From contig NZ_JAGGLS010000001.1 in the NCBI RefSeq assembly GCF_017874535.1, forward strand, positions 186,001-250,000: a stretch of DNA of 64,000 nucleotides, given 5' to 3'. The DNA comes from Anaerococcus nagyae (lineage in GTDB: Bacteria; Bacillota; Clostridia; Tissierellales; Peptoniphilaceae). The position numbers and the translations under genes are program-made. The notes under the pieces were generated by a model that saw nothing but the letters and a program-made list of their open reading frames with translations, was not told the origin of the DNA and did not search any database. Numbering within the stretch: the first letter of the stretch is position 1; every line of letters begins with the position of its first letter. This document shows positions 1 through 64,000 of the stretch, one piece after another.

Positions 1-169
1 AATTGACCTAGATACTATTAAACATACCAACGATCAACTTATTTCTACAATAGAAGAAGTTAGAAATATACAAATCGAGGGTAAAAAGAATAGGTCACTA
101 GCTCAAGCAGAAATCGCAAGGCTAGAAGATGAACTAAAAAGTAACTTAACAAAAGGAAATACAAATTAG
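1..169 (+). CDS. TelA-like toxic anion resistance protein, C-terminal fragment
   Basis: An open frame enters the window at base 2 and stops with TAG at 167-169, giving about 55 residues. It is a charged helical tail with EEVRNIQIEGKKNR and AEIARLEDELK. The pattern, an amphipathic helix ending shortly after a RLE.ELK segment, is typical of the end of TelA/KlaA family proteins, which are often linked to tellurite or cell-envelope stress. The rest of the gene lies outside the window. The next gene starts 8 bases later after an AGGAGA ribosome site, so the two are probably co-transcribed. The family call rests on a short fragment. Confidence 0.6.
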   Translation, partial: IDLDTIKHTNDQLISTIEEVRNIQIEGKKNRSLAQAEIARLEDELKSNLTKGNTN

Positions 170-177
170 GAGAAACA

Positions 178-438
178 ATGGTAGATATAGGAGATTATAA
201 ATTTGATACTCAAATGCTAATAGCAGGAGAGGATTTAGATGAAGATGAGATCTTTGATCATATAACAGAAAATTTTGAAGGAGATAGCCTACTTGCTGTA
301 GGTGATGAAGAACTAATCAAAATTCACTTTCATACAAACAAACCTTGGGAAGTCTTAGAATATGCTGCAAGTCTTGGAGAAATACATGATATAGTTGTAG
401 AAAATATGCTAAGACAGGCCGAAGGATTAAAAGGCTAA
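178..438 (+). CDS. Stand-alone FakA/DAK-type C-terminal domain protein
   Basis: An 86-residue protein resembling only the C-terminal domain of fatty-acid kinase FakA (the old 'dihydroxyacetone kinase-like' family). The key stretch GDEELIKIHFHTNKPWEVLE at about residues 42-61 matches the family's 'GDDELVKVHVHTNxPxxVLEYA' signature, followed by a 'VENMLRQ' motif like the family's end. The N-terminal DhaL kinase domain is absent here, and the preceding gene is TelA-like. It starts at ATG after AGGAGA and is closed by a good terminator. A role in fatty-acid or lipid phosphorylation is inferred from the family only. As a solo domain it cannot be a full kinase. Confidence 0.6.
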   Translation: MVDIGDYKFDTQMLIAGEDLDEDEIFDHITENFEGDSLLAVGDEELIKIHFHTNKPWEVLEYAASLGEIHDIVVENMLRQAEGLKG

Positions 439-449
439 TAACTTATAAG

Positions 450-476
450 ACTAGAACTTCGGTTCTAGTTTTTTAT
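450..476 (+). terminator. Rho-independent terminator after the FakA-domain gene
   Basis: Perfect 8-bp stem ACTAGAAC/GTTCTAGT around a TTCG tetraloop, followed by a T tract. It ends the TelA-like/FakA-domain transcript. Confidence 0.9.
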
Positions 477-538
477 TGAAATATTCGTATTTTTTAATAT
501 AATAATAGTTAAAGAATATATAAAAGAAAGAGTATATT

Positions 539-1945
539 ATGAAAATAAAAAATTATATAGGAGCCTTTGCTTTAGGATGTGCTTTAGTATTTCCTTTAAC
601 AAACCTACCTGCCCAAGCAAGTGAACTCACTATAAATACCAATGAAAATATAATAGAGAAACAAAATACTGATATTAAAAATCTTCCAAACTACGATCTA
701 GCTTCTAAAAGAGAAATTGAATCCTACAAGAAAATTGACGTTTCTGATAATAAAGAAAATATATTTGGCAAAGAATTCCAAACTCGTCTAGATTTAGCTA
801 GAGAAATCAAACTTTTAGAAAAATATGATTATAAAGATAAAGAAATTTTAAAAGAATCTTATGATATCCTAAATTCTAGTAATTTAGAAAAAATCTCAGG
901 ACAAACACAAGCTTTACAAATATTAATTGATCAAATCCAAAAACAAAATCCAGAAAAAACTATATCTATTGATGATCAAGAAGAAAAAGCTATCCAGGAA
1001 AGTGTAAGAGGATATCTAAGTGATGGTATACTCGTAGGCTTAGATGTCGAAAATAAGGATAATTTGAATACTTTTATAGAAGCTATTAAAAATTCAAAAT
1101 CTTATTATGAAGCTAATGATAAACTAAAAGAAAAATATGATGAAGTACTCAAATCTGCTAGTGAAAATAAAGATTATAAAGAAGCTAATGAACTAATAGT
1201 TGATTTTATTAAAGATCCAAATAAAGAAGAATATAGATTAGAAGGTAGTAAGGCTTCCGATAATGAAAATATAAACTTTCAATCTTCAAATAATGAGAAT
1301 GCCGAAGACAGCTTAACAATAGATGAAACTACCTTTGAAAATCCAAGTCAAAATACCTCCAATGAAACTACTACAAGTAGTCAATCAGCTTTTTTAAAGA
1401 ATGAAAAGACTAAATCTAAGTATAGCGAGTTATCAGATTCTCAAAAACGTGAACTAGATGCTATAGATACTAATAAAGACGGTAAAATTTCTAAAGAAGA
1501 ATTAGATAATTCAGCAAATTATTCTTCAAGTCTCGGAGAGGACTCATGGATATACCCTTTTACCGAAGAAGCCTTATCCAAAGATACTAGTAGCAATTCA
1601 TCTACTAATGATTCAGATCATAAAAGCTCAGAAAAAAACACAAGTACAAATGATAACAAAGATACTTCCAGCAAAGCAATGCCTCAGACAGTTACCATTG
1701 ATGAGGAAAAAGTGAAGTCACCGGAATTAAAGTCTGATGATGACAATAAATCTACTTATAATAAAAACGATGAAAATAAAAATTTCAACGAAGCTCAGGC
1801 AAGTCAAGAAGCAGTAAAGAAAAACACCTCAGCTGCAAGCATAGTAAAAACAGGCATCAAAGGCATTAAAATAATATTAGTAGTATTAATTGTAGCAATT
1901 ATAGCTTATTACTTTATGGCCAAGGATAAGAATAAAAGAAAATAA
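539..1945 (+). CDS. Secreted, membrane/wall-anchored acidic protein with one EF-hand-like module
   Basis: 468 residues. It has an N-terminal signal peptide (basic start, hydrophobic core, cleavage likely after PAQA near residue 27) and a long, low-complexity Ser/Asn/Lys/Asp-rich body. One EF-hand-like loop, DTNKDGKISKEE, lies near residue 310 and is followed by a WIYPF motif. The C-terminus has VKTGIKGIK at residue 436, then about 16 hydrophobic residues and a basic tail. That architecture resembles a sortase sorting signal with VKTGI in place of LPxTG. The next gene encodes a longer relative with three such modules. Calcium binding and surface display are inferences. No enzymatic domain is recognised. 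Confidence 0.75.
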   Translation: MKIKNYIGAFALGCALVFPLTNLPAQASELTINTNENIIEKQNTDIKNLPNYDLASKREIESYKKIDVSDNKENIFGKEFQTRLDLAREIKLLEKYDYKDKEILKESYDILNSSNLEKISGQTQALQILIDQIQKQNPEKTISIDDQEEKAIQESVRGYLSDGILVGLDVENKDNLNTFIEAIKNSKSYYEANDKLKEKYDEVLKSASENKDYKEANELIVDFIKDPNKEEYRLEGSKASDNENINFQSSNNENAEDSLTIDETTFENPSQNTSNETTTSSQSAFLKNEKTKSKYSELSDSQKRELDAIDTNKDGKISKEELDNSANYSSSLGEDSWIYPFTEEALSKDTSSNSSTNDSDHKSSEKNTSTNDNKDTSSKAMPQTVTIDEEKVKSPELKSDDDNKSTYNKNDENKNFNEAQASQEAVKKNTSAASIVKTGIKGIKIILVVLIVAIIAYYFMAKDKNKRK

Positions 1946-1950
1946 TATAT

Positions 1951-2008
1951 AAAAGGGACTGTTGCAAAACTATGAATAATTATCGTTCATTCTGCACAGC
2001 CCCTTTTT
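1951..2008 (+). terminator. Terminator of the GCTGTTGCA hairpin type
   Basis: GGGACTGTTGCA pairs imperfectly with TGCACAGCCCC across an ATGAA/TTCAT inner stem and is followed by TTTTT. Similar cores occur at about 39,148 and 41,902. Confidence 0.75.
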
Positions 2009-2055
2009 CCTTGCATTAATTTGTCTCATATTATAATATAATAATGAGGTGAATT

Positions 2056-3762
2056 ATGAAAATACAAAGTAGTTTTCTTATTATACTTAGTCTATCTTTA
2101 ATGATGTCGAATAATCTTTCCTATGCAGATGAACTAGATAATAAGGAAAATATCCAATCTCTAGAAATAGAAAACTCAGATAATATTGATACCTTAGATA
2201 ACTACACTCTTTTATCATATATTGAAGAAATAAAAAATAGTCCCCAGTATTTATCCTCAAACAGCGAGATAAAATTACTGTATGATAATGCAATAGACTT
2301 TAATTCAAGAGCCTTAAAAAAAGATAATAAAGAATGGTTAGAATTTTCTTATAATAATTTGAAAGGTGATATTAAAATTATAGAAGAACTAGCTAATGAT
2401 AATAAGGATATTTCAAATATAAACTTGCATTCCCCTTTTTATACAGATTCTTCTTATAAGATAGCCTATTTGAAGCTAGATAAAGAAAAGCAAGATATCT
2501 TAGATAAGTTAAAGTCTGATAAAAGCAAACAAAGTTTTTTAACAATAGCAGAAGTAGACAATTCAGGAAAGTTTGCCCTCCCCGTATTTTTTAGTGATTG
2601 GCTATATCCTTTTATGAAAGATAAAGATCTAGATGGAACAGTTGGAGAAAGTAGTGCCGAACAAGAAGCTTTTACAAGGGATAAGGATCTATTAGAGGCT
2701 TATAGAAATACTAGTTTAGAGAAAAGATATGAACTAAAACAAGGATTATATAATAAAGAAAAAGTTATTAGCAAGGATCAATTATTAAATACAGATAACA
2801 ATTTGACAGAAGTAGACTCTCAAAATCCTTATAATACTAGAGATGATGATAAAATTCCAGATATTAATCCTAATAATGAAGAAGATTTTTCTAAAAATGA
2901 GCTTGATGATAGTATTTCTGAAAATAATATTAACGATATATCCAAAGATAATAAGATAGAAGAAGACAATACTGATAAGTATAAGTATTCTTCTGTGTTT
3001 TATATAAAAAATAGAACTAAGGATTTATATGTTGCTTTAACTGATGACCAAAGGGAAGATTTAGATAATATGAATACAGATGGTGATGAATATTTAAGTA
3101 TTGAGGAGCTAGAAAAATATGGAAAATATGCTTTACCTATTAAAGACGGCATAGATTGGCTATATCCTTTTATGTTTGATAAAAATGAAGACGGTATAAT
3201 TGATGACTCCGATAGAAATAATAAAGCTAAGCAAGAATATGACAATAGCTATAATGATAATTACCAAAAAAATAATGTAAATCAAAAAAGCAGTGAAACA
3301 AAATCTATTTCAAATAATTATGATTCATCATTCTATAAAAATAACAAGACTCGTAATGCTTATCTAAACTTACCAGATGAAAAAAAGGAATTGTTAGATA
3401 AAATGAATACTGATGGCAATTATCCTTTAACTATAGATGAAGTTTTAGCTTCTGGATTATTTACTCTACCAATAAGTGAAAATGACTGGGTTTATCCATT
3501 TATGATTGATAAAAATAATGATGGCCTAATAGGTGAGGACTATTATTATTTTAAAGAAAATACAATACCACAAAATTCTACAAGCTATCCGAAAATAACT
3601 TCTAACTCATATCCTAGTACACAAAAAGTATCTAGTATGAAATCAACACCCAATATCCAAGCAAATAAGAATGTAAAGACAGGGATTAAAAAACTAAAAT
3701 TGCCTTTAGTCTTACTAATAAGCTCTTCTTTTGCTTATAGTATTACTAAAAAATATCATTAA
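2056..3762 (+). CDS. Secreted surface protein with three EF-hand-like/WLYPFM repeat modules
   Basis: 568 residues with a signal peptide (cleavage near LSYADE, about residue 24). It has three copies of a roughly 70-residue module at about 128-200, 315-386 and 426-495. Each module has an N-terminal FYxxN/DSS element, a helix ending LDxM/L, an N-T-D-G-type acidic loop (lost in copy 1), a 'G.(F/Y).LP' strand, then DW(L/V)YPFM and a second acidic loop such as DKNEDGIIDD or DKNNDGLIGE. The second loop fits a calcium-binding Dx(D/N)xDG pattern. The C-terminus carries VKTGIKKLK at 540, a hydrophobic stretch and a basic tail, as in the upstream protein. The two genes look like paralogues. Calcium-dependent surface function is inferred; no known family name is assigned. 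Confidence 0.75.
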   Translation: MKIQSSFLIILSLSLMMSNNLSYADELDNKENIQSLEIENSDNIDTLDNYTLLSYIEEIKNSPQYLSSNSEIKLLYDNAIDFNSRALKKDNKEWLEFSYNNLKGDIKIIEELANDNKDISNINLHSPFYTDSSYKIAYLKLDKEKQDILDKLKSDKSKQSFLTIAEVDNSGKFALPVFFSDWLYPFMKDKDLDGTVGESSAEQEAFTRDKDLLEAYRNTSLEKRYELKQGLYNKEKVISKDQLLNTDNNLTEVDSQNPYNTRDDDKIPDINPNNEEDFSKNELDDSISENNINDISKDNKIEEDNTDKYKYSSVFYIKNRTKDLYVALTDDQREDLDNMNTDGDEYLSIEELEKYGKYALPIKDGIDWLYPFMFDKNEDGIIDDSDRNNKAKQEYDNSYNDNYQKNNVNQKSSETKSISNNYDSSFYKNNKTRNAYLNLPDEKKELLDKMNTDGNYPLTIDEVLASGLFTLPISENDWVYPFMIDKNNDGLIGEDYYYFKENTIPQNSTSYPKITSNSYPSTQKVSSMKSTPNIQANKNVKTGIKKLKLPLVLLISSSFAYSITKKYH

Positions 3763-3815
3763 AAATGACCTTCATTAGTTGCTTTTAAGCTCAACTTTTG
3801 GAGGTCATTTTATTA
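3762..3815. terminator. Bidirectional terminator between convergent genes
   Basis: Perfect 10-bp arms AAAATGACCT (3762-3771) and AGGTCATTTT (3802-3811). The A/T ends give U tracts on both strands, serving the surface-protein gene and the convergent S41 peptidase gene. Confidence 0.8.
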
Positions 3816-3832
3816 ATAATCAAATTTCTTAT

Positions 3833-5239
3833 TTAAAAATTTCCATCTTCTATCTCTTCAATAGTATCTATAGAATTTCTAAAACTACCTGATTGTATAT
3901 CTGGGCTGGTCTTTTTTTCTGCATTTATTGTGCCGTCTGGCGCATAACCTAAAGTATTTGTATATGTAAATACTAGGCCTGAATTTGGCATGACATCATT
4001 TATGACGCCAAGAGTTATACCATCTCCTCCTGTTTTCTCTCCTACTAGAGTTGCTGATTCGCTATTTTTCATAAAACTAGCCATTCCTTCTGCAGCAGAA
4101 AACACAGCCTTATCCACTAAAAGATATACATTTCCATCAAAACCATTATTTTTATTTTTCTCATCTGGACTAATGCTTATAGTATCCTTTATATAATAGT
4201 CAAAATTTTTTAAATCAGCTGAATGATCTAATTTTACTCCTGAAATATCTACATTGCTTAGCTTCTCTACATTTAATGTATCATCGGCAAGTATCAACTT
4301 TGCTCTATCAGAATCTTTGAAGAATAAATGATTAGTTACTGATTTTTGGCTGGTTAAAAGCTTAGGTAACAAGAAATTTTGCCAGTATTCCATATTGCCA
4401 CCGTAATTTTCTCTAATATCTATTACTAAAGCCTTATAAAGATGTTTATTTCTCAAAAATTCATTTAAAACATCTTGATCAGCTGCAAACTTATCAGGAT
4501 CCACCATGCCATTTATTTTTATAATTGCTATATTTTCATTACTCGTATCAAGAGTCATATTGCTAGCTTGGTTGTTTGGGATAATTGTTGATATTGCAAG
4601 CTTATTATTTTGTCCATTATCTACTATTTGCTTGCCATCTATATGATATCTATTTCTCACCACTTGTTTATTTAGACTTAAAAACTCATAATAAATTGAT
4701 GGGGAATTCCAGTTTTTTGAATAATAATCTAAAGTACTTTTTACGTAAGCTTCATCTGCAATTCTGGCGTGATGGTTATTAAGCTCTCCCATAATACCAG
4801 TCATTACATCTATAAACTCTTGATCAGTTTTAGCTTCCTCTACCCTTTTTAAATATTTATTATAATTACCTATAAAATCTACATTTTGTTCTCTTTTAAG
4901 AACGTCAAAAAAAGGATAATTCTCCTTTAGCTCTTCAAATAAATAATTGAAATCATCTACCATCTCTTTATTTGTAAGAGACTTTGGATTTTCTGTTGCT
5001 GGCAATTGTAATTTAGGAGGCTTATCTAAATCCTTATACCACTTTAGATAGCTATCTACATCAAATTTGTCAATATTCTCAGGATAAAAGATATTGCTGT
5101 TTGCATCAAAGCCATTATTTTCTACTATATCTTCGGCTCGATTTGCTTCTAATTTGTCTAGTCTTCTTTTTGCACACGAGGTATTTATGAGCATAAAAAC
5201 AAGGATCAGACAAAAAATCTTAGCTTTATTTTTCATCAA
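3833..5239 (-). CDS. S41 family (C-terminal processing/tricorn-like) peptidase, lipoprotein-like
   Basis: 468 residues. It has a hydrophobic N-terminus ending NTSC at Cys22, a plausible but imperfect lipobox, suggesting an exported, lipid-anchored protein. The C-terminal half carries the S41 fold: 'ALVIDIRENYGGN', then VFSAAEG with the presumed catalytic Ser near residue 381 and GEKTGGDG with the presumed Lys near 402. The first third is a linker and helical bundle ('LTNKEMVDDFNYLFEELKENYPFF') common in S41 proteins that cut exported proteins or peptides. No PDZ domain is obvious. It overlaps the upstream small membrane gene by 14 bases and is last in the tsa-rimI transcription unit. The substrate is unknown. 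Confidence 0.85.
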   Translation of the reverse strand: MMKNKAKIFCLILVFMLINTSCAKRRLDKLEANRAEDIVENNGFDANSNIFYPENIDKFDVDSYLKWYKDLDKPPKLQLPATENPKSLTNKEMVDDFNYLFEELKENYPFFDVLKREQNVDFIGNYNKYLKRVEEAKTDQEFIDVMTGIMGELNNHHARIADEAYVKSTLDYYSKNWNSPSIYYEFLSLNKQVVRNRYHIDGKQIVDNGQNNKLAISTIIPNNQASNMTLDTSNENIAIIKINGMVDPDKFAADQDVLNEFLRNKHLYKALVIDIRENYGGNMEYWQNFLLPKLLTSQKSVTNHLFFKDSDRAKLILADDTLNVEKLSNVDISGVKLDHSADLKNFDYYIKDTISISPDEKNKNNGFDGNVYLLVDKAVFSAAEGMASFMKNSESATLVGEKTGGDGITLGVINDVMPNSGLVFTYTNTLGYAPDGTINAEKKTSPDIQSGSFRNSIDTIEEIEDGNF

Positions 5240-5582
5240 ATCCTCCTTTTATGGCATAATCTCTTTTATATAAGTCAAATATTACTGCAATATTTCCTAT
5301 AGGATTTACTAGTGAAAATACCACTATACTTATAACAAGAAATTTAAGTCGGCTTCTTTCACTTCTTGCAATAGCTGCTAAGCTTGTAAGCCTCCTTGTT
5401 CTTAGGCTCGCCATACCATAAATAGATGCAAGTATGCCAAAGATAATCTCAAAAATTTCCTTATAATAGATGCCAAAAGCCAAAATACCCAGCCCTGATA
5501 AGATCCAAATTATGGAACTTATAGTTTTCATTTTATTATATTTTTTTAATAAATTAGTATTCTCACTTTTTCTTCTTCTCAT
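5226..5582 (-). CDS. Small membrane protein of unknown function
   Basis: 118 residues with a basic N-terminus (MRRRKSEN) and three hydrophobic segments at about 20-40, 44-61 and 83-103, separated by an Arg-rich loop (LRTRRLTSLAAIARSERSR). I do not recognise the family. It lies 12 bases downstream of tsaD and overlaps the S41 peptidase gene by 14 bases, so it is probably co-expressed and may be translationally coupled to the peptidase. Confidence 0.65.
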   Translation of the reverse strand: MRRRKSENTNLLKKYNKMKTISSIIWILSGLGILAFGIYYKEIFEIIFGILASIYGMASLRTRRLTSLAAIARSERSRLKFLVISIVVFSLVNPIGNIAVIFDLYKRDYAIKGGFDEK

Positions 5583-5594
5583 AGTTTAATTATA

Positions 5595-6605
5595 TTATAA
5601 TTCTAAGTTTGGGTAAACTTTCATAAATTTATTACTTCTTTGCCCTGACTTATAATCTAGATAACCTGTCATAGCTATCATAGCTGCATTGTCTGTGCAT
5701 AGCTCTAGGGAAGGATAATAGAATTTTATATCCTTTTCTTTACAGGCTACTTCTAATCTTTCTTTTAATCTAGAATTAGCAGCTACTCCGCCAGACACAG
5801 CTAATTTATTATAGTCTGTTTCACCGATTAACCTCATAGACTTTTCTACTAAAACATCTACCACAGCTTCCTCGAAGCTCGCTGCTATATCTGCTTTATT
5901 AAGCTCTTCATCTTTCTGCTCAAGTTGATGCATATAATTAATTACAGCTGTTTTAAGTCCTGAAAATGAAAAATCATATGAATCTTTTTCCAGCATAACC
6001 CTAGGGAATACTACTGCTTCTTTATTACCCTTTTTCGCTATTTTATCTATCTTTGGACCACCAGGATAACCCAATCCCATTTTTCGAGCCACCTTATCAA
6101 AGGATTCACCAGCAGCATCATCTCGGGTTTTGCCAACTATCTCATAATCAGTATAGCCTTTTACCTTTACTAAATAGGTGTGACCACCACTTACTACAAG
6201 AGATACAAAAGGTGGCTTGAGATCTTTATTTGCTAGATAATTTGCACATATGTGCCCTCTCATATGATTCGCTCCTATCATTGGAGTATTTGTAGCTAAA
6301 GATAGAGCCTTGGCCGCAGAGATGCCTACAAGTAAAGACCCCATTAGACCTGGTCCCTTTGTTACAGATATTAAGTCGATATCATCATAGCTAAGATTTG
6401 TTTCATTAAGAGCCTTATCTATCAAAGGATTGATAGCTTCAAGGTGCTTTCTACTTGCAATCTCTGGAACAACTCCTCCAAAAAGAGTATGAATATCGAT
6501 TTGTGATGATATTAAATTTACTAAAAGTTCTCTATCATTTTTAAGAATTGCCACACAGCTATCATCACAACTGGTTTCAATTCCCATTGTATAAAAATCA
6601 GACAT
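5595..6605 (-). CDS. tsaD: tRNA N6-adenosine threonylcarbamoyltransferase TsaD
   Basis: 336 residues, usual length for the Kae1/TsaD family. It transfers the threonylcarbamoyl group to A37 of ANN-decoding tRNAs together with TsaB and TsaE. It starts with the family's 'GIETSCDDSCVAI' phosphate loop. The metal-binding HMRGH motif (His114, His118), 'VSGGHT' and the C-terminal 'SGGVAANSRL' are all visible. It is the last tsa gene of a compact minus-strand operon tsaE-tsaB-rimI-tsaD and directly abuts rimI. Confidence 0.97.
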   Translation of the reverse strand: MSDFYTMGIETSCDDSCVAILKNDRELLVNLISSQIDIHTLFGGVVPEIASRKHLEAINPLIDKALNETNLSYDDIDLISVTKGPGLMGSLLVGISAAKALSLATNTPMIGANHMRGHICANYLANKDLKPPFVSLVVSGGHTYLVKVKGYTDYEIVGKTRDDAAGESFDKVARKMGLGYPGGPKIDKIAKKGNKEAVVFPRVMLEKDSYDFSFSGLKTAVINYMHQLEQKDEELNKADIAASFEEAVVDVLVEKSMRLIGETDYNKLAVSGGVAANSRLKERLEVACKEKDIKFYYPSLELCTDNAAMIAMTGYLDYKSGQRSNKFMKVYPNLEL

Positions 6606-7040
6606 TTATAATTCCTTTAACATATTATAGGCATCTTCACCTATTTTTTGATAATAGTTTTTACGCAAGCCCATTATTCTAAAGCCAAACTTTTCGTATA
6701 AATTTATAGCAGCAAGATTTTTAGTAGATACCTCTAGCCAAATCTGTCTGACATTTTCATTTTTACTAGATTTAACTAAATGATTTAATAGCCTTGTGCC
6801 AATGCCCATATGGTGGTAAGCTGGATCTACTGCTATAGTAAAAATTTCTACTTCATCCAGTACATGGCTTGATATGTAAAATCCTACAACTTTACCTTCA
6901 ATTTCTTCAACAAAATGACGCAAAAAGGAGTTGGACTCTAGTTCCTTTATTAAATGTTTCTTAGACCAGGGTTCAAAAAAGGCTTTATTTTCTATATCAT
7001 AAACTACATCAGCATCACTAATTTGCATTTTTCTTATCAT
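6606..7040 (-). CDS. rimI: Ribosomal protein bS18-alanine N-acetyltransferase RimI
   Basis: 144-residue GNAT acetyltransferase. The acetyl-CoA loop 'HHMGIGTRLL' and the later 'NLAAINLYEKFGFRIMGLRKNYY' are typical of RimI, which acetylates the N-terminal alanine of S18. It overlaps tsaB by 23 bases and abuts tsaD, a gene order conserved in many Firmicutes. That context strengthens the RimI call over a generic GNAT protein. Confidence 0.93.
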   Translation of the reverse strand: MIRKMQISDADVVYDIENKAFFEPWSKKHLIKELESNSFLRHFVEEIEGKVVGFYISSHVLDEVEIFTIAVDPAYHHMGIGTRLLNHLVKSSKNENVRQIWLEVSTKNLAAINLYEKFGFRIMGLRKNYYQKIGEDAYNMLKEL

Positions 7041-7695
7041 TTAAAAGCTCTCTTTCAGCTTGTGATTTTCTAAGATAATTTGGGCTTAGTTCATACAAGT
7101 TGTAGGACTGATCAAGGTTTTCAAGACATACTTTTATTAAAGATTTGCCTATACAATTATTAAAAGAAATTGGTAAAGTCCTTCTATTAATAAATAAATC
7201 TTCGTATTTACTAGATACTTCCCCTATCAATTCAACTTCATCATCAAGTTCATTAACAAGTTTTGAGAATACATCTATGGTATACAAATCTTCTTTTATA
7301 ACTTCATTAAAGCCCTTATCATACACTGCTCCATAAACCCTATTACCTCTGGCATCAATCATAGGAACTTTTAGCTTATCACTACACGAATTATTAGCAA
7401 GAGCCAAAAGCGTGCTCACTGCTATTAGCTTTTTATCATTTGCTTGTGCAAGAGTTTTTGCTATAGTCATTCCTATTCTAAGACCAGTAAAAGAGCCAGG
7501 ACCCTTAGATATAACAAATCTATCAATATCCTTTATATTCATGCCAAGCAAATCCAAAAGAGTTTCTATCATAGGAACTAGGGATTCACTATGGGTCTTT
7601 TGTTGGTTTACATTAAAATCGCCTATGATCTCACTATCACTAGCTATAGTGACAGTAGAAATCATAGTCGATGTATCAATTGCCAAGATATTCAT
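7018..7695 (-). CDS. tsaB: t6A biosynthesis subunit TsaB
   Basis: 225-residue member of the ASKHA-fold TsaB/YeaZ family. It begins 'MNILAIDTSTMISTV' and contains 'GPGSFTGLRIGMTIAKTLA', the family hallmark. It is the scaffold partner of TsaD in t6A synthesis and lacks catalysis itself. It overlaps the upstream tsaE by 20 bases and the downstream rimI by 23 bases, consistent with tight translational coupling. Confidence 0.95.
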   Translation of the reverse strand: MNILAIDTSTMISTVTIASDSEIIGDFNVNQQKTHSESLVPMIETLLDLLGMNIKDIDRFVISKGPGSFTGLRIGMTIAKTLAQANDKKLIAVSTLLALANNSCSDKLKVPMIDARGNRVYGAVYDKGFNEVIKEDLYTIDVFSKLVNELDDEVELIGEVSSKYEDLFINRRTLPISFNNCIGKSLIKVCLENLDQSYNLYELSPNYLRKSQAERELLNDKKNAN

Positions 7696-8122
7696 TTATT
7701 TCTTTTCCCCTTTCCGAATCCTCATAAATTTCTATTTCTCTCTTATTTTCGCTGATTTTTCTAATCTCTATATTTATCATATCATCTGGCAGATAATCAC
7801 TTACATTCTCTGCCCACTCAAGGATAGTAAGTCCACCATCTGGATAAAAATATGTCTCATAATCTATATCCAAAATCTCATCTTGATCATCAAATCTATA
7901 GAGATCTAGGTGATAAATCTTGATATCTCCTTCGTATATATTTACAATTGCAAAGGTTGGAGATGAGCTATTTTCTATAGAAAAATACTGGCTTATAAAT
8001 CCTGTTAAGGTTGTCTTTCCAGCACTCATTTCTCCTATCAAATTAAGGACATCACCCTCTCTAAGGCCGGATGCCAATTTATTTGCAAATTTTTTCATTT
8101 CACTTAATCCGTTAATAATCAT
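7676..8122 (-). CDS. tsaE: t6A biosynthesis ATPase TsaE (operon copy)
   Basis: 148 residues. The P-loop GEMSAGKTT (Lys36), 'SSPTFAIVNIYEG', 'HLDLYRFD' and 'LTILEWAENV' match the TsaE/YjeE family, the ATPase that resets the TsaB-TsaD complex. Its own -10 box (TATAAT, 8142-8147 on the minus strand) lies just upstream. It is first in the tsaE-tsaB-rimI-tsaD operon. A second, about 84% identical copy occurs at 8705-9163, which is unusual because tsaE is normally single-copy. Confidence 0.96.
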   Translation of the reverse strand: MIINGLSEMKKFANKLASGLREGDVLNLIGEMSAGKTTLTGFISQYFSIENSSSPTFAIVNIYEGDIKIYHLDLYRFDDQDEILDIDYETYFYPDGGLTILEWAENVSDYLPDDMINIEIRKISENKREIEIYEDSERGKEINEYLGN

Positions 8123-8141
8123 AATCCCTCTTTATCTTTGT

Positions 8142-8147
8142 ATTATA
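8142..8147 (-). promoter_or_regulatory. -10 box for the first tsaE
   Basis: TATAAT on the minus strand, about 20 bases before the tsaE start. The same box occurs at 9183-9188 before the second copy. No convincing -35 is seen; the position is occupied by the T tract of the terminator just upstream. Confidence 0.5.
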
Positions 8148-8160
8148 CTATTTTTGTAGT

Positions 8161-8207
8161 AAAAAAAAATGAACTAATACAGTTAATTACTCCCCGTATT
8201 AGTTCAT
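8161..8207 (-). terminator. Terminator separating the 51-aa peptide/tsaE2 from the tsaE operon
   Basis: Perfect 12-bp arms ATGAACTAATAC (8169-8180) and GTATTAGTTCAT (8196-8207). The + strand A tract at 8161-8169 gives a U tract on the minus transcript. The same element, with one mismatched pair, recurs at 9202-9247. Confidence 0.85.
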
Positions 8208-8310
8208 ACATTCTATGTAAAATAGATCTGTATAATCAATAAACTTATTATTTTAAAATCAAACAATCTCTTACTTATTCAGTATTATACACTATTTATA
8301 AAAAAAGAAT

Positions 8311-8466
8311 TTACAAAAATTCTAGAATTAAATTGAATAAAGTCATATTACATAAGCATGTTAAAATTATATACTTTTTTTTCTTCTCCAATATAGATTT
8401 TATAAGTAAGTATGGTGTAATAAAAGCTAAAATTAATATAAAAAGTATTATTAAATCATTAATCAT
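8311..8466 (-). CDS. 51-residue putative membrane peptide
   Basis: A small ORF with ATG at 8466 and TAA at 8311-8313, preceded by a strong GGAGG ribosome site 4-5 bases upstream. It encodes a hydrophobic N-terminal helix (about residues 4-23, 'LIILFILILAFITPYLLIKS'), a basic EKKKKY turn, and a second hydrophobic stretch containing two cysteines (TCLCN). It lies between the two tsaE copies and ends just before the terminator at 8161-8207. Function is unknown. The ribosome site and clean membrane topology argue that it is real. Confidence 0.55.
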   Translation of the reverse strand: MINDLIILFILILAFITPYLLIKSILEKKKKYIILTCLCNMTLFNLILEFL

Positions 8467-8704
8467 TAAATCCTCCATGCTATAATAAAGATAATCGAAT
8501 ATACAACATTAATTACACATAATATTAATACAAGTTCAAAGTCCAGTCAAATATTTAACTAAAATAACTATATATATAAAATCCTTTCCATCAATAAATA
8601 ACTTGAATTTTATAATGATATAGCAGTTTTTTTCTTGACTTCTATTAAGTAAATAATATAACATAATTAGATTATTATTATCAGAGATTAATTATATGTT
8701 TCTA

Positions 8705-9163
8705 TCATTTTATATTAAAATCGTCAAGATATTCATTAAGCTCTCGTCCCCTTCTTGAATCATCAGAAATTGTTATTTCTCTCTTGTTTTCATCAATTTT
8801 TCTAATCTCTAGATTTATCATATCTTCTGGTAGATAGTAAGCTACATTCTCTCCCCACTCAAGGATAGTAAGTCCATCATCTGGGTAAAAGTAAGTCTCA
8901 TAGTCAATATCCAAAATCTCATCAGGATCATCAAATCTATAGAGATCTAGGTGGTATATTTTGATATCACCCTCATATATATTTACAATTGCAAAGGTTG
9001 GAGATGAGCTATCATCTACGGAAAAATACTGGCTAATAAAGCTAGTCAAAGTAGTCTTTCCAGCACTCATCTCCCCTATCAAATTAAGGACATCGCCTTC
9101 TTTAAGACCAGATGCCAATTTATTTGCAAAAATTTTCATTTCTTCTAAATTATTAATAATCAT
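8705..9163 (-). CDS. Second TsaE paralogue
   Basis: 152 residues, about 84% identical to the neighbouring operon copy by my visual alignment (about 24 differences in 148). All functional motifs are kept: P-loop GEMSAGKTT, SPTFAIVNIYEG, HLDLYRFD, ILEWGENV. It has its own -10 box (9183-9188) and lies downstream of a copy of the same terminator found before tsaE1, so the upstream control region was duplicated with it. It has a short extension DDFNIK at the C-terminus. It is followed by a 51-aa membrane-peptide gene rather than tsaB. Whether it is functional or dispensable cannot be told from sequence; no decay is visible. Confidence 0.9.
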   Translation of the reverse strand: MIINNLEEMKIFANKLASGLKEGDVLNLIGEMSAGKTTLTSFISQYFSVDDSSSPTFAIVNIYEGDIKIYHLDLYRFDDPDEILDIDYETYFYPDDGLTILEWGENVAYYLPEDMINLEIRKIDENKREITISDDSRRGRELNEYLDDFNIK

Positions 9164-9182
9164 AAATCCTCTTTATCTATCT

Positions 9183-9188
9183 ATTATA
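9183..9188 (-). promoter_or_regulatory. -10 box for the second tsaE
   Basis: TATAAT on the minus strand in the duplicated upstream block, at the same position relative to the gene as the box before tsaE1. Confidence 0.5.
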
Positions 9189-9201
9189 CTATTTTTGTAA
9201 T

Positions 9202-9247
9202 AAAAAAAATGAACTAATACAGTTCATTGCTACCTATATTAGTTCAT
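9202..9247 (-). terminator. Terminator upstream of the second tsaE
   Basis: Arms ATGAACTAATA/TATTAGTTCAT (9209-9247) followed on the minus strand by a run of U. It is a diverged copy of the element at 8161-8207 and ends transcripts from the ABC/37-aa peptide unit. Confidence 0.8.
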
Positions 9248-9311
9248 ATATTCTATGTAAAATAGATTTATATAATCAATAAATTTATTATTTTAAAATC
9301 AAATATTAGTT

Positions 9312-9425
9312 TTACTTATTTTTCTTAATCAGCTTGATTATAAATTTTATTATACTGATTAAAATCCAAGCTAATATTATCCCAGACGCAATAATAACAA
9401 TATAAGCTAAAGGACTCAATTTCAT
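9312..9425 (-). CDS. 37-residue cationic membrane peptide
   Basis: ATG at 9425, TAA at 9312-9314, with a strong GGAGGG ribosome site 6 bases upstream. The peptide has a hydrophobic helix (PLAYIVIIASGIILAWILIS) followed by an amphipathic basic tail (IIKFIIKLIKKNK). It sits 84 bases downstream of an ABC permease gene and just before a terminator, so it is likely the last gene of that ABC unit. Size and charge recall secreted or toxin-like peptides, or a small transporter subunit. No family is recognised. Confidence 0.55.
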   Translation of the reverse strand: MKLSPLAYIVIIASGIILAWILISIIKFIIKLIKKNK

Positions 9426-9509
9426 ATATTACCCTCCTACTTCTATATGATACTAAAAACTAATACATCTATTATTAGCAATATACCCTAAAATATTTTG
9501 TATTACTAA

Positions 9510-10721
9510 CTATAAGGAAATTTGAAATATTAATAATATAGCTAGTAGGTATATAGTGCTAAGGTAAGTAATTATTTTCTTATTATATTTGCTAAAATAT
9601 ATACTAGATAATAGCATAGGAGCATAAAATAAGCTAATTCCTAAATAGTATATGTTCTTAAGTATTATAGAAAATCCAAGTAAAAATATAGTATTGATAG
9701 TAAAATTTATTATAGAATAAGATTTTACCAAATCTTTGTATTCTACATCTATAAATAATCCTTGTCGATCTTTTCTTAAAAGATTTTTAAAATTTTCACA
9801 TACTATAGCATTCACATTAGTTAAGTAGCTATAAAGTATAAAAATATTTATAAAATATTTGTCTAAGTAAAACTTATTAATTACTAATAATACATAGGCT
9901 CCTATAGCAAGTCCAATTATTGCCCTAGAACTAGTTCTTCTAAGACTCAGTATAGCTTGTTGGCTTATAGCATTTTTATAACTTAGCTTATTAAAATAAC
10001 TATAAGATCTGCCCTTATTAGCAAGATTTTGCTTATTAATAACTTGCATTTTAGAATAATCCTTATTCCTAGCTGCTGATTGGATAGTATTATAGGTCCT
10101 AAACTCTTTAAATAACTGGTCCTTATCAAGGTTTTCTAGTCTAAACTTATGAGCTAATATTATAAGCTCAGTAAGTATTATAAAAAATACTACTATGATA
10201 AGTTTATAATTAAAATATAATAAGACTAGCATTAAAATCAAGGAAAATCTAAATATATTAGCTAATTTTTTATCTTTCAAATTATAGAAAAATAATCCCA
10301 GTATATCTTGATAGACCAGTGTTAGAAATATAAGTGCTATATCAGCATTTCCAAGCTTTAATAGTATATTTAATGGATAAAAAACTATTATGTAAATACC
10401 AGCCTTTTTGAGAAACTTTAATCTTAATAAATCAACTATTTCTTCATCATTTAAATACAGTAGATGAGCATGGTCAATTCTTATTAGACTTTTCCTAGAC
10501 AAGAAACCATAAAGTGCTATTAATAGAGCCAAGCTAGTTGTTAATAGACTCTTATCAACTAATGGAATATAATAAATTATGTATTTATCGGCGTAAAATA
10601 TTGCCATAGCAAATATTGCTGGAATCAGGATCAAGATTAAGGGATAGTTTTTTATAAGTTTTAAAAATTGACGTTTTTTTATTCTTATATCATTTGCAAT
10701 TAATACTTTATTCGCAAACAT
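9510..10721 (-). CDS. ABC transporter membrane protein (ABC-2-like), exporter
   Basis: The start at 10721 (MFANKVLIAND) is preferred because a GGGAAG ribosome site precedes it and it lies 1-2 bases past the ATPase stop. An upstream in-frame ATG at 10790 would overlap the ATPase gene by 68 bases. This gives 403 residues with about ten hydrophobic segments and a central cytoplasmic stretch at about residues 205-250 (KFRLENLDKDQLFKEF...). No substrate family can be assigned. Together with the adjacent ATPase it forms a two-gene exporter-like system, followed by a 37-aa peptide gene. Confidence 0.75.
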   Translation of the reverse strand: MFANKVLIANDIRIKKRQFLKLIKNYPLILILIPAIFAMAIFYADKYIIYYIPLVDKSLLTTSLALLIALYGFLSRKSLIRIDHAHLLYLNDEEIVDLLRLKFLKKAGIYIIVFYPLNILLKLGNADIALIFLTLVYQDILGLFFYNLKDKKLANIFRFSLILMLVLLYFNYKLIIVVFFIILTELIILAHKFRLENLDKDQLFKEFRTYNTIQSAARNKDYSKMQVINKQNLANKGRSYSYFNKLSYKNAISQQAILSLRRTSSRAIIGLAIGAYVLLVINKFYLDKYFINIFILYSYLTNVNAIVCENFKNLLRKDRQGLFIDVEYKDLVKSYSIINFTINTIFLLGFSIILKNIYYLGISLFYAPMLLSSIYFSKYNKKIITYLSTIYLLAILLIFQISL

Positions 10722-10722
10722 A

Positions 10723-11397
10723 TCACTTCCCAAAATATTTCCTATATAAGTCGTAAGTATTATTATCCTTAGCAGACTTATCAGAAGCATAGACTACTTG
10801 TCCTTCCTTAATAAAAACGAAATTATCACATATCTCATCTATCAAACTCAATTGATGGGAGGATATAAGTATAGCACAGCCTTTATTTCTTAAGCTTATT
10901 AGTTCAGATTTAAATACATCTAATTGACTTGGGTCAAGCCCTGTGAAGGGTTCATCCGCTATCAAAAGTTCCTTATTTCTTAGTAAGGCTAAGATGATCA
11001 TCATTTTTTGTAGTGTTCCTTTAGAAAGTTCACTCGGGAAATGATTAAGATATCTTCTAACTTCAAATAAATCTATATAATAATCTATTAACTCTTTGGA
11101 CTCATTGATAGCCGATATAAATTCTATATGCTCGCCAAAAGTTAACTCTTCGTAGTAAACAGGACTATCTGTTATATAGGATATGTGAATTGTTTTTAGA
11201 TCTTGATTATTTATCTTTATACTTCCATCATAATTTCTATAAAAACTAGTCAAACATTTTATCAAACTAGTCTTTCCTGCTCCGTTATTCCCTATAAAAC
11301 CTGTAATTTTCCCAGCTATTATATCAAAACTTATATTATTAAGGATATCACTATTTCCTAATTTTAGATTTAAATTTTTTATTTCAATATTATTCAT
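10723..11397 (-). CDS. ABC transporter ATP-binding protein
   Basis: 224 residues with a complete nucleotide-binding domain: Walker A GNNGAGKT (36-43), signature LSKGTLQKM, Walker B LLIADEPF, and the H-loop 'ISSHQ'. The SKG-type signature and short length are typical of ABC-2-type export systems. It is followed immediately by the permease gene. The substrate is unknown; the nearby small cationic peptide is a speculative candidate. Confidence 0.9.
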   Translation of the reverse strand: MNNIEIKNLNLKLGNSDILNNISFDIIAGKITGFIGNNGAGKTSLIKCLTSFYRNYDGSIKINNQDLKTIHISYITDSPVYYEELTFGEHIEFISAINESKELIDYYIDLFEVRRYLNHFPSELSKGTLQKMMIILALLRNKELLIADEPFTGLDPSQLDVFKSELISLRNKGCAILISSHQLSLIDEICDNFVFIKEGQVVYASDKSAKDNNTYDLYRKYFGK

Positions 11398-11435
11398 TAA
11401 TTACTACTTTCTTCTTTAAGATAAGAGGACGAGTA

Positions 11436-11475
11436 CAAAGAGAGCCCTGAATCCAAGTAGTGGATATCAGGGCCT
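11436..11475 (-). terminator. Terminator-like hairpin after ribU
   Basis: Arms GCCCTGAATCCA and TGGATATCAGGGC (one bulged base) form a 12-bp stem 7 bases past the ribU stop. The following U tract on the minus strand is weak (TCTCTTTG). Confidence 0.65.
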
Positions 11476-11481
11476 AAAAAC

Positions 11482-12081
11482 TTACGAATATTTTAGTATT
11501 GGCGAAATACGCTTGTAAATTAGCTCAGTTACAATAGATTCTACAGCACCTTTAATTATATTAAATGGTGCGATTGAAAATATCATAAGTGTAAAATAAT
11601 TTTTTACTAAAGAATTTTTTCCAGCCTGAGCTGCAAAAGCTGATAAGTCCATATTCATTGCCTTACCATATAATGGGAATACTACAAAGGCATTGGATAT
11701 AGTTGCTACTGCACTCATTGCAAGAACTCCTAATATTAAAGATAATATAGAGTTCTTTTTGGTCTTGTTATTTCTATAAATTAAACTTGATACTAGAACA
11801 AATGTTGATCCTACTATAAAGTTAGATAATTCTCCTACTCCACCTGTCATTGTCTTTGAAAGATTGAGTAAGTTTTTTATAAATTGGATCATAACCCCAT
11901 ACCAAGGTCCTAGGGCAAAGCCACCTATTAAAGAAGGGACATCTGCTAGGTCTAGTTTCATAAATGGTGGTGCTATAGGTATTGGTACTTGGATAAACAT
12001 AAGCCCATATGATAAAGCTGAAAGAATTCCAACTTTTGTAATCCTATCTAAACTAAATGATTTACTTCTACTTTGATTCAT
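11482..12081 (-). CDS. ribU: ECF transporter riboflavin-binding S component RibU
   Basis: 199 residues with about six membrane segments. The 'MKLDLADVPSLIGGFALGPWYG' region is the RibU-type riboflavin-binding signature. An FMN riboswitch directly upstream independently indicates riboflavin as substrate. It must pair with EcfA/EcfA'/EcfT encoded elsewhere. The single-gene unit is controlled by the riboswitch terminator at 12104-12130. Confidence 0.93.
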   Translation of the reverse strand: MNQSRSKSFSLDRITKVGILSALSYGLMFIQVPIPIAPPFMKLDLADVPSLIGGFALGPWYGVMIQFIKNLLNLSKTMTGGVGELSNFIVGSTFVLVSSLIYRNNKTKKNSILSLILGVLAMSAVATISNAFVVFPLYGKAMNMDLSAFAAQAGKNSLVKNYFTLMIFSIAPFNIIKGAVESIVTELIYKRISPILKYS

Positions 12082-12103
12082 TAATACCTCCTAATATGGG
12101 CAA

Positions 12104-12130
12104 TAAAAAATGCCCTAATAATCAGGGCAT
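12104..12130 (-). terminator. Riboswitch-controlled terminator before ribU
   Basis: Stem ATGCCCT/AGGGCAT (12110-12116 and 12124-12130) followed on the minus strand by a U run. It lies between the FMN aptamer and ribU, so it is the likely expression platform. Confidence 0.85.
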
Positions 12131-12175
12131 GAAAGTTAGCTAATCCATCCATAACATAAAGGAAGTGCTATTATA

Positions 12176-12300
12176 TACTTCTCTCATCCAGACTATACTG
12201 TCGGTATTGGAATTTCACCAATTCAACCAAGATGGCTCGCAGACTATAACTGCCGGTTTAGGAATTTCACCTTACCCCGAATTAAGCTCGTATGACTAGA
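12176..12300 (-). ncRNA. FMN (RFN) riboswitch
   Basis: On the minus strand the conserved RFN blocks appear in order: TTCGGGGTAAGGTGAAATTC, CCGGCAGTTATAGTCTGCGA, GGTGAAATTCC, and CCGACAGTATAGTCTGGATG ending in AGAGAAG. It lies directly upstream of ribU and its terminator. FMN binding should favour termination and lower riboflavin uptake. Confidence 0.96.
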
Positions 12301-12389
12301 ATAATCCTATAATATATTCAAGTCCAAACAAACTTATAAATTATTTACTTCTTGTTATTATTATATCACAAGGAAAACATTTTTCAAGT

Positions 12390-12989
12390 TTATTTTAGGT
12401 CAAATTTAACTAAGGAAGTCATATTTTTCCCTGCTTCCCAACTTGCTGAAACTTCTTTTCCATTATTTAAAGTATCAGATATAGCAAGTTCGCCACCCTT
12501 ACCTACAACATACACTGTATAATCATAATCAGTCTTTGAACTAAAGTTTGCTCCTAGATTATCTCCATCTTTGCTAATATCCCAGTTTTTGATATCTGGT
12601 ATGTCTATATCTTTCTTTTCTCCCTTATTTTCATTTTCTAAAATAAGTTCATTATCTGAAACATTTTTTATTTTTATCTTATCATTTTCTTTAAGACTTA
12701 TCTCTTTGCTAGTATAGCTATTACCCTCTGAGTCTTTTGCCACTATCCTAAAAGTGCCGCCATTAGCAAAAAGACTATTTGGTATTACATAGTTGCTATT
12801 CTCATCCTTGCAAAGGAGGATTTGGCTATCATCTGCAATTCCTAAAGCTTCAAAATCTTGCTTACTATCATTTCCTATGTGCACCGCTTCTAGCTTATTG
12901 TTATTTCTATTTATAAAATAAACTGCTAATCCTATAACTACTACAGCTATCAAAACAAATAAGGCTGTGTTCTTTTTATTTCTCTTCAT
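12390..12989 (-). CDS. Membrane-anchored extracellular accessory protein of the bacteriocin locus
   Basis: 199 residues. There is one N-terminal membrane helix (about 9-27, 'TALFVLIAVVVIGLAVYFI') after a basic start, then a soluble, mostly beta-rich extracellular domain of about 170 residues. No family is recognised. Its ATG overlaps the TGA of the ABC ATPase gene (ATGA), so translation is coupled to the exporter. Position and topology suggest an immunity or export helper role for the lactococcin-972-like system. That role is inferred from context only. Confidence 0.75.
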   Translation of the reverse strand: MKRNKKNTALFVLIAVVVIGLAVYFINRNNNKLEAVHIGNDSKQDFEALGIADDSQILLCKDENSNYVIPNSLFANGGTFRIVAKDSEGNSYTSKEISLKENDKIKIKNVSDNELILENENKGEKKDIDIPDIKNWDISKDGDNLGANFSSKTDYDYTVYVVGKGGELAISDTLNNGKEVSASWEAGKNMTSLVKFDLK

Positions 12990-13645
12990 TTTTTAATCTC
13001 CAAACATTTATCAATTATTTCATAGCTAGTCTTGCTTATATTTGCAAAATCTTTATCATGGCTTACTATTACTATAGTTTTGCCCTTAGCATTTTCCTCT
13101 AGAAAAAGCTGCATCAAAATATCTTTATTTATAGTATCTAATGACCCTGTAGGCTCATCTGCCAGGAGCAGGTCATAAGGCTTTAATAAAACTCTTGCCA
13201 TAGCTACCCTTTGTTGCTCCCCACCTGATAATTCATATACTTTATTATTTAGCTTATCAGCTATGCCTAGCTTATCTAAAGTAATATTTATCTTTTCTTT
13301 ATCATTTTTAAACTCACTATATTTTAGGGCTATGTCAATGTTTTCTTTAACAGTCATATTATCTACAAGGGCAAAGTTTTGAAACAGATAAGCTATCCTT
13401 TCTCTCCTTAAGATCATTGACTTATTTTTATCCTTATAAGGATCAGAATAACCAAAGCTTCTTATACTACCACTATCATAGTCTTCCAGGGTTCCTAGGA
13501 TATTTAGCAAGGTAGACTTACCACTACCACTTTTTCCAAAAATAGTTATAAAGTCTTTAGAATATATATCAAGATTTACATCCTTAAGCACCTCGTGGTC
13601 ACCATAAGTTTTGTTTATATTTTTCAAGCTTATTTGGGGTTTCAT
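12986..13645 (-). CDS. ABC ATPase of the lactococcin-972-type bacteriocin export group
   Basis: 219 residues. Walker A GKSGSGKST, signature LSGGEQQRVAMAR, Walker B LLLADEPTGSLD and the H-loop VSHD are all intact, in the LolD/MacB-like style used by lactococcin-972 exporters. It starts one base inside the permease stop (TAATG overlap) and overlaps the next gene by 4 bases. It therefore belongs to a bacteriocin-permease-ATPase-accessory operon. It energises export of, or immunity to, the bacteriocin encoded at 15864-16241. Confidence 0.92.
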   Translation of the reverse strand: MKPQISLKNINKTYGDHEVLKDVNLDIYSKDFITIFGKSGSGKSTLLNILGTLEDYDSGSIRSFGYSDPYKDKNKSMILRRERIAYLFQNFALVDNMTVKENIDIALKYSEFKNDKEKINITLDKLGIADKLNNKVYELSGGEQQRVAMARVLLKPYDLLLADEPTGSLDTINKDILMQLFLEENAKGKTIVIVSHDKDFANISKTSYEIIDKCLEIKK

Positions 13646-15789
13646 TACTTATCCTCCTTTAAACTTTTGATTATATTAGCTTCTTTTCTTAACATTACTA
13701 TTTCAGCAAGAGTAAATATTATAAATAAGAGGAGGCTAATCCCAAAGCCTATTAAAACCATCCTGTTAGTCCAACCTTCTCTTGGAGCATAAAAGCCTAA
13801 TCCTCCAAAAACTACACTCAGTCTGAGTACTAGATAGTAGATAGCTATAGATAGTAGATATGACAAAGCTATAGATCTTATCTTAGCCTTGTGGATATCC
13901 TTAAAAGGATAACCAAATAAGCTCTTTACTGCAGCTTCATCTCCATAGTTTAAATAATAATTTTTATGATCTGTATTTACTATAAATCCATAAATACATA
14001 GTAGGATAATTGAAGCTATAATATAAATTATAGTTTCATTTTTGTATCTTTGAACCTGGTATTCTACATAGTCATAGGCTGTCTCTATCCAAAGAACATA
14101 CTTACTAGCTGGCGTAGTGGATATTAGTTCCTTTAAATCTGCTAGACTCTCCTCACCCTTATCTAGATAAGGGTGTAGCTGCCCATTATCTAATCCATTA
14201 GACAGTAAGCTTTCTTCTGACCTAAGTCCGTCCTCATTTATTAAAATGTAAACATAATTGTCCGAATAAGGCTGATCGATCCTAGCACTGGAATCTAGGC
14301 ATGGTAGCTTTTGGCCGCTTTTTATTTTTACAATATTCCGAACTAAATCATCACTATTTTTAGATTCAGATATTTGTTTTTCTTTGATATCATTCAAATC
14401 TTGATCAGTAAGGTTAATATCTTCTGGAACTAATATAACCCATTCATTTTCCTTTGCTTTAGTATCTAAAGCATGTCCCTTATCATCTAATATATCAAAC
14501 TTTGTAAGGTAATTGTGGTTAATGAAGGCAAATTTTCCATTATTTAACCTATGTTCTCCAAATAAGTCATCATCTATATTTAACCCTTCGACGTCTTGGT
14601 ATGGGTTTAGGAATAATACTGCCCCTCTATCTACCAAGAGTCTAGCCAATTCTTCTGTAGGTTTTGCAACTAATTCTTTATCTTTATCTCCATCAATTAC
14701 ATATTGCCAAGGCGCCCCAGTGGCTATGTTGGCGTATGATTTTGCATCGTCCCAATCATTTAAATATTCATTTACATCTTTATAGTCTTTTAAAGAAAAG
14801 ACAGTGATAGCTAGTAAGTAGGCCAAGGATCCTGCAAATATTATTTTAAATATTGATAAAAACTTAGCAGAAACCTTTCTCTCTCCCTTTAATACACTTA
14901 ATATATCTTCATAATTTGTTTTATATAATAATAGGATAAATTCTAATAAAAATACTACTAAAGCAAATAATAAAATAAATATATACATAGGATTCATAGC
15001 TATCAAAAATCCACCAATACTATCTGGATTAACTAAGTTATAGAGCAAGGCGGAATCAATTATTAAAGCTATTAATATAGGCATAGCTATAAGATTAACA
15101 GACTTGTTTGCGGCAATCTTCTTATCATCATATCCAAATAGGAGTGATATGGACAGCTCCTTAACTAGGCTCCTATTATAAATAAGCAAAGCAAATATAG
15201 TAGCAAAAATACTAATCAAATTAATGACAAGCATTAAGAAAAACTCTTTCATAGTCATTTCAGAAGCACTCATATAATCAGGTGTCTGTACAATATCTGC
15301 ATAAGCTTTTAAATCATCTATAAATGATTCGACATTATTTTGATCTCCACTTATAGCATAGTCTCCAGATATATTATCTATGTCGATATCTTCATATTTT
15401 TTTATATCTATATTGTTTTTAGTTAAAAGATTATTAGAACTTATGCTATGAAATTTATTAGAAGTATTGCTATCTTCATTTATCTTTAAGTCCTTATGGG
15501 ACTTATTAAAACTACTCGGATCACTTAAAAATAAATAAGCATCTACATCTATATTTTCTTTTCTATCAACTCTAGACTTCTTGACAAACTTTATTAAATT
15601 GATATTATTATCTGATGCAGCTTTAGCAATGTCATCTCTAATATCCTCATCATTATAGTTGACAAGATTTACAAACTTATCAAAATCAGGAAATTTACCT
15701 ATAGCCTGATTGTTATCTATGTAATAGAAATAAGTTAGGGAACTTAGTATTAATGTTATTGTCGTGAGTATCTTGAGTATTTTTTTCAT
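13645..15789 (-). CDS. Bacteriocin-associated integral membrane protein (lactococcin-972-type permease)
   Basis: About 714 residues from the start at 15789 (MKKILKIL, weak AAGG site upstream). A longer in-frame start at 15831 would run into the upstream hairpin. Membrane helix 1 is followed by a large extracellular domain (about 30-180), then a block of four helices (about 190-310), a second large extracellular domain, and a final helix block near the C-terminus. This MacB/FtsX-like duplicated layout is typical of the large permease that accompanies lactococcin-972 bacteriocins. The neighbours confirm it: bacteriocin precursor upstream, dedicated ATPase downstream. Confidence 0.9.
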   Translation of the reverse strand: MKKILKILTTITLILSSLTYFYYIDNNQAIGKFPDFDKFVNLVNYNDEDIRDDIAKAASDNNINLIKFVKKSRVDRKENIDVDAYLFLSDPSSFNKSHKDLKINEDSNTSNKFHSISSNNLLTKNNIDIKKYEDIDIDNISGDYAISGDQNNVESFIDDLKAYADIVQTPDYMSASEMTMKEFFLMLVINLISIFATIFALLIYNRSLVKELSISLLFGYDDKKIAANKSVNLIAMPILIALIIDSALLYNLVNPDSIGGFLIAMNPMYIFILLFALVVFLLEFILLLYKTNYEDILSVLKGERKVSAKFLSIFKIIFAGSLAYLLAITVFSLKDYKDVNEYLNDWDDAKSYANIATGAPWQYVIDGDKDKELVAKPTEELARLLVDRGAVLFLNPYQDVEGLNIDDDLFGEHRLNNGKFAFINHNYLTKFDILDDKGHALDTKAKENEWVILVPEDINLTDQDLNDIKEKQISESKNSDDLVRNIVKIKSGQKLPCLDSSARIDQPYSDNYVYILINEDGLRSEESLLSNGLDNGQLHPYLDKGEESLADLKELISTTPASKYVLWIETAYDYVEYQVQRYKNETIIYIIASIILLCIYGFIVNTDHKNYYLNYGDEAAVKSLFGYPFKDIHKAKIRSIALSYLLSIAIYYLVLRLSVVFGGLGFYAPREGWTNRMVLIGFGISLLLFIIFTLAEIVMLRKEANIIKSLKEDK

Positions 15790-15809
15790 ATATTTATTTA
15801 CCTTAATAG

Positions 15810-15857
15810 AAATCCAGCTAGAAAAAAACAAAAGTATTTTATCTAGCTGGATTTAAC
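15810..15857 (-). other. Strong hairpin between bacteriocin and exporter genes
   Basis: Perfect 12-bp arms AAATCCAGCTAG/CTAGCTGGATTT around a roughly 21-base U-rich loop, just after the bacteriocin stop. No U run follows the 3' arm. It looks like an mRNA-stability or processing hairpin, or a leaky attenuator, rather than a standard terminator. Confidence 0.7.
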
Positions 15858-15863
15858 AGTATC

Positions 15864-16241
15864 TTATTCTACATTTGCATATGCTTCATTTCCAAAAGCT
15901 GCACTTTCCCAGCTAGCATAGGCTGTATTGCTAGGAGCAACTCTACCAGATCTTGCTATCTTTCCGCCTGCGCCCTTTACACTAGTATTATGATATTTAC
16001 TTGCGTGATAAAATCGTGACCATACCTGAGAAGTATTAACCCCGTGTCTCCACTTTCCACCTAGCCAATCCTTAACTCCACTGTCGTAGGTTTTTGATGA
16101 ATAAGTGCTAACACTCTCTGATTCTACTGTAACCACATCATTGTTTAATGAATCAAATCTATACTCTTGATCTGCAAAAGAAACTGGCGTACTAAATAAT
16201 ATTAGTCCTGCTACCGCTAATGCTTTTATTTTGTTTTCCAT
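15864..16241 (-). CDS. Lactococcin-972 family bacteriocin precursor
   Basis: 125 residues from the internal ATG at 16241 (MENKIKAL), chosen because GGTAGG sits 7 bases upstream. A longer in-frame ATG at 16256 lacks a ribosome site. There is a Sec signal peptide with likely cleavage after SFA (about residue 23). The C-terminal half has the family pattern: GGKWRHGV, Ser and aromatic residues at VWSRFYHASKYH, then SVKGAGG and an Ala/Ser-rich end. Lactococcin 972 is a Sec-exported bacteriocin that blocks septum formation by binding lipid II. The same target is inferred here. The permease and ATPase follow directly, and regulators lie upstream. Confidence 0.92.
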   Translation of the reverse strand: MENKIKALAVAGLILFSTPVSFADQEYRFDSLNNDVVTVESESVSTYSSKTYDSGVKDWLGGKWRHGVNTSQVWSRFYHASKYHNTSVKGAGGKIARSGRVAPSNTAYASWESAAFGNEAYANVE

Positions 16242-16274
16242 AATTAAACCTACCAATTATATTTTTAGAATAGA

Positions 16275-16305
16275 AAGTGTACACTTATTCTATGTCTTTA
16301 TTATA
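16275..16305 (-). promoter_or_regulatory. Bacteriocin promoter -10 and palindromic operator-like site
   Basis: -10 box TATAAT (16300-16305 read on the minus strand) with no good -35, followed by the 12-base perfect palindrome AAGTGTACACTT (16275-16286) flanked by AGAAT/ATTCT. Position is about +7 to +18 of the expected transcript. It is a candidate binding site for the XRE-type regulator encoded upstream. Confidence 0.55.
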
Positions 16306-16461
16306 AAATATTTTAAAATATTATTTAATAGCCTATGTGCATGTTCAAAATACCTGTACAAATACTGATAAATAAGCAAAAACCAATCTTTATTAGTTCA
16401 TACTGAAAAAGAATTTGAAATTTTTAGTACTAACTTAACAAAAACTGGCTTTGAAGCATGG

Positions 16462-17358
16462 TTACTTGTCTCGATAAATTAATTTATTAAATTTTTCTTT
16501 TAATTCTGGCCTATTTGTTAGTAAACATAAGTCCATAGATTTATTTAAATATGATAAAAACTCTGGGTTTTTCTCTTTAAAAAGAATATCTCCTCTCTGA
16601 TAATATGAATTAATCAAGTTAATAGTGTCATTATTTCTAATAGATGAATCGATAGATTTTTTATTCCACTCTAAAGCTTTTTCAACATCACCATCATTGC
16701 TATATGACCTACTAATATTATAAGATATTTTCGGATATAAATTATTATTTTCACCTATATTATTTAATATAAATAGTAGTATGTCGTAGCTAAATCCAAT
16801 GTCTCCATTCTCCCTATAATAAGGGACCATAGCAGATAATATCCTGTATTCGAAATTTGTATAGTTATAATTTTTATACTTTTTAATCTTAAAGTCTTTA
16901 TGAGATATGACCATAGCCTCATTTAGACCTTTTATAAAACTTTGGCTACTTCTTTTCGGATTATAAATTATAGATTGGTAAAATTTAAGATACTGACTAT
17001 ATTTTTTTTGATAAAAATTAGGTAGAATATCTTTATTTACCTTCTCAAATTCTCCTAATGTTTCCTCTACTTTTTCATAGTTAAATTCATCCATATAATA
17101 ATCTAAGTCAGTTATGTAATCATCTATATACGACCATATAGATCCCTGAAAATAATTGAATATAGTGTCAAATTCAAGACCCAGCTCTTCTAAAATAACC
17201 AATAAAGAGCTAAGCTTTATATCTACCTTTCCGCTTTCAAGCCTCCTTATTGTATCTACTGATAAGTCAGCAGCAAAGGCCAAATCCTCTTGGGTTAGTT
17301 TCTTTTCTTTTCTTATATTCCTTATTTCATTACCTATATAATCTAAATTATAGTCCAT
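16462..17358 (-). CDS. XRE-family regulator with TPR-like C-terminal domain (Rgg/PlcR style)
   Basis: 298 residues. The N-terminal helix-turn-helix spans about 5-61 ('IRNIRKEKKLTQEDLAFAAD', then LSVDTIRRLESGK). A long helical region follows with TPR-like repeats such as 'EKALEWNKKSIDSSIRNND'. This layout is shared with peptide-sensing RRNPP regulators, but no signal peptide gene is evident, so quorum sensing is only a possibility. It sits between the bacteriocin gene and an orphan response-regulator gene on the same strand, 12 bases after the latter, with an AAGGAG site. Confidence 0.85.
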   Translation of the reverse strand: MDYNLDYIGNEIRNIRKEKKLTQEDLAFAADLSVDTIRRLESGKVDIKLSSLLVILEELGLEFDTIFNYFQGSIWSYIDDYITDLDYYMDEFNYEKVEETLGEFEKVNKDILPNFYQKKYSQYLKFYQSIIYNPKRSSQSFIKGLNEAMVISHKDFKIKKYKNYNYTNFEYRILSAMVPYYRENGDIGFSYDILLFILNNIGENNNLYPKISYNISRSYSNDGDVEKALEWNKKSIDSSIRNNDTINLINSYYQRGDILFKEKNPEFLSYLNKSMDLCLLTNRPELKEKFNKLIYRDK

Positions 17359-17370
17359 TATTAACTCCTT

Positions 17371-18027
17371 TTAAGGTGTACAAGAATCAAGTACCCACCT
17401 ATAACCCTTACGGTTTACAGTTTCAATTGGATTTAAGTCAGCTTTTTTAAATTCTAGTCTTATTTTTCTAATATGCTCCCTAACTGATCTTTCTGTCGTT
17501 TTAAGTCCTTTCTTTTCCATAGCCTCTACTATTTCATCCTTGGATAAGGTTTTACCCATATTAGATATTAGTACTGAGCAGATGCTTATTTCAAACTTGG
17601 TTAGGTCTAGGATATCATTACCTATTCTAAAGATACCGTTATCTTCTTCCATAGTACAAAATCCTAATCTTACAATATTTGTATCGTTGATTTCTTCTAC
17701 CTTATCAAAGATATTGTTGATAAATTCCTCACGAGTATTAGAGTGGATGACAAAGTCCTTATCATCTAATTCTTGCTCGTAAGGATTATCTGTATTTCTC
17801 TCTGTTAGATATATTACTGGAACGGATGTAGTTTGTTTTATGTATTGAATTACTTGAAGACACTTATTATAGGTCATATCTACCAAGATTAGATCGTAGC
17901 TATCTAAATCTAAGTCAATCAAGTCTTCCATTTGTTCGAATTTATGTATAACTACTTCATGTTTATCAAAATGTGAGTTTAAGAGAGAAGATACACCGTT
18001 TTCATTTTCTACTGATGCTATTTTCAT
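17371..18027 (-). CDS. Orphan response-regulator-like protein with OmpR-type winged helix
   Basis: 218 residues. The N-terminal REC-like domain keeps an Asp at about position 50 (DLILVD) but lacks the usual paired acidic residues near the start (ASVENENGV) and the conserved Lys-Pro near the end. It is therefore probably phosphorylation-independent. The C-terminal winged-helix DNA-binding domain (about 130-213) carries 'RSVREHIRKIRLEFKKADLN' and 'VNRKGYRWV'. No histidine kinase is nearby. It has a clear promoter (TTTACA-17-TATAAT) and is followed by the XRE-TPR gene. Control of the bacteriocin operon is inferred from proximity. Confidence 0.85.
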   Translation of the reverse strand: MKIASVENENGVSSLLNSHFDKHEVVIHKFEQMEDLIDLDLDSYDLILVDMTYNKCLQVIQYIKQTTSVPVIYLTERNTDNPYEQELDDKDFVIHSNTREEFINNIFDKVEEINDTNIVRLGFCTMEEDNGIFRIGNDILDLTKFEISICSVLISNMGKTLSKDEIVEAMEKKGLKTTERSVREHIRKIRLEFKKADLNPIETVNRKGYRWVLDSCTP

Positions 18028-18053
18028 ATTTTCTCCTTTTTGTTTATATATAG

Positions 18054-18082
18054 ATTATATACTTTCTAATGACAAATGTAAA
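18054..18082 (-). promoter_or_regulatory. Promoter of the regulator pair
   Basis: -35 TTTACA (18077-18082) and -10 TATAAT (18054-18059) on the minus strand with a 17-base spacer, about 27 bases before the response-regulator-like gene. Confidence 0.75.
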
Positions 18083-18336
18083 TATATTTTTATATAAATT
18101 ACCATTGATGAAAACTAAATTAAAAAAATACTGAATACATACATTCTTTTTATTATTATGCAAAATATTATAAAAATAATTTACAATAAATTCTAAATAT
18201 AATAAAAGATAATTAAGATATTAATTCTTTAAAAAAATAATGATAAAAGTATTACGCTTTTAATAGGAAGATATTTATACATTATATAGTTCAAACTATA
18301 AAAAGTATATTGTAGCAAAAAATTTAATAGGTAAAT
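18083..18336. other. AT-rich intergenic region
   Basis: Very AT-rich stretch between divergent genes. Beyond the minus promoter just outside it, I see no gene, hairpin or repeat here that I can support. It presumably holds the plus-strand promoter of the 118-aa membrane gene, but no clear box pair stands out. Confidence 0.5.
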
Positions 18337-18693
18337 ATGAAAGGCAATTATTCCATGACTATAATAGAACACAAATATTTTCAACCAATTACTATTTTTA
18401 CAGCAATGATAATATCGCTTTTTTCTTTTGAAGGTATTAAAATTTTTAGCATTGCTGTTTTAATTGTTACTTTTAGCTCAGCTACTACAATGGCTCTTAA
18501 TATCTATAAAGATAGAGCTAAAAATTCTCTTATAGAGTTTTTATATGCATTATCTATCTTTCTTATAATGAAATATTTACCTCAATATATAACTTATTTT
18601 TATAGTGGTATATTGGTTATACTTATTTACCTAATATATATACTATACATAAACCCTAAAATAATGAATAGAGCTTTAATTTACAAAGTTTAA
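18337..18693 (+). CDS. Small multi-pass membrane protein, unknown
   Basis: 118 residues with about four hydrophobic segments (about 17-30, 32-52, 63-80, 83-105) and short basic loops. I do not recognise a family. It starts at ATG with only a weak AGG site; an internal ATG at residue 7 is an alternative. It is closed by the perfect hairpin at 18734-18769. It is divergent from the bacteriocin regulators, so an immunity or accessory role is possible but unsupported by sequence similarity. Confidence 0.6.
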   Translation: MKGNYSMTIIEHKYFQPITIFTAMIISLFSFEGIKIFSIAVLIVTFSSATTMALNIYKDRAKNSLIEFLYALSIFLIMKYLPQYITYFYSGILVILIYLIYILYINPKIMNRALIYKV

Positions 18694-18733
18694 AATTTAT
18701 TTTATATATACTACTAATATTTCTTTAAATTAT

Positions 18734-18769
18734 ATTGGCAGATCCTAAGTTAAGTAAGGATCTGCCAAT
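18734..18769. terminator. Perfect 13-bp hairpin, probable terminator
   Basis: Arms ATTGGCAGATCCT and AGGATCTGCCAAT around a 10-base loop, 40 bases past the 118-aa gene. The U-rich tail is weak, so it may also act as a boundary or stability element. Confidence 0.6.
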
Positions 18770-18908
18770 TAATTAGCTAAATATTATTAAATAAATCATC
18801 ATTATATTTTTCTTATAGAAAATAATTTTAATAAAGTTCTATCATTCTATAAGTTAAAAAAGTAGAGATTAAACTCTACTTAGACTATTGATAAAATATA
18901 AAATTCGA

Positions 18909-19071
18909 CCATTTCGACAGAACATAGTGAGTAGAGAAATCCCATTAGATCTATCCATGAGTTCGCTTCACTCACACTAAAACTCGTTTGCTAGGCAAAC
19001 TTTTCCGTGCTTTCGCACTAGTTTCAGGGATGAATGTACCAAATTAGGGTATATTCATCTAGTCGAAATGG
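18909..19071. repeat. 163-bp intergenic palindromic element with nested hairpins
   Basis: Bounded by the perfect 10-bp inverted repeat CCATTTCGAC (18909-18918) and GTCGAAATGG (19062-19071). Inside are four further hairpins: TGAGT/ACTCA (18958-18974), GTTTGC/GCAAAC (18986-19000), GTGC/GCAC (19007-19018) and GATGAAT/ATTCATC (19029-19059). It codes for nothing obvious. The TTTCGAC...GAGAAATC style resembles dispersed bacterial intergenic palindromes. Confidence 0.75.
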
Positions 19072-19087
19072 CTATAGCTTAATTTAA

Positions 19088-19117
19088 ATTATTTATAAGC
19101 GTACGCTTATAAATAAT
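19088..19117. terminator. 30-base perfect palindrome overlapping the end of gpmA
   Basis: Perfect self-complementary 30-mer centred at 19102/19103 (core AAGCGTACGCTT). The gpmA stop codon (19107-19109) lies inside it. It is a probable terminator hairpin, with an A/T-rich tail on the minus strand. Confidence 0.7.
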
Positions 19118-19796
19118 ATTTTTTAACCATCTTAAGATCATCATCTAATTCATAAACTAGTGGTTGACCTGTTGGGATTTCTAAGTCCATTATATCTTCA
19201 TCTGAAATTTCTTCTATGTGCTTTGCTAATGCTCTTAAGCTATTACCATGAGCTGCTACTAATACTGTTTCATCTTTTAGTAACTGTGGAGCTATATTAT
19301 CAAAGAAATATGGTAATGCTCTATCTAGAGTAATCTTTAAGTTTTCTGCTGCTGGGATTACATCTTGTGGAAGATTTTTAAACTGTCTCATGTTTAATTG
19401 TTCTTTTTGAGCTTCTTCTGATAATAATGGAGGGAGTGTATCATATGATCTTCTCCAAATGTGAACTTGTTCATCCCCGTATTTTTCAGCTGTTTCTGCT
19501 TTGTTTAGCCCTTGTAAAGCTCCATAATGACGTTCATTTAGTCTCCATGATTTTTCTACTGGAACAAATAGTTGCTCAGAATATTCTAGTACATAGTTAC
19601 AGGTTTTTATAGCACGTTTTAGTATAGATGTATGTGCATGGTCAAATACTATACCTGCTTCTTTTATTTTTTTACCAGCTTCTATAGCTTCTTCTGTTCC
19701 TTTTTCAGAAAGATCTACGTCTACCCATCCTGTAAATTTGTTTGCAAGATTCCATTCACTTTGACCGTGTCTTACCATTACTAATGTTTTTGTCAT
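19107..19796 (-). CDS. gpmA: 2,3-bisphosphoglycerate-dependent phosphoglycerate mutase
   Basis: 229 residues. '[12 protein letters not shown]' holds the phosphohistidine. '[13 protein letters not shown]', '[11 protein letters not shown]', '[14 protein letters not shown]' and '[14 protein letters not shown]' are all classic dPGM motifs. It interconverts 3- and 2-phosphoglycerate in glycolysis. It is the last gene of the carD-yacL-ispD-ispF-metK-mreB-gpmA run and overlaps mreB by one base. Its stop codon lies inside a 30-base palindrome. Confidence 0.97.
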
Positions 19797-20845
19797 TATC
19801 TTCTCCTTAATTTTTCATTCTTTTCAAGTTCTTTTTGCTTAGCCTTAATAGATTCATTATGTCCTTTATCTATTTCATCTAGCCAATTTAAAGCTCTACC
19901 TGTGCCTACTATTACACATTGTTCTGCATTTTCTGCTATTTTTACGTTTATTTGGAATTTTTCTCCTATACGCTCACGCAGACCTAATGTATAAGCTGCA
20001 CCACCTGTTAGAATAATTTCTTTTTCATATATATCTGCAGCTAGTTCTGGAGGTGTTACCTCTAATACTTTTTTTACCCCATCCACGATTAAATCCACAT
20101 CAGGTTTTATCGCTAGAGCAATTTCTCCTACTGGGACATATACTTTTGCTGGAAGTCCATCTGTTATTTGCCTACCTGCAACTTCTATGGATTCGCTAGG
20201 TTCTGCCTTACCTGATTCAATTTTTATTTCTTCTGCCTTGTTATCTCCAATAAGTAATCCATATCTTGATCTTATATAATCTTTAATAGCTTTATCAAAG
20301 CTTAGACCTGCTACTGGCACTGATGTACTTGCTATAATCTGACCCATGGAAATAACCGCTATATCTGTGGTTCCTCCACCTATATCAAGGACTAATTCTC
20401 CACCTGCATCTGTTATATCAACCCCAGCTCCAATTGCTGCTGCTAAAGGTTCTTCTATAAGATAAGTCCTGTGTGCTCCAGCATTTTCGCTTGCTTGAAG
20501 AACTGCTCTTTTTTCAACTTGAGTTGATCTACTTGGAACACAGATGAGAACGTCTGGTTTTATAAGAGCCTTGCTTATTGATTTTTCTAAAAAGTACTTA
20601 AGCATGCGCTCTGTTGCTGGAAAGTCTGCTATAACTCCATCTTTCATAGGCATAACTGCCTTAATGTTACCTGGAGTCCTGCCAACAAGTTTTTTAGCTT
20701 CGCTTCCTACTGCAAGTATATCATCTGTTAGGATATCAATGGCTATTACTGATGGTTCTTCTAAAACTATTCCCTTGTTATTTACATAGACTAGAACTTG
20801 AGCTGTTCCTAAATCTATTGCTACACTTCTTCTAAAGCTTGCCAT
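19796..20845 (-). CDS. mreB: MreB/Mbl-family actin-like protein
   Basis: 349 residues. It has actin-fold phosphate loops '[13 protein letters not shown]' (a Gln replaces the usual Asn) and '[14 protein letters not shown]', the adenosine motif '[15 protein letters not shown]', and the '[18 protein letters not shown]' connection. The C-terminus has an extra charged tail ([16 protein letters not shown]). MreB organises lateral wall synthesis in rods. No mreC or mreD is adjacent; the neighbours are metK and gpmA. If the host is a coccus, as I infer, retention of MreB is noteworthy. Confidence 0.93.
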
Positions 20846-20853
20846 TTTTTCTC

Positions 20854-22026
20854 CTAATAATTTTTAAGTATATCTACCTTATCTAGTTTTTCCCATGTAA
20901 AATCGGGATTATTTCTACCGAAGTGTCCATAAGATGATGTTTCTTTATAGATTGGTCTTAACAGATCTAAATAATCTATAATTGCTTGTGGTCTAAAATC
21001 AAAGTTTTCCCTTAGTATTTCCAGTAGTCTCTCGTCATCATATTTGCCAGTTCCAAAGCTATCTACGTAAATTGAAAGTGGATGTGCTACACCTATAGCA
21101 TAGGATATACCTATTTCAAGTTTATCCGCAAGTCCTGCTGCAACCATGTTTTTAGCTGCATATCTTGCCATATAAGCAGCTGATCTATCAACTTTAGTAG
21201 GATCTTTTCCAGAAAATGCTCCACCACCTGCTTTAGAGTATCCGCCATAAGTATCAACTATGATCTTACGACCTGTTAGTCCACTGTCTCCCTTTGGACC
21301 GCCTATTACAAATTTACCTGTTGGATTTACATAGATTCTTGTATTTTCATCAATTAAACTATCATCTATAACTTTATTTATTACTTCATCTATTATATCT
21401 TGACGAATTTTTTCTAATGATACATCTTCTGTATGTTGAACAGAAATAACTATATTATCGATTCTAACTAGTTTATCATCATCATATTCTACAGTCACTT
21501 GAGTTTTTCCATCTGGTCTTAGATATGAAAGAGTTCCATCTTTACGCACTTCAGTAAGTCTCATGGAAAGTTTATGAGCATAGGTTACGGATACTGGTAG
21601 ATATTCTTCCGTTTCATTATCTGCATATCCAAAGATAATACCTTGATCTCCTGCACCTATTCGGTCATATTTTTCATTAGTTGATTTATATTCTTGGGCA
21701 CTATTTACACCTTGGGCAATGTCTGCTGATTGCTCTATTAACGAGGTTAAAACTGCTACATTTGAATAGTCAAACCCTAAACTAGGATCATCATATCCTA
21801 TTTCTTTTATGACATTTCTAGTTATTTGCTCTACTGGTGCATAGGCTGTTGTGGAAATTTCTCCAACTACTAAAACTAAACCAGTTGAGGTTACTGTCTC
21901 GCAAGCAACTCTACTATTTTTATCTTGTCTTAAACATTCATCTAGTATTGCATCAGAAATCCTATCACAAACTTTATCTGGATGGCCTTCTGTTACTGAT
22001 TCACTTGTTACAAATCTTTTCATCAT
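20854..22026 (-). CDS. metK: S-adenosylmethionine synthase
   Basis: 390 residues. '[13 protein letters not shown]', '[12 protein letters not shown]', '[19 protein letters not shown]' and 'GHFGR' are the MetK signatures for binding ATP, methionine and metal ions. It makes S-adenosylmethionine from methionine and ATP. The start overlaps the ispF stop (ATGA), and a second Met follows immediately. It lies in a housekeeping operon between ispF and mreB. Confidence 0.98.
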
Positions 22027-22496
22027 TTCTCCTCTAATATTACAACTGCACGAGCTTCTATACCTAGACCTTCTCCTGTAAAGCCTAGACCTTCACTTGT
22101 TGAAGCTTTGATTGATATGTTTTCCATATCAGTATTTAGATGCTCTTTAAGTAATTTCCTTATTTCTTCTCTCTTTGGACTTATCTTAGGCATTTCACAA
22201 ATTATTACACTATCAATATTACCTATCTTATACCCTCTATCATCCATTAGCTTTACTACATTATCAAGTAATTCTATTGAATAAATACCTTTATATTTAG
22301 GGTCTGTATCTGGAAATAAATTTCCTATATCAGTTTCTGCTAAAGCTCCTAGTATAGCATCCATAATAGCATGTGTAAGTACGTCTGCATCAGAATGCCC
22401 TAATAGGCCTTTTTCATAATCAAATTTGACTCCACCAAGAATCAAATCCCTATTTTCTACTAGCCTATGAACATCATATCCTATTCCTATTCTCAT
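22023..22496 (-). CDS. ispF: 2-C-methyl-D-erythritol 2,4-cyclodiphosphate synthase
   Basis: 157 residues, usual for IspF. The metal ligands are seen in 'GIGYDVHRL' and '[19 protein letters not shown]', with '[15 protein letters not shown]' and the C-terminal '[19 protein letters not shown]'. It is the fifth enzyme of the MEP isoprenoid pathway. It overlaps ispD (ATGA) upstream and metK downstream. Confidence 0.97.
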
Positions 22497-23203
22497 CTTT
22501 GCCCTCTATTCTGGGTTTCAATATATGCATCTGCAAATAATATATCTTCATTAGTAGTGATTTTTATATTAGAATATTCTCCTTCAACTACTTTTACTGC
22601 TTCTTGTCTATTGAAAAATTCAAATAACTGACTATCATCTGTTATCATAAATTCACTAGCAACATACTTCTTATACATAGAAAATAGTATATTTTTATCA
22701 AAAGCTTGGGGAGTTTGAATATTATAAACAAAGTCCCTATGTGGGGTAAAATCCACAAGCATATTTTCATCTACGATTTTAACTGTATCTTTAGTTTTTG
22801 TAGCGCTTACTACTGCCTTATATTCTCTAAGTTCATCTAATGTTTTATAGAAAAGCTCTCTACTAGCAAAAGGCCTTACCCCATCATGGGTTAAGACCAA
22901 TTGTGTTTTTTTATTTAAAGCTTTAAGTCCTTCAAAGGTTGACTTTTCTCTAGTATCACTACCGTAAACATACTTAATCTTTCTATCATAATTTTTGAGT
23001 ATATCTTTGATAATATCCTCATCTTCACGTCTGATAACTAAGATAATCTCATCAAATTCCTCGATACCTACTATGGTATCTAAAGTACGTTCTATAATCT
23101 TTTTACCTTCAATTTCTAAAAAGGGCTTATTTATATTGCTATTCATACGTCTTCCAGATCCAGCTGAAGTTATGATAGCTGATAAAAATTTGTTATCAAA
23201 CAT
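22493..23203 (-). CDS. ispD: 2-C-methyl-D-erythritol 4-phosphate cytidylyltransferase
   Basis: 236 residues. The nucleotide-binding start '[19 protein letters not shown]' (catalytic Arg and Lys), 'LTHDGVRPF' and 'DTVKIVDE' match IspD, the CTP-dependent third step of the MEP pathway. It abuts the PIN/TRAM gene and overlaps ispF by 4 bases. Confidence 0.96.
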
Positions 23204-24313
23204 CTAGTCCTCTTCACTCTTTACAAAAATCATACGCCCTGCAGAAGTTTGTAAAACACTGGTAACGACAGCATTTATGGTTTGGTCTATATATTTATCA
23301 CCATCTTCAACTACAACCATAGTTCCGTCATCTAAGTATCCAACTCCCTGGTTTTTACCCTTACCTTCCTTGATTACATCTATTTTCATATGCTCTCCAG
23401 GAATTACTACCGGTTTAAGTGCATTGGCAAGATCATTTATATTCAAAACTGGTATGCCTTGAACATCTGCAACCTTATTTAGATTATAGTCATTGGTAAA
23501 TATTTTACCATCCATATCCATAGCTAACTTTAAAAGTTTGCTATCAACTTCTTTAATCTCAGGATAATCAACATCAGTTATTCTAAAATTAATCTTACCA
23601 CTTTTTTTGATAGTGTTTACTATATCTAAGCCCCTACGGCCTCTTTCTCTTTTAAGATCATCTGGACTATCAGCTATATGTTGAAGTTCCTCTAGGACAA
23701 ACTCAGAAATAATAAGCTCACCTTCTATAAATTCTGTATCTATAATATCTACTATACGGCCATCTATAATTACAGATGTGTCAAGGATTTTTGGACTAGC
23801 AATCTTACTATTTTTACTAGATTTTAAAATATGACGAGAATCTTTATTTTCTTTGTTCTCTTTAGAGGTCTTAAAAAGATTTAAAAAATCATCACTATTT
23901 TTTGTAGCAACTCTCCATCCTAAATAACCTAAACCAATATATAATAAAATAGATAATAACACAAAAATAGAATTGCCTACATATGGTAATTGTAAGCTGG
24001 TTAAAGGTCTTGTAATTAAGGTTGCTATAAGAATACCAATTATCGCTCCAACTGTACCGACTATAAGATTTCCTGCTGGTATCTCACTAATTTGTCCTTC
24101 TATATTCGAGAAATTAACGAGAAATTTATCTACAAATGATGTAGATATAAAATAAAAGATTATTCCTCCAATTAGCCCTGCTATTATGTTTGCAATTATA
24201 AATATAATGCCGCTAGAATCTATGAAAGAACTTGCGGCATTAACCACATTTAATATTACAATACCAAGAGCAGCTCCAATTAGCGTAATAACCAATTGAA
24301 TTATTCGCTTCAT
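23204..24313 (-). CDS. PIN/TRAM domain membrane protein (YacL type)
   Basis: 369 residues. The N-terminal part has four hydrophobic segments (about 1-140). A linker follows, then a PIN nuclease-like domain from about residue 170 ('ILDTSVIIDGRIVDII', acidic residues at E and D of 'TNDYNLNKVADVQG'), then a C-terminal TRAM RNA-binding domain ('GYLDDGTMVVVEDG'). This is the YacL layout, adjacent to ispD and carD as in many Firmicutes. A membrane-bound ribonuclease role is assumed from the fold but not firmly known. Confidence 0.92.
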   Translation of the reverse strand: MKRIIQLVITLIGAALGIVILNVVNAASSFIDSSGIIFIIANIIAGLIGGIIFYFISTSFVDKFLVNFSNIEGQISEIPAGNLIVGTVGAIIGILIATLITRPLTSLQLPYVGNSIFVLLSILLYIGLGYLGWRVATKNSDDFLNLFKTSKENKENKDSRHILKSSKNSKIASPKILDTSVIIDGRIVDIIDTEFIEGELIISEFVLEELQHIADSPDDLKRERGRRGLDIVNTIKKSGKINFRITDVDYPEIKEVDSKLLKLAMDMDGKIFTNDYNLNKVADVQGIPVLNINDLANALKPVVIPGEHMKIDVIKEGKGKNQGVGYLDDGTMVVVEDGDKYIDQTINAVVTSVLQTSAGRMIFVKSEED

Positions 24314-24347
24314 TTATGCTCCTTGTTATCATTTTTAAAGAAAACAA

Positions 24348-24827
24348 TCAAAGACCAATAGATTCATCTATCATTTCTTCAGCTTTTTCTTTTTCTAGAG
24401 AACCTGCCATGACTAACTCACTAGCCATAATTCGTCTTGCCCTGTTTAATAATTTTTTCTCAGTAGTGGATAGACCCTTTTCTTTATCTAAAATCGCTAA
24501 GTTCCTAACCATTTTTGCAATTTCAAATATATCCCCAGACTTAATAACTTCTTGGTTTTGTCTATAGCGGACATTCCAGTTATTTGACATTTGGGTAGGA
24601 TCATCATCTAAGATTCTAAGTACTTCATCGCCTTCTTTTTTGCCGATGACCTCTCTTATGTTCATTTTGTCAATATTTGCCATTGGAATCGAAATATCCA
24701 TAGAACCGATTGGCATTTTTAGGATAAAATAATCTTTCTCTTCTCCTAAAAATTCTTTTTTTTCAATAGAATCAATTATACCCGCACCATGGTTGGGGTA
24801 TACGATTTTATCGCCTATTTTAAACAT
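24348..24827 (-). CDS. CarD-family transcriptional regulator
   Basis: 159 residues. The N-terminal Tudor-like RNA-polymerase interaction domain begins 'FKIGDKIVYPNHGAGII', followed by a helical C-terminal domain with 'EKKLLNRARRIMASELVMA'. CarD binds the RNA polymerase beta subunit and stabilises open complexes at rRNA and other promoters. It has a strong AGGAGG site and is first in the yacL-ispD-ispF-metK-mreB-gpmA series. Confidence 0.92.
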   Translation of the reverse strand: MFKIGDKIVYPNHGAGIIDSIEKKEFLGEEKDYFILKMPIGSMDISIPMANIDKMNIREVIGKKEGDEVLRILDDDPTQMSNNWNVRYRQNQEVIKSGDIFEIAKMVRNLAILDKEKGLSTTEKKLLNRARRIMASELVMAGSLEKEKAEEMIDESIGL

Positions 24828-24922
24828 TTTTACCTCCTAGGTTCTCAATTATATTATATCAAATTAGCACTTTTTCGTAAAACAAATTTGAAAATCTAGC
24901 TCTTTTGGGGTAAAAAGATAGA

Positions 24923-25822
24923 CTAGTTACGTAATCCAGTTCGCATTCTTATTTTTTCTTGTTCCACCTTAATTTTTGCATGAGTAGTAGATCCACCATA
25001 CTCACCATCCAAAGACCAGGCTACTTTACTGTTAGTTTTTATCTCAAACTCACTTCCTTGACGGAGAATTAACATATCATTTTCTTTTCTATTTGTTAAA
25101 CCAAATATTATCTTATTTATATCAGAAAGAGATTGGGGACGCTTTACCATGGTTAGCTCAAATATCCCATCCGATAAACCGACATTATCTCCTGTTATGC
25201 CTATAAAACCGCCTACAGACACTGAATTAGTTACCATAAAATGGATGAAATCTCCCTTTATGGTATCTCCATCTACTGATACTTCTATTTTATAGGTTGG
25301 AATGTTAATTAGAGGTAAAGTTTGCTTAAGACCTTCAAATATATATGCATTTCTACCAAAGATATTTTTGACATCTTGGCCAGTATTATAGGAAACTTCT
25401 GCTATTGTTCCAAAAGCTGCTACATATACAAAAAACTTATCATCAATTTTCCCTATATCTATGCGCTTTTGATAACCTCTTGTGGCTACTTTAGTAGCCT
25501 TTTCTACATCCTTTGGAATATTTAAAGATTTTGAAAAATCATTTGTTGAACCAGTTGGTATGTATCCTATCAAAGGGTCTATATCAAGTTTTGATACAGC
25601 TGCTATGACTTCATCAAGTGTTCCATCACCACCACCTACTATAATTTCATCAAATCTATTTCCCAATTCTACAATAGTTTCACTTGCATCTTTTGGGCTT
25701 TGAGTTGCATATATACTTGCTAAATATTCTCTCTCACTTAAATAATCAACAATCCAAGACAAGTGCTCATTGATTATTCTTTGACCACTATTAGGATTGT
25801 ATATAAAAAGGGCTTCTTTCAT
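24923..25822 (-). CDS. Diacylglycerol/lipid kinase family protein (YegS/DgkB-like)
   Basis: 299 residues from ATG at 25822 (MKEALFIYNPNSG), chosen because AAAGGAGA lies directly upstream. An in-frame start at 25870 has no such site. The catalytic GGDGTLDEVI motif, 'GYIPTGSTNDFSKSL' and 'GGFIGITGDNVGLSDG' are typical of DAGK-domain kinases. It phosphorylates diacylglycerol or a related lipid in membrane lipid recycling; the exact substrate is not readable. It is a single gene between carD and an ABC operon. Confidence 0.9.
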   Translation of the reverse strand: MKEALFIYNPNSGQRIINEHLSWIVDYLSEREYLASIYATQSPKDASETIVELGNRFDEIIVGGGDGTLDEVIAAVSKLDIDPLIGYIPTGSTNDFSKSLNIPKDVEKATKVATRGYQKRIDIGKIDDKFFVYVAAFGTIAEVSYNTGQDVKNIFGRNAYIFEGLKQTLPLINIPTYKIEVSVDGDTIKGDFIHFMVTNSVSVGGFIGITGDNVGLSDGIFELTMVKRPQSLSDINKIIFGLTNRKENDMLILRQGSEFEIKTNSKVAWSLDGEYGGSTTHAKIKVEQEKIRMRTGLRN

Positions 25823-25881
25823 AGTTTCTCCTTTTACTAAGTTAGCTAAGTCAAGTATACACCAAATCAATATTTTATAAA

Positions 25882-25906
25882 AGAAAAAAGGGGGAGTATC
25901 CCCCTC
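25882..25906 (-). terminator. Terminator of the GntR-ABC operon
   Basis: Stem GGGGGA/TCCCCC with a 3-base loop, followed on the minus strand by a U-rich run. Confidence 0.88.
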
Positions 25907-25914
25907 AAAACTTC

Positions 25915-26700
25915 TTAGTTTACTGATAACTTTTTATCATGGAAGTAATATGTTAGACCATAAAGAATAGCTGATATTACTATATTTATAATTATAGGAA
26001 AAGCCATAGAAGCACTAGGAAGCTCTGCAGATATCTCTAAATTATTTGGCCCATAATTAAAAGTAGAAGATACATACTCAGCTAAAGCAGATGCTTGAAT
26101 CTTAGATGATAGCATACCTAGGGCAAAAAATAATACTAGGAATATAATTATAGGTGTCCATTTTGATTTTTTGCCAAATAACTTAGTAGATCCAGCTGTA
26201 TTAGCTAGCATTATTATATTTACTAAATAAAGTCCTATAGTAAATATAGTAATTATCAAAGCAAGCACAGTATTTGAACCTATTTGTCCGATACCATTTG
26301 CTATTGAGTCTAAAAGCTCTCCTATGCTTAAGTTAGAAGTAACTAATATTAATATGATATAGTTTATAAAAGTAACAATAGCTATTAAAATCCCTAGTAA
26401 TATGAATCCTACAAGCCTTGCACCACTAATTGCTGATGAAGCTAAGGGTAAGGCTGAATAGAAGGCTGCATTTTTCCCATAGAATCTTTCATAATCATTT
26501 TTAGCAGCTATCCCTAGAGCTATAAGAGGACCTATGGTAAGCAAAGTCATAGAAATTGTCATTCCAATTCCTAAAAAAGGGCTATCTTTAAAGATATTTA
26601 ATAATTGTAAAAACATTAAGGCCGAAGCTATTGGCAATAATAACCATAATATTATAGACTTAAAGTCTTCTTTAAATATTTGTCCTAAAAGTTTTCCCAT
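25915..26700 (-). CDS. ABC exporter permease of a GntR-controlled system
   Basis: 261 residues with six or more membrane segments and no other domain, like ABC-2-type permeases. It follows the ATPase gene with a one-base overlap (26700) and ends at a strong terminator. With the YtrA-like regulator upstream, it forms a three-gene system of the kind often linked to cell-wall antibiotic or membrane stress response. The substrate is unknown. Confidence 0.82.
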   Translation of the reverse strand: MGKLLGQIFKEDFKSIILWLLLPIASALMFLQLLNIFKDSPFLGIGMTISMTLLTIGPLIALGIAAKNDYERFYGKNAAFYSALPLASSAISGARLVGFILLGILIAIVTFINYIILILVTSNLSIGELLDSIANGIGQIGSNTVLALIITIFTIGLYLVNIIMLANTAGSTKLFGKKSKWTPIIIFLVLFFALGMLSSKIQASALAEYVSSTFNYGPNNLEISAELPSASMAFPIIINIVISAILYGLTYYFHDKKLSVN

Positions 26701-27383
26701 TATATAACCTCCATAAAGTAATCTTCAACACCCATGTGGTGTTTTTCCCTTATATCATCAACGCTCTCATTTACCACTAGTTTACCATGATCCATAAATA
26801 GGACTCTATCTAAGGCACGTTCTACTTCACCGATTAAATGTGTTGATAAAAGCAAAGTTCCATCATAATCAAAGTTATCGATTATAGTAGTTAAAACCAT
26901 CTTTCTTGATTTTGGGTCAATACCACTTAATGGTTCATCTAAAAGATAGATCTTAGATTTTCTTGATAAAGTTAAGGCTATTTGAAGTTTTTCTTTCATT
27001 CCTTTAGAACATTCCTTAATCTTTAGATCTTTGGATATTTCAAATTTTTCTAATAGTTTATAAAATTGATCGCTAGAGAAGTCTTCAAAAAATTTATTAT
27101 ATATATCTACTACTTGATAGATTTTTAAGTTATCATCTAAAGCCAGATGATCTGGTTGATATGACACCATATTATTAGTATCTCCACCAGGTAATTCACC
27201 ATTTATTTTTACTCTACCTTGGTAGTTTCTCTCAAGACCTGCAAGTATTCTTATAAGCGTTGTTTTACCAGATCCATTTTCACCTACAAGTCCAACAATC
27301 TGCCCATCATCTAAGTTTAAGTTGACATTGTCTAAAACAGCTTTGCCGTTATAGACCATAGTTAAGTTTTTAGCCTCAATCAT
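26700..27383 (-). CDS. ABC transporter ATP-binding protein (YtrB-like)
   Basis: 227 residues. Walker A GENGSGKTT, signature CSKGMKEKLQ, Walker B IYLLDEPLSGIDP and the H-loop STHL are present. It overlaps the GntR gene by 8 bases and the permease by 1 base, so the three genes form one transcription unit. Confidence 0.92.
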   Translation of the reverse strand: MIEAKNLTMVYNGKAVLDNVNLNLDDGQIVGLVGENGSGKTTLIRILAGLERNYQGRVKINGELPGGDTNNMVSYQPDHLALDDNLKIYQVVDIYNKFFEDFSSDQFYKLLEKFEISKDLKIKECSKGMKEKLQIALTLSRKSKIYLLDEPLSGIDPKSRKMVLTTIIDNFDYDGTLLLSTHLIGEVERALDRVLFMDHGKLVVNESVDDIREKHHMGVEDYFMEVI

Positions 27384-27741
27384 CTTTTCCCTCCCAATAT
27401 AACCTTAATTGATCAATAGCTTGATTAATATCTAAGTGCAAATTTTCCGCTCCTTCTATAAATTGGTCTGCTAATTCATAAAAGGAAGAATTTTCTAATT
27501 TTAATATCAAGTTTTTATTTTCTGTAACAAATCTACCAGCTGTTCGTCTGGTTTCTGTAAGTCCAGCACGCTCAAGCTCTACCAGAGCTTTTTGAACCGT
27601 ATTTGGATTGACCTCATAAGTACTTGCAAGGTTTCTTACGGAATCAATCTTAGAACCTGCGGGCCATTGTCCAGTCGATATTTTTAGCTTAAATTCTTCT
27701 AGAAGTTGCAGATAGATAGGTCTAGAATTATCAAAGTCCAT
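27376..27741 (-). CDS. GntR-family repressor (YtrA subfamily)
   Basis: 121 residues. The N-terminal winged helix starts 'RPIYLQLLEEFKLKISTGQW' and includes 'SVRNLASTYEVNPNTVQKAL' and 'GLTETRRTAGRFV'. Only a short C-terminal helical dimerisation part follows, as in YtrA regulators that control ABC exporters. An inverted repeat overlapping the expected transcription start (27762-27789) suggests autorepression. Confidence 0.9.
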   Translation of the reverse strand: MDFDNSRPIYLQLLEEFKLKISTGQWPAGSKIDSVRNLASTYEVNPNTVQKALVELERAGLTETRRTAGRFVTENKNLILKLENSSFYELADQFIEGAENLHLDINQAIDQLRLYWEGKDD

Positions 27742-27761
27742 CTACGTCTCCTTAATTTGTA

Positions 27762-27789
27762 TTATTGTATTACTATCTTAGTACAATAA
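27762..27789 (-). promoter_or_regulatory. Putative GntR operator
   Basis: Perfect inverted arms TTATTGTA and TACAATAA separated by 12 bases, lying one base downstream of the -10 box and covering the expected start site of the GntR-ABC operon. Confidence 0.65.
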
Positions 27790-27790
27790 T

Positions 27791-27818
27791 ATTATAGCAT
27801 GGTTTTAAATAAATGCAA
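27791..27818 (-). promoter_or_regulatory. Promoter of the GntR-ABC operon
   Basis: -10 TATAAT (27791-27796) and -35 TTGCAT (27813-27818) on the minus strand, 16-base spacer. Confidence 0.7.
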
Positions 27819-27847
27819 GCACTTTTTTCATTTTTTTAAATTAAATA

Positions 27848-27878
27848 AAAAAAGAGCAAGTTAAAGCTTGCTCCAAAA
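27848..27878 (-). terminator. Terminator after thiT
   Basis: Stem GAGCAAG/CTTGCTC (27854-27860 and 27867-27873) with a 7-U run on the minus strand. Confidence 0.88.
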
Positions 27879-27883
27879 AAATA

Positions 27884-28444
27884 TTATCTATTTTCTAATT
27901 TAGGTAAATCTCTTGTCAAGAAATTTCTTAGTAGATATATGATTAATACAGTTATTATAAATTCTACCGCCAAGAAAGATCCATTATAGGTTATTGAATA
28001 AACCCATGAATTCATCCCTTCTGGTGTATATTCTTTAAAAAATATAACTCCTGACAACACATGACAAATTAATCTAGCTAAAACTCCAATAGCAGATCCT
28101 TTTAACACAGGTGCTATTGATTTGGTCTTTTGGAATTCTTCTGCATAGATCCCAGCAAGACCTAACAGTCCAAACGCTAATGGATAGTCTAGGATTGCTT
28201 GCACTGGATGATATATACCCCCACCTAGCATCATATCTATAATCCCATATAAGGCTCCAACAACAAACCCCTTTCCTGTTCCATATCTCATAGCAAATAT
28301 AATCAAAGGAATCATTTGTCCAGCAGTAACTGAACCTTCTTGAGGCATGGTAAAAAGCTTAATACGTCCCAACACAAATGATAAGGCTAAACAAATAGCT
28401 CCCTCAGTTAACATTCTCGTTGTCCAATTTTTATTATTTTCCAT
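27884..28444 (-). CDS. thiT: ECF transporter thiamine-binding S component ThiT
   Basis: 186 residues with about six membrane helices. The region 'MPQEGSVTAGQMIPLIIFA' and 'GGGIYHPVQAILDYPLAFG' match the ThiT thiamine-binding signatures. A TPP riboswitch directly upstream independently points to thiamine. It needs EcfA/EcfA'/EcfT encoded elsewhere. The ribosome site can be hidden by a hairpin (28452-28482), suggesting translational control. Confidence 0.94.
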   Translation of the reverse strand: MENNKNWTTRMLTEGAICLALSFVLGRIKLFTMPQEGSVTAGQMIPLIIFAMRYGTGKGFVVGALYGIIDMMLGGGIYHPVQAILDYPLAFGLLGLAGIYAEEFQKTKSIAPVLKGSAIGVLARLICHVLSGVIFFKEYTPEGMNSWVYSITYNGSFLAVEFIITVLIIYLLRNFLTRDLPKLENR

Positions 28445-28451
28445 AAAAAAT

Positions 28452-28482
28452 ACCTCCTTCTAGCACAATGCTAATAAGAGGT
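28452..28482 (-). promoter_or_regulatory. Ribosome-site-sequestering hairpin before thiT
   Basis: On the minus strand ACCTC pairs with GAGGT, which is the thiT Shine-Dalgarno, extended by inner stem TAGCA/TGCTA. It is a likely translational output device of the adjacent TPP aptamer. Confidence 0.7.
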
Positions 28483-28484
28483 CA

Positions 28485-28560
28485 GACACTTTCCCCCGCA
28501 AGCATTACCTTGAACTGGTTTAAGGGTATATTCTCAGCCATAAGGCACCCCTAGTGCATA
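28485..28560 (-). ncRNA. TPP riboswitch upstream of thiT
   Basis: Minus strand shows AGGGGTGCC, GGCTGAGA, ACCAGTTCAAGGTAATGC and GCGGGGGAAAGT, the conserved THI-box segments in order. TPP binding is expected to lower ThiT translation through the downstream hairpin. Confidence 0.93.
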
Positions 28561-28599
28561 TGTATATTATAACTTTTTGATAAATTTTTGCAAATCGGA

Positions 28600-28670
28600 G
28601 TAAGGAGTCTCTGATCTAGATATTAGCCTATCATATATCCATAATGATAATAGAATCATTTACTCCTTAC
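28600..28670 (-). terminator. Long inverted repeat after the SH3 lipoprotein gene
   Basis: Perfect 9-bp arms GTAAGGAGT and ACTCCTTAC separated by about 53 bases that hold a smaller AATGAT/ATCATT hairpin. It may be a terminator or processing structure; no clear U run. Confidence 0.4.
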
Positions 28671-28690
28671 AATGTTTAATTTACAGATAC

Positions 28691-29008
28691 TTAGATACCT
28701 TTTAATAAGCTTACCTTCACATAAGCTTGATTCCCATTATAGTCTACCCTAACAAATCCTTTTTCAGCTTCTTCTAGAATTGTTACTACAGAACCTTTAT
28801 CAAGACTATCAAAAGCTGTGCTATCATCTGCTTTAGAGTACATTTTAGCATCTTCTATAGTCTCATAAAGTCCATTTATTTGGACTTCTTCATCTATATA
28901 TTTGCTTTTTTTATTTTCTTTAATTTCTATATGCTGAGGATTATATGTCACTTGATTTGTACACGATGTTAATGTTAGAGCTATGAGTAAAATTAAGCGC
29001 TTATTTAT
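28691..29008 (-). CDS. SH3-domain lipoprotein, probable non-AUG start
   Basis: An in-frame open stretch upstream of the first usual start (GTG at 28951) encodes NKRLILLIALTLTSCTN, a textbook lipoprotein signal with lipobox LTSC. There is no ATG, GTG or TTG before it. The codons ATA (29008) and ATT (29011) follow an AGGGGTGA ribosome site with 7 or 4 bases spacing, so one of them is the likely start. The reading frame is closed by TGA at 29015-29017. The mature part (about 85 residues) ends in a bacterial SH3-like domain ('KGSVVTILEEAEKGFVRVDYNG', 'AYVKVSLLKGI'). It overlaps the Wzz-like gene end and may be reached by re-initiating ribosomes. Wall or polysaccharide contact is inferred. Confidence 0.6.
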   Translation of the reverse strand: MNKRLILLIALTLTSCTNQVTYNPQHIEIKENKKSKYIDEEVQINGLYETIEDAKMYSKADDSTAFDSLDKGSVVTILEEAEKGFVRVDYNGNQAYVKVSLLKGI

Positions 29009-30032
29009 AATAAATCACCCCTAGTACTTTTATACCAAGTCTTTCTAATTCTCTAACTTGCTTTATTAAATCTTTTTTATGTGTAGACTTTTTAGCAACA
29101 ATTATCTTATAATCTTCTAAACCTGCTAAATCATAGGCTTCTGAATTTTCTAGAGACTCTTCATCTACGAGTATATAATCCTTATCCACATCATAATTTA
29201 GAATTTGCTTTTTGACTTGCCTATAATCAAGTCCTTGTGAAGATACAACTGGTGCCTCTATACTCTCAGCTAATTTTTTTGTGATATTAGCTTCATAAGA
29301 TTTATCATTTATAGAACTTAGACCAATAACTGCTTTGTTAGAAGTATTTATGATTTTTCTTCTAATCTTACCAAGCTCACTTTTATTATCATAGGAAAAA
29401 TCTCCTAAAACCTCAAGGCCAAGTTGTCTTATATCATCAGCCTCTTCTATCTTATCGGAAAAAATTTCCTTAATTAATAGTATTAAAAGACCTACTAAAG
29501 CTCCTACTATAAGTCCTATGATAGAAAATACTATTCCTCTAGTCTTAGATGATTCTTTAACCACAACATTTTGTAGATATTCAATATTTTCCATATTTAG
29601 ATAATTTTTAGCATAATCTCTAAACTCTTCAATTATTAAAGTAAGGCTATCTCTTGCTCGATTTTCATTTCTATCTTTATAACTAAAGCTAATTACTCCG
29701 CCTTGTGGATTTACTTCATACTCTAATTTATCTTCAATATCATCTGATTCTAAGTTTGTATCTAGTTTTTCAGATACTCTTTCGTATAAATCCTCTGATT
29801 CCAAAAATTGTGCATAAATATTTGCTAATTTCTCATTTAAAATCAACTTATTATAACTGATGGGTTCATCGTCATTACTTGTTACCATAAGTACTGCCTG
29901 AGCCTCATAAGAATCACTATTTAAAACTTTTGTCCCAAAAATTCCAAGTCCTAATACAAGAGCTGGAACTAAAATAAGCCATTTATTCCTTTTGATTGAC
30001 TCCATAATTTGTTTTGTAGTTATTTTTTCCAT
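29001..30032 (-). CDS. Wzz/CapA-type polysaccharide chain-length protein with degenerate kinase-like domain
   Basis: 343 residues. Membrane helix 1 at about 17-33, an extracellular coiled-coil-rich part (about 45-160), and helix 2 at about 166-187 form the usual Wzz/YveK/CapA layout. The remaining 150 residues look like a BY-kinase fold: they end 'IVAKKSTHKKDLIKQVRELE' and 'LGIKVLGVIYYK' as CpsD proteins do, and include 'KDYILVDEE'. However, no Walker A loop is visible. It follows epsG by 9 bases and overlaps the SH3 lipoprotein gene. Control of export or chain length of a surface polysaccharide is likely. Confidence 0.8.
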   Translation of the reverse strand: MEKITTKQIMESIKRNKWLILVPALVLGLGIFGTKVLNSDSYEAQAVLMVTSNDDEPISYNKLILNEKLANIYAQFLESEDLYERVSEKLDTNLESDDIEDKLEYEVNPQGGVISFSYKDRNENRARDSLTLIIEEFRDYAKNYLNMENIEYLQNVVVKESSKTRGIVFSIIGLIVGALVGLLILLIKEIFSDKIEEADDIRQLGLEVLGDFSYDNKSELGKIRRKIINTSNKAVIGLSSINDKSYEANITKKLAESIEAPVVSSQGLDYRQVKKQILNYDVDKDYILVDEESLENSEAYDLAGLEDYKIIVAKKSTHKKDLIKQVRELERLGIKVLGVIYYK

Positions 30033-30041
30033 TTGTCCTCC

Positions 30042-31160
30042 TTACCTTAACGAATGGATAGCATTTAAGTTTGTAAAGAAAAAATCATAAGCTGGTGCCT
30101 TAGCCATTAAAAATATGGCATAAGGAATTAAAAATATTAGAACACTTAATCCTATCAAAAATCTGCCCAGCTCATCTTCCTCTTTTATTTCTTCCATAAC
30201 AAGTGGTATGTAAATAATCTCTAATATTGTAAAAAATGTTGAAAATCTGAAAGCTATAGCTATAGATGATCTAAATACTAATAACACTAAAAGACTAAAC
30301 CAAATAGCCTTGTTACTCGCTTCTTTCATAGATAATTTATCGAAACTCTTTTTGTTAAAATACATTAAGCTTGTCATAAATAAAGCTATAACAAAAATTA
30401 TCCTAGGATCATAAAATTTCATAGCTCCTGCAAATTTTCCTGTAAAAGTATAGGTCATTACCTTAGTAGACATTCTTCCAAGTCCTATTGCTGCTAATAT
30501 ATTAGCTAGCATTCTAAACATAAAACTAGAAAATACCGATATAACAAAGGCTAAACCCGCTGTAATAATCTTAAAAAGATTGCCTATACTAAAAGACATA
30601 AAAAATAAAAATGGCAAGAGAATTATACTCGCTCTATGAAAACTAAAGGCAAATAGAAAAAATAAAAAGCTCTTTAGCCATCTTTTTTCACTAAAAGAAT
30701 GTATACTTATTAGTCCAAGCCCCACAGCACTAGCAGTTCTTGCAGTCTGCATATCAAACTGGATAAATATAGGTAAAAATATTAAGGCTGATAGAAAAGG
30801 ATTTGGACTATACTTTAAACTTATAAAGGCTACAGGAATAATAGATAAAATATTCATAAGTACAATTATCCACTGACGTGATAAGCTTAAAATATTTATT
30901 AGATAGGAAAATAATCTAAAAGAAAATTCTACAGGATATGAAAAATTCATAACTTTAGAAAAATCAGTTCCTATATCACGGGCAAACCACAAATAATTAT
31001 AGTAATCCGCATCTCCAGAACCACGAAAGGCTGCAAAGATAAACATGATAAAAAACATTAACCCTGCTAAAAGTTTCTTCTCCCTTTCATCTTTAAATTT
31101 TATTAAAGTATTTATTAAAAACAAGCTTAGTTCACTAAGCGTAAATAAAGTAAATCCCAT
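30042..31160 (-). CDS. EpsG-family polysaccharide membrane protein
   Basis: 372 residues with about ten membrane helices. The early motif 'FAAFRGSGDADYYNYLWFARDIG' is typical of EpsG/Wzy-like exopolysaccharide polymerases. It is followed by the Wzz-like gene, giving a minimal polymerase plus chain-length pair. No glycosyltransferases are in the window, so the rest of the pathway is elsewhere. Confidence 0.85.
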   Translation of the reverse strand: MGFTLFTLSELSLFLINTLIKFKDEREKKLLAGLMFFIMFIFAAFRGSGDADYYNYLWFARDIGTDFSKVMNFSYPVEFSFRLFSYLINILSLSRQWIIVLMNILSIIPVAFISLKYSPNPFLSALIFLPIFIQFDMQTARTASAVGLGLISIHSFSEKRWLKSFLFFLFAFSFHRASIILLPFLFFMSFSIGNLFKIITAGLAFVISVFSSFMFRMLANILAAIGLGRMSTKVMTYTFTGKFAGAMKFYDPRIIFVIALFMTSLMYFNKKSFDKLSMKEASNKAIWFSLLVLLVFRSSIAIAFRFSTFFTILEIIYIPLVMEEIKEEDELGRFLIGLSVLIFLIPYAIFLMAKAPAYDFFFTNLNAIHSLR

Positions 31161-31339
31161 ATGCTCCTCTTATTCTAGAAATATTATAACAGATATCAAG
31201 ACTATTAAAAATATAAATTTAATCTTACTTTGTAATAATACGATAAACATTATATATTTTTTATTAAAATAAATATAACTTAACAAATACTTTACAAATC
31301 TCTTATGTTTCTAAAACAATTATCCACTATCATACTTAA

Positions 31340-31556
31340 TAAGGAAACAGTTATAGTTCAACGTATTAATTTTCATCGCAATGCGTACTCTTCCTTAATA
31401 AAAAATTATATAAACTGTTTACCTATATGTGCAAAGGTCCTTACCCTCAAACTTTTGTGCTCTCTCACTTAAACTCTTCTTAGCATATATTTTGCAAACT
31501 CCGTGAGAGCTTTCAACAGTCAACATGAAGCGTTGGCTGTTTTATTATTAAGGAAG
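31340..31556 (+). ncRNA. Unidentified structured intergenic element, candidate small RNA
   Basis: In the 500-base gap between epsG and ald there are several mutually consistent stems: CTCTCAC/GTGAGAG (31462-31468, 31503-31509); AACAGTCAAC/GTTGGCTGTT (31515-31524, 31532-31541) followed by a U-rich TTTATTATT, like a plus-strand terminator; TTCCTTAATAA/TTATTAAGGAA (31391-31401, 31545-31555); and an alternative end pairing AAACAG...CAACG with CGTTGGCTGTTT. No ORF is seen. A plus-strand RNA of about 200 bases is plausible. I could not match it to a known family, and the strand is not certain. Confidence 0.45.
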
Positions 31557-31606
31557 TCTCTTTCTTCCAATCACTAATTTATTAAATATTTAATAAAATT
31601 TTATAT

Positions 31607-31642
31607 TAAAAAATAGAGCTGTTTGACCAGCTCTATTTTTTA
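31607..31642 (-). terminator. Terminator after ald
   Basis: Stem AAATAGAGCTG/CAGCTCTATTT with a GTTTGAC-type loop and U run on the minus strand. Confidence 0.9.
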
Positions 31643-31659
31643 ATGTATTTGTAAACATA

Positions 31660-32766
31660 TTACATATTTATTTCTTTATATTCCATTTCAAGGTCTTCTG
31701 CTACTGGTTCGTAAGCTATGCTTCCTTCAAATGTATTAATACCACTGATTATTTCTGGGAATCTTTCACAAGCTGTTTTTAGGCCATTATCCGCTATAGC
31801 TTTTGCATATCTTGTTGTAGCATTGCTTAATGCGTAAGTACTTGTTCTAGCAACCGCACCTGGTATATTTGCTACAGCATAGTGAACTACTCCATATTCA
31901 TTAAACACTGGATTAGAGTGTGATGTTGGTCTATTCTTAGTAAGGTCTGTAGAACCACCTTGGTCAATAGCAACGTCTACTACTACTGAGCCTTCTTTCA
32001 TCTCTTTTACATATTCTTCTTTGATAAGTTGTGGAGCTTTACGTCCTGGAATTAATACTGTAGAAATTACTAAATCTGCATTTTTAGTAGCTTCTTTGAT
32101 ATTAAGTGGATTTGAATAAAGTGTTTCTACCTTATCTGGGAATATATTTGTAATTTCTGTAAGTGCATCAATATTAACATCTAGAACTGTAACTCTAGCT
32201 CCCATACCAACTGCTATTCTTGTTGCAGCTGTACCTACTGTACCAGCTCCTACTACAACTACGTTTGCAGGTCTAACACCTGGTACACCTTGAAGTAGGA
32301 TTCCTTCTCCACCTTCTGGACTTGTTAGATATCTTGCACCTTCTTGTACAGCCATACGTCCAGCAATTTCTGACATTGGACGTAGTAATGGAAGTTTATT
32401 TTCTAGTTGAACAGTTTCATAACCTATACCTATAACTTTATTATCCACTAAAGCTTGTGCTAATTTTTTATTACTTGCTAGGTGAAGGTAAGTATATAAT
32501 ATAAGACCTTCTCTAAAGTATTGGTATTCCTCTTCTAGAGGTTCTTTAACCTTATAAATCATATCAGATTTTTCCCAAACTTCTTTTGCAGTATCTAAAA
32601 TTTCTGCTCCAGCTTCTTTATAATCTTCATCTGAAATACCTGATCCAATTCCTGCACCTTTTTCGATGTAAACTGTATTATTTTTACTTAGTTCTAATAC
32701 AGACCCTGGTATAACAGCAACTCTGTTTTCATTATCCTTTATTTCTTTTGGTATTCCTATAATCAT
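31660..32766 (-). CDS. ald: Alanine dehydrogenase
   Basis: 368 residues. It begins 'MIIGIPKEIKDNENRVAVIP'. The substrate-binding 'YTYLHLA' and 'RPMSEIAGRMAVQEGARYL' and the NAD fold 'VVVVGAGTVGTAATRIAVGM' are diagnostic. It oxidises L-alanine to pyruvate and ammonia with NAD+, useful for amino-acid fermentation. It is a single gene with its own terminator. Confidence 0.97.
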   Translation of the reverse strand: MIIGIPKEIKDNENRVAVIPGSVLELSKNNTVYIEKGAGIGSGISDEDYKEAGAEILDTAKEVWEKSDMIYKVKEPLEEEYQYFREGLILYTYLHLASNKKLAQALVDNKVIGIGYETVQLENKLPLLRPMSEIAGRMAVQEGARYLTSPEGGEGILLQGVPGVRPANVVVVGAGTVGTAATRIAVGMGARVTVLDVNIDALTEITNIFPDKVETLYSNPLNIKEATKNADLVISTVLIPGRKAPQLIKEEYVKEMKEGSVVVDVAIDQGGSTDLTKNRPTSHSNPVFNEYGVVHYAVANIPGAVARTSTYALSNATTRYAKAIADNGLKTACERFPEIISGINTFEGSIAYEPVAEDLEMEYKEINM

Positions 32767-32862
32767 ATTTTAACTCCTTATATACTATTTAACGAATTCT
32801 CTTTGTGACTTTAATTTTATACCCATTTATAATAAATATTAAAACTTGCAATATAATAAGTT

Positions 32863-33513
32863 TTATTTTTCATCTAATAAATATATATCTTTACTAGCTT
32901 TCGGAGAGATTCTTATTTCCTTATTTTTAGTTTTAACAATAACCGTATTATCAAAGTTATCATAAGCAATAAGTTTTATTTTATCGCCTATTTTTATATC
33001 AATAGATTCGCAATACTCAAGTAAATCTCTTTTATCTCTTATTCTACTAATTATATACTCTTTATCTGGATTTGCTTGATTCATTTTTATAAGATCCTTT
33101 GAAGAACTTTCATTGTTAATAAAAATAACTGAACCATGAGGGCAATAATCAGGATATCCTAGATAAGCATTTAACTTGTCTAATAATTCATCATCTGTTA
33201 CAGATTGCAAATTATTCGCTATAGGATGGACATCTTTCCAAGAAAATTCTAGTTCCTTTTCAAGAAAGTACTCCCATAATCTATGCTTTGATAAAATCTT
33301 TTTTGTTAAAGCTAGACCACTATCTGTTAGTATATTCTCTTTGCTATTTTTAACTAGACCTTGGTCTTTAAGTTTTTTAAGCATCTCTGTAACTGAAGAT
33401 GGAGCCAAGTCAAGCTGTTCACTTATGGATTTATTAGTTACTTTCTCCCCTTCTCCCATCAGTTTGAAAATTGTTATTAAATAATCTTCCTTTTGTGAAT
33501 TTACTTCTGGCAT
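32863..33513 (-). CDS. DtxR/MntR-family metal-dependent repressor
   Basis: 216 residues. The winged helix (about 1-65) has 'NKSISEQLDLAPSSVTEMLK'. A dimerisation/metal domain follows with 'LEFSWKDVHPIANNLQSVTDDELL' and 'LGYPDYCPHG'. The C-terminal FeoA/SH3-like domain spans about 150-216. The long three-domain form resembles TroR/IdeR-type regulators. It is the last gene after a four-gene metal ABC importer, whose promoter carries a DtxR-like box. Confidence 0.93.
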   Translation of the reverse strand: MPEVNSQKEDYLITIFKLMGEGEKVTNKSISEQLDLAPSSVTEMLKKLKDQGLVKNSKENILTDSGLALTKKILSKHRLWEYFLEKELEFSWKDVHPIANNLQSVTDDELLDKLNAYLGYPDYCPHGSVIFINNESSSKDLIKMNQANPDKEYIISRIRDKRDLLEYCESIDIKIGDKIKLIAYDNFDNTVIVKTKNKEIRISPKASKDIYLLDEK

Positions 33514-33549
33514 ATGTCTAAATTTCCTTATCTAACTACTAAATATTCC

Positions 33550-34386
33550 TTAATTTGTATATTTAATATACTTCTTAACTAAAAGTATAGCTAGATAAGT
33601 AATCATATTGATAAATGCAATAAAACCTGCCACAGAAACATTTAAGAATAGGGCAAGATAAAATCCCACTATAGAATTTATAGCTGCTATAATGCAGGCC
33701 ACTATAAGCGCTGATTTTAAACTCTTTACAAGTTGAAGACTACTAGCTCCAGGCCCTATAAAAAACGATATAACTAGTATAGCACCCACACTATTAAAAG
33801 AAATAACTGATGTGATACTAGTTAATGTCATCAGTCCATAAAATAAAAAACTAGTTGGTATGCCTATCAAATAAGCAAAATTATTATCAAAAGTAGATAT
33901 TTTTAACTTCTGATAATTAATAATTATAAAAAGTATAGTCAATATCAAAATTAATATTCCATAAACTATTGCCACAGATATCTGATGACCAAATATATTA
34001 GCAGTTACTAAAGAGGAAAATAAAACTTCCCCCATCAAAACAACATCAGTATCTAGATGAACATTTCTAAAAAACTTACTAATAAGTATTACGGCAAGCG
34101 CAAAAAATATTGGAAATACCATACCTATGGCATCATCATATTTACTAATTCCTCTTTTACCTATATTTTCTACTAGATAAACTGTAAGTAAACCTATTAA
34201 AGATGCACCTATTATTAATAAAGGAGAGTCTAAATCTTTAACTAAAAAATATGCCAAAACTATACCTAACAATACCGTATGACTTATGGCATCTGTAAGC
34301 ATAGAAAGATTTCTCAAAATCAAGAATACACCAAGTAAGGAGCAAGTTATTGAAGTTATTATTAAAACTATAAGTGAATCAATCAT
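33550..34386 (-). CDS. Metal ABC transporter permease 2 (ZnuB/MntB/TroD family)
   Basis: 278 residues with about eight helices. 'LRNLSMLTDAISHTVLLGIVLAY' is the family's cytoplasmic coupling motif and matches the paralogous gene upstream. Two different permeases form a heterodimer in the TroCD-type systems. It lies 3 bases downstream of permease 1. Confidence 0.93.
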   Translation of the reverse strand: MIDSLIVLIITSITCSLLGVFLILRNLSMLTDAISHTVLLGIVLAYFLVKDLDSPLLIIGASLIGLLTVYLVENIGKRGISKYDDAIGMVFPIFFALAVILISKFFRNVHLDTDVVLMGEVLFSSLVTANIFGHQISVAIVYGILILILTILFIIINYQKLKISTFDNNFAYLIGIPTSFLFYGLMTLTSITSVISFNSVGAILVISFFIGPGASSLQLVKSLKSALIVACIIAAINSIVGFYLALFLNVSVAGFIAFINMITYLAILLVKKYIKYTN

Positions 34387-34389
34387 AAG

Positions 34390-35238
34390 CTAGCTCCTTA
34401 TCTTTAAAAATTTTGTAAATGTAATTACAAGAATAGCTATAAATCCTTGGCAAAGAATAATAGTAGGCCCTGTAGAAAATCCAACATATGCTGTTGATAT
34501 AATACTTCCAACTACTGATGCAAGGACTGATAAAAGGCTAGAGATTATCAAAACTCCTATAAATTTATCACTTAACTTTGCAGCAGTAATAGTAGGTATT
34601 ATTAATAGAGAGCTAATAAGTATTACACCACAAGTTTTTATCCCAAGACCAATGACTAGAATAGTCATAAATAAAATTAAGTAATCTAATTTATTGGTTC
34701 TTATACTCATCATTTCAGCAAATTCTCTATCAAATAAATAACATTTTATATCTCTATAATTTAAGATAATTATAAATAGACAAATCAAAAAAGCTATAGC
34801 AAGCAAAAAAATATCTTCTTTCATAAGATAAGCTGCTTGCCCAAAAATATACTTATCAAGTCCTGCCTTACTAGCTTGAGAATAAACAGGATTACCCTGA
34901 ATATATGACTTAAGAAGTAATCCAAGACCAAAAAATCCTGTTAAATGTATGGCCATATTTGCATCAGCTCCAATTTTACTATTCCTATTAGAATACTGTA
35001 TCAGAAAATAAGAAAGGCTAGCTGTAAGCATAGCGCCTATAAGTAAAATCGTTGGATTTTTTTGACCACTTAACATAAAACTTAAGATTATGCCTGGATA
35101 TGTTGAATGACCTAAAGCATCCCCAATAAGAGATTGAGATTTATAAACATTCAGGGAACCTACTATAGCAGATATTATTGCCAAAAGAGAGGTTCCTATT
35201 AATATTATCTTAAAAGAGTATAAACTCAAAAGTTTCAT
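34390..35238 (-). CDS. Metal ABC transporter permease 1 (TroC-like family)
   Basis: 282 residues with about eight helices. 'SLIGDALGHSTYPGIILSFML' is the permease signature. A G-rich loop near the C-terminus (YVGFSTGPTIIL) is typical of the TroC/MtsC subset. It sits between the ATPase and permease 2 with 2-3 base gaps. Confidence 0.93.
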   Translation of the reverse strand: MKLLSLYSFKIILIGTSLLAIISAIVGSLNVYKSQSLIGDALGHSTYPGIILSFMLSGQKNPTILLIGAMLTASLSYFLIQYSNRNSKIGADANMAIHLTGFFGLGLLLKSYIQGNPVYSQASKAGLDKYIFGQAAYLMKEDIFLLAIAFLICLFIIILNYRDIKCYLFDREFAEMMSIRTNKLDYLILFMTILVIGLGIKTCGVILISSLLIIPTITAAKLSDKFIGVLIISSLLSVLASVVGSIISTAYVGFSTGPTIILCQGFIAILVITFTKFLKIRS

Positions 35239-35240
35239 AG

Positions 35241-35948
35241 CTAACTCCTAAATCCAAGGTTAATTACTTCATCAATTTTATTAATGAATAAAGGTCCACA
35301 ATATTTGATATCCTTATTCAAAACAACAAGATTATCAAAATACTTATTGAGAGTATATATATTATGATGAACAGCTATAATTGTTTTTCCTCTTTTTTGT
35401 AGTCTCAAAAATTCATCTGATATAATATCTTCTGTTTTCATATCAACTCCTGTTAGGGGTTCATCTAGTATATAAATATCAGCATCAGAAACCAAGGCTC
35501 TTGCTAAAAAGACTCTTTGCTTTTGCCCACCTGATAGATTATTGATTTGCCTATTTTTTAAATCTGCTATGCCCATCTCCTCTAGGGCAGCCATAGCTAA
35601 AGCTTTTTCTTTATTAGATATACGACCAAAGGACTTCATTTTTTTATACATTCCCATCATAACAACATCTATTACAGTGGTTGGAAATTGCCAATTTACA
35701 GAATCTTTTTGAGGAACATAGGCAATAGATGTCTTAACTTCTTCTAAAGATTTATTCAAAATTTTAATCTCTCCTCTATCCTTTTTTATTAGACCCAAGA
35801 TAGCTTTGATAAAAGTAGACTTGCCAGCTCCATTTGATCCTACTATTGCACTTCTTGTATTAATGGGAATCTTGACATTTATATTATCTAAAACCAAATT
35901 ATTACCATAAGAAACATCAAGATTTTTTACCTCTATTGCATAATCCAT
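35241..35948 (-). CDS. Metal ABC transporter ATPase
   Basis: 235 residues. Walker A GSNGAGKST, signature LSGGQKQRVFLARAL, Walker B IYILDEPLTGVD and the H-loop HHN are present. 'VPQKDSVNWQFPTTVIDVVMMG' is a hallmark of Mn/Zn/Fe importer ATPases (MntB/TroB/ZnuC). Confidence 0.95.
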   Translation of the reverse strand: MDYAIEVKNLDVSYGNNLVLDNINVKIPINTRSAIVGSNGAGKSTFIKAILGLIKKDRGEIKILNKSLEEVKTSIAYVPQKDSVNWQFPTTVIDVVMMGMYKKMKSFGRISNKEKALAMAALEEMGIADLKNRQINNLSGGQKQRVFLARALVSDADIYILDEPLTGVDMKTEDIISDEFLRLQKRGKTIIAVHHNIYTLNKYFDNLVVLNKDIKYCGPLFINKIDEVINLGFRS

Positions 35949-35954
35949 TTCTAC

Positions 35955-36917
35955 CTACTTTAAATTATCGACCATAAGATCTATATTATGCTTATACATT
36001 TTAATATATGTGTCAGCCTCACCAGATTTAGCCGATAAAGAATCCGAATAAAGTTCTTGACCCTCTCCACCTACTACCTTAGTTTCAAAACCCTTGCTTT
36101 TTACTATGTCAGCTAATTTCTGCATTCTTTCCGGATTTGTGGTAGATTCTGCAAAAATGGCCTTTATTTTTTTATCAGCAATAAAACTTGCTGTATCCTC
36201 TAAGTCTTTATTAGATAACTCAGAATCTGTAGATACACCTTGTGGTGCCATAACACTTATATCATATTTTCTTGAAAAATAATTAAAGGCATCATGAGGT
36301 GTTATTAAATATCTTTTATCTTCTGGTAACTCATTTAATCTATCTACTACATAAGTATTTAAATCATCGAGTTTGGCTAAGTACTTTTTGCAATTAGTAT
36401 CAATTAAATCTTGCATTTTTTCATCATTCTTGTAAAGTTCTTTTAATTTATTAGCTGTATTGGTAAAAGCTTCCTTATAAAGGTCAATATCAAACCAAAA
36501 ATGTGGGTCAACTATAGTTTCTCCATCTTCATCCATCTGACCTATATCTTTTTTATCAAAAGTTTCAGTTATAGGATAACCAACAGCCTCTAAAGCATCT
36601 ACCATTTTCCCTTCGAAGTGAAGACCATGATATAAAACTAAATCAGCATCTTTAAGTTTTTTTAAATCTTCTGGTTTGGCAACATAAAGATGAGGGTCTT
36701 CTCCAGCAGGTATAATCAGCTCAATATCTGCTTTATCCCCAATAAGTTCATTTACCATATCCGCTATAAATGTAGTAGTAACTGTAATAGCTTTCTTATC
36801 AGTCACTTCTTTTGTATTTATCTTTGCTCGAGTATCATCATTATTTATATCTTTTTTATTAGAACAAGCTACCAAACTTGCCATAATCAAAATCAACGCT
36901 AAAATTCTTTTCTTCAT
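35955..36917 (-). CDS. Metal-binding lipoprotein of the ABC importer (cluster A-I SBP)
   Basis: 320 residues. Lipoprotein signal 'ILIMASLVACSNKK' with lipobox LVAC. The metal ligands are seen in 'AGEDPHLYVAKPED' (His), 'GLHFEG' (His), 'VDPHFWFD' and 'ITPHDAFNYF'. There is no His-rich loop, which favours manganese or iron over high-affinity zinc, but this is not decisive. It is first in the metal operon, with promoter and DtxR-like box upstream. Confidence 0.93.
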   Translation of the reverse strand: MKKRILALILIMASLVACSNKKDINNDDTRAKINTKEVTDKKAITVTTTFIADMVNELIGDKADIELIIPAGEDPHLYVAKPEDLKKLKDADLVLYHGLHFEGKMVDALEAVGYPITETFDKKDIGQMDEDGETIVDPHFWFDIDLYKEAFTNTANKLKELYKNDEKMQDLIDTNCKKYLAKLDDLNTYVVDRLNELPEDKRYLITPHDAFNYFSRKYDISVMAPQGVSTDSELSNKDLEDTASFIADKKIKAIFAESTTNPERMQKLADIVKSKGFETKVVGGEGQELYSDSLSAKSGEADTYIKMYKHNIDLMVDNLK

Positions 36918-36950
36918 ATTTTACTCCTTATATTTGTTTCATTCAGGAAT

Positions 36951-36979
36951 ATTATAATATATTTTTCGCACTTTGTAAA
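36951..36979 (-). promoter_or_regulatory. Promoter of the metal importer operon
   Basis: -35 TTTACA (36974-36979) and -10 TATAAT (36951-36956) on the minus strand with a 17-base spacer. Confidence 0.78.
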
Positions 36980-36986
36980 TATATTT

Positions 36987-37000
36987 TTAGGTAAGCCTAA
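36987..37000. promoter_or_regulatory. DtxR-family operator-like box
   Basis: TTAGGTAAGCCTAA, a near-perfect dyad with TTAGG/CCTAA arms, lies 7 bases upstream of the metal operon -35. It closely resembles DtxR/IdeR boxes and matches the regulator encoded at the end of the operon. Confidence 0.72.
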
Positions 37001-37049
37001 TTATTTAGAGCTATATGCTTGTCTTACTTATTAAAGGTATAGTTCTACT

Positions 37050-37877
37050 ATGATTAAATTAATAACCATTGATGTGGATGGCACCCTTGTTACACCACTA
37101 AAAAGACTTACAAGTGAAAATATAAAGGCTATAGACAAGGCTCGTGATATGGGAGTACATATAGCTTTAGCATCCGGCAGACCTTATTCTGGTATGAAAT
37201 CCATTAACAAAAAAATTGGTTTAGATAGAAAGGGAAATTTTACTGTCTGCCAAAATGGATCATATATTTTTGATAATGCAAGCCACAAGCCTATTTCAGG
37301 CACTTTCCAAAATCCAGTAGACTTAAAAATTGTAGATGATCTAGTAAAAGATTTTAATGTAGAAGTTTCTGCAATGGATCATGAGGGATTTTATTCAAGA
37401 CACAAAAAGCCGAGTATTTATACTAAAATAGATGCTAGAATATCAAAACTCCCTATAACCTATGTAAAATACGATGATTTTGCTGATAATAAAACTTTCG
37501 GTCGTATCTTAATCTTAGGTAAAAGATCTGCTGTAGATAAACTTTATAGCAATATGCCAAAGGATCTTTGCGAAAAATATTATGCTGTTAGAACAGCCCC
37601 ATTTTTAATTGAAGTAATGAATAAAAAGACCAATAAAGGATATGCCATATCCGTAATGGCAGAGGATTTAGGTATAAAACAAGAGGAAATAATGAGCATT
37701 GGTAACGAGAGAAATGATATACCCATGCTAGAGCAAGCTGGATTTGCAGTAGCTATGGAAAATTCTGTAGCAGAATTAAAATCACACGCAGATTTTATAA
37801 CAAAATCTAACCGAAAATCAGGTGTTGGATTTGCTATTAATAAATTAATAGATAATAATTTAGAAAAGTTCACATAA
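37050..37877 (+). CDS. Cof-type HAD-IIB phosphatase
   Basis: 275 residues. Catalytic DVDGTL at 8-13, 'ALASGRPYSGM', and 'SIGNERNDIPMLEQAGFAVAMEN' for metal binding, with a C2B cap in the middle. These enzymes dephosphorylate sugar phosphates or flavin-type phosphates; the substrate is not predictable. A single gene divergent from the metal operon. The start lacks a close ribosome site, but AAAGG lies about 12 bases upstream. Confidence 0.9.
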   Translation: MIKLITIDVDGTLVTPLKRLTSENIKAIDKARDMGVHIALASGRPYSGMKSINKKIGLDRKGNFTVCQNGSYIFDNASHKPISGTFQNPVDLKIVDDLVKDFNVEVSAMDHEGFYSRHKKPSIYTKIDARISKLPITYVKYDDFADNKTFGRILILGKRSAVDKLYSNMPKDLCEKYYAVRTAPFLIEVMNKKTNKGYAISVMAEDLGIKQEEIMSIGNERNDIPMLEQAGFAVAMENSVAELKSHADFITKSNRKSGVGFAINKLIDNNLEKFT

Positions 37878-37908
37878 AAAGAGCGTTTCATAAAAGCGCT
37901 CTTTTCTT
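37877..37908. terminator. Bidirectional terminator
   Basis: Perfect 9-bp arms AAAAGAGCG and CGCTCTTTT between convergent genes. Confidence 0.88.
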
Positions 37909-37911
37909 TCA

Positions 37912-38469
37912 CTATTTTTTCTTATTATCTTTCTTTGGCTCTGTTATAGAACCTTTATAATCATCTTTAATATATTCATCAAGTTCTTTTTCTTTAGAAA
38001 TTTCGTAAACAGTTTTCTTCTTTTCAGCTTCTAGTCTTCTAATTATAGTTTGAACTGTTCTCTTAGATTTTGTGATATCAAATTGCTTAAAACGCATATT
38101 AGTCTTAATAGCAACATCACTCGGCTTACTATTAGCTGAAGAAAATTCACTCATTTTGCTTGGTAATGAAATCTTATTAGCTAATCTTTCATCAAATAAA
38201 AGTAAATTTGCATGAAAATCTAATAACGCTTGCTGTGCGCGATCAATATTGCTATTAACAGCACTAACCTTATTTCCTCTTAAGAAATTTCCTAAAAAAT
38301 TTCCTCTAAGAGCTTCATGAGATGAGTAATCATATTTACTATCGATTTTTCTTTCCGCTCTATCTAATTGATTAAAAACATCTTTTGCTTGTCTTAATAA
38401 ACTTTCTACTTGCTTTAATTTTAATTGATAATCTGGTCTTTGGTAACCAGCTGTTGTTTTAATTGCCAT
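37912..38469 (-). CDS. Uncharacterised helical protein
   Basis: 185 residues, highly charged, without signal peptide or membrane helix. Two long predicted helices (about 12-50 and 75-105) and a basic/acidic C-terminal coil ending EPKKDNKKK. Not recognised. It has its own promoter region and a GGGAGGG ribosome site and is convergent with the HAD gene. Confidence 0.7.
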   Translation of the reverse strand: MAIKTTAGYQRPDYQLKLKQVESLLRQAKDVFNQLDRAERKIDSKYDYSSHEALRGNFLGNFLRGNKVSAVNSNIDRAQQALLDFHANLLLFDERLANKISLPSKMSEFSSANSKPSDVAIKTNMRFKQFDITKSKRTVQTIIRRLEAEKKKTVYEISKEKELDEYIKDDYKGSITEPKKDNKKK

Positions 38470-38571
38470 AGTCCCTCCCTATGTCTAGTATTTATGATAC
38501 TTATACCCAGATTTATTATTTGTTTATCATTTGCTTATAAAGTATAGTTGTTTTAGTAAAGTGAGGAAATT

Positions 38572-39138
38572 ATGACAAAAGTTTTATTATATAATATTAA
38601 AAAAGATTACGACATAGAAAAATTTAAGGAGCTTGCTGATAGCAAAGACATTGAAATTATTCGTGTTGAAAAAGATGATATTGATCAAAACATTGGCTAT
38701 CTTTTAGGTTTCGATGGCTATGAAAAAAATGATAAAGATTTAGAATTTGATGCAAGTTTAGATTTTCCATTCATACTTTTTGCAGGATTTGATCGCGATC
38801 AATTATTTGAATTCTTAGATCTAATGAGAGAAAATGGTCTTGCTATACAACATAAGGCAGGAGAGACGGAAAATAATGTTAAATGGACATTGCGTGAACT
38901 ACTTACTGAAAATGATAAAGAAGCAAAAACCATGGGCCTTATTCACAGCATTAATGGGTTATTAGCCAGAGCAGGCGAATTAAAAGAAGAACATGGAGAA
39001 GATCCTAAACTTAAAAGATTAGTAGATGAAATGCAAGCATACTTTGATGATTCAAGCCTCTTTGAACTAGAAGTAGCCCAACAATATTATCTAAAACTCG
39101 CCAATGAAGTTGCTAGAGTAGAAGAATCTTATAAGTAA
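38572..39138 (+). CDS. DUF3783 family protein
   Basis: 188 residues. The centre 'LDFPFILFAGFDRDQLFEFL' and 'NNVKWTLRELLTEN' match the DUF3783 family, whose proteins are small, cytosolic and of unknown function. A helical C-terminal extension (about 120-188) is added. A GTGAGGA ribosome site precedes the ATG. It ends at a GCTGTTGCA-type terminator shared with the convergent antiporter gene. Confidence 0.75.
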   Translation: MTKVLLYNIKKDYDIEKFKELADSKDIEIIRVEKDDIDQNIGYLLGFDGYEKNDKDLEFDASLDFPFILFAGFDRDQLFEFLDLMRENGLAIQHKAGETENNVKWTLRELLTENDKEAKTMGLIHSINGLLARAGELKEEHGEDPKLKRLVDEMQAYFDDSSLFELEVAQQYYLKLANEVARVEESYK

Positions 39139-39141
39139 AAT

Positions 39142-39196
39142 GAGGTGCTGTTGCAGAACGATAATCATTTATCGTTTTTCAACAGTTCCCTTTTTA
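39142..39196. terminator. Bidirectional terminator overlapping the antiporter stop
   Basis: Stem CTGTTG/CAACAG (39148-39153, 39180-39185) and inner stem AACGATAA/TTATCGTT, with T/A tracts both sides. The antiporter stop codon at 39169-39171 lies in the inner stem. The core resembles hairpins at 1955 and 41,902. Confidence 0.75.
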
Positions 39197-40362
39197 AGTA
39201 GCTTCTTATAAGTCTTATCTGTTAGTATTGCACCTAAAGGTGCTGTAATTAGTATTGCTATTACTGATACTGACAAGATTAAATTTCCACTAGAAAGACC
39301 CATGGATAAAGCTACAGGTCCTATGGCTGCCTGGACTGTGGCTTTTGGTAAATAGGCGAATGATGTAAATAATCTTTCATCTTTATTTAGATTTGTTCCT
39401 AAAAGGGAAACATTTACTCCAATCATCCTAAATATCAAACCTATTAAAATTAATAATACGGCTAGTATTCCAGCTTCTTTTACATATGACATGTCTACAG
39501 ATATTCCTACTAGTACAAATAAGAATAATTCAAATACTTTCCATAGTCTGTCATATGAACTTAAAAGTTCTTTTGTTAAAGTTTCATCTTTCCTATTAAT
39601 AGTCATCCCACTGACCATAATTGCTATTAAGGCTGCCATAGCTATATAGTTTTCTATTAAATTTTGAAATTTCATCATCAAAAATGAAGTACTTATAAAA
39701 ATCATTGCCTTATAAATAGAATTAATATAAATTTTATTAAATAAAATAGCTAAAATTTTTCCAACTATAATCCCAAATAAAATTCCTGTAAATATAGAAA
39801 TAGGAATATTTATAAAGCTCATAGCTGATAATTCACCTCCAGTTTTTAGAGCTAAAAAAGAGGAGAAAAATACTATTACAAATACATCATCTACACTAGC
39901 TCCAGCTAAAATCATCTCAGGAATACTTTTATCTCTTCCATACCCCTCATCCATAAGTTTTATCATTCGTGGCACAACTATAGCTGGGCTTACTGCTGCT
40001 AAAACTGCTGCAAGTATACCTGCGTCTATAGTGTCTATCTTAAATATCATCTTGCCAAAAATAATTAATCCTAGCATCTCAAAAGTAGCTGGCAAAAAGC
40101 TTAAAAAAATAGCTGGACGTCCAACTTTTTTTAGTTTATCAAAGTTTAAAGAAAGTCCCGCACGAGTCAATATAGTTACCAAGGCAATTTGCCTTAAATC
40201 AGCACTTAAATTTACAATATTTTCACTAACAAGCCCAAATTGATTAGGACTTATTAATATCCCCGCAATGAGCATGCCGATAATAGGTGCAAGCCCTATT
40301 TTTTCTGAAAATCTTGCAAAAATAATACCAAAAATAAAAATAATAGCTATATCTGTTAACAT
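39169..40362 (-). CDS. CPA2-type cation/proton antiporter under a fluoride riboswitch
   Basis: 397 residues with about 12 helices. 'EKIGLAPIIGMLIAGILISP' and the paired-Asp motif GASVDDV at about residue 152-158, the ion-binding site of electrogenic antiporters, are clear, as is 'AVSPAIVVPRM'. No TrkA-N domain follows. A fluoride riboswitch and terminator lie directly upstream, and Na+/H+-type antiporters are one of the known gene classes under that riboswitch. A role in fluoride resistance or pH/ion balance under fluoride is therefore likely; direct fluoride transport is not implied. Confidence 0.9.
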   Translation of the reverse strand: MLTDIAIIFIFGIIFARFSEKIGLAPIIGMLIAGILISPNQFGLVSENIVNLSADLRQIALVTILTRAGLSLNFDKLKKVGRPAIFLSFLPATFEMLGLIIFGKMIFKIDTIDAGILAAVLAAVSPAIVVPRMIKLMDEGYGRDKSIPEMILAGASVDDVFVIVFFSSFLALKTGGELSAMSFINIPISIFTGILFGIIVGKILAILFNKIYINSIYKAMIFISTSFLMMKFQNLIENYIAMAALIAIMVSGMTINRKDETLTKELLSSYDRLWKVFELFLFVLVGISVDMSYVKEAGILAVLLILIGLIFRMIGVNVSLLGTNLNKDERLFTSFAYLPKATVQAAIGPVALSMGLSSGNLILSVSVIAILITAPLGAILTDKTYKKLLKKGTVEKR

Positions 40363-40378
40363 AAAATCTCCTCATATT

Positions 40379-40425
40379 AAAAAAAAAGCTGATACTATCT
40401 GCACTCGCAGAAGTCATCAGCTTTT
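40379..40425 (-). terminator. Attenuator terminator of the fluoride riboswitch
   Basis: Arms AAAAGCTGAT and ATCAGCTTTT (40416-40425 and 40384-40393) with a 9-U run on the minus strand, ending about 10 bases before the antiporter ribosome site GAGGAG. The 3' part of the aptamer lies inside the 5' arm, as expected for a switch. Confidence 0.88.
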
Positions 40426-40468
40426 AGCGGTTTTGAATAATTTCATGGAAGAACTTCATTTCCATTTC
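40395..40468 (-). ncRNA. Fluoride riboswitch (crcB motif)
   Basis: Minus strand: GGAAATGAAGTTCTTCC (40447-40463) matches the GGxxATGxxGTTCxxCC hairpin, then AAACCGCT (40426-40433) and AGCTGATGACTTCTGC (40407-40422). These are the three conserved crcB-motif blocks in the right order and spacing. It precedes a terminator and an antiporter gene. Confidence 0.9.
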
Positions 40469-40565
40469 TATAATAAATTTTACTAATATCTCTATATTTT
40501 ACAAGTATTAATAGACAATATTTTGTTAATCTATTATAATTATACATATTAGAAAAGAGGTTATA

Positions 40566-41714
40566 ATGAATAATCAGAGAAAATACATAAAAAATATTAG
40601 CAAGGAAAATTTTATATTCGTAGTCCTATTTTTCGGATTTTTTATCCCTATCGCAAAAACAATGGGCCTTACTAATATGCTTTCAACAATTATGAGTCAA
40701 GCCTTTGATTTACTTATAAATACTTGCCTTTATCTTATGGCAATATGTGTATTAACAGGATCTCTATCAGCTTTATTTGCTGAGTTTGGATTTATTGCCT
40801 TAATAGATGTCCTGCTTTCAAAAATAATGAAGCCTATCTATAATCTTCCAGGAGCATCTTCTCTAGGTATATTAAATTGCTATTTGTCTGATAACCCATC
40901 AATATTAACTCTGGCAGATGAGGAAAATTTTAAATCACTATTTAAAAAGTTTCAACTACCATCTTTGACTAATCTAGGGACATCATTTGGCATGGGACTA
41001 ATAGTTACTACTAGCCTAGGTGCCTTACCACTAGAAAAAGCTGGCAAAGCTGCTCTTATAGGAAATCTTGGCGCTTTCATAGGTTCCATTGTAAGCGTTA
41101 GAATGATGCAATCATTTACTAAAAAAGAATATGGCACAGAAGAAATGGTAAATGTAGAGTCACTTAAAGATTTGCCTAAAGATTCTAGAACTATTCGAAA
41201 TGGCTCTGTTGGAGTAAGATTTATAGAAGCTTTACTCGATGGTGGCAAGTCTGGTGTAAACATGGGAGTATCAATAATTCCAGGTGTTATAAGTATATGC
41301 ACTATCATAATGCTTCTAACAAATACAGCAAATCCTGATGGGATTTATACAGGTGCCATTAATGAAGGTATTCCTGTTCTACCATGGATAGGAAATAAGC
41401 TTTCTTTTATATTAAATCCTTTATTTGGATTTACTCATAGTGAATCAATAGCAGTTCCAATAACAGCCCTAGGATCTGCGGGGGCAGCTATGGGCGTTGC
41501 TAAAGGACTTGTAACTTCTAATCTTGCAAGCGCCAATGATTTAGCAGTGTTCACAGCAATTTGCATGTGCTGGTCAGGATATTTATCCACCCATGTTGCA
41601 ATGATGGATGCTATTGGATCAAAAGATCTTACTGGTAAAGCCATTTTGTCACATACAATTGGTGGTATCGTTGCTGGCTTTTCAGCTCACTTGATATTTA
41701 TGGTGCTTGCTTAG
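40566..41714 (+). CDS. Gate-domain (nucleoside-recognition-like) membrane protein
   Basis: 382 residues with about nine helices and an N-terminal 'NFIFVVLFFGFFIPIAKTMG'. 'LPGASSLGILNCYLSDNPSI' and the Gly-rich 'GLIVTTSLGALPLEKAGKAALIG' resemble the Gate domain seen in YjiH/SpmA-like and nucleoside-transporter-like proteins. Probably a transporter-like protein of unknown substrate. It is divergent from the antiporter. Confidence 0.7.
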   Translation: MNNQRKYIKNISKENFIFVVLFFGFFIPIAKTMGLTNMLSTIMSQAFDLLINTCLYLMAICVLTGSLSALFAEFGFIALIDVLLSKIMKPIYNLPGASSLGILNCYLSDNPSILTLADEENFKSLFKKFQLPSLTNLGTSFGMGLIVTTSLGALPLEKAGKAALIGNLGAFIGSIVSVRMMQSFTKKEYGTEEMVNVESLKDLPKDSRTIRNGSVGVRFIEALLDGGKSGVNMGVSIIPGVISICTIIMLLTNTANPDGIYTGAINEGIPVLPWIGNKLSFILNPLFGFTHSESIAVPITALGSAGAAMGVAKGLVTSNLASANDLAVFTAICMCWSGYLSTHVAMMDAIGSKDLTGKAILSHTIGGIVAGFSAHLIFMVLA

Positions 41715-41765
41715 TTATGATTTTCATATATTTTTATTAAATATTATTTTATAACTTATGTATAC

Positions 41766-41825
41766 TCTCTCGGTGGTATGGTGATTATGATTACAGTAAT
41801 CTCCACGATCCCGAGAACGCGAGTA
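41766..41825. repeat. Inverted-repeat structure in an intergenic gap
   Basis: TCTCGG ... GGTGATTA ... TAATCTCC ... CCGAGA nested dyads in about 50 bases, followed by ACGCGAG. They lie between the Gate-domain gene and rnhA. No gene is certain; a plus-strand 20-codon ORF starting at the internal ATG (MVIMITVISTIPRTRVDITH) is possible. Confidence 0.4.
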
Positions 41826-41898
41826 GATATAACACACTAAAATAATAATTAAATTACACAACATTCTATATAGATTCAATAACAAAATAATAACTTTA

Positions 41899-41947
41899 AA
41901 AAGAGCTGTCGCAAAATAAATATCTATTATTTGCAACAGCCTCTTTT
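41899..41947. terminator. Terminator after rnhA (GCTGTTGCA type)
   Basis: AAAAAGAGCTGTCGCAAAATA pairs with TATTTGCAACAGCCTCTTTT, with one or two mismatches. It gives U tracts on both strands. Confidence 0.8.
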
Positions 41948-42533
41948 ATATTTCTATACCACAAGCTTTCTTTGCAAGTAAATCTGCTTTATCATTGTAC
42001 TTATCGTTAGAATGACCTTTTACTTTTACAAAATTTATTTTTATTCTTTTTCTTGCTTCATATATAAATCTCTTATAGGATTTGGTAAGATCATTATTAG
42101 TCTTCCAGTGCCCATCTGCCCAACTTGCTATGCCTTGGTAGTCGTGGTAGATTACTATTTGATCTTTCTTATCTTTGATAGCTTCACTTATGGCAAGTTC
42201 ACTTGCCTTAACTTCTCCTGCTACATTTCTATGAGTATGATAAGAATCATCGTAAGACCTCATTAATTCTTTTTCTTTTCCTTCTGTAATATATACTACT
42301 CCTGATCCATAAACTTTTAGTTTTTGATTGTAAGAACCGTCTACATAAGCTATTACAGAATTTTCTGTTAATTCTAACTCTTTTTTGCTATCATCCATAA
42401 AAGTATTAGCATCTTCTAAACTTTTAAATGACTTATAGATTGCTCCACTATAGCCTTTTACTTCTTCTAAACAAGAATCCCAGGATGTATATATCCCAGG
42501 ATTCCTACCTTTTTTTACTGCATAATATTTCAT
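41946..42533 (-). CDS. rnhA: Ribonuclease H1 with N-terminal hybrid-binding (viroplasmin) domain
   Basis: 195 residues. Residues 1-50 ('KYYAVKKGRNPGIYTSWDSC', 'YSGAIYKSFKSLEDA') form the caulimovirus-viroplasmin-like RNA/DNA-binding domain. The catalytic domain keeps 'AYVDGSYN' (Asp), 'GEVKASELA' (Glu), 'IYHDYQGI' (Asp) and 'NDKADLLAKKA' (Asp), the four acidic residues of RNase HI. It degrades RNA in RNA/DNA hybrids. Its start overlaps the amylase stop by 4 bases. Confidence 0.94.
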   Translation of the reverse strand: MKYYAVKKGRNPGIYTSWDSCLEEVKGYSGAIYKSFKSLEDANTFMDDSKKELELTENSVIAYVDGSYNQKLKVYGSGVVYITEGKEKELMRSYDDSYHTHRNVAGEVKASELAISEAIKDKKDQIVIYHDYQGIASWADGHWKTNNDLTKSYKRFIYEARKRIKINFVKVKGHSNDKYNDKADLLAKKACGIEI

Positions 42534-43981
42534 AATGTTTCTTTATTTGTCCAATAAGTTACTTTCCCGCCGCCTACTGTAAATAATCCATTTCCATCAT
42601 CATCTATAACTACTTCTTCATTTTTACCTGATAGATCTACATAAGTAGCACCTGCTTCACTTTCTCCAACGTGCATTTGTTTTTCTGCATTATCTTTGAT
42701 TGAAATTAGTACTGCTAGTGGCTTGTGTTCCTCATCTCCGCGTCTAACCCAACCTATAACTGCTGGATCATCGAAGTAATCATCTTGATCTCCATAATTA
42801 TAGTTCTTACGAACTTTTATCATATTATTAATCATACCTTCTAATGAATCTGTTTTTGTTGGTCCACAAAGTCCATAATAATCACCTGCAAATATACATG
42901 GGTAGCCATCTTTTCTAAATAAAATTAAGGCATAGGCTATTTCCTTAAACCATCCATCTACCCAAGAATCAAGTCCTTGACCTGGTTGGCTATCGTGATT
43001 ATCTACAAAAGTAACCGCTTGTTCTGGAAAGTCTTTTACAATAGTATTATCAAAAATCTTTCTCATATCGTAATTGCCCATGGACTTACTAGCTTCTTCA
43101 AAGTGAAAGTGAAGCGGCACATCAAATAGATCTATTTGATAATTTGTAGATTCTAAATATGCACTAATAGTATCCTTAGAATATTGCCAAAATTCTCCAA
43201 ATAGATAAAAGTTTTCTATCCCATTTTCATCTATGATATGACCTGATAAATCTTTGATAAAGTCTTCTGATATATGTTTTAAAGCATCGTAACGGAAGCC
43301 ATCTACATCAGTCTCTTTTATAAACCAGTCAGTCCATTTAAATATTTCATCACGTACTTCTGGGTGAGTATGGTCTATATCGTTATTCATAAGGTAATCA
43401 AAGTTTCCTTTTTCATTGGAAACATCGATATCCCAATATTTCCCATCTCCAACTATCCTATAGATAGCAGAAGTTTCTGATAAATCATCATAGTCTACAC
43501 CGGTAAAGTGATACCAGTGCCATTGCATTCCGGAATATTTTCCCTTACGACCTGGAAAAGTGAAATGAGTCCAAGCTTCTATATCAGTTTCTTCTCCAAC
43601 ATCTTGAGTACGGTTATTTTGATCAACCATTACTGCCTTAAACTTTTCTTTTGCATCTCCATTTCCCTTATGGTTTAAAACTACATCAGCATAGCATTTT
43701 ATTCCTGCTTCATGAAGAGAGTTTATCGCCTCTAGTAGCTCTTCTTTAGTACCATATTTGGTTCTTATTGTTCCTTTTTGGTCAAATTCTCCCAAATCCC
43801 AAAGGTCATAGGCACCATAACCTACATCCATATCGGATCCACCCTTGGTCATTGGTGGCATCCATAGTGCATCTATGCCATTTTCTTTAAGTTTTTTTGC
43901 ATTTTTTCTTAGATTTTTATAAAAACTGCCATCTGCTGGAGTGTCCCACTCGAAAGATTGCATCATTACTTCATTTGCCAT
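42530..43981 (-). CDS. Cytoplasmic alpha-amylase (GH13)
   Basis: 483 residues without a signal peptide. It starts 'NEVMMQSFEWDTPADG' like bacterial cytoplasmic amylases. GH13 motifs: 'CYADVVLNHK', nucleophile in 'DGFRYDALKHI', acid/base Glu in 'FYLFGEFW', and 'TFVDNHDSQ'. It hydrolyses alpha-1,4-glucans such as glycogen or imported maltodextrin. It overlaps deoC by one base and rnhA by 4 bases in a four-gene operon headed by a SpoIIE-type phosphatase gene. Confidence 0.95.
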   Translation of the reverse strand: MANEVMMQSFEWDTPADGSFYKNLRKNAKKLKENGIDALWMPPMTKGGSDMDVGYGAYDLWDLGEFDQKGTIRTKYGTKEELLEAINSLHEAGIKCYADVVLNHKGNGDAKEKFKAVMVDQNNRTQDVGEETDIEAWTHFTFPGRKGKYSGMQWHWYHFTGVDYDDLSETSAIYRIVGDGKYWDIDVSNEKGNFDYLMNNDIDHTHPEVRDEIFKWTDWFIKETDVDGFRYDALKHISEDFIKDLSGHIIDENGIENFYLFGEFWQYSKDTISAYLESTNYQIDLFDVPLHFHFEEASKSMGNYDMRKIFDNTIVKDFPEQAVTFVDNHDSQPGQGLDSWVDGWFKEIAYALILFRKDGYPCIFAGDYYGLCGPTKTDSLEGMINNMIKVRKNYNYGDQDDYFDDPAVIGWVRRGDEEHKPLAVLISIKDNAEKQMHVGESEAGATYVDLSGKNEEVVIDDDGNGLFTVGGGKVTYWTNKETL

Positions 43982-44622
43982 TATTTATCCTCTGCACAAA
44001 TTTCTATAGACTTGCTTGCTCCAATTCTACTAGCTCCTGCTTCTACCATTTCTAATGCTTCACTTGCCGTATGAATTCCTCCACTAGCTTTCACTCCTAT
44101 ATTAGGACCCACTGTTTTTCGCATAGTAGCTATATGTTTAGCTTTTGCACCATCTGTTGAAAAACCAGTAGATGTTTTTACAAAATCAGCTCCTGCTTTT
44201 ACTGCAAGATCGCAAGCTTTTATAATTTCTTCTTCTGTAAGTAAACAAGTTTCCACGATAACTTTTAAAATATTATTTCCACAAGCCTCTTTAACTGCTT
44301 TTATATCTTCTATAACATAGTCATAGTCTTTTTCCTTGAGTCGGCCAATTTCTATAACCATATCAATTTCATTAGCACCATCTTCTATAGCACATTTTGT
44401 CTCATAAGCCTTAGCAGATGTAGCCATAGCTCCTAATGGAAATCCAACAACCGCAGTTATTTTTACATCTTTATTATAGTCTTTTATAAGTTTTACAAAT
44501 GATGAATTTACACATACACTGTAAAAATCATTTTCTATGGCTTCATCTACAAGCTTTTTTATATCAGAGCTTGTAGCCTCTGGCTTAAGATTCGTATGGT
44601 CAATCAATCTATTTAACCTCAT
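43981..44622 (-). CDS. deoC: Deoxyribose-phosphate aldolase
   Basis: 213 residues. '[16 protein letters not shown]' N-terminus, Schiff-base Lys in '[11 protein letters not shown]', 'VGFPLGAM', and 'GVKASGGI'. It splits 2-deoxyribose-5-phosphate into glyceraldehyde-3-phosphate and acetaldehyde. It overlaps the upstream phosphatase gene by 14 bases. Confidence 0.97.
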
Positions 44623-45718
44623 CTTCGTTCTCCTTATAAGAAATCATAGCAAGGGTTATATCATCTTGTTGCTCTCCCCAAGTAAAATCACTTATTCTAT
44701 CATATATCTTATTTATATCCTGAAATTTACAAAAAGTTTCTCTTAATTTCTCAAGACCAAATTCTTTTTTATCTTCATTACTAGCTTCTATTGCTCCATC
44801 AGTAAAAAAAAGAATTTTGTCCCCTTCTTCTAAGTTTAAGGTCACTTCATTATATACATCTGGTTCTATAATATTTGAAATCATTCTACCATTAGCATGG
44901 AGAAATTTGCAAGTATAGGCACTATTCTTATATAGCATTGGTGGGCAATTATGACCAGCATTAGAAAATATTAAGCTATTGTCTTTAAAATCGAAAATTC
45001 CAAGCCAAGCTGTAAAATACTGAGAAGAATCTATATCTAAATCAAAAAATCTTTCACGAAGTTTAAGAAAGGCATCTGAAGGAGTAAATTCTGGGTGCTT
45101 ATCAAAAATTGAGCCTATAGATACCTTAATGAACATAGTCATTATAGATGCCTTGACCCCATGTCCCATTACATCAGCTATATAAAATGCATATCTACTA
45201 TCATCTAGCCTTATAATGTCATAAAGATCTCCAGAAACATTAGCACTAGGTATATATATACCTTCTAAAATAATATTTCCATAATCCTTACTTTTAGGTA
45301 AAATAGAAGACTGAACTTTTCTAACAAATCTTATATCATCAAGCATACTTCGATTAGCTTCAAATAACTCAATTTTCATCATAGTTTCTCTAGTTATATC
45401 ACGAAAAACTTCAACTGTACCCTTGTATTTATCTTCATAAAAAATAGGAGAAGCCTTTATGCTATAGTATCTTTCTGAAATAAGTTTTTCCTCAACTACA
45501 GTGGTATTTCTAATAGACTCATTCTCACTTGCAAGGTTACGGGGGACATTTTCATCTAGATATATCTTAAGATCTTCGGACTTCTTCCTAGCTTCTTTTA
45601 AAGAATCATTAATAAACATAGTGTTTCCTTTAGGGTCCACTATCCTAACCCAATCATCCATTGAGTTTAACACAGCAAAATTTGTTTCTTCTAATTTATC
45701 TACAAGTGTTTTTGCCAT
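44609..45718 (-). CDS. PAS plus SpoIIE/RsbU-type PP2C phosphatase
   Basis: About 369 residues from ATG at 45718 ([11 protein letters not shown]), preferred because an AAGGGA site lies 8 bases upstream. An ATG 3 codons earlier would touch that site. The N-terminal PAS-like domain (about 10-120, '[20 protein letters not shown]') is followed by a PPM domain with '[20 protein letters not shown]', '[13 protein letters not shown]' and '[18 protein letters not shown]'. Such proteins dephosphorylate anti-sigma antagonists in stress signalling. No partner switch genes (RsbV/W) are nearby, and it leads a metabolic operon. Confidence 0.9.
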
Positions 45719-45727
45719 AACTTCCAT

Positions 45728-46136
45728 CCCTTAACACATTAATTTTTGAAACTTCTTACTAATAACTATATCATTTTACCTAAACTTTGGCAAATAATTC
45801 TCAAAGTATATATACTTGGAATTTCAACGTTTATAAGATTTAAATTGAATTTAAGGAAAGCAATATTTAAAATTTCTAATTTTATAAGCTTTATATAAGT
45901 AATAAAGATAAATATATTGACCAAAAATTACAATACTATAATAAAATGGATTCATTTTATATAACAAGTAAGTTTTTTTATAAAATATAAAAATAATACT
46001 TATTAACTATTCTTCCTATTTTTACATATAGAAAGATAAATTGAAGATAATAAACTCGTATTAACCTATATCACATGCCAAAGTATATTGTATAATACTT
46101 TATTATCTTTGTATTTATAATATAATTATCTAATGA
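45728..46136. other. AT-rich intergenic region without recognisable features
   Basis: About 400 bases between the SpoIIE-type phosphatase and a HAD gene. It presumably contains the phosphatase promoter, but I could not see a gene, strong hairpin or repeat. Confidence 0.5.
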
Positions 46137-46778
46137 TTAATTTATGTAATTAATAACTTGATAAAGATCAACAAGCTCTCTATCAGCATCAAAATTTTTA
46201 TCAAAAGAAGTATCATGAACTATAAAGTAGTCAATACCAGCAGCTTTGGCAGCCTTATATCCATTATTTGAATCTTCTAATATAAGTGCTTCATTTTTTT
46301 CAACCCTAGCTTTTTCGATTGCCTTTATAAATATTTCTGGATTTGGTTTACTTTCTTTAAGTTCTTCTCCGGATATAATAAAATCAAAGTATTCGTAAAT
46401 TCTTTCCTTCTCTAATAAAAATGAAACTTTTTCTCTAGAAGAAGATGATGCTACACAAGCCCTAATATTATTTTCTTTAATAAATTTTAATAGTTGGTCA
46501 AGTCCTTCTTTTTTGATACTTTTTTCATAACTCTTAAAATATTCTTCTCTATAATCTTTAAGTTTATTTCTAAACTGTGTAGTTTTTTCTTCACTGCCTA
46601 TATCATCTGCAATAAATCTATGAATACCAGCTTCACTCATTCCAGCCATTTGGTTTCTTTTATTTATATCATAGGAAAATCCATAATCTGCAGCAAACTT
46701 TTTGCAAGATTCATAATACATTTTCTCAGTATCAAACATCAAACCATCCATGTCAAATATTATTAGCTTATATTTCAT
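46137..46778 (-). CDS. HAD-IA hydrolase (beta-phosphoglucomutase-like)
   Basis: 213 residues. Motif I 'FDMDGLMFDTEKMYYESCK', motif II 'CVASSSS', Lys in 'SKPNPEIF', and motif IV 'LILEDSNNGYKAAKAAG'. The cap between motifs I and II is helical (subclass IA). A substrate such as a sugar phosphate or pyridoxal-type phosphate cannot be read from the sequence. Single gene with a moderate ribosome site (GGAGATT). Confidence 0.92.
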   Translation of the reverse strand: MKYKLIIFDMDGLMFDTEKMYYESCKKFAADYGFSYDINKRNQMAGMSEAGIHRFIADDIGSEEKTTQFRNKLKDYREEYFKSYEKSIKKEGLDQLLKFIKENNIRACVASSSSREKVSFLLEKERIYEYFDFIISGEELKESKPNPEIFIKAIEKARVEKNEALILEDSNNGYKAAKAAGIDYFIVHDTSFDKNFDADRELVDLYQVINYIN

Positions 46779-46905
46779 TTCAATCTCCTAACTATGTTTT
46801 TCGTATTAATTAATAATATTACTATTTTTAGTTATTAAATCAAAGTCTATAAAACATAATGGTAGGTATATATTTTTTATTTATCTAAATCTTTAATATA
46901 AATAA

Positions 46906-46936
46906 CAAAAAAGGCAAGGTATAATAAGCCTTACCT
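46906..46936 (-). terminator. Terminator after thiC
   Basis: Stem AGGTAAGG/CCTTGCCT (one G-U pair) followed by a U run on the minus strand. Confidence 0.85.
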
Positions 46937-46951
46937 CTACTAATACTTTTA

Positions 46952-48259
46952 TTATAATATATCTATTTCTTCACCTTCTAGGGCCTTGTTCATGCTCCTA
47001 ATTGAGCAGAATTTACCACACATAGAACATGAATCTTCATTTTCTGGCTTGTATTCATCCCTTTTTGTGCGTGCTTTTTCTGGGTCCATGGCAATGTTAA
47101 ATTGTGCTTCCCAATCTAGATTTCTTCTAGCATCTGCCATTTGATCATCTAGCTCTCTTGATTTTGGCAACTTATTTGCTATATCTGCTGCATGAGCTGC
47201 AATTTTAGTTGCAATAATACCTTCTCTAGTATCTTCTACATTAGGTAAGCCTAAGTGTTCTGCAGGAGTTACATAACAAAGAAAGCTAGCTCCATTTTGA
47301 GCAGCTATAGCTCCCCCTATAGCTGCTGTTATGTGATCATAACCTGGAGCTATATCTGTAACTATTGGCCCTAATACGTAGAAAGGTGCTCCTTTACATA
47401 AACTTTGTTGTATTTTCATATTAGCTGCTATTTGATCCATAGGCATGTGTCCTGGTCCTTCTACCATTACTTGTACATCCTTATCCCAAGCTCTTTGTGT
47501 AAGTTCTCCAAGTCTAACTAGCTCATCAATTTGAGATATATCAGATGCATCTGCAAGACAACCTGGACGACAAGCGTCTCCTAGGGATATAGTAACGTCA
47601 TATTCACGACAAATATCTAAGATTTCATCGTAATATTCATAGAATGGATTTTCCTCTCCAGTCATACTCATCCAAGCAAATACTAGAGAACCGCCTCGAG
47701 AAATTATATTCATCTTTCTCTTTTCATTCTTTATTTGATCCATAGTTTTTTTATTTATACCACAGTGAAGAGTTACAAAATCCACACCATCTTCTGCGTG
47801 TAGTCTTATTACATCTACAAAATCTCTTCCACTTATATCTTTAAGGTCTCTTTGATAATGGATTACAGCATCATATACTGGTACTGTTCCAAGCATTACC
47901 TTGCTTTCTTCAACAAGTTTTTGTCTAAATGGTTGGGTGTTTCCATGACTTGATAAGTCCATAATTGCATGAGCACCAAGTTCTATAGTTTTATTTACTT
48001 TTTCTATTTCCTTATCATAGTCTTTTGCATCTCTTGATATACCCAAGTTAACATTAACCTTTGTTGTAAGCATTGATCCTAATCCTTCTGGATCTATTGC
48101 TTTATGTTTAATATTTGCTGGAATAATGGCTTTACCTTCAGCTATGTATCCTCTTAAAGTCTCTGGATCTATATTTTCTTTTTTAGCAACGACTTCCATT
48201 TCAGAAGTTATTATCCCCATTCTAGCAGCTTGCATTTGTGTCTTGTAATTTCTTTGCAT
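46952..48259 (-). CDS. thiC: Phosphomethylpyrimidine synthase
   Basis: 435 residues, short form of ThiC. The radical-SAM-type cluster CSMCGKFC lies near the C-terminus, with '[14 protein letters not shown]' and '[20 protein letters not shown]' in between. It converts aminoimidazole ribotide to HMP phosphate for thiamine. It is a lone thiamine gene here, controlled by a TPP riboswitch terminator, and complements ThiT-mediated uptake. Strong ribosome site AAAGGAGA. Confidence 0.97.
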
Positions 48260-48360
48260 TTTATTAGCTCTCCTTTTTTAATTTTTATTATTCAAGGTTG
48301 ATTTATATATAGAGGAGAACCCATGTTAATCGTAATACATCTACGTTAAGGATTATAAAA

Positions 48361-48390
48361 TAAAAAATACCTGCAAAAATATGCAAGTAC
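48361..48390 (-). terminator. TPP-riboswitch terminator before thiC
   Basis: Stem TACTTGCA/TGCAGGTA (48382-48389 and 48368-48375) with a U-rich run. It lies between aptamer and thiC and is the likely transcriptional output. Confidence 0.87.
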
Positions 48391-48399
48391 TACATCTTT

Positions 48400-48482
48400 T
48401 TGCTCCCTACGCTAGTATTAACTAACAGGTTCTAAGGGTCAGGTTTTACCTTCTCAACTTTTATAGTAAAGTCCCCCTGCGA
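48400..48482 (-). ncRNA. TPP riboswitch upstream of thiC
   Basis: Minus strand shows GCAGGGGGACTTT, GTTGAGAAGGT, TGACCCTTAGAACCTGTTAG and the closing TACTAGCGTAGGGAGCA. These are the TPP aptamer elements in order, upstream of a terminator and thiC. Confidence 0.93.
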
Positions 48483-48560
48483 TTTATTTAATTTAACCTA
48501 CAATCATCCTAACACTATGTATTAGCTTTGTCAAATTGCTATTTTTAAAATTAAGATAAA

Positions 48561-48592
48561 TAAAAAAGCACCTTTGTTTCGCCAAAGATGCT
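48561..48592 (-). terminator. Terminator at the end of the ribosomal superoperon
   Basis: Stem AGCATCTTTG/CAAAGGTGCT around GCGAAA with a 6-U tail on the minus strand, about 80 bases past rplQ. Confidence 0.87.
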
Positions 48593-48674
48593 AGAAGTCT
48601 TGTTTTAACTTATTAATTTATTTTTATACTAATAACTAAGCCCAATATTACTCTCTTATCAGACTGGATTATTA

Positions 48675-49016
48675 TTAAACTAATTCAAGTATAGCTCTTT
48701 CTGAGCCATCTCCTCTCCTTGGTCCTAGTTTTAATACTCTTGTGTATCCACCGTTTCTTTCAGCATATTCTGGAGCTATTTCGTCAAATAGCTTTTGAAC
48801 TGTTGAAGGTTTATAAATGTAAGCTGCTGCTTGTCTTCTTGAGTGAAGTGTATTTTCTTTGCCAAGACTAATCATTTTTTCTGCCATCTTTTGTGTTTCT
48901 TTAGCTCTTGAAATAGTAGTTTCAATTCTACCGTTTTCGAATAAAGAAGTCACTTGGTTTCTAAGCATGGTATTTCTATGGTCAGTTCTTCTGCCAAGTT
49001 TTCTTTTATTAGCCAT
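48675..49016 (-). CDS. rplQ: 50S ribosomal protein L17
   Basis: 113 residues starting '[20 protein letters not shown]', the L17 signature, and ending RAILELV. Last gene of the alpha operon, 9 bases after rpoA. Confidence 0.98.
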
Positions 49017-49025
49017 TCTTACCTC

Positions 49026-49982
49026 CTATTCATCTTTTAGACTTAGACCCATATCATGAATCTTATCTTTTACTTCTTCTAATGATTTTTTACCAAAATT
49101 TTTGATAGTTTTAAGTTCTGCTTCAGATTTTTCTACTATATCACCTACTGTATCAAAACCAGCTCTTTTTAGACAGTTAAATGAACGTAAAGATAGATCC
49201 ATTTCTTCAATCGTCTTGCCTAACTCTGTATCACTTGGTTCTGTGAAAGTTTCTTCTTCAACTTCCTCGATTTCTTCTTCTTCAACAAATTCTACATTTG
49301 GAAGATCTTTGAAGTAAGTGAAGTCATCTATAAGAATACTTGCACCTTCTGATAAAGCTTCTTGTGGTGAGATAGTTCCATTTGTCCATACTTCTATGAC
49401 AAGTTTATCATAGTCTGTTGCTTCTCCTACTCTAGTATTTTCTACATAGTAGTTTACTTTTTCAACCGGAGTAAATGAAGAGTCAATAGCGATAGTTCCG
49501 ATAGGATCTGAGTCAGATTTGTTTTGATCTGAAATTCTATATCCCTTACCATTTGTAACTTCAAGTGATATAAATAGCTTAGCCTTGTCATTAACAGTTG
49601 CTATATAATGATCAGGATTTGCAATTTCAATTGAACTATCCTTGCTTATATCTTTTGCTGTTACAATCTTTGGTCCTTCAATATCTAAAAATAATGTTAC
49701 ATCTTCATCACTATTTTTCTTAATATCAAGACCCTTTAAGTTTAGGATGATTTCAGGAACGTCTTCTACTACTCCATCAATTATTGAAAATTCATGGAGG
49801 ACTCCTTCTATGAGAATTTTTGAGACGCTAGAACCAGGTAAGGATGAAAGTAACACCCTTCTCATACTGTTTCCAATGGTTGTACCATAGCCTCGTTCAA
49901 GTGGATATAAGGCAAATTTGCCATAATTGCTGGCTTCGTCTATATCCAATATTTCAATATTTGTATCTAATTTTTCGATCAT
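49026..49982 (-). CDS. rpoA: RNA polymerase alpha subunit
   Basis: 318 residues. N-terminal domain with 'PLERGYGTTIGNSMRRVLLSS' and 'GVVEDVPEIILNLKGLDI' drives alpha dimerisation and core assembly. The C-terminal domain ('IEEMDLSLRSFNCLKRAGFD', 'LKTIKNFGKKSLEEVKDKI') contacts promoter UP elements. The linker is unusually acidic (EEEEIEEVEEET near residue 235). Placed between rpsD and rplQ as usual. Confidence 0.98.
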   Translation of the reverse strand: MIEKLDTNIEILDIDEASNYGKFALYPLERGYGTTIGNSMRRVLLSSLPGSSVSKILIEGVLHEFSIIDGVVEDVPEIILNLKGLDIKKNSDEDVTLFLDIEGPKIVTAKDISKDSSIEIANPDHYIATVNDKAKLFISLEVTNGKGYRISDQNKSDSDPIGTIAIDSSFTPVEKVNYYVENTRVGEATDYDKLVIEVWTNGTISPQEALSEGASILIDDFTYFKDLPNVEFVEEEEIEEVEEETFTEPSDTELGKTIEEMDLSLRSFNCLKRAGFDTVGDIVEKSEAELKTIKNFGKKSLEEVKDKIHDMGLSLKDE

Positions 49983-50014
49983 GGTAACTCCTTAGTTCTA
50001 ACTTTTTTTAATTA

Positions 50015-50608
50015 TTATTTAGAGTAGAACTCTACGATCATACGTTCTTCTACTGGTATATCAATGTCTTCTCTAGTTGGGAATCTATCAATTGTTACTT
50101 TTAAGTTTTCTATATCAGAATTTATCCAATCAACTACTCCAAAAGTTGCGTTTGTTTCTTTGATAGTTTTGAATAATTCTTTGTTTTTAGATTTTTCACG
50201 TACTTCGACTACATCGCCTTCTTCTACAAGATATGAAGGGATATCTACTTGTTTACCATTTACTAATAAATGTCCGTGAGTTACTATTTGTCTTGCTTCT
50301 CTTCTTGTTCTTGCAAGACCTGATCTAAATGCTATATTATCTAATCTTCTTTCGCAAAGGATTATAAGTTGTTCACCTGTTTGTCCTTCCATTGTAGTTG
50401 CTTTTTCATAGTATCCTCTAAATTGTTTTTCAGATACTCCATAGATAAATTTAGCTTTTTGCTTTTCTCTTTGTTGCATACCGTAGTCTGACATTTTACC
50501 ACGTCTTTGTGGGAGTTGTCTTTTAGATTCACCTGTGTATCCAAGGTATGCTGGAGAAATTCCTAAAGCTCTTGCTCTTTTATAAACTGGATCTTTTGAT
50601 ACTGCCAT
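50015..50608 (-). CDS. rpsD: 30S ribosomal protein S4
   Basis: 197 residues. 'QLPQRRGKMSDYGMQQREKQ' and the S4-domain 'RRLDNIAFRSGLARTRREAR', 'VTHGHLLVNGKQVDIPSYLV'. It nucleates 30S assembly and can regulate the alpha operon. Between rpsK and rpoA, as is common in Firmicutes that keep rpsD in the alpha operon. Confidence 0.98.
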   Translation of the reverse strand: MAVSKDPVYKRARALGISPAYLGYTGESKRQLPQRRGKMSDYGMQQREKQKAKFIYGVSEKQFRGYYEKATTMEGQTGEQLIILCERRLDNIAFRSGLARTRREARQIVTHGHLLVNGKQVDIPSYLVEEGDVVEVREKSKNKELFKTIKETNATFGVVDWINSDIENLKVTIDRFPTREDIDIPVEERMIVEFYSK

Positions 50609-50620
50609 AATTTCTCCTTA

Positions 50621-51016
50621 TTAAACTCTTCTTCTTTTTGGTGGTCTGCATCCATTATGTGGAATTGGTGTTACATCTTTAATCATTGTAACTTCAAGTC
50701 CTGCAGCTTGTAAGCTTCTTATTGCAGATTCACGTCCAGAACCTGGTCCTTTTACATATACTTCTACTGTTTTTAGTCCTTGGTCAATTGCTTTTTTAGC
50801 AGCTGTTTCTGCAGCTTCTTGTGCAGCAAATGGTGTAGATTTTCTACTACCTCTAAAACCAAGTTGTCCAGCAGATGCCCAAGATAAAGCGTTACCTTGC
50901 ATATCTGTAATAGTTACCATTGTGTTATTAAATGTTGAGTTAATGTGAGCTTGGCCACGTTCAACATTTTTCTTAACTCTACGTTTACGTGATGTTGTTT
51001 TTCCTTTTTGAGCCAT
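50621..51016 (-). CDS. rpsK: 30S ribosomal protein S11
   Basis: 131 residues. '[20 protein letters not shown]' and '[18 protein letters not shown]', '[15 protein letters not shown]' identify S11, part of the mRNA exit platform. It follows rpsM by 8 bases. Confidence 0.98.
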
Positions 51017-51024
51017 TGTTCTCC

Positions 51025-51369
51025 TTAACCCTTTCTTCCTTTTCTAGTTCTAGCGTTATTTTTTGTATTTTGTCCTCTTACTGGAAGTCCCGCTTTGTGT
51101 CTAAGACCTCTATAGCTGTTGATTTCACGAAGTGCTCTAATATTCATAGATGTTTCACGACGTAAATCACCTTCGATTGTATAGTTGTTTAGTTGTTCAC
51201 GGATTTTACCTAATTCTTCTTCAGTAAGATCTTTCATTTTTGTATCAGGATTGATTCCTGTATTTTTTAATATTTCGTTTGCAGTTGCACGACCGATACC
51301 ATAGATATAAGTAAGGCCTATTTCTGCTCTTTTTTCTCTAGGTAAATCTATACCAGCTAATCTTGGCAT
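51025..51369 (-). CDS. rpsM: 30S ribosomal protein S13
   Basis: 114 residues. '[20 protein letters not shown]' and '[20 protein letters not shown]' are S13 hallmarks. It contacts the P-site tRNA and the head-body bridges. It follows rpmJ by 9 bases. Confidence 0.98.
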
Positions 51370-51378
51370 TAAACCCTC

Positions 51379-51492
51379 CTAACCTTGTCTTTGTTTATGC
51401 TTTGGATTTTCGCAAATTACCATAACTTTACCATTTCTTTTGATAATTTTGCATTTATCGCACATTTTTTTTACTGATGCTCTAACTTTCAT
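51379..51492 (-). CDS. rpmJ: 50S ribosomal protein L36
   Basis: 37 residues, too short for most ORF cut-offs. ATG at 51492 with an AAGGAG site, stop TAG at 51379-51381. Starts [14 protein letters not shown]. Zinc ligands Cys11, Cys14, Cys27 and His32 are all present, so this is the zinc form. It lies between the repeat array and rpsM. Confidence 0.95.
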
Positions 51493-51572
51493 GTTATTCT
51501 CCTTGTCTTTATCTGACTTATTTTTAAGTCCTAATGGAATTATCCTCTCAAGGCTTTATAGATTAGTCTTTA

Positions 51573-51898
51573 GGACTCATAATCACCCGTCTGGTTAATC
51601 TAGGACTTCGTCTCGAAAATGTAAAATGCTTCGCATTTTCCACCCACGATGATTTTCCTCTCAAAGAAGATGCTCTTCTTCTCGCTTAGTTTTTCGGACT
51701 CATGATCGCCCGTCCGGTCGATCTAGGACTTCGTCTCGAAAATGTAAAATGCTTCGCATTTTCCACCCATGATGATTTTCCTCTCAAAGAAGATGCTCTT
51801 CTTCTCGCTTAGTTTTTCGGACTCATGATCGCCCGTCCGGTTAATCTAGGACTTCGTCTCGAAAATGTAAAATGCTTCGCATTTTCCACCCATGATGA
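51573..51898. repeat. Three tandem 123-bp direct repeats inside the ribosomal superoperon
   Basis: Copies start at 51573, 51696 and 51819, each at GGACTCAT; the third is cut at about 80 bases where infA begins, and a degenerate partial copy precedes the first. Within the unit are hairpins AAAATGC-TTC-GCATTTT and GAAGA-TGC-TCTTC, plus CGGAC/GTCCG. The unit holds no ORF I can support. The array fills the roughly 410-base gap between rpmJ and infA. Copies 2 and 3 are almost identical; copy 1 differs at a few bases. Confidence 0.93.
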
Positions 51899-51903
51899 TG
51901 GGA

Positions 51904-52122
51904 CTACTTCTTCCTCCAAGTGATTCTTCCTTGGCTTAAGTCATATGGAGATAGTTCTACTGTTACTTTATCTCCTTCTAGTATTCTTATGCTGTTCATT
52001 CGAAGCTTGCCTGAGATATGGGCTTGGATTTCGTGTCCATTGTCTAGTTCTACTTTAAATATTGCGTTTGGTAGAGCTTCTGTAACAACTCCTGTAACTT
52101 CTATAGCATCTTTTTTTGACAT
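51904..52122 (-). CDS. infA: Translation initiation factor IF-1
   Basis: 72 residues from ATG at 52122 ([11 protein letters not shown]), which has AAGGAGG just upstream. An in-frame start 10 codons earlier is not needed. S1/OB fold with '[20 protein letters not shown]' and '[20 protein letters not shown]'. It blocks the ribosomal A site during initiation. It follows adk directly; no map gene lies between. Confidence 0.96.
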
Positions 52123-52242
52123 ATATAGAACCTCCTTTTTTGCTTCTAACATGTCTTATAAAACTAATTTATTTGCCTTATATCCATAAGACATATTTGC
52201 TCAAAGAGATTCGATATTTTCTCTTTTTCTACTAATCATAAA

Positions 52243-52905
52243 TTAGTTTATTTCTCCTAATTTATGTTTAAATTCTTCAAAAACTTCATCGATAGTTTTG
52301 CTGCCATCAATACTCTTTAATATACCTTTGTTTGTGTAATAATCAATGAGTACCGCTGTTTGTTCATTGTAAACATCGATTCTATTTTTTACTGTTTCAA
52401 GTGTATCATCTGCCCTTTGAATTAGTTCTGTTTTACATTTATCACATATTCCATCTACCTTTGGTGGATGATTAATTATGTGATATGTAGCTCCACAATT
52501 TGGACAAACTCTTCTGCCTGTTACTCTTTCAATTAATATATCTTCATCTACATCAAAGTAGATTACTCCATCAATTTTTTGGCCCCTATCTTCCATACCT
52601 TGATCTAAAGCTTGGGCTTGGCTTAGGTTTCTTGGAAAACCATCGAATAAAACAATCTTATCAGAACTTTTTGTGTTTTCTTGCTTATCAAAGTAGTCCC
52701 ATAATAAATCAATGGTTAATTCATCTGGTACAAGATTACCTTGATCCATATACTCTTTTGCTTTTAAGCCTAGAGGAGTTTTATTGTGGATGTTATATCT
52801 AAATAAATCTCCTGTGGCTATTTGTACTGCATCTAAATTTTCTAAAATTTTATTTGATAGTGTACCTTTACCTGCTCCTGGGGGGCCTAACAATATAATA
52901 TTCAT
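52243..52905 (-). CDS. adk: Adenylate kinase, zinc-lid type
   Basis: 220 residues. P-loop 'LLGPPGAGKGTLS' and 'LFDGFPRNLSQAQAL'; the lid has two CxxC pairs (CPNCGATYH... and CDKC), so it binds zinc as in many Gram-positive enzymes. It balances AMP, ADP and ATP. It is 3 bases downstream of secY. Confidence 0.97.
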   Translation of the reverse strand: MNIILLGPPGAGKGTLSNKILENLDAVQIATGDLFRYNIHNKTPLGLKAKEYMDQGNLVPDELTIDLLWDYFDKQENTKSSDKIVLFDGFPRNLSQAQALDQGMEDRGQKIDGVIYFDVDEDILIERVTGRRVCPNCGATYHIINHPPKVDGICDKCKTELIQRADDTLETVKNRIDVYNEQTAVLIDYYTNKGILKSIDGSKTIDEVFEEFKHKLGEIN

Positions 52906-52908
52906 CTT

Positions 52909-54183
52909 TTACCTATTTAAAAATCCTTTGTATTGTTTCATTGTCATCATTGCTTCAAGTTGTTTTATAGTTTCAATTATAACTCCAACTACTATGATTA
53001 CTGAAGAACCACCAAATGATAGTCTCAATCCTAAAAGTTTGGAAGCAATTGCTGGAATTATTGTAAGAAGCGCTAAGGCTATTGAGCCTATAAAAGTAAT
53101 CCTGGTAGCAACTTTTGCTAAGTATTCACTTGTTGGCTTTCCTGGTCTAATTCCTGGAATGAACCCACCATTTTGTTGTAATTGTTTTGCATATTCTACA
53201 GTATTAAACTGAATTTGGTTATAAAAATATGCAAATATTAAGATAAGTGCTGATTGGATTATTAGGTATAGAATAAAACCTCCAGTTGTATTTTGGAAGA
53301 AATTTGTTATACCACTTTGTCCACCATTGCCAAAGAATAAACTAATTGTAGATGGTATAGCCAACACTGCTGAAGCAAATACTATTGGCATAACTCCACC
53401 CATATTTACCTTAACAGGTATATGGGTTGATTGACCACCATACATCTTACGTCCTACGACTCTTTTAGCATACTGAATTGGAATTCTACGTTCACCTTCG
53501 GATATTAATACTACTGCAATTACAATAAGGATTACTAAAATCGCCATTATTATAATTGGTAAATATCCTACTAATCCATAGTGAACTTGTGAAGTCCATC
53601 TGGATAGTGTCTTTGGAAATGATGCTATGATACCCATAAAGATTAGAAGGCTTGTACCATTTCCAAGTCCTTTTTCTGTAATAGTTTCACCCATCCATGT
53701 AACAAACATTGTTCCACCGATAAGGATTACATTCATTGCTATTTTTTGGAATGTTGTTGCATTTGAAAGTGCTGCTCCATATAAACCGTTAGTAACTGCT
53801 ATAGCTTGGAATATCGCTAATACTATTGTTACATATCTAGTGTATTTTTGGATTTGCTTACGTCCTTGTTCTCCTTCACGTGTAAGTTCCTCTAGTCTTG
53901 GTATAACTACTGTTAATAGTTGCATGACGATAGAAGACGTAATGTAAGGCTGAACGCCTAGGGCAAAGATTGATAGGGTTGATAGGCCACCACCAGTTAA
54001 CATATTTAGATAGTCAACTAAGGTACCTTCAACAGATGAGTAAGCACTTTTGAGAGCCTCTTGATCTATAAATGGTAATGGAATATTATTTCCAAACCTA
54101 TAAACCAAAAGCATAAGCATGGTAAACCAGAATCTTTCTCTGATTTCAGGCTCTCTAGATGCTTTTTTAATTGTTTCTAGCAT
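52909..54183 (-). CDS. secY: Preprotein translocase subunit SecY
   Basis: 424 residues with ten predicted helices. 'YRFGNNIPLPFIDQ', 'NMLTGGGLSTLSIFALGVQPYI', 'GMGE'-like 'WMGETITEKGLGNGTSLLI' and 'VVGRKMYGGQSTHIP' are SecY motifs. It forms the SecYEG channel. It lies between rplO and adk, its usual place in the spc operon. Confidence 0.98.
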   Translation of the reverse strand: MLETIKKASREPEIRERFWFTMLMLLVYRFGNNIPLPFIDQEALKSAYSSVEGTLVDYLNMLTGGGLSTLSIFALGVQPYITSSIVMQLLTVVIPRLEELTREGEQGRKQIQKYTRYVTIVLAIFQAIAVTNGLYGAALSNATTFQKIAMNVILIGGTMFVTWMGETITEKGLGNGTSLLIFMGIIASFPKTLSRWTSQVHYGLVGYLPIIIMAILVILIVIAVVLISEGERRIPIQYAKRVVGRKMYGGQSTHIPVKVNMGGVMPIVFASAVLAIPSTISLFFGNGGQSGITNFFQNTTGGFILYLIIQSALILIFAYFYNQIQFNTVEYAKQLQQNGGFIPGIRPGKPTSEYLAKVATRITFIGSIALALLTIIPAIASKLLGLRLSFGGSSVIIVVGVIIETIKQLEAMMTMKQYKGFLNR

Positions 54184-54194
54184 TGCTCACCTTC

Positions 54195-54689
54195 TTAGTT
54201 TTCTGCTTTTGTATCTTTCTCAGATGGTCTTACCCATTTTTTAACTTCAATTTCTTCAACTGATCCACCAGCCGCTTCGATTTTTTCTTTAGCACTTGCT
54301 GTGAATTTGTGAGCTTTTACATTAAGTTTTGTTGTAAGTTCTCCATCACCAAGGATCTTAACTCCATCTTTAGCTTTGTTTTTATTCAATATTTTATTTT
54401 CAAATAGTAATTCTGGTGTTACTTCTGTTCCATCCTCAAACATATTTAATGTTTCTACATTGATAACTTCGTATTGTTTTTTATTGATATTTTGGAAGCC
54501 TCTTTTTGGAAGACGTCTATATAAAGGCATTTGACCACCTTCAAAACCTGGTCTTACTCCACCACCAGATCTTGAGTTTTGTCCATCTTGTCCACGACCA
54601 GCACGTGTACCATTTCCTGAACCTGGACCTCTACCTTTTCTTTTTTTCTTCTTTAGTGGTTGATTAGGTTGTAATTCATGTAATTTCAT
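54195..54689 (-). CDS. rplO: 50S ribosomal protein L15
   Basis: 164 residues, longer than the usual 145 because of a C-terminal extension ([12 protein letters not shown]). N-terminus '[20 protein letters not shown]' and '[20 protein letters not shown]' are L15 signatures. Between rpmD and secY. Confidence 0.97.
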
Positions 54690-54698
54690 CTTACACTC

Positions 54699-54881
54699 CT
54701 AGTTAATTTCTTTTACTTCAAGCATAAAAGGAATTTTATTAATCATTCCTCTAACTGCTGGATTATCTTCTCTTACAACACTTTGTCCGATCTTTTTAAG
54801 ACCTAGAGCTTTTGCTGTTGCAATCTGATCATCTTTTCTACCGATAAAAGATCTTTTTAATTTGATTTCTAATTGGCTCAT
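54699..54881 (-). CDS. rpmD: 50S ribosomal protein L30
   Basis: 60 residues: '[20 protein letters not shown]', '[20 protein letters not shown]'. Bacterial short L30. Nine bases downstream of rpsE. Confidence 0.96.
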
Positions 54882-54890
54882 ATTTGCTCC

Positions 54891-55400
54891 TTAATAATCG
54901 AATTCTTCTACCGATTTACCACGAAGTTTAGCAACATCTTCAACAGTTTTCATGTTATAGAAAGCATCTAGACAAGCATTGATAATATTTCTAGGATTGT
55001 TGCTTCCTAAGTTTTTAGCTCTGATATCTTTATAACCTGCAAGTTCGCATATAGCACGTACAGGTCCACCAGCGATGACTCCAGTACCTTCTGCTGCTGG
55101 CATTAATAGTACATGTCCGCTTGCTTTATGCCCTTCTATTCTATGTGGAATTGTTGTTCCTACTACTGGAACCTTGATCATATGTTTTTTAGCATCTTCT
55201 GTTGCTTTTCTAATTGCTTCTGGTACTTCTGTAGCTTTTCCTGTTCCAATTCCAACTACACCGTTAGAATCTCCTACTACTACAAGAGCTGCAAATCTCA
55301 TGTTACGTCCACCTTTTACAGTTTTAGCAACTCTGTTGATTGATACTACTCTATCTTCGAGGTTTAGCTTTTCTACTTCACTTCTTAATAAATATTTCAT
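54891..55400 (-). CDS. rpsE: 30S ribosomal protein S5
   Basis: 169 residues. '[20 protein letters not shown]', '[18 protein letters not shown]' and '[15 protein letters not shown]' are S5 hallmarks. It supports decoding accuracy and mRNA unwinding. Between rplR and rpmD. Confidence 0.98.
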
Positions 55401-55413
55401 CTAATACCTCCTA

Positions 55414-55779
55414 TTAAAACTTAAGACCAGCTTCTCTTGCTGCTTCAGCTAGAGCTTTAACTTTCCCATGGTAAATATTACCATTTCTATCAAAAGCAAC
55501 TTCACTTATACCAGCTTCAATTGCTCTTTTCGCTATAGCTTCACCTACTTTACTTGCAGCTTCAATATTTGATTTGGATTCTAAACCATTAGCTACATCT
55601 TCTTGTAAAGTATTTGCACTTGCTAATGTTACACCATTTACATCATCAATGACTTGTGCGTAGATATTAGCATTTGATTTGTATACGGAAAGTCTTGGTC
55701 TTTCAGGAGTACCGCTGATTTTTGCTCTAACTCTTTTTTTACGAGTTTGAAGTCTTTGTTTTTTATTATCTTTAGCCAT
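55414..55779 (-). CDS. rplR: 50S ribosomal protein L18
   Basis: 121 residues. '[20 protein letters not shown]', 'IYAQVIDD', and '[20 protein letters not shown]' identify L18, which binds 5S rRNA. Nine bases after rplF. Confidence 0.97.
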
Positions 55780-55788
55780 TTATCTCTC

Positions 55789-56328
55789 CTACTTACCTGT
55801 CTTACCAACTTTGCGTCTTACATATTCGCCTTCATATCTTATACCCTTACCTTTATATGGTTCTGGTTTTCTCCATTTTCTGATATTAGCTGCATGTAAG
55901 CCTACTAATTGTTTATCAATTCCATTAACAACAATAGTTCTATCATTTGGTACTTCAGTTTTGATTCCTTCTGGATCTGGCATTGTAACTTGGTGTGAAA
56001 AACCTAAATTCATTACTAAGTTATCACCTTGTTTTTGAGCTCTATAACCTGTACCTTCAATTTCTAATGTTTTGCTAAATCCTTCTGTAACACCTTTTAC
56101 CATGTTAGCAATAAGTGATCTAAATAAACCGTGGTCTATATTTTGTTGCTTTGTATACTCTTCTGGAATTTTAACTAGTAGCTGATTATCTTCTTCTACT
56201 ACTTCAATTGTTGTTGGGAAACTTTGAGTTAGATTTCCTTTTGGGCCCTCTACTCTAATATTTTGTCCGTCAATTACAACTGAAACTCCATTTGGGATTT
56301 CAATTGGTTGTTTACCTATTCTTGACAT
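55789..56328 (-). CDS. rplF: 50S ribosomal protein L6
   Basis: 179 residues from ATG at 56328 (MSRIGKQPIEIP), chosen for its AAGGAGA site. A 13-codon-longer in-frame start would overlap rpsH. 'IEGTGYRAQKQGDNLVMNLG', 'PEPYKGKGIRYEGEYVRRKV' are L6 signatures. Confidence 0.97.
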   Translation of the reverse strand: MSRIGKQPIEIPNGVSVVIDGQNIRVEGPKGNLTQSFPTTIEVVEEDNQLLVKIPEEYTKQQNIDHGLFRSLIANMVKGVTEGFSKTLEIEGTGYRAQKQGDNLVMNLGFSHQVTMPDPEGIKTEVPNDRTIVVNGIDKQLVGLHAANIRKWRKPEPYKGKGIRYEGEYVRRKVGKTGK

Positions 56329-56338
56329 ATATTTCTCC

Positions 56339-56734
56339 TTACCATACGTAACAAATAACTTCGCCACCTACATTTTGACTTCTTGCAGCTTGGTCAGTTA
56401 AAAGTCCTTTTGATGTTGAAATAATTGCTATCCCAAGACCATTTAATACTTTTGGTACTTCGTTCGCTTTTACATAAACACGAAGACCTGGTTTACTAAT
56501 TCTTCTAAGGCCTGAGATTACTTTTTCACCGTTTTCAGTATATTTTAAATCTATTGTAAGAATTCCTTGTTTGTTATCTTCTTCTACGTTAAATCCGTTA
56601 ATGAAGCCTTCATCAAGAAGAATTTGTGCAATAGCTTTTTTTTCATTAGAAGATGGTAAGCTAACTTCTTTATGATTAGCTTTAACTGCATTTCTAATTC
56701 TTGTTAGCATATCCGCAATTGGATCTGTCATCAT
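56339..56734 (-). CDS. rpsH: 30S ribosomal protein S8
   Basis: 131 residues. Starts [16 protein letters not shown] with GGGAGG upstream; either Met is possible. '[20 protein letters not shown]' is the S8 C-terminal hallmark. In many bacteria S8 represses its own operon; no S8-like target site was checked here. Between rpsN and rplF. Confidence 0.97.
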
Positions 56735-56752
56735 AATATTTATCCTCCCTAA

Positions 56753-56938
56753 TTACCAGCTAGATTTTCTTACTCCAGGAATTTGTCCCTTATTTGCTAA
56801 TTCTCTAAAACAAATACGGCATATTCCATATTTTCTAAGGTAGCCGTGTGGTCTACCACAAATTTTGCATCTGTTATATTCTTGAGTTGAATACTTATGT
56901 GCTTTCTTTTGTTTAGCTATCATTGACTTTTTAGCCAT
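56753..56938 (-). CDS. rpsN: 30S ribosomal protein S14, zinc type
   Basis: 61 residues with two CxxC pairs (Cys24-Cys27 and Cys40-Cys43), the zinc-binding short form of S14. '[20 protein letters not shown]' is the signature. Between rplE and rpsH. Confidence 0.97.
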
Positions 56939-56949
56939 TAAGCGCTCCT

Positions 56950-57492
56950 TTATTTTTTAAATGGCATTCCCATTAATTCTAAGAATGCTTTAGCTTCTTC
57001 ATCTGTATTAGCTGTAGTAACAATTGTAATATCCATACCATGTAAGAAATCTACATCATCATATTTGATTTCTGGGAATATTAATTGTTCTTTAATTCCT
57101 AATGAATAGTTTCCACGACCATCAAATGAGTTTGGGTTTATACCTCTAAAGTCTCTTACACGTGGTAGTGAAATACTGATTAACTTATCTAAGAAGTCAT
57201 ACATTTTTTCACGTCTTAGTGTTACTTTAGCTCCGATTGGTTGACCTTCTCTTAATTTGAAGTTAGCTACTGATTTTTTAGCACGAGCTTCTATAGGTTG
57301 TTGACCTGTAATTAATGCAAGTTCATTCTTTGCTGAAGTTAATAATTTTTCATTATCTTTCGCTTCACCAAGACCAACGTTTATAACTATTTTCTCTAAC
57401 TTCGGTACTTGCATTACATTCTCGTAGTTAAATTGTTCAATAAGAGCTTTTACTACTTCGTTTTCATATTTTTCTTTTAATCTGCTTGCCAT
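56950..57492 (-). CDS. rplE: 50S ribosomal protein L5
   Basis: 180 residues. '[20 protein letters not shown]', '[20 protein letters not shown]', and the C-terminal '[20 protein letters not shown]' identify L5, a 5S rRNA and P-site tRNA contact. Confidence 0.98.
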
Positions 57493-57506
57493 AATATCTC
57501 CTTAGA

Positions 57507-57815
57507 CTAGTCGAACTTCTCATTTGTCTTATGGCTTACTCTGATTTTTCTGCCATCTTCAAATACTTTGCTAGTTCTAACACCTCTGCCAAGTTCTTCT
57601 GAGTATAGAAGTACTTTTGACGCATCAATTGGACCTTCTTGTTCAAGTCTTCCAGATTCGCCACCCATTTGCATAGCTCTTTGGTGTTTAATTTGAATAT
57701 TAGCACCTTCTACAATAACTTTATTTTCTTTTGGGAAAGCTTTTATAACTTCACCAACATGACCTTTATATTGGCCAGATATAATTTGAACTTTATCGCC
57801 TTTTTTAACGTGCAT
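57507..57815 (-). CDS. rplX: 50S ribosomal protein L24
   Basis: 102 residues with a KOW motif 'MHVKKGDKVQIISGQYKGHV'. An assembly initiator for the 50S subunit. Between rplN and rplE. Confidence 0.96.
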   Translation of the reverse strand: MHVKKGDKVQIISGQYKGHVGEVIKAFPKENKVIVEGANIQIKHQRAMQMGGESGRLEQEGPIDASKVLLYSEELGRGVRTSKVFEDGRKIRVSHKTNEKFD

Positions 57816-57824
57816 TGAATCCTC

Positions 57825-58193
57825 CTATAATACTTCTGGAGCAAGGGATATAATTCTCATGAATCCTTCCCTTCTTAATTCTCTAGTAACTGGTCCAAAT
57901 ATACGTGTACCAACTGGTGACTTATCATCTTTAATGATTACTGCTGCATTTTCATCAAAAGCAATTTTTGAACCATCAACTCTTTTTAGGCCTCTTTTGC
58001 TTCTAACAATAACCGCTTTTACAACATCACCTTTTTTTACCGCTCCGCCGGGTGTTGCACTTTTAACTGAACAAGTTACAACATCACCTATATTTGCATA
58101 TCTTATGCCAGTTCCGCCTAGAACTTTGATTACTTGTAATTCACGTGCTCCGGAGTTATCTGCAACTCTCATACGAGTTTCTTGTTGTATCAT
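57825..58193 (-). CDS. rplN: 50S ribosomal protein L14
   Basis: 122 residues: '[20 protein letters not shown]', '[20 protein letters not shown]' and '[20 protein letters not shown]' are canonical for L14. Nineteen bases downstream of rpsQ. Confidence 0.98.
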
Positions 58194-58211
58194 TATAATC
58201 TCCTTAAACCA

Positions 58212-58472
58212 TTAAACAATTTCAGCAGTTTGGGCAACTCTTACTAGTCTCCATCTTTTTGTTTTTGATAGAGGGCGGGTTTCCATAATTACTACTGTAT
58301 CGCCTACTTTAGCTTCATTTTTCTCATCATGAGCTTTATATTTTTTACTTCTATTGATTCTTTTTTTATACACTGGGTGTGAAATTTTATCTTCTACTAA
58401 AACTGTAATAGTCTTATCCATCGCATCAGATACTACAACACCACGTGCTACTCTTCTACTGTTTCTTTCCAT
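58212..58472 (-). CDS. rpsQ: 30S ribosomal protein S17
   Basis: 86 residues, OB fold: '[20 protein letters not shown]', '[20 protein letters not shown]', '[14 protein letters not shown]'. Between rpmC and rplN. Confidence 0.97.
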
Positions 58473-58477
58473 GAAAT

Positions 58478-58684
58478 TTAAGCCTCCCTATTTATATTAA
58501 GCTTTCTTTCAGTTTGTATTGTTTTAACTCTAGCGATGTCTTTTTTGACACTTCCAATTGCTGATGGATTTTCTAATTGTCCAGTTGCAAGTCTGAAACG
58601 AAGATTAAAAAGCTCACTTTGTAAATCATATAATTGTTTATCTAAATCATGGTCTGATAAATTTCTGATTTCTTTTGCTTTCAT
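58478..58684 (-). CDS. rpmC: 50S ribosomal protein L29
   Basis: 68 residues, two-helix protein: '[20 protein letters not shown]', '[17 protein letters not shown]'. Located at the nascent-chain exit. Two bases after rplP. Confidence 0.97.
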
Positions 58685-58686
58685 TA

Positions 58687-59115
58687 TTATTCCTCCGTAC
58701 CTGTAACTTCAAGTCTTTGTATGAATTTAGTTTTGATAGGAAGCTTTTGTGCAGCAAGTCTCATAGCTTCTCTTGCAGTTTCTTCACTAACACCACTCAT
58801 TTCAAATAGTACACGGCCTGGTTTTACTACTGCTACCCAATATTCAGGAGCACCTTTACCAGAACCCATTCTAACTTCTGCAGGTTTTTTAGATACTGGT
58901 TTATCTGGGAATACTTTAATCCAGATTTGACCACCTCTTTTGATATATCTTGTCATCGCACGACGAGCAGCCTCGATTTGGTTAGCTGTCATCCAAGTAG
59001 CTTCTAATGCTTGTAAGCCATATTCACCATAAGCTAATTGGTTACCTTTTTGAGCTTCACCTTTCATTCTGCCCCTGTGTTGTCTACGATATTTAACTCT
59101 TTTAGGCATTAACAT
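58687..59115 (-). CDS. rplP: 50S ribosomal protein L16
   Basis: 142 residues. Starts [15 protein letters not shown] with AAGGAG 8 bases before the first ATG. '[20 protein letters not shown]' and '[20 protein letters not shown]' are L16 signatures. Between rpsC and rpmC. Confidence 0.97.
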
Positions 59116-59138
59116 AAGTTTATCTCCTTATATAAATA

Positions 59139-59885
59139 CTATTTATTAGTATTTTCGTTATTATTTCTGTTAGGACGTCTATTGTTGTTTCTTCTCTTTT
59201 TATTTCTATTATTTGGTCTTTGCTTCATTTTTGGTTCACGTACAGCTTTCTCTCCTGGAAGAATTTCGCCTTTATAAATCCAAACTTTACAACCAATTTT
59301 ACCATATTCTGTATCAGCTTCTGCAAAACCATAGTCAATGTCTGCTCTTAGTGTTTGAAGTGGAATTGTTCCTTCTGAATATCCTTCGCTTCTAGCCATA
59401 TCAGCTCCACCAAGACGACCAGATACCATAGTCTTAATACCTTTAGCTCCAGCTCTCATTGTTCTTTGGATAGGTTGTTTCATAGCACGTCTAAATGCTA
59501 CTCTGTTTTCAAGTGCTGATGCAATATTTTCTGCTACTAATTGTGCATTAAGGTCTTGATATTTGATTTCTTCAACGTTTATGATTGTTCTTTTGCCCGG
59601 AGCAACTTTTTCGATTTTTTTCTTAAGTTCTTCAATTCCTGAACCACCTTTACCGATAACCATACCTGGTTTTGCTGTAAAGATTGTGATTTTAAGGTTA
59701 TTTACTGCTCTTTCAATTTCTATATCAGCAATTCCTGCATCATAAACTTCTTTTTTAACTACTTTTCTGATGTTATAGTCTTCTACTAATAGATCTGAGA
59801 ATTCTTCTTTATCTGCATACCATTTTGAGTCCCAGTCTTTTATAACACCAACTCTAAATCCTTTAGGGTTTACCTTTTGGCCCAT
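59139..59885 (-). CDS. rpsC: 30S ribosomal protein S3
   Basis: 248 residues. '[20 protein letters not shown]', KH-domain '[20 protein letters not shown]', and '[20 protein letters not shown]'. The C-terminal tail is basic and Asn/Arg-rich ([18 protein letters not shown]), longer than typical. Confidence 0.98.
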
Positions 59886-59894
59886 ATTTTCCTC

Positions 59895-60233
59895 CTACGC
59901 TTCTATATTCTCAAGAACTATGCCAATGTGGCTACTTCTTTTAAGTATTGGATATGCTGCACCTTTAGCTTTTGGATGCCATCTTTTCATAGTTGGAGCA
60001 TCATTTGCAAATGCGTTTTTAACATATAGGTCTTCTCTATCAAGTCCGTTGTTGTTTTCTGCATTTGCTATAGCAGATTTAAGTACACCTTCAAGTAATC
60101 TAGCACCTTTTTTGTTTGTAAATCTTAAGATATTAAGTGCTTCATCTACTTGTTTACCTCTAATCTCTTTACAAATATAGTTTACTTTAAGAGGAGATAT
60201 TCTTTGATATTTAGCTGTTGCTTTAACTTCCAT
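59895..60233 (-). CDS. rplV: 50S ribosomal protein L22
   Basis: 112 residues: 'KYQRISPLKVNYICKEIRGK', 'KSAIANAENNNGLDREDLYV', 'APTMKRWHPKAKGAAYPILK'. It lines the exit tunnel. Nine bases after rpsS. Confidence 0.97.
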   Translation of the reverse strand: MEVKATAKYQRISPLKVNYICKEIRGKQVDEALNILRFTNKKGARLLEGVLKSAIANAENNNGLDREDLYVKNAFANDAPTMKRWHPKAKGAAYPILKRSSHIGIVLENIEA

Positions 60234-60242
60234 TGTAATCTC

Positions 60243-60530
60243 CTAACGCATTTTACTTTTCATTTCAGTTGCCTTTTTAGCATGGCCTCTGAAAGTTCTT
60301 GTTGGTACAAATTCACCTAGTTTATGTCCCACCATATCTTCTGTGATATAGATTGGCACGTGTTTTCTACCATCGTGTACTGCTATAGTATGTTCTACAA
60401 ATTCAGGGAATATTGTAGAACGTCTTGACCAAGTTTTTATAACTTTTTTCTCATTTTTTTCATTTAATTCGTCAATCTTTTTCATTAAATGATCATCGAC
60501 AAATGGTCCTTTTTTAAGTGATCTAGCCAT
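60243..60530 (-). CDS. rpsS: 30S ribosomal protein S19
   Basis: 95 residues: '[20 protein letters not shown]', '[20 protein letters not shown]', '[19 protein letters not shown]'. It partners S13 in the 30S head. Between rplB and rplV. Confidence 0.98.
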
Positions 60531-60539
60531 TATATCCCC

Positions 60540-61373
60540 CTATTTTTCATCTCTTCTTCTTACAATGTATTGTGAAGATTGTTTTTTCTTATTACGTGTT
60601 TTAACACCGATAGCTTTTTTGCCCCATGGTGTCATTGGTGATGGACGACCAATTGGTGTACGACCTTCACCACCACCGTGTGGATGGTCTACTGGGTTCA
60701 TTACAGAACCTCTAACGTGAGGACGGCGTCCTTTATATCTTGTTTTACCTGCTTTACCAAGTCTAACTAATTCGTGTTCTGAATTTCCTACAACTCCTAC
60801 TGTCGCTTTGCAGTTTAAGTGTACTAGTCTAACTTCACCACTTGGTAATCTTAGTGTTGCAAACTTACCTTCTTTAGCCATAAGTTGTGCCCCAACACCA
60901 GCACTTCTTACTAATACTCCACCTTGACCTGCTCTAAGTTCAATATTATGAATCATAGTACCTACTGGAATATCTTTAAGTTCTAGAGCATTACCTGGTT
61001 TGATATCTGCATTTTCTCCTGATAGGATTTCATCTCCTACTTTAAGTCCTCTTGGAGCCAAGATATATCTTTTTTCTCCATCAGCATAAGTTACTAAAGC
61101 GATATTTGCTGATCTATTTGGATCGTATTCTATAGTTTTTACTCTTGCTGGAATATCATCTTTGTTTCTTTTGAAATCGATGATTCTATATTTTCTTTTT
61201 ACTCCGCCGCCTCTAAAGCGCACTGTTGTTCTACCAGTATTGTTACGACCACCTTTAGATTTTAAATCTCTTAAAAGTGATTTTTCTGGTCTATTTGTGG
61301 TAATTTCTTCGAATGTTGAAACAGACATATTTCTATGACCATTTGAAGTTGGTTTTAATTTTCTTATAGGCAT
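60540..61373 (-). CDS. rplB: 50S ribosomal protein L2
   Basis: 277 residues. '[20 protein letters not shown]' start, '[20 protein letters not shown]', and '[20 protein letters not shown]', which includes the His of the peptidyl-transferase region. Between rplW and rpsS. Confidence 0.98.
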
Positions 61374-61384
61374 TTAAATCCTCC

Positions 61385-61678
61385 TTATAAACCTTCGAAG
61401 TATTCGATTTCTGCACTGTCTTCTGTAAGAGTTACGACAGCTTTTTTCCAGTCTGCTTTTTTGCCAATACCATGACGTGTACGAACTTTTTTACCTTCGG
61501 AATTCATAGTTCTTACTTTTTTTACTTTTACTCCGTCAAAGATTTCTTCAATAGCAGCTTTTATTTCTGGCTTGTTTGCATTTTTATCTACTTCAAAAGT
61601 ATATTTGTTTTCATCAAGTAAGCTCATGCTTTTTTCTGTAATAATTGGTCTTTTAATTACTTCATAAGGTGATTTCAT
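61385..61678 (-). CDS. rplW: 50S ribosomal protein L23
   Basis: 97 residues: 'YEVIKRPIITEKSMSLLDEN', 'YTFEVDKNANKPEIKAAIEE'. A docking site for trigger factor and SRP. One-base overlap with rplD. Confidence 0.97.
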   Translation of the reverse strand: MKSPYEVIKRPIITEKSMSLLDENKYTFEVDKNANKPEIKAAIEEIFDGVKVKKVRTMNSEGKKVRTRHGIGKKADWKKAVVTLTEDSAEIEYFEGL

Positions 61679-62301
61679 TATATAAATACCTCCTCAAGTT
61701 TAGCAATTGCATCTTTTGTAATTACTAGCTTGTTATGTCTTACTAAATCATAAACATTTATTAAATTAGCAGCTGATACATCAACACCTTCAATGTTTCT
61801 AAATGATCTATAAACGATGTTGTCATTTTCTGCTGTTACTACATACGCTTTTTTGCCAGCGTCAATAGCATTTAATATACTTGCTGCTTCTTTTGTCTTA
61901 GGCTCTTGTAAATTTAAGCTATCTAAAACTATTAATTCATTGTCGTTTACTTTTGAAGTAAGAACTGAGTAAAGTGCTTTTCTTCTTAATTTCTTTGGAA
62001 TTTGGTAGCTATAATCTCTTGGCTTTGGTGCAAATACTACTCCACCGCCTGTATAATGTGGTGCTCTTATTGAACCTTGACGAGCTCTACCCGTTCCTTT
62101 TTGTCTAAATGGTTTACGTCCACCACCACGTACTTCAGAACGTGTTCTAGCAGATTGTGTACCTTGTCTTTTATTTGCAAGTTGGTTTTTAACTACTTCG
62201 TAAACTGCGTGTTCGCTTACTTTTGTGTTAAATAGAGTTTCGTTAAGCTCTAATTCACCAACATTTTCTCCTTGAATGTTTAATACGTTAACTTTAGGCA
62301 T
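61678..62301 (-). CDS. rplD: 50S ribosomal protein L4
   Basis: 207 residues. '[20 protein letters not shown]', '[19 protein letters not shown]' form the tunnel loop. It lies between rplC and rplW. Whether it regulates this operon, as in E. coli, cannot be read here. Confidence 0.98.
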
Positions 62302-62312
62302 TTAAGTCCTCC

Positions 62313-62948
62313 TTAGTTTTGGCCCTTGACTGCTTGTTTAACTTGAACAAGTCCGCCTTTAGGTCCTGGAACCGCACCTTTAACTAGGATATATGAGTCT
62401 TCTAAGTTTACTTTTACCACTTGTAAGTTTTGAACAGTAACCCTTTCATTTCCCATTTTTCCTGAGCCTTTTCTACCTTTGAATACTCTAGCTGGATCTG
62501 AACCTGCTGCACGAGCACCTGCTACTCTATGAGATTTAGAACCGTGAGATTGAGGACCTCTACCATAATTCCATCTTTTAATAGCACCTTGGGTACCTTT
62601 ACCCTTGCTTGTTGCAACAACATCTACGACTTCGCCTGCTTCAAAGATATCTACAGCTAATTTATCTCCTACCGCAAGTTCTATTGGATCATTGCCGTAG
62701 TTTACTTCTTTAAGGTATCTTTTGTAAGATGCGCCTGCTTTGTCAAAATGACCTTTAACTGGTTTTTTAACATTTTTTTCTTTTTTGTCCATATAACCGA
62801 TTTGCACTGCGTTGTAACCGTCTGTTTCTTCTGTTTTAACTTGTACAACTACATTTTCATCAGCCTTTAGAACAGTAACTGGAGTAACTACTCCGTCTTC
62901 ATCGATGACTTGAGTCATGCCTACTTTTGTTGTAAATATACTCTTCAT
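62313..62948 (-). CDS. rplC: 50S ribosomal protein L3
   Basis: 211 residues from ATG at 62948 (MKSIFTTKVGMTQ), which has AAGGAGG 5 bases upstream. A 17-codon-longer frame lacks family similarity. 'KRWNYGRGPQSHGSKSHRVA' and 'RKGSGKMGNERVTVQNLQVV' are L3 hallmarks. Between rpsJ and rplD. Confidence 0.97.
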   Translation of the reverse strand: MKSIFTTKVGMTQVIDEDGVVTPVTVLKADENVVVQVKTEETDGYNAVQIGYMDKKEKNVKKPVKGHFDKAGASYKRYLKEVNYGNDPIELAVGDKLAVDIFEAGEVVDVVATSKGKGTQGAIKRWNYGRGPQSHGSKSHRVAGARAAGSDPARVFKGRKGSGKMGNERVTVQNLQVVKVNLEDSYILVKGAVPGPKGGLVQVKQAVKGQN

Positions 62949-63017
62949 GAGTACCTCCTTAATTACAGCGGATTGATTCCTTCTATTAGAATCTATCAAT
63001 CATTCTAATTACAGTTA

Positions 63018-63329
63018 TTATAACTTAATTTCGATATCAACACCTGCAGGTAAGTTAAGTTTCTTAAGTGCATCAAGTGTTTTAGCATTTGGATTGATGA
63101 TATCGATTAATCTTTTATGTGTTCTTTGTTCAAACTGTTCTCTAGAGTCTTTGTATTTATGAACCGCTCTTAAGATCGTAATCTTTTCTACTTCTGTTGG
63201 AAGTGGGATTGGTCCAGATACTTCCGCTCCGCTTCTTTTTACTGCTTCTACGATTTTTTCTGCTGAGCTATCGATTACTTCGTGATCGTAAGCTCTAAGT
63301 CTAATTCTGATTTTTTGTTGATTAGCCAT
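63018..63329 (-). CDS. rpsJ: 30S ribosomal protein S10
   Basis: 103 residues: '[20 protein letters not shown]', '[20 protein letters not shown]', '[18 protein letters not shown]'. First gene of the superoperon; also NusE in antitermination. A structured leader precedes it. Confidence 0.98.
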
Positions 63330-63477
63330 TTTTCCTCTCTCTTTCTATACCACCCATCCGGGCGTTTGATATTTTTGGAAACCGCTTAGAATTATTTCTA
63401 AACTTGCTAGACAAGAGTTCCCTTGGGGCTTGGCCTTAGTCTCCAAGCAACATCTTGCTTCAAAGCACCCTATTATA
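63330..63477 (-). promoter_or_regulatory. S10 operon promoter and structured leader
   Basis: A -10 box TATAAT at 63472-63477 (minus strand) implies a leader of about 135 bases. It contains a long stem region in which CTTGCTAGAC (63409-63418) faces GTCTCCAAGCAA (63440-63451). It may mediate autogenous control; no known leader family was recognised. The -35 is unclear. The remaining bases up to 63761 are AT-rich with no other feature seen except the next promoter. Confidence 0.55.
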
Positions 63478-63732
63478 ATACAACAAAAAGCTTATAATAG
63501 CAAGCACTTTTAATGGATTTTACAAACTTTTAGTAAAATTTATGAATATACCTAAAACTATATTAAAACCATTGCTATCTAGCCATTTGCTAAGTGCTTC
63601 TTAATATACTACCTATCCTATATTTGTCAACAACTTTTCTCTCTAATTTTAATCTATTCTATGCTAGAGTAAATTTTTAATTTTTTTAATAACATTTATA
63701 TTTTCAGTTATAAATTAATTATTCTCACCTTC

Positions 63733-63738
63733 TATAAT
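63733..63738 (+). promoter_or_regulatory. -10 box of the right-end ABC gene
   Basis: TATAAT 23 bases upstream of the ATG, with AGGAGG in between at 63751-63756. No strong -35 is seen. Confidence 0.5.
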
Positions 63739-63761
63739 TAATCATAAACAAGGAGGCAATT

Positions 63762-64000
63762 ATGAAAAATATTTTGGAAACAAAAAACTTAACAAAACAA
63801 TACGGAGATTTTAAAGCTCTTGATGAAGTGTCTATCAATATTCATAAAGGTGAAGTTTATGGACTTTTAGGTCCAAATGGGGCTGGTAAATCGACTCTAC
63901 TTAAACAGATAACACAAATAATAAAGCCAAGCTCTGGAGAAATTTTTTATAAAGAGCATCCTATCTGCCAAAAAGATCTCTCTGAAATAGGAGCAATTAT
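63762..64000 (+). CDS. ABC transporter ATP-binding protein, N-terminal part
   Basis: The first 79 residues are in the window. 'TKQYGDFKALDEVSINIHKG' is followed by Walker A GPNGAGKST (about residues 38-46) and 'KQITQIIKPSSGEIFYK'. The style fits bacitracin/lantibiotic-resistance or ABC-2-type exporters (BcrA/NatA-like), but the part that would decide this lies beyond the window. Starts with a strong AGGAGG site, divergent from the S10 operon. Confidence 0.85.
   Translation, partial: MKNILETKNLTKQYGDFKALDEVSINIHKGEVYGLLGPNGAGKSTLLKQITQIIKPSSGEIFYKEHPICQKDLSEIGAI

Follow-up and report, generated by a model that had tools for sequence, protein, structure and literature searches.

The insertion site between a core response-regulator gene and an FMN-riboswitch/RibU gene of Anaerococcus nagyae harbours a lactococcin-972-type cassette of an XRE regulator, a toxin, a permease, an ATPase and a 199-aa protein, p199, whose last ~65 residues are established by sequence comparison as a homologue of the cassette's own mature bacteriocin. 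We put at roughly 60% the probability that p199 derives from the toxin and, tethered in the membrane, acts with the ABC pair as an immunity protein. The cassette ORFs and the flanking response-regulator-like gene all lie on the minus strand of the window, the 64,000-nt stretch of contig NZ_JAGGLS010000001.1 analysed here (Table 1), and the ATPase and p199 genes share a 4-base ATGA overlap. With the precursor passing PF09683 and the ABC genes and p199 in place, the lactococcin-972-type locus claimed in a first-pass annotation of this DNA was borne out; its 199-aa protein belongs to the locus, but the toxin-like domain had been overlooked.

Table 1 Features of the cassette and its flanks (window coordinates)
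Feature	Position	Strand	Basis
p199 (199-aa ORF): anchor, beta domain (Ig-like, weak matches), C-terminal lactococcin-972-like domain	12390-12989	(-)	
ABC ATPase, 219 aa	12986-13645	(-)	TIGR03608 241.8 bits (just under cut-off), ABC_tran 111 bits
7TM-type ABC permease (DUF1430/TIGR01654-like), 714 aa	13645-15789	(-)	TIGR01654 and DUF1430, both below cut-off; hydropathy
Lactococcin-972-type precursor, 125 aa	15864-16241	(-)	PF09683 37.8 bits, cut-off 22
XRE regulator, TPR/RNPP-like towards its C-terminus; opens the cassette	16462-17358	(-)	HTH_3 43 bits, cut-off 23
OmpR-type response-regulator-like gene, core flank outside the cassette	17371-18027	(-)	Pfam scores, orthologue survey
Lactococcin-972-like domain within p199 (residues ~130-199)	12390-12602	(-)	hhalign, toxin HMM, VIA-align
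Predicted transmembrane anchor of p199, residues 8-28	12906-12968	(-)	AF2 helix 8-28; hydropathy 8-26
XRE-toxin intergenic region	16242-16461	(-)	Sequence; alignment of 4 cassettes
Hairpin between toxin and permease genes	15810-15854	(-)	RNA folding, shuffles
FMN riboswitch 5′ of the RibU gene	12172-12288	(-)	Rfam RF00050 98.7 bits

The family search that the first-pass annotation had proposed for the precursor returned PF09683 (Lactococcin_972) at 37.8 bits against a cut-off of 22, but TIGR01653, the narrower lactococcin 972 subfamily, at only 13.4 against 32.1 bits, placing the precursor in PF09683 and outside the narrower subfamily. Both motifs described earlier, GGKWRHG and YHASKYH, were found in its translation. 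The N-terminus, inspected visually and by hydropathy, contains K4, K6, a hydrophobic stretch at residues 5-23 and SFA ahead of D24, and reads by eye as a Sec-type signal followed by a propeptide and then the mature part, the start of which we took as YDSG. The toxin would leave the cell via Sec and, if it works like lactococcin 972, target a cell-wall precursor on the surface of other cells.

The permease comprises 714 aa from the first ATG, or 728 aa if an upstream TTG is used. TIGR01654 aligned weakly but nearly end to end with the longer reading (residues 15-668; model positions 1-642 of 681) at 48.5 bits, below its cut-off of 189.35, and DUF1430 reached 18.6 bits against 28.2, so the protein resembles this family along nearly its whole length without being filed as a member. 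In its hydropathy profile, a large non-membrane stretch leading into a cluster of hydrophobic segments occurs twice, which agrees, as to layout only, with its earlier description as duplicated. For the ATPase, TIGR03608 was the best among 203 models matched and narrowly missed its cut-off of 254.85 bits; by position, the protein is the equivalent of the TIGR03608 ATPase. Both ABC proteins thus matched the TIGRFAM models that had been anticipated for them, although under the curated cut-offs.

In the excerpts available to us, the lactococcin 972 operon (lcn972, orf2-orf3; plasmid pBL1) and the streptococcin operons (scbABC) likewise combine a toxin of PF09683 type with genes of the permease/ATPase type, to which immunity or transport is ascribed; plasmids bearing the lcn972 cluster lift an MIC of 12.5 AU/mL to 800-1600 AU/mL (PMC4055356), while scbABC has a ComR-type regulator upstream and strains with scbBC only exist (PMC11796350). 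The Mediterrocin cluster of Mediterraneibacter gnavus, as far as its excerpt goes, similarly contains a lactococcin-972-type toxin, a DUF1430 7TM protein, an ATP-binding protein and a transcription regulator, together with further genes of no assigned role, the product of one of them likely secreted (PMC12345188). By contrast, a toxin-like membrane-anchored gene is not described in the excerpts on lcn972 and scbABC, whereas the fourth gene here encodes a toxin-homologous domain and overlaps the ATPase gene. The same A. nagyae genome also carries, on contig C10, a classic three-gene lactococcin-972 system (97-aa toxin, 679-aa permease and ATPase), and a 14-kb stretch around it yielded no p199 match at E <= 0.05.

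The relationship between p199 and the toxin was only suggested by an earlier hhalign comparison of small alignments (P 8e-4, probability 24%), and a later profile-profile alignment of the p199 domain with the toxin gave P 1.8e-7 and a score of 39.6, compared with 15.6 for the best of 300 column shuffles. When each protein was shuffled separately, none of 5000 shuffles did as well for six of the seven p199 proteins and 2 of 5000 did for G022. Searched against 1026 ORFs together with the seven p199 relatives, an HMM built from 10 mature toxins of the clade matched lactococcin-972 toxins and p199 relatives exclusively up to E 5. The relatives obtained E-values of 9.4e-11, 1.1e-5, 5.9e-4, 8e-4 (the p199 of the window, over residues 158-186), 8.7e-4, 0.051 (G520) and 0.64 (G022), the last two being weak matches when taken alone; five outscored the top-scoring 97-aa toxin found in the genus (8.9e-4) and two the 137-aa toxin of G015:C2 (5.7e-5). 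A tblastn search with the G022 toxin against a 13-kb Miniphocaeibacter locus aligned 49 aa at 49% identity (E 1.5e-9), at the C-terminus of the p199 relative. In the reverse direction, a profile of p199 relatives only, searched against 391 genomes of the class, gave 25 matches, 15 of which were N-terminal or mid-protein and taken as chance; six were confined to residues 134-192, and all six were PF09683 hits. PF09683 itself matched neither the whole G112 relative nor C-terminal fragments of five p199 relatives, even with E-values allowed up to 10, and a PDB sequence search with p199 returned no lactococcin 972. As the homology comes from clade-specific profiles and one pairwise match, we call the domain a homologue and not a Pfam member.

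Behind a Lys-rich N-terminus, p199 has one hydrophobic segment (residues 8-26 by hydropathy), consistent with the single-helix extracellular protein described at first, and the AF2 model places a helix at residues 8-28. Confidence in the models is moderate, with pLDDT averaging 78 for the whole protein and 68 for the domain alone. For the full model, VIA-align ranked 9hkj best (Z 6.7, 2.3 Å, 66 aligned), tied with the designed Ig-like 8bl3 and 7skp, and Foldseek placed 9hkj only at rank 46 (E 0.13); for the C-terminal domain alone, Foldseek gave 2lgn at rank 4 (E 0.075) and 9hkj at rank 8, and neither was among the best 50 rows of VIA. Among the best matches of a search of the open PMC literature on formosin, nothing concerned 9hkj. 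Matches tied with or behind designed Ig-like folds are what an unrelated Ig-like surface protein would give had it merely converged with the toxin on a small β-sandwich, and Ig-like sandwiches do dominate the PDB matches, with designed Ig proteins ranking at or above lactococcin 972. This reading is very improbable in view of the shuffle-controlled sequence evidence with no unrelated ORF matched among the 1026, the pair with 49% identity, and the six C-terminal-only profile matches, all to lactococcin-972 genes.

All seven p199 relatives retain the core residues W, G, S, W and E of the toxin, and none of them has kept RHG or the first His, which do not vary across the 10 toxins compared. The loss of these polar residues is expected of any change of function as well. 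It bears on the idea that p199 is itself a second weapon, one that stays anchored at the surface and uses its lactococcin-972 domain to inhibit cells touching the producer: the anchor would indeed display the toxin-like domain, but with this motif lost in every relative and one relative retained next to the ABC genes of a genome that yielded no toxin, we regard such a role as improbable. Of 15 pairs compared, 14 show stronger conservation in the C-terminal domain than in the middle one.

A p199 relative was present at 7 of the 10 loci of the toxin clade of the window and at none of 11 other lactococcin-972 loci, with clade membership set at >=96 bits (at least 96) on the clade HMM, a threshold chosen after viewing the data, and the intermediate G046 toxin (42 bits) placed among the non-clade loci. 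These 21 loci derive from 22 PF09683 matches, the second G018 match (L039) being omitted, as its contig ends inside the permease. In five of the six p199-bearing Anaerococcus/G520 cassettes, the p199 gene has the 4-base overlap with the ATPase gene; p199 is associated with the ABC genes. At the clade loci of G018 and G272, with the ABC pair intact, and of G587, with a broken permease, no p199 relative was found, so p199 is not indispensable. In G112, a permease-ATPase-lipoprotein segment is 85% DNA-identical to the complete G113 cassette; no toxin was found at the locus, nor any PF09683 match at E <= 0.01 in this 98% complete genome, although the same model finds the G113 toxin. The gene overlap and the two clade loci that have intact ABC genes and show no p199 relative would suit a different role, in which p199 is a sensor or loading subunit of the transporter in toxin release or maturation, its toxin-like domain docking on the permease at the toxin's spot and the ABC pair alone giving immunity. 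We think this unlikely, because by eye the toxin bears a Sec-type signal and would not need a dedicated exporter, the argument also made in the excerpt of PMC12345188, and because in G112, where no toxin for release was found, the ABC genes and a p199 relative are retained.

In a search of the order, p199 matched in 8 of 249 genomes, including short C-terminal remnants in G092 and G099, with no adjoining cassette in the stretch read, and a match inside a 5055-aa frame in G010. This search missed the G113 relative, later found beside its own toxin, so all counts of p199 given here are minimum values. From 398 genomes drawn across the phylum, only the genome of the window and a single mid-protein match, weak at E 9e-4, were returned, and a plasmid search with p199 (P0001) or the G112 relative gave no match. 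Comparison of G000 and G015 did not support co-evolution of toxin and p199 as a recombining pair: the high-identity tract (DNA 82-100%, 250-column windows) spans the 3′ end of the response-regulator gene, the XRE, toxin and permease genes and the start of the ATPase gene, and identity drops to 71-75%, as in the flanks, for the end of the ATPase gene and for p199.

The gene downstream of the insertion site, which is core like the one upstream, is putatively named RibU from its FMN riboswitch and weak matches to ECF S-components. On the other side, the response-regulator-like protein passes Trans_reg_C (46 bits, cut-off 26.2) and stays below the cut-off of Response_reg (22.7 against 30.2), in keeping with its being called degenerate. 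Its orthologue occurs in 31 of 31 Anaerococcus genomes, and among 15 loci read it directly adjoins RibU in 11 and is separated from it by the cassette in four; the gene is therefore core in the genus, the cassette begins at the XRE gene, and the response regulator was ruled out as a cassette member. A dedicated control pair of response regulator and XRE would be in keeping with the 12 bases between them, which would permit read-through, but is hardly probable given a response regulator in all 31 genomes with only four cassettes at this site and 11 cassette-free loci. Close XRE orthologues (97, 67 and 44%) were confined to the four genomes with the cassette at the site, the next full-length match among the 31 genus genomes being 32%, and in L037 (with a split kinase) and L089, two further cassettes whose toxins belong to this clade, genes for a response regulator and a histidine kinase take its place upstream; the XRE gene is thus a swappable regulator of the cassette at the RR-RibU site. 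Of the two regulators first proposed, then, only XRE belongs to the cassette, and co-occurrence was seen for p199 at seven of the ten clade loci and for XRE at this site, but not for the response regulator.

XRE passes HTH_3, and its C-terminal part scored 23.5 bits on RNPP_C, short of the cut-off of 26.5. The XRE-toxin gap contains only short TTG-start frames without a clear RBS, and near XRE the window had no convincing signal-peptide gene (both from a scan of one direction, >=12 aa, i.e. at least 12). A perfect palindrome in this gap, AAGTGTACACTT (16275-16286), is a candidate operator, and TATAAT on the minus strand (plus-strand 16300-16305) is presumably a -10-like element. The strong hairpin between the toxin and permease genes has a z-score of -5.1 in the window, and a hairpin is present there in 8 of 9 loci folded; that of G520 is weak (z -2.0, 10/200 shuffles as good), and G113 has no single strong hairpin there. 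It is probably a partial terminator, giving more toxin mRNA than ABC mRNA.

Taking the toxin-homologous domain, the ABC link and G112 together, an immunity role for the 199-aa protein, which had been offered only as a possibility, is the best explanation. We infer the binding mode, the division of labour with the ABC pair and the role of the hairpin as follows. The single helix would hold p199 in the producer's membrane, the Ig-like beta domain would raise the C-terminal domain off the membrane, and the toxin-homologous domain would be displayed outside the cell, where p199 most likely neutralises incoming toxin beside the ABC pair. It may pair with the toxin as a stand-in for a second subunit, or bind the target where the toxin does and leave that target unblocked; the permease and ATPase would then remove or release the toxin, and the hairpin 3′ of the toxin gene probably sets toxin mRNA above immunity mRNA. 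At about even odds, p199 is more specifically a pseudo-toxin that arose by duplication of a lactococcin-972 domain; the copy would have shed its conserved polar motif, become attached to an Ig-like stalk with a membrane anchor, and come to confer immunity on the surface of the producer by pairing or competing with the true toxin.

An immunity protein beside an ABC transporter recalls LanI/LanFEG, which, in the excerpt available, protect the producer alone or together (PMC8538875), immunity being the proposed function in the case of p199. Unlike the lipoprotein LanI, p199 has a helix anchor, and only its relatives in G112 and G113 look, by eye, like lipoproteins. LanI is not known to derive from its bacteriocin. 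The open PMC literature yielded no membrane-anchored immunity protein for lactococcin 972 and, in titles and abstract starts among the best matches, no toxin-derived immunity protein of this family.

If true, the pseudo-toxin reading would place a toxin-derived immunity protein within an unmodified bacteriocin system. A toxin relative tethered beside ABC genes, and kept in one genome in which no toxin turned up, would allow a direct test of its role and offers a handle on which toxin residues act. A toxin-like domain on an anchored protein may also serve as a search rule for the immunity genes of other small protein bacteriocins.

All the genes named in the first-pass annotation were present on the minus strand, where it had placed them, including an XRE regulator, a toxin precursor, a permease, an ATPase and p199, a 199-aa membrane-anchored protein; the permease and ATPase genes overlapped by 1 base and the ATPase and p199 genes by 4 bases. 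The precursor passed the Pfam Lactococcin_972 model (37.8 bits, cut-off 22), as had been proposed, and fell below the narrower TIGR01653 (13.4 bits, cut-off 32.1). The ATPase and permease resembled the families of lactococcin-972 systems, as anticipated, but both scored under the curated TIGRFAM cut-offs, the ATPase being closest to TIGR03608 (241.8 bits versus 254.85) and the permease aligning along almost its full length with TIGR01654 (48.5 bits versus 189.35). No family model matched p199 above its cut-off.

The response-regulator-like gene RR, which had been counted as part of the system, had an orthologue in all 31 Anaerococcus genomes (at least 60% identity; two pieces in G002), and the five-gene cassette (XRE-toxin-permease-ATPase-p199) stood between RR and RibU, an FMN-riboswitch gene, in four of the 15 RR loci read from these genomes: those of the window, G015 (A. 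provencensis), G026 and G022 (Anaerococcus sp. Marseille-P3625). Because the order MetK-MreB-PGM-RR-RibU, names given provisionally and in part by eye, was common to all 15 loci, with RibU directly after RR in 11, RR is core flank. Close XRE orthologues (97, 67 and 44% identity) were confined to cassette genomes, the next full-length match among the 31 reaching 32%; searches of the 31 detected p199 in 4 genomes, the permease in 5 and PF09683 in 7. Elsewhere, cassettes with toxins of the window's clade, namely the second locus of G015 (L037, on G015:C6) and that of G520 (L089), carried response-regulator and histidine-kinase genes upstream instead of XRE. L037 is decayed, with a stop in the toxin propeptide, the permease in two frames and, in its upstream two-component genes, a split histidine kinase. 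The classic lactococcin-972 loci of G024 and G026 had, by eye, a divergent XRE-type gene, which in G026 matched the XRE query protein P0002 at E 5e-5. According to excerpts of PMC11796350, scbABC has a ComR-type regulator upstream.

DNA identity between the window and G015 was 71–84% over most of RR, 92–100% over the RR 3′ end and XRE, 84–97% over the toxin and permease genes, 82% in the first part of the ATPase, 71–75% from the end of the ATPase to that of p199, and 67–78% in RibU. The high identity from the RR 3′ end through the permease points to recent exchange of the cassette front; p199 shows a divergence close to background, from which we infer that the cassette would be old at the RR–RibU site. 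The membrane gene between TsaE and RibU was unmatched in the 14 further RR loci read, and G005 (L045) carried other ABC genes on the same side of RibU; RR-RibU-TsaE may be a stretch that has taken insertions repeatedly.

Coordinates of features in the window and in other stretches
Feature	Position	Remark
ABC ATPase and membrane-protein gene	window 9510-11397	between TsaE and RibU
Perfect palindrome AAGTGTACACTT	window 16275-16286	ahead of the toxin gene, directly following a TATAAT-like box
118-aa membrane-protein ORF	window 18337-18693	between RR and PGM, opposite strand; negative by family search and by tblastn against the remaining RR loci that were read
Two TPP riboswitches and one fluoride riboswitch	window 48387-48488, 28474-28562, 40401-40472	Rfam gathering matches
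Second complete classic lactococcin-972 system of the window's genome	L092:4186-7197 (G000:C10:10000-24000)	97-aa toxin, 679-aa permease, ATPase; flanking genes resemble pgsA and recA; search of the stretch gave no p199 relative
Isolated p199 C-terminal remnant, G092	L060:5042-5167	no toxin or ABC cassette in the stretch read
Isolated p199 C-terminal remnant, G099	L061:1747-1878	no toxin or ABC cassette in the stretch read

In G015 the palindrome was identical; in G026 and G022, which have different XRE proteins, another sequence took its place. Between toxin and permease, a strong hairpin formed in all eight loci folded, their sequences having diverged, with none single and strong in a ninth (G113); its z was −5.1 to −7.5 in six of seven scored loci and −2.0 in G520, and it would act as a partial terminator.

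By sequence comparison, the C-terminal domain of p199 is a relative of the lactococcin-972 toxin. In alignment, W136...V161.G.GG....S171..........A182-S-W184-E185 of p199 parallels W...V.G.GG....S...A-S-W-E of the toxin, without gaps, by eye, over the 25 positions from V to E. Comparison of seven p199 C-termini with ten mature toxins by hhalign gave a probability of 93.8 (P 1.8e-7, score 39.6), the highest score among 300 column-shuffled controls being 15.6. A toxin HMM scanned against 1026 locus-derived ORFs (60 aa or longer) plus the seven p199 relatives matched, up to E 5, lactococcin-972 toxins and p199 relatives and nothing else, with E-values for the latter of 9.4e-11 (G112, Miniphocaeibacter massiliensis), 1.1e-5 (G015 second), 5.9e-4 (G015), 8e-4 (window), 8.7e-4 (G026), 0.051 (G520) and 0.64 (G022), and, for toxins outside the clade, of 5.7e-5 (G015:C2) and 8.9e-4 to 0.047 (97-aa toxins). 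Shuffles of the last 70 residues equalled the real score in 0 of 5000 for six p199 proteins and 2 of 5000 for G022, and the p199 middle domain scored at most 0.8 bits. In reverse, a profile from six p199 relatives alone gave 25 matches in 391 class genomes (E ≤ 0.01), comprising four full-length p199, six restricted to residues 134–192 and 15 elsewhere in the profile; all six restricted matches coincided with PF09683 matches, of which the same genomes hold ten. The G022 toxin also matched, by tblastn against the 13-kb M. massiliensis locus, the C-terminus of a lipoprotein related to p199 (49% over 49 aa, E 1.5e-9). Counting against homology, the domain neither matched Pfam PF09683 nor was detected in a PDB sequence search. 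Remnants of the domain lie isolated in two other genera, and G099 has a separate, different lactococcin-972 locus on another contig.

For the whole-p199 model (pLDDT 78), the best VIA row was 9hkj, a lactococcin-972 family bacteriocin (Z 6.7, 2.3 Å, 66 residues aligned), level with two designed Ig proteins; for the domain alone (pLDDT 68), lactococcin 972 (2lgn) took Foldseek rank 4 behind designed Ig proteins, and neither 2lgn nor 9hkj was among the best 50 VIA rows. These predicted structures agree with toxin homology and are not decisive. In the joint alignment, W14, G41, S49, W62 and E63 were invariant in all ten toxins and all seven p199 relatives, which also kept the toxin-invariant V39 (6/7), A60 (5/7) and S61 (6/7). 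R-H-G following the first W was substituted in all seven, and the first His was changed in seven and the second in six, G112 retaining it. In 14 of 15 pairs, conservation was higher in the C-terminal than in the middle domain; the C-terminal domain looks like one that has kept its fold and lost the putative active surface.

Among 22 PF09683 matches (genus, class draw and order), 21 loci were compared, L039 being left out as its contig ends in the permease. A p199 relative stood at seven of ten toxin-clade loci (window, G015 twice, G026, G022, G520 and G113); none was seen at those of G018, G272 and G587 (permease broken), nor at the 11 other lactococcin-972 loci, the second system of the window's genome included and that of G099 counted negative despite a marginal N-terminal match (E 0.047). 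This association has a Fisher P of 0.001, with related loci not independent, the clade boundary set afterwards and the G046 toxin intermediate. Two G018 contig ends (L039 and L038) carry a nearly identical toxin and permease start, which suggests that the assembly broke at a cassette that is tandem or repeated. The G113 locus, from the genus of G112, comprises toxin, permease, ATPase and a lipoprotein relative of p199, and shares 85% DNA identity with G112 over a tract that starts shortly ahead of the permease and runs to the end of the lipoprotein gene; G112 has no toxin at the locus and no PF09683 match genome-wide, though the same model detects the G113 toxin. The excerpts of PMC11796350 report scbBC without toxin in 157 of 571 pneumococcal genomes, a likeness in that both retain the other two genes.

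Homology to the toxin and linkage to the ABC pair bear out the earlier proposal that the extra membrane-anchored gene belongs to the system. The bacteriocin system is of a known kind, and p199 is a genuine extension of it: a tethered protein with a toxin domain, associated with the ABC pair. Our best estimate, with a probability of about 0.6, is that p199 serves immunity, in that it would capture the toxin or shield the toxin's target and so protect the producer.
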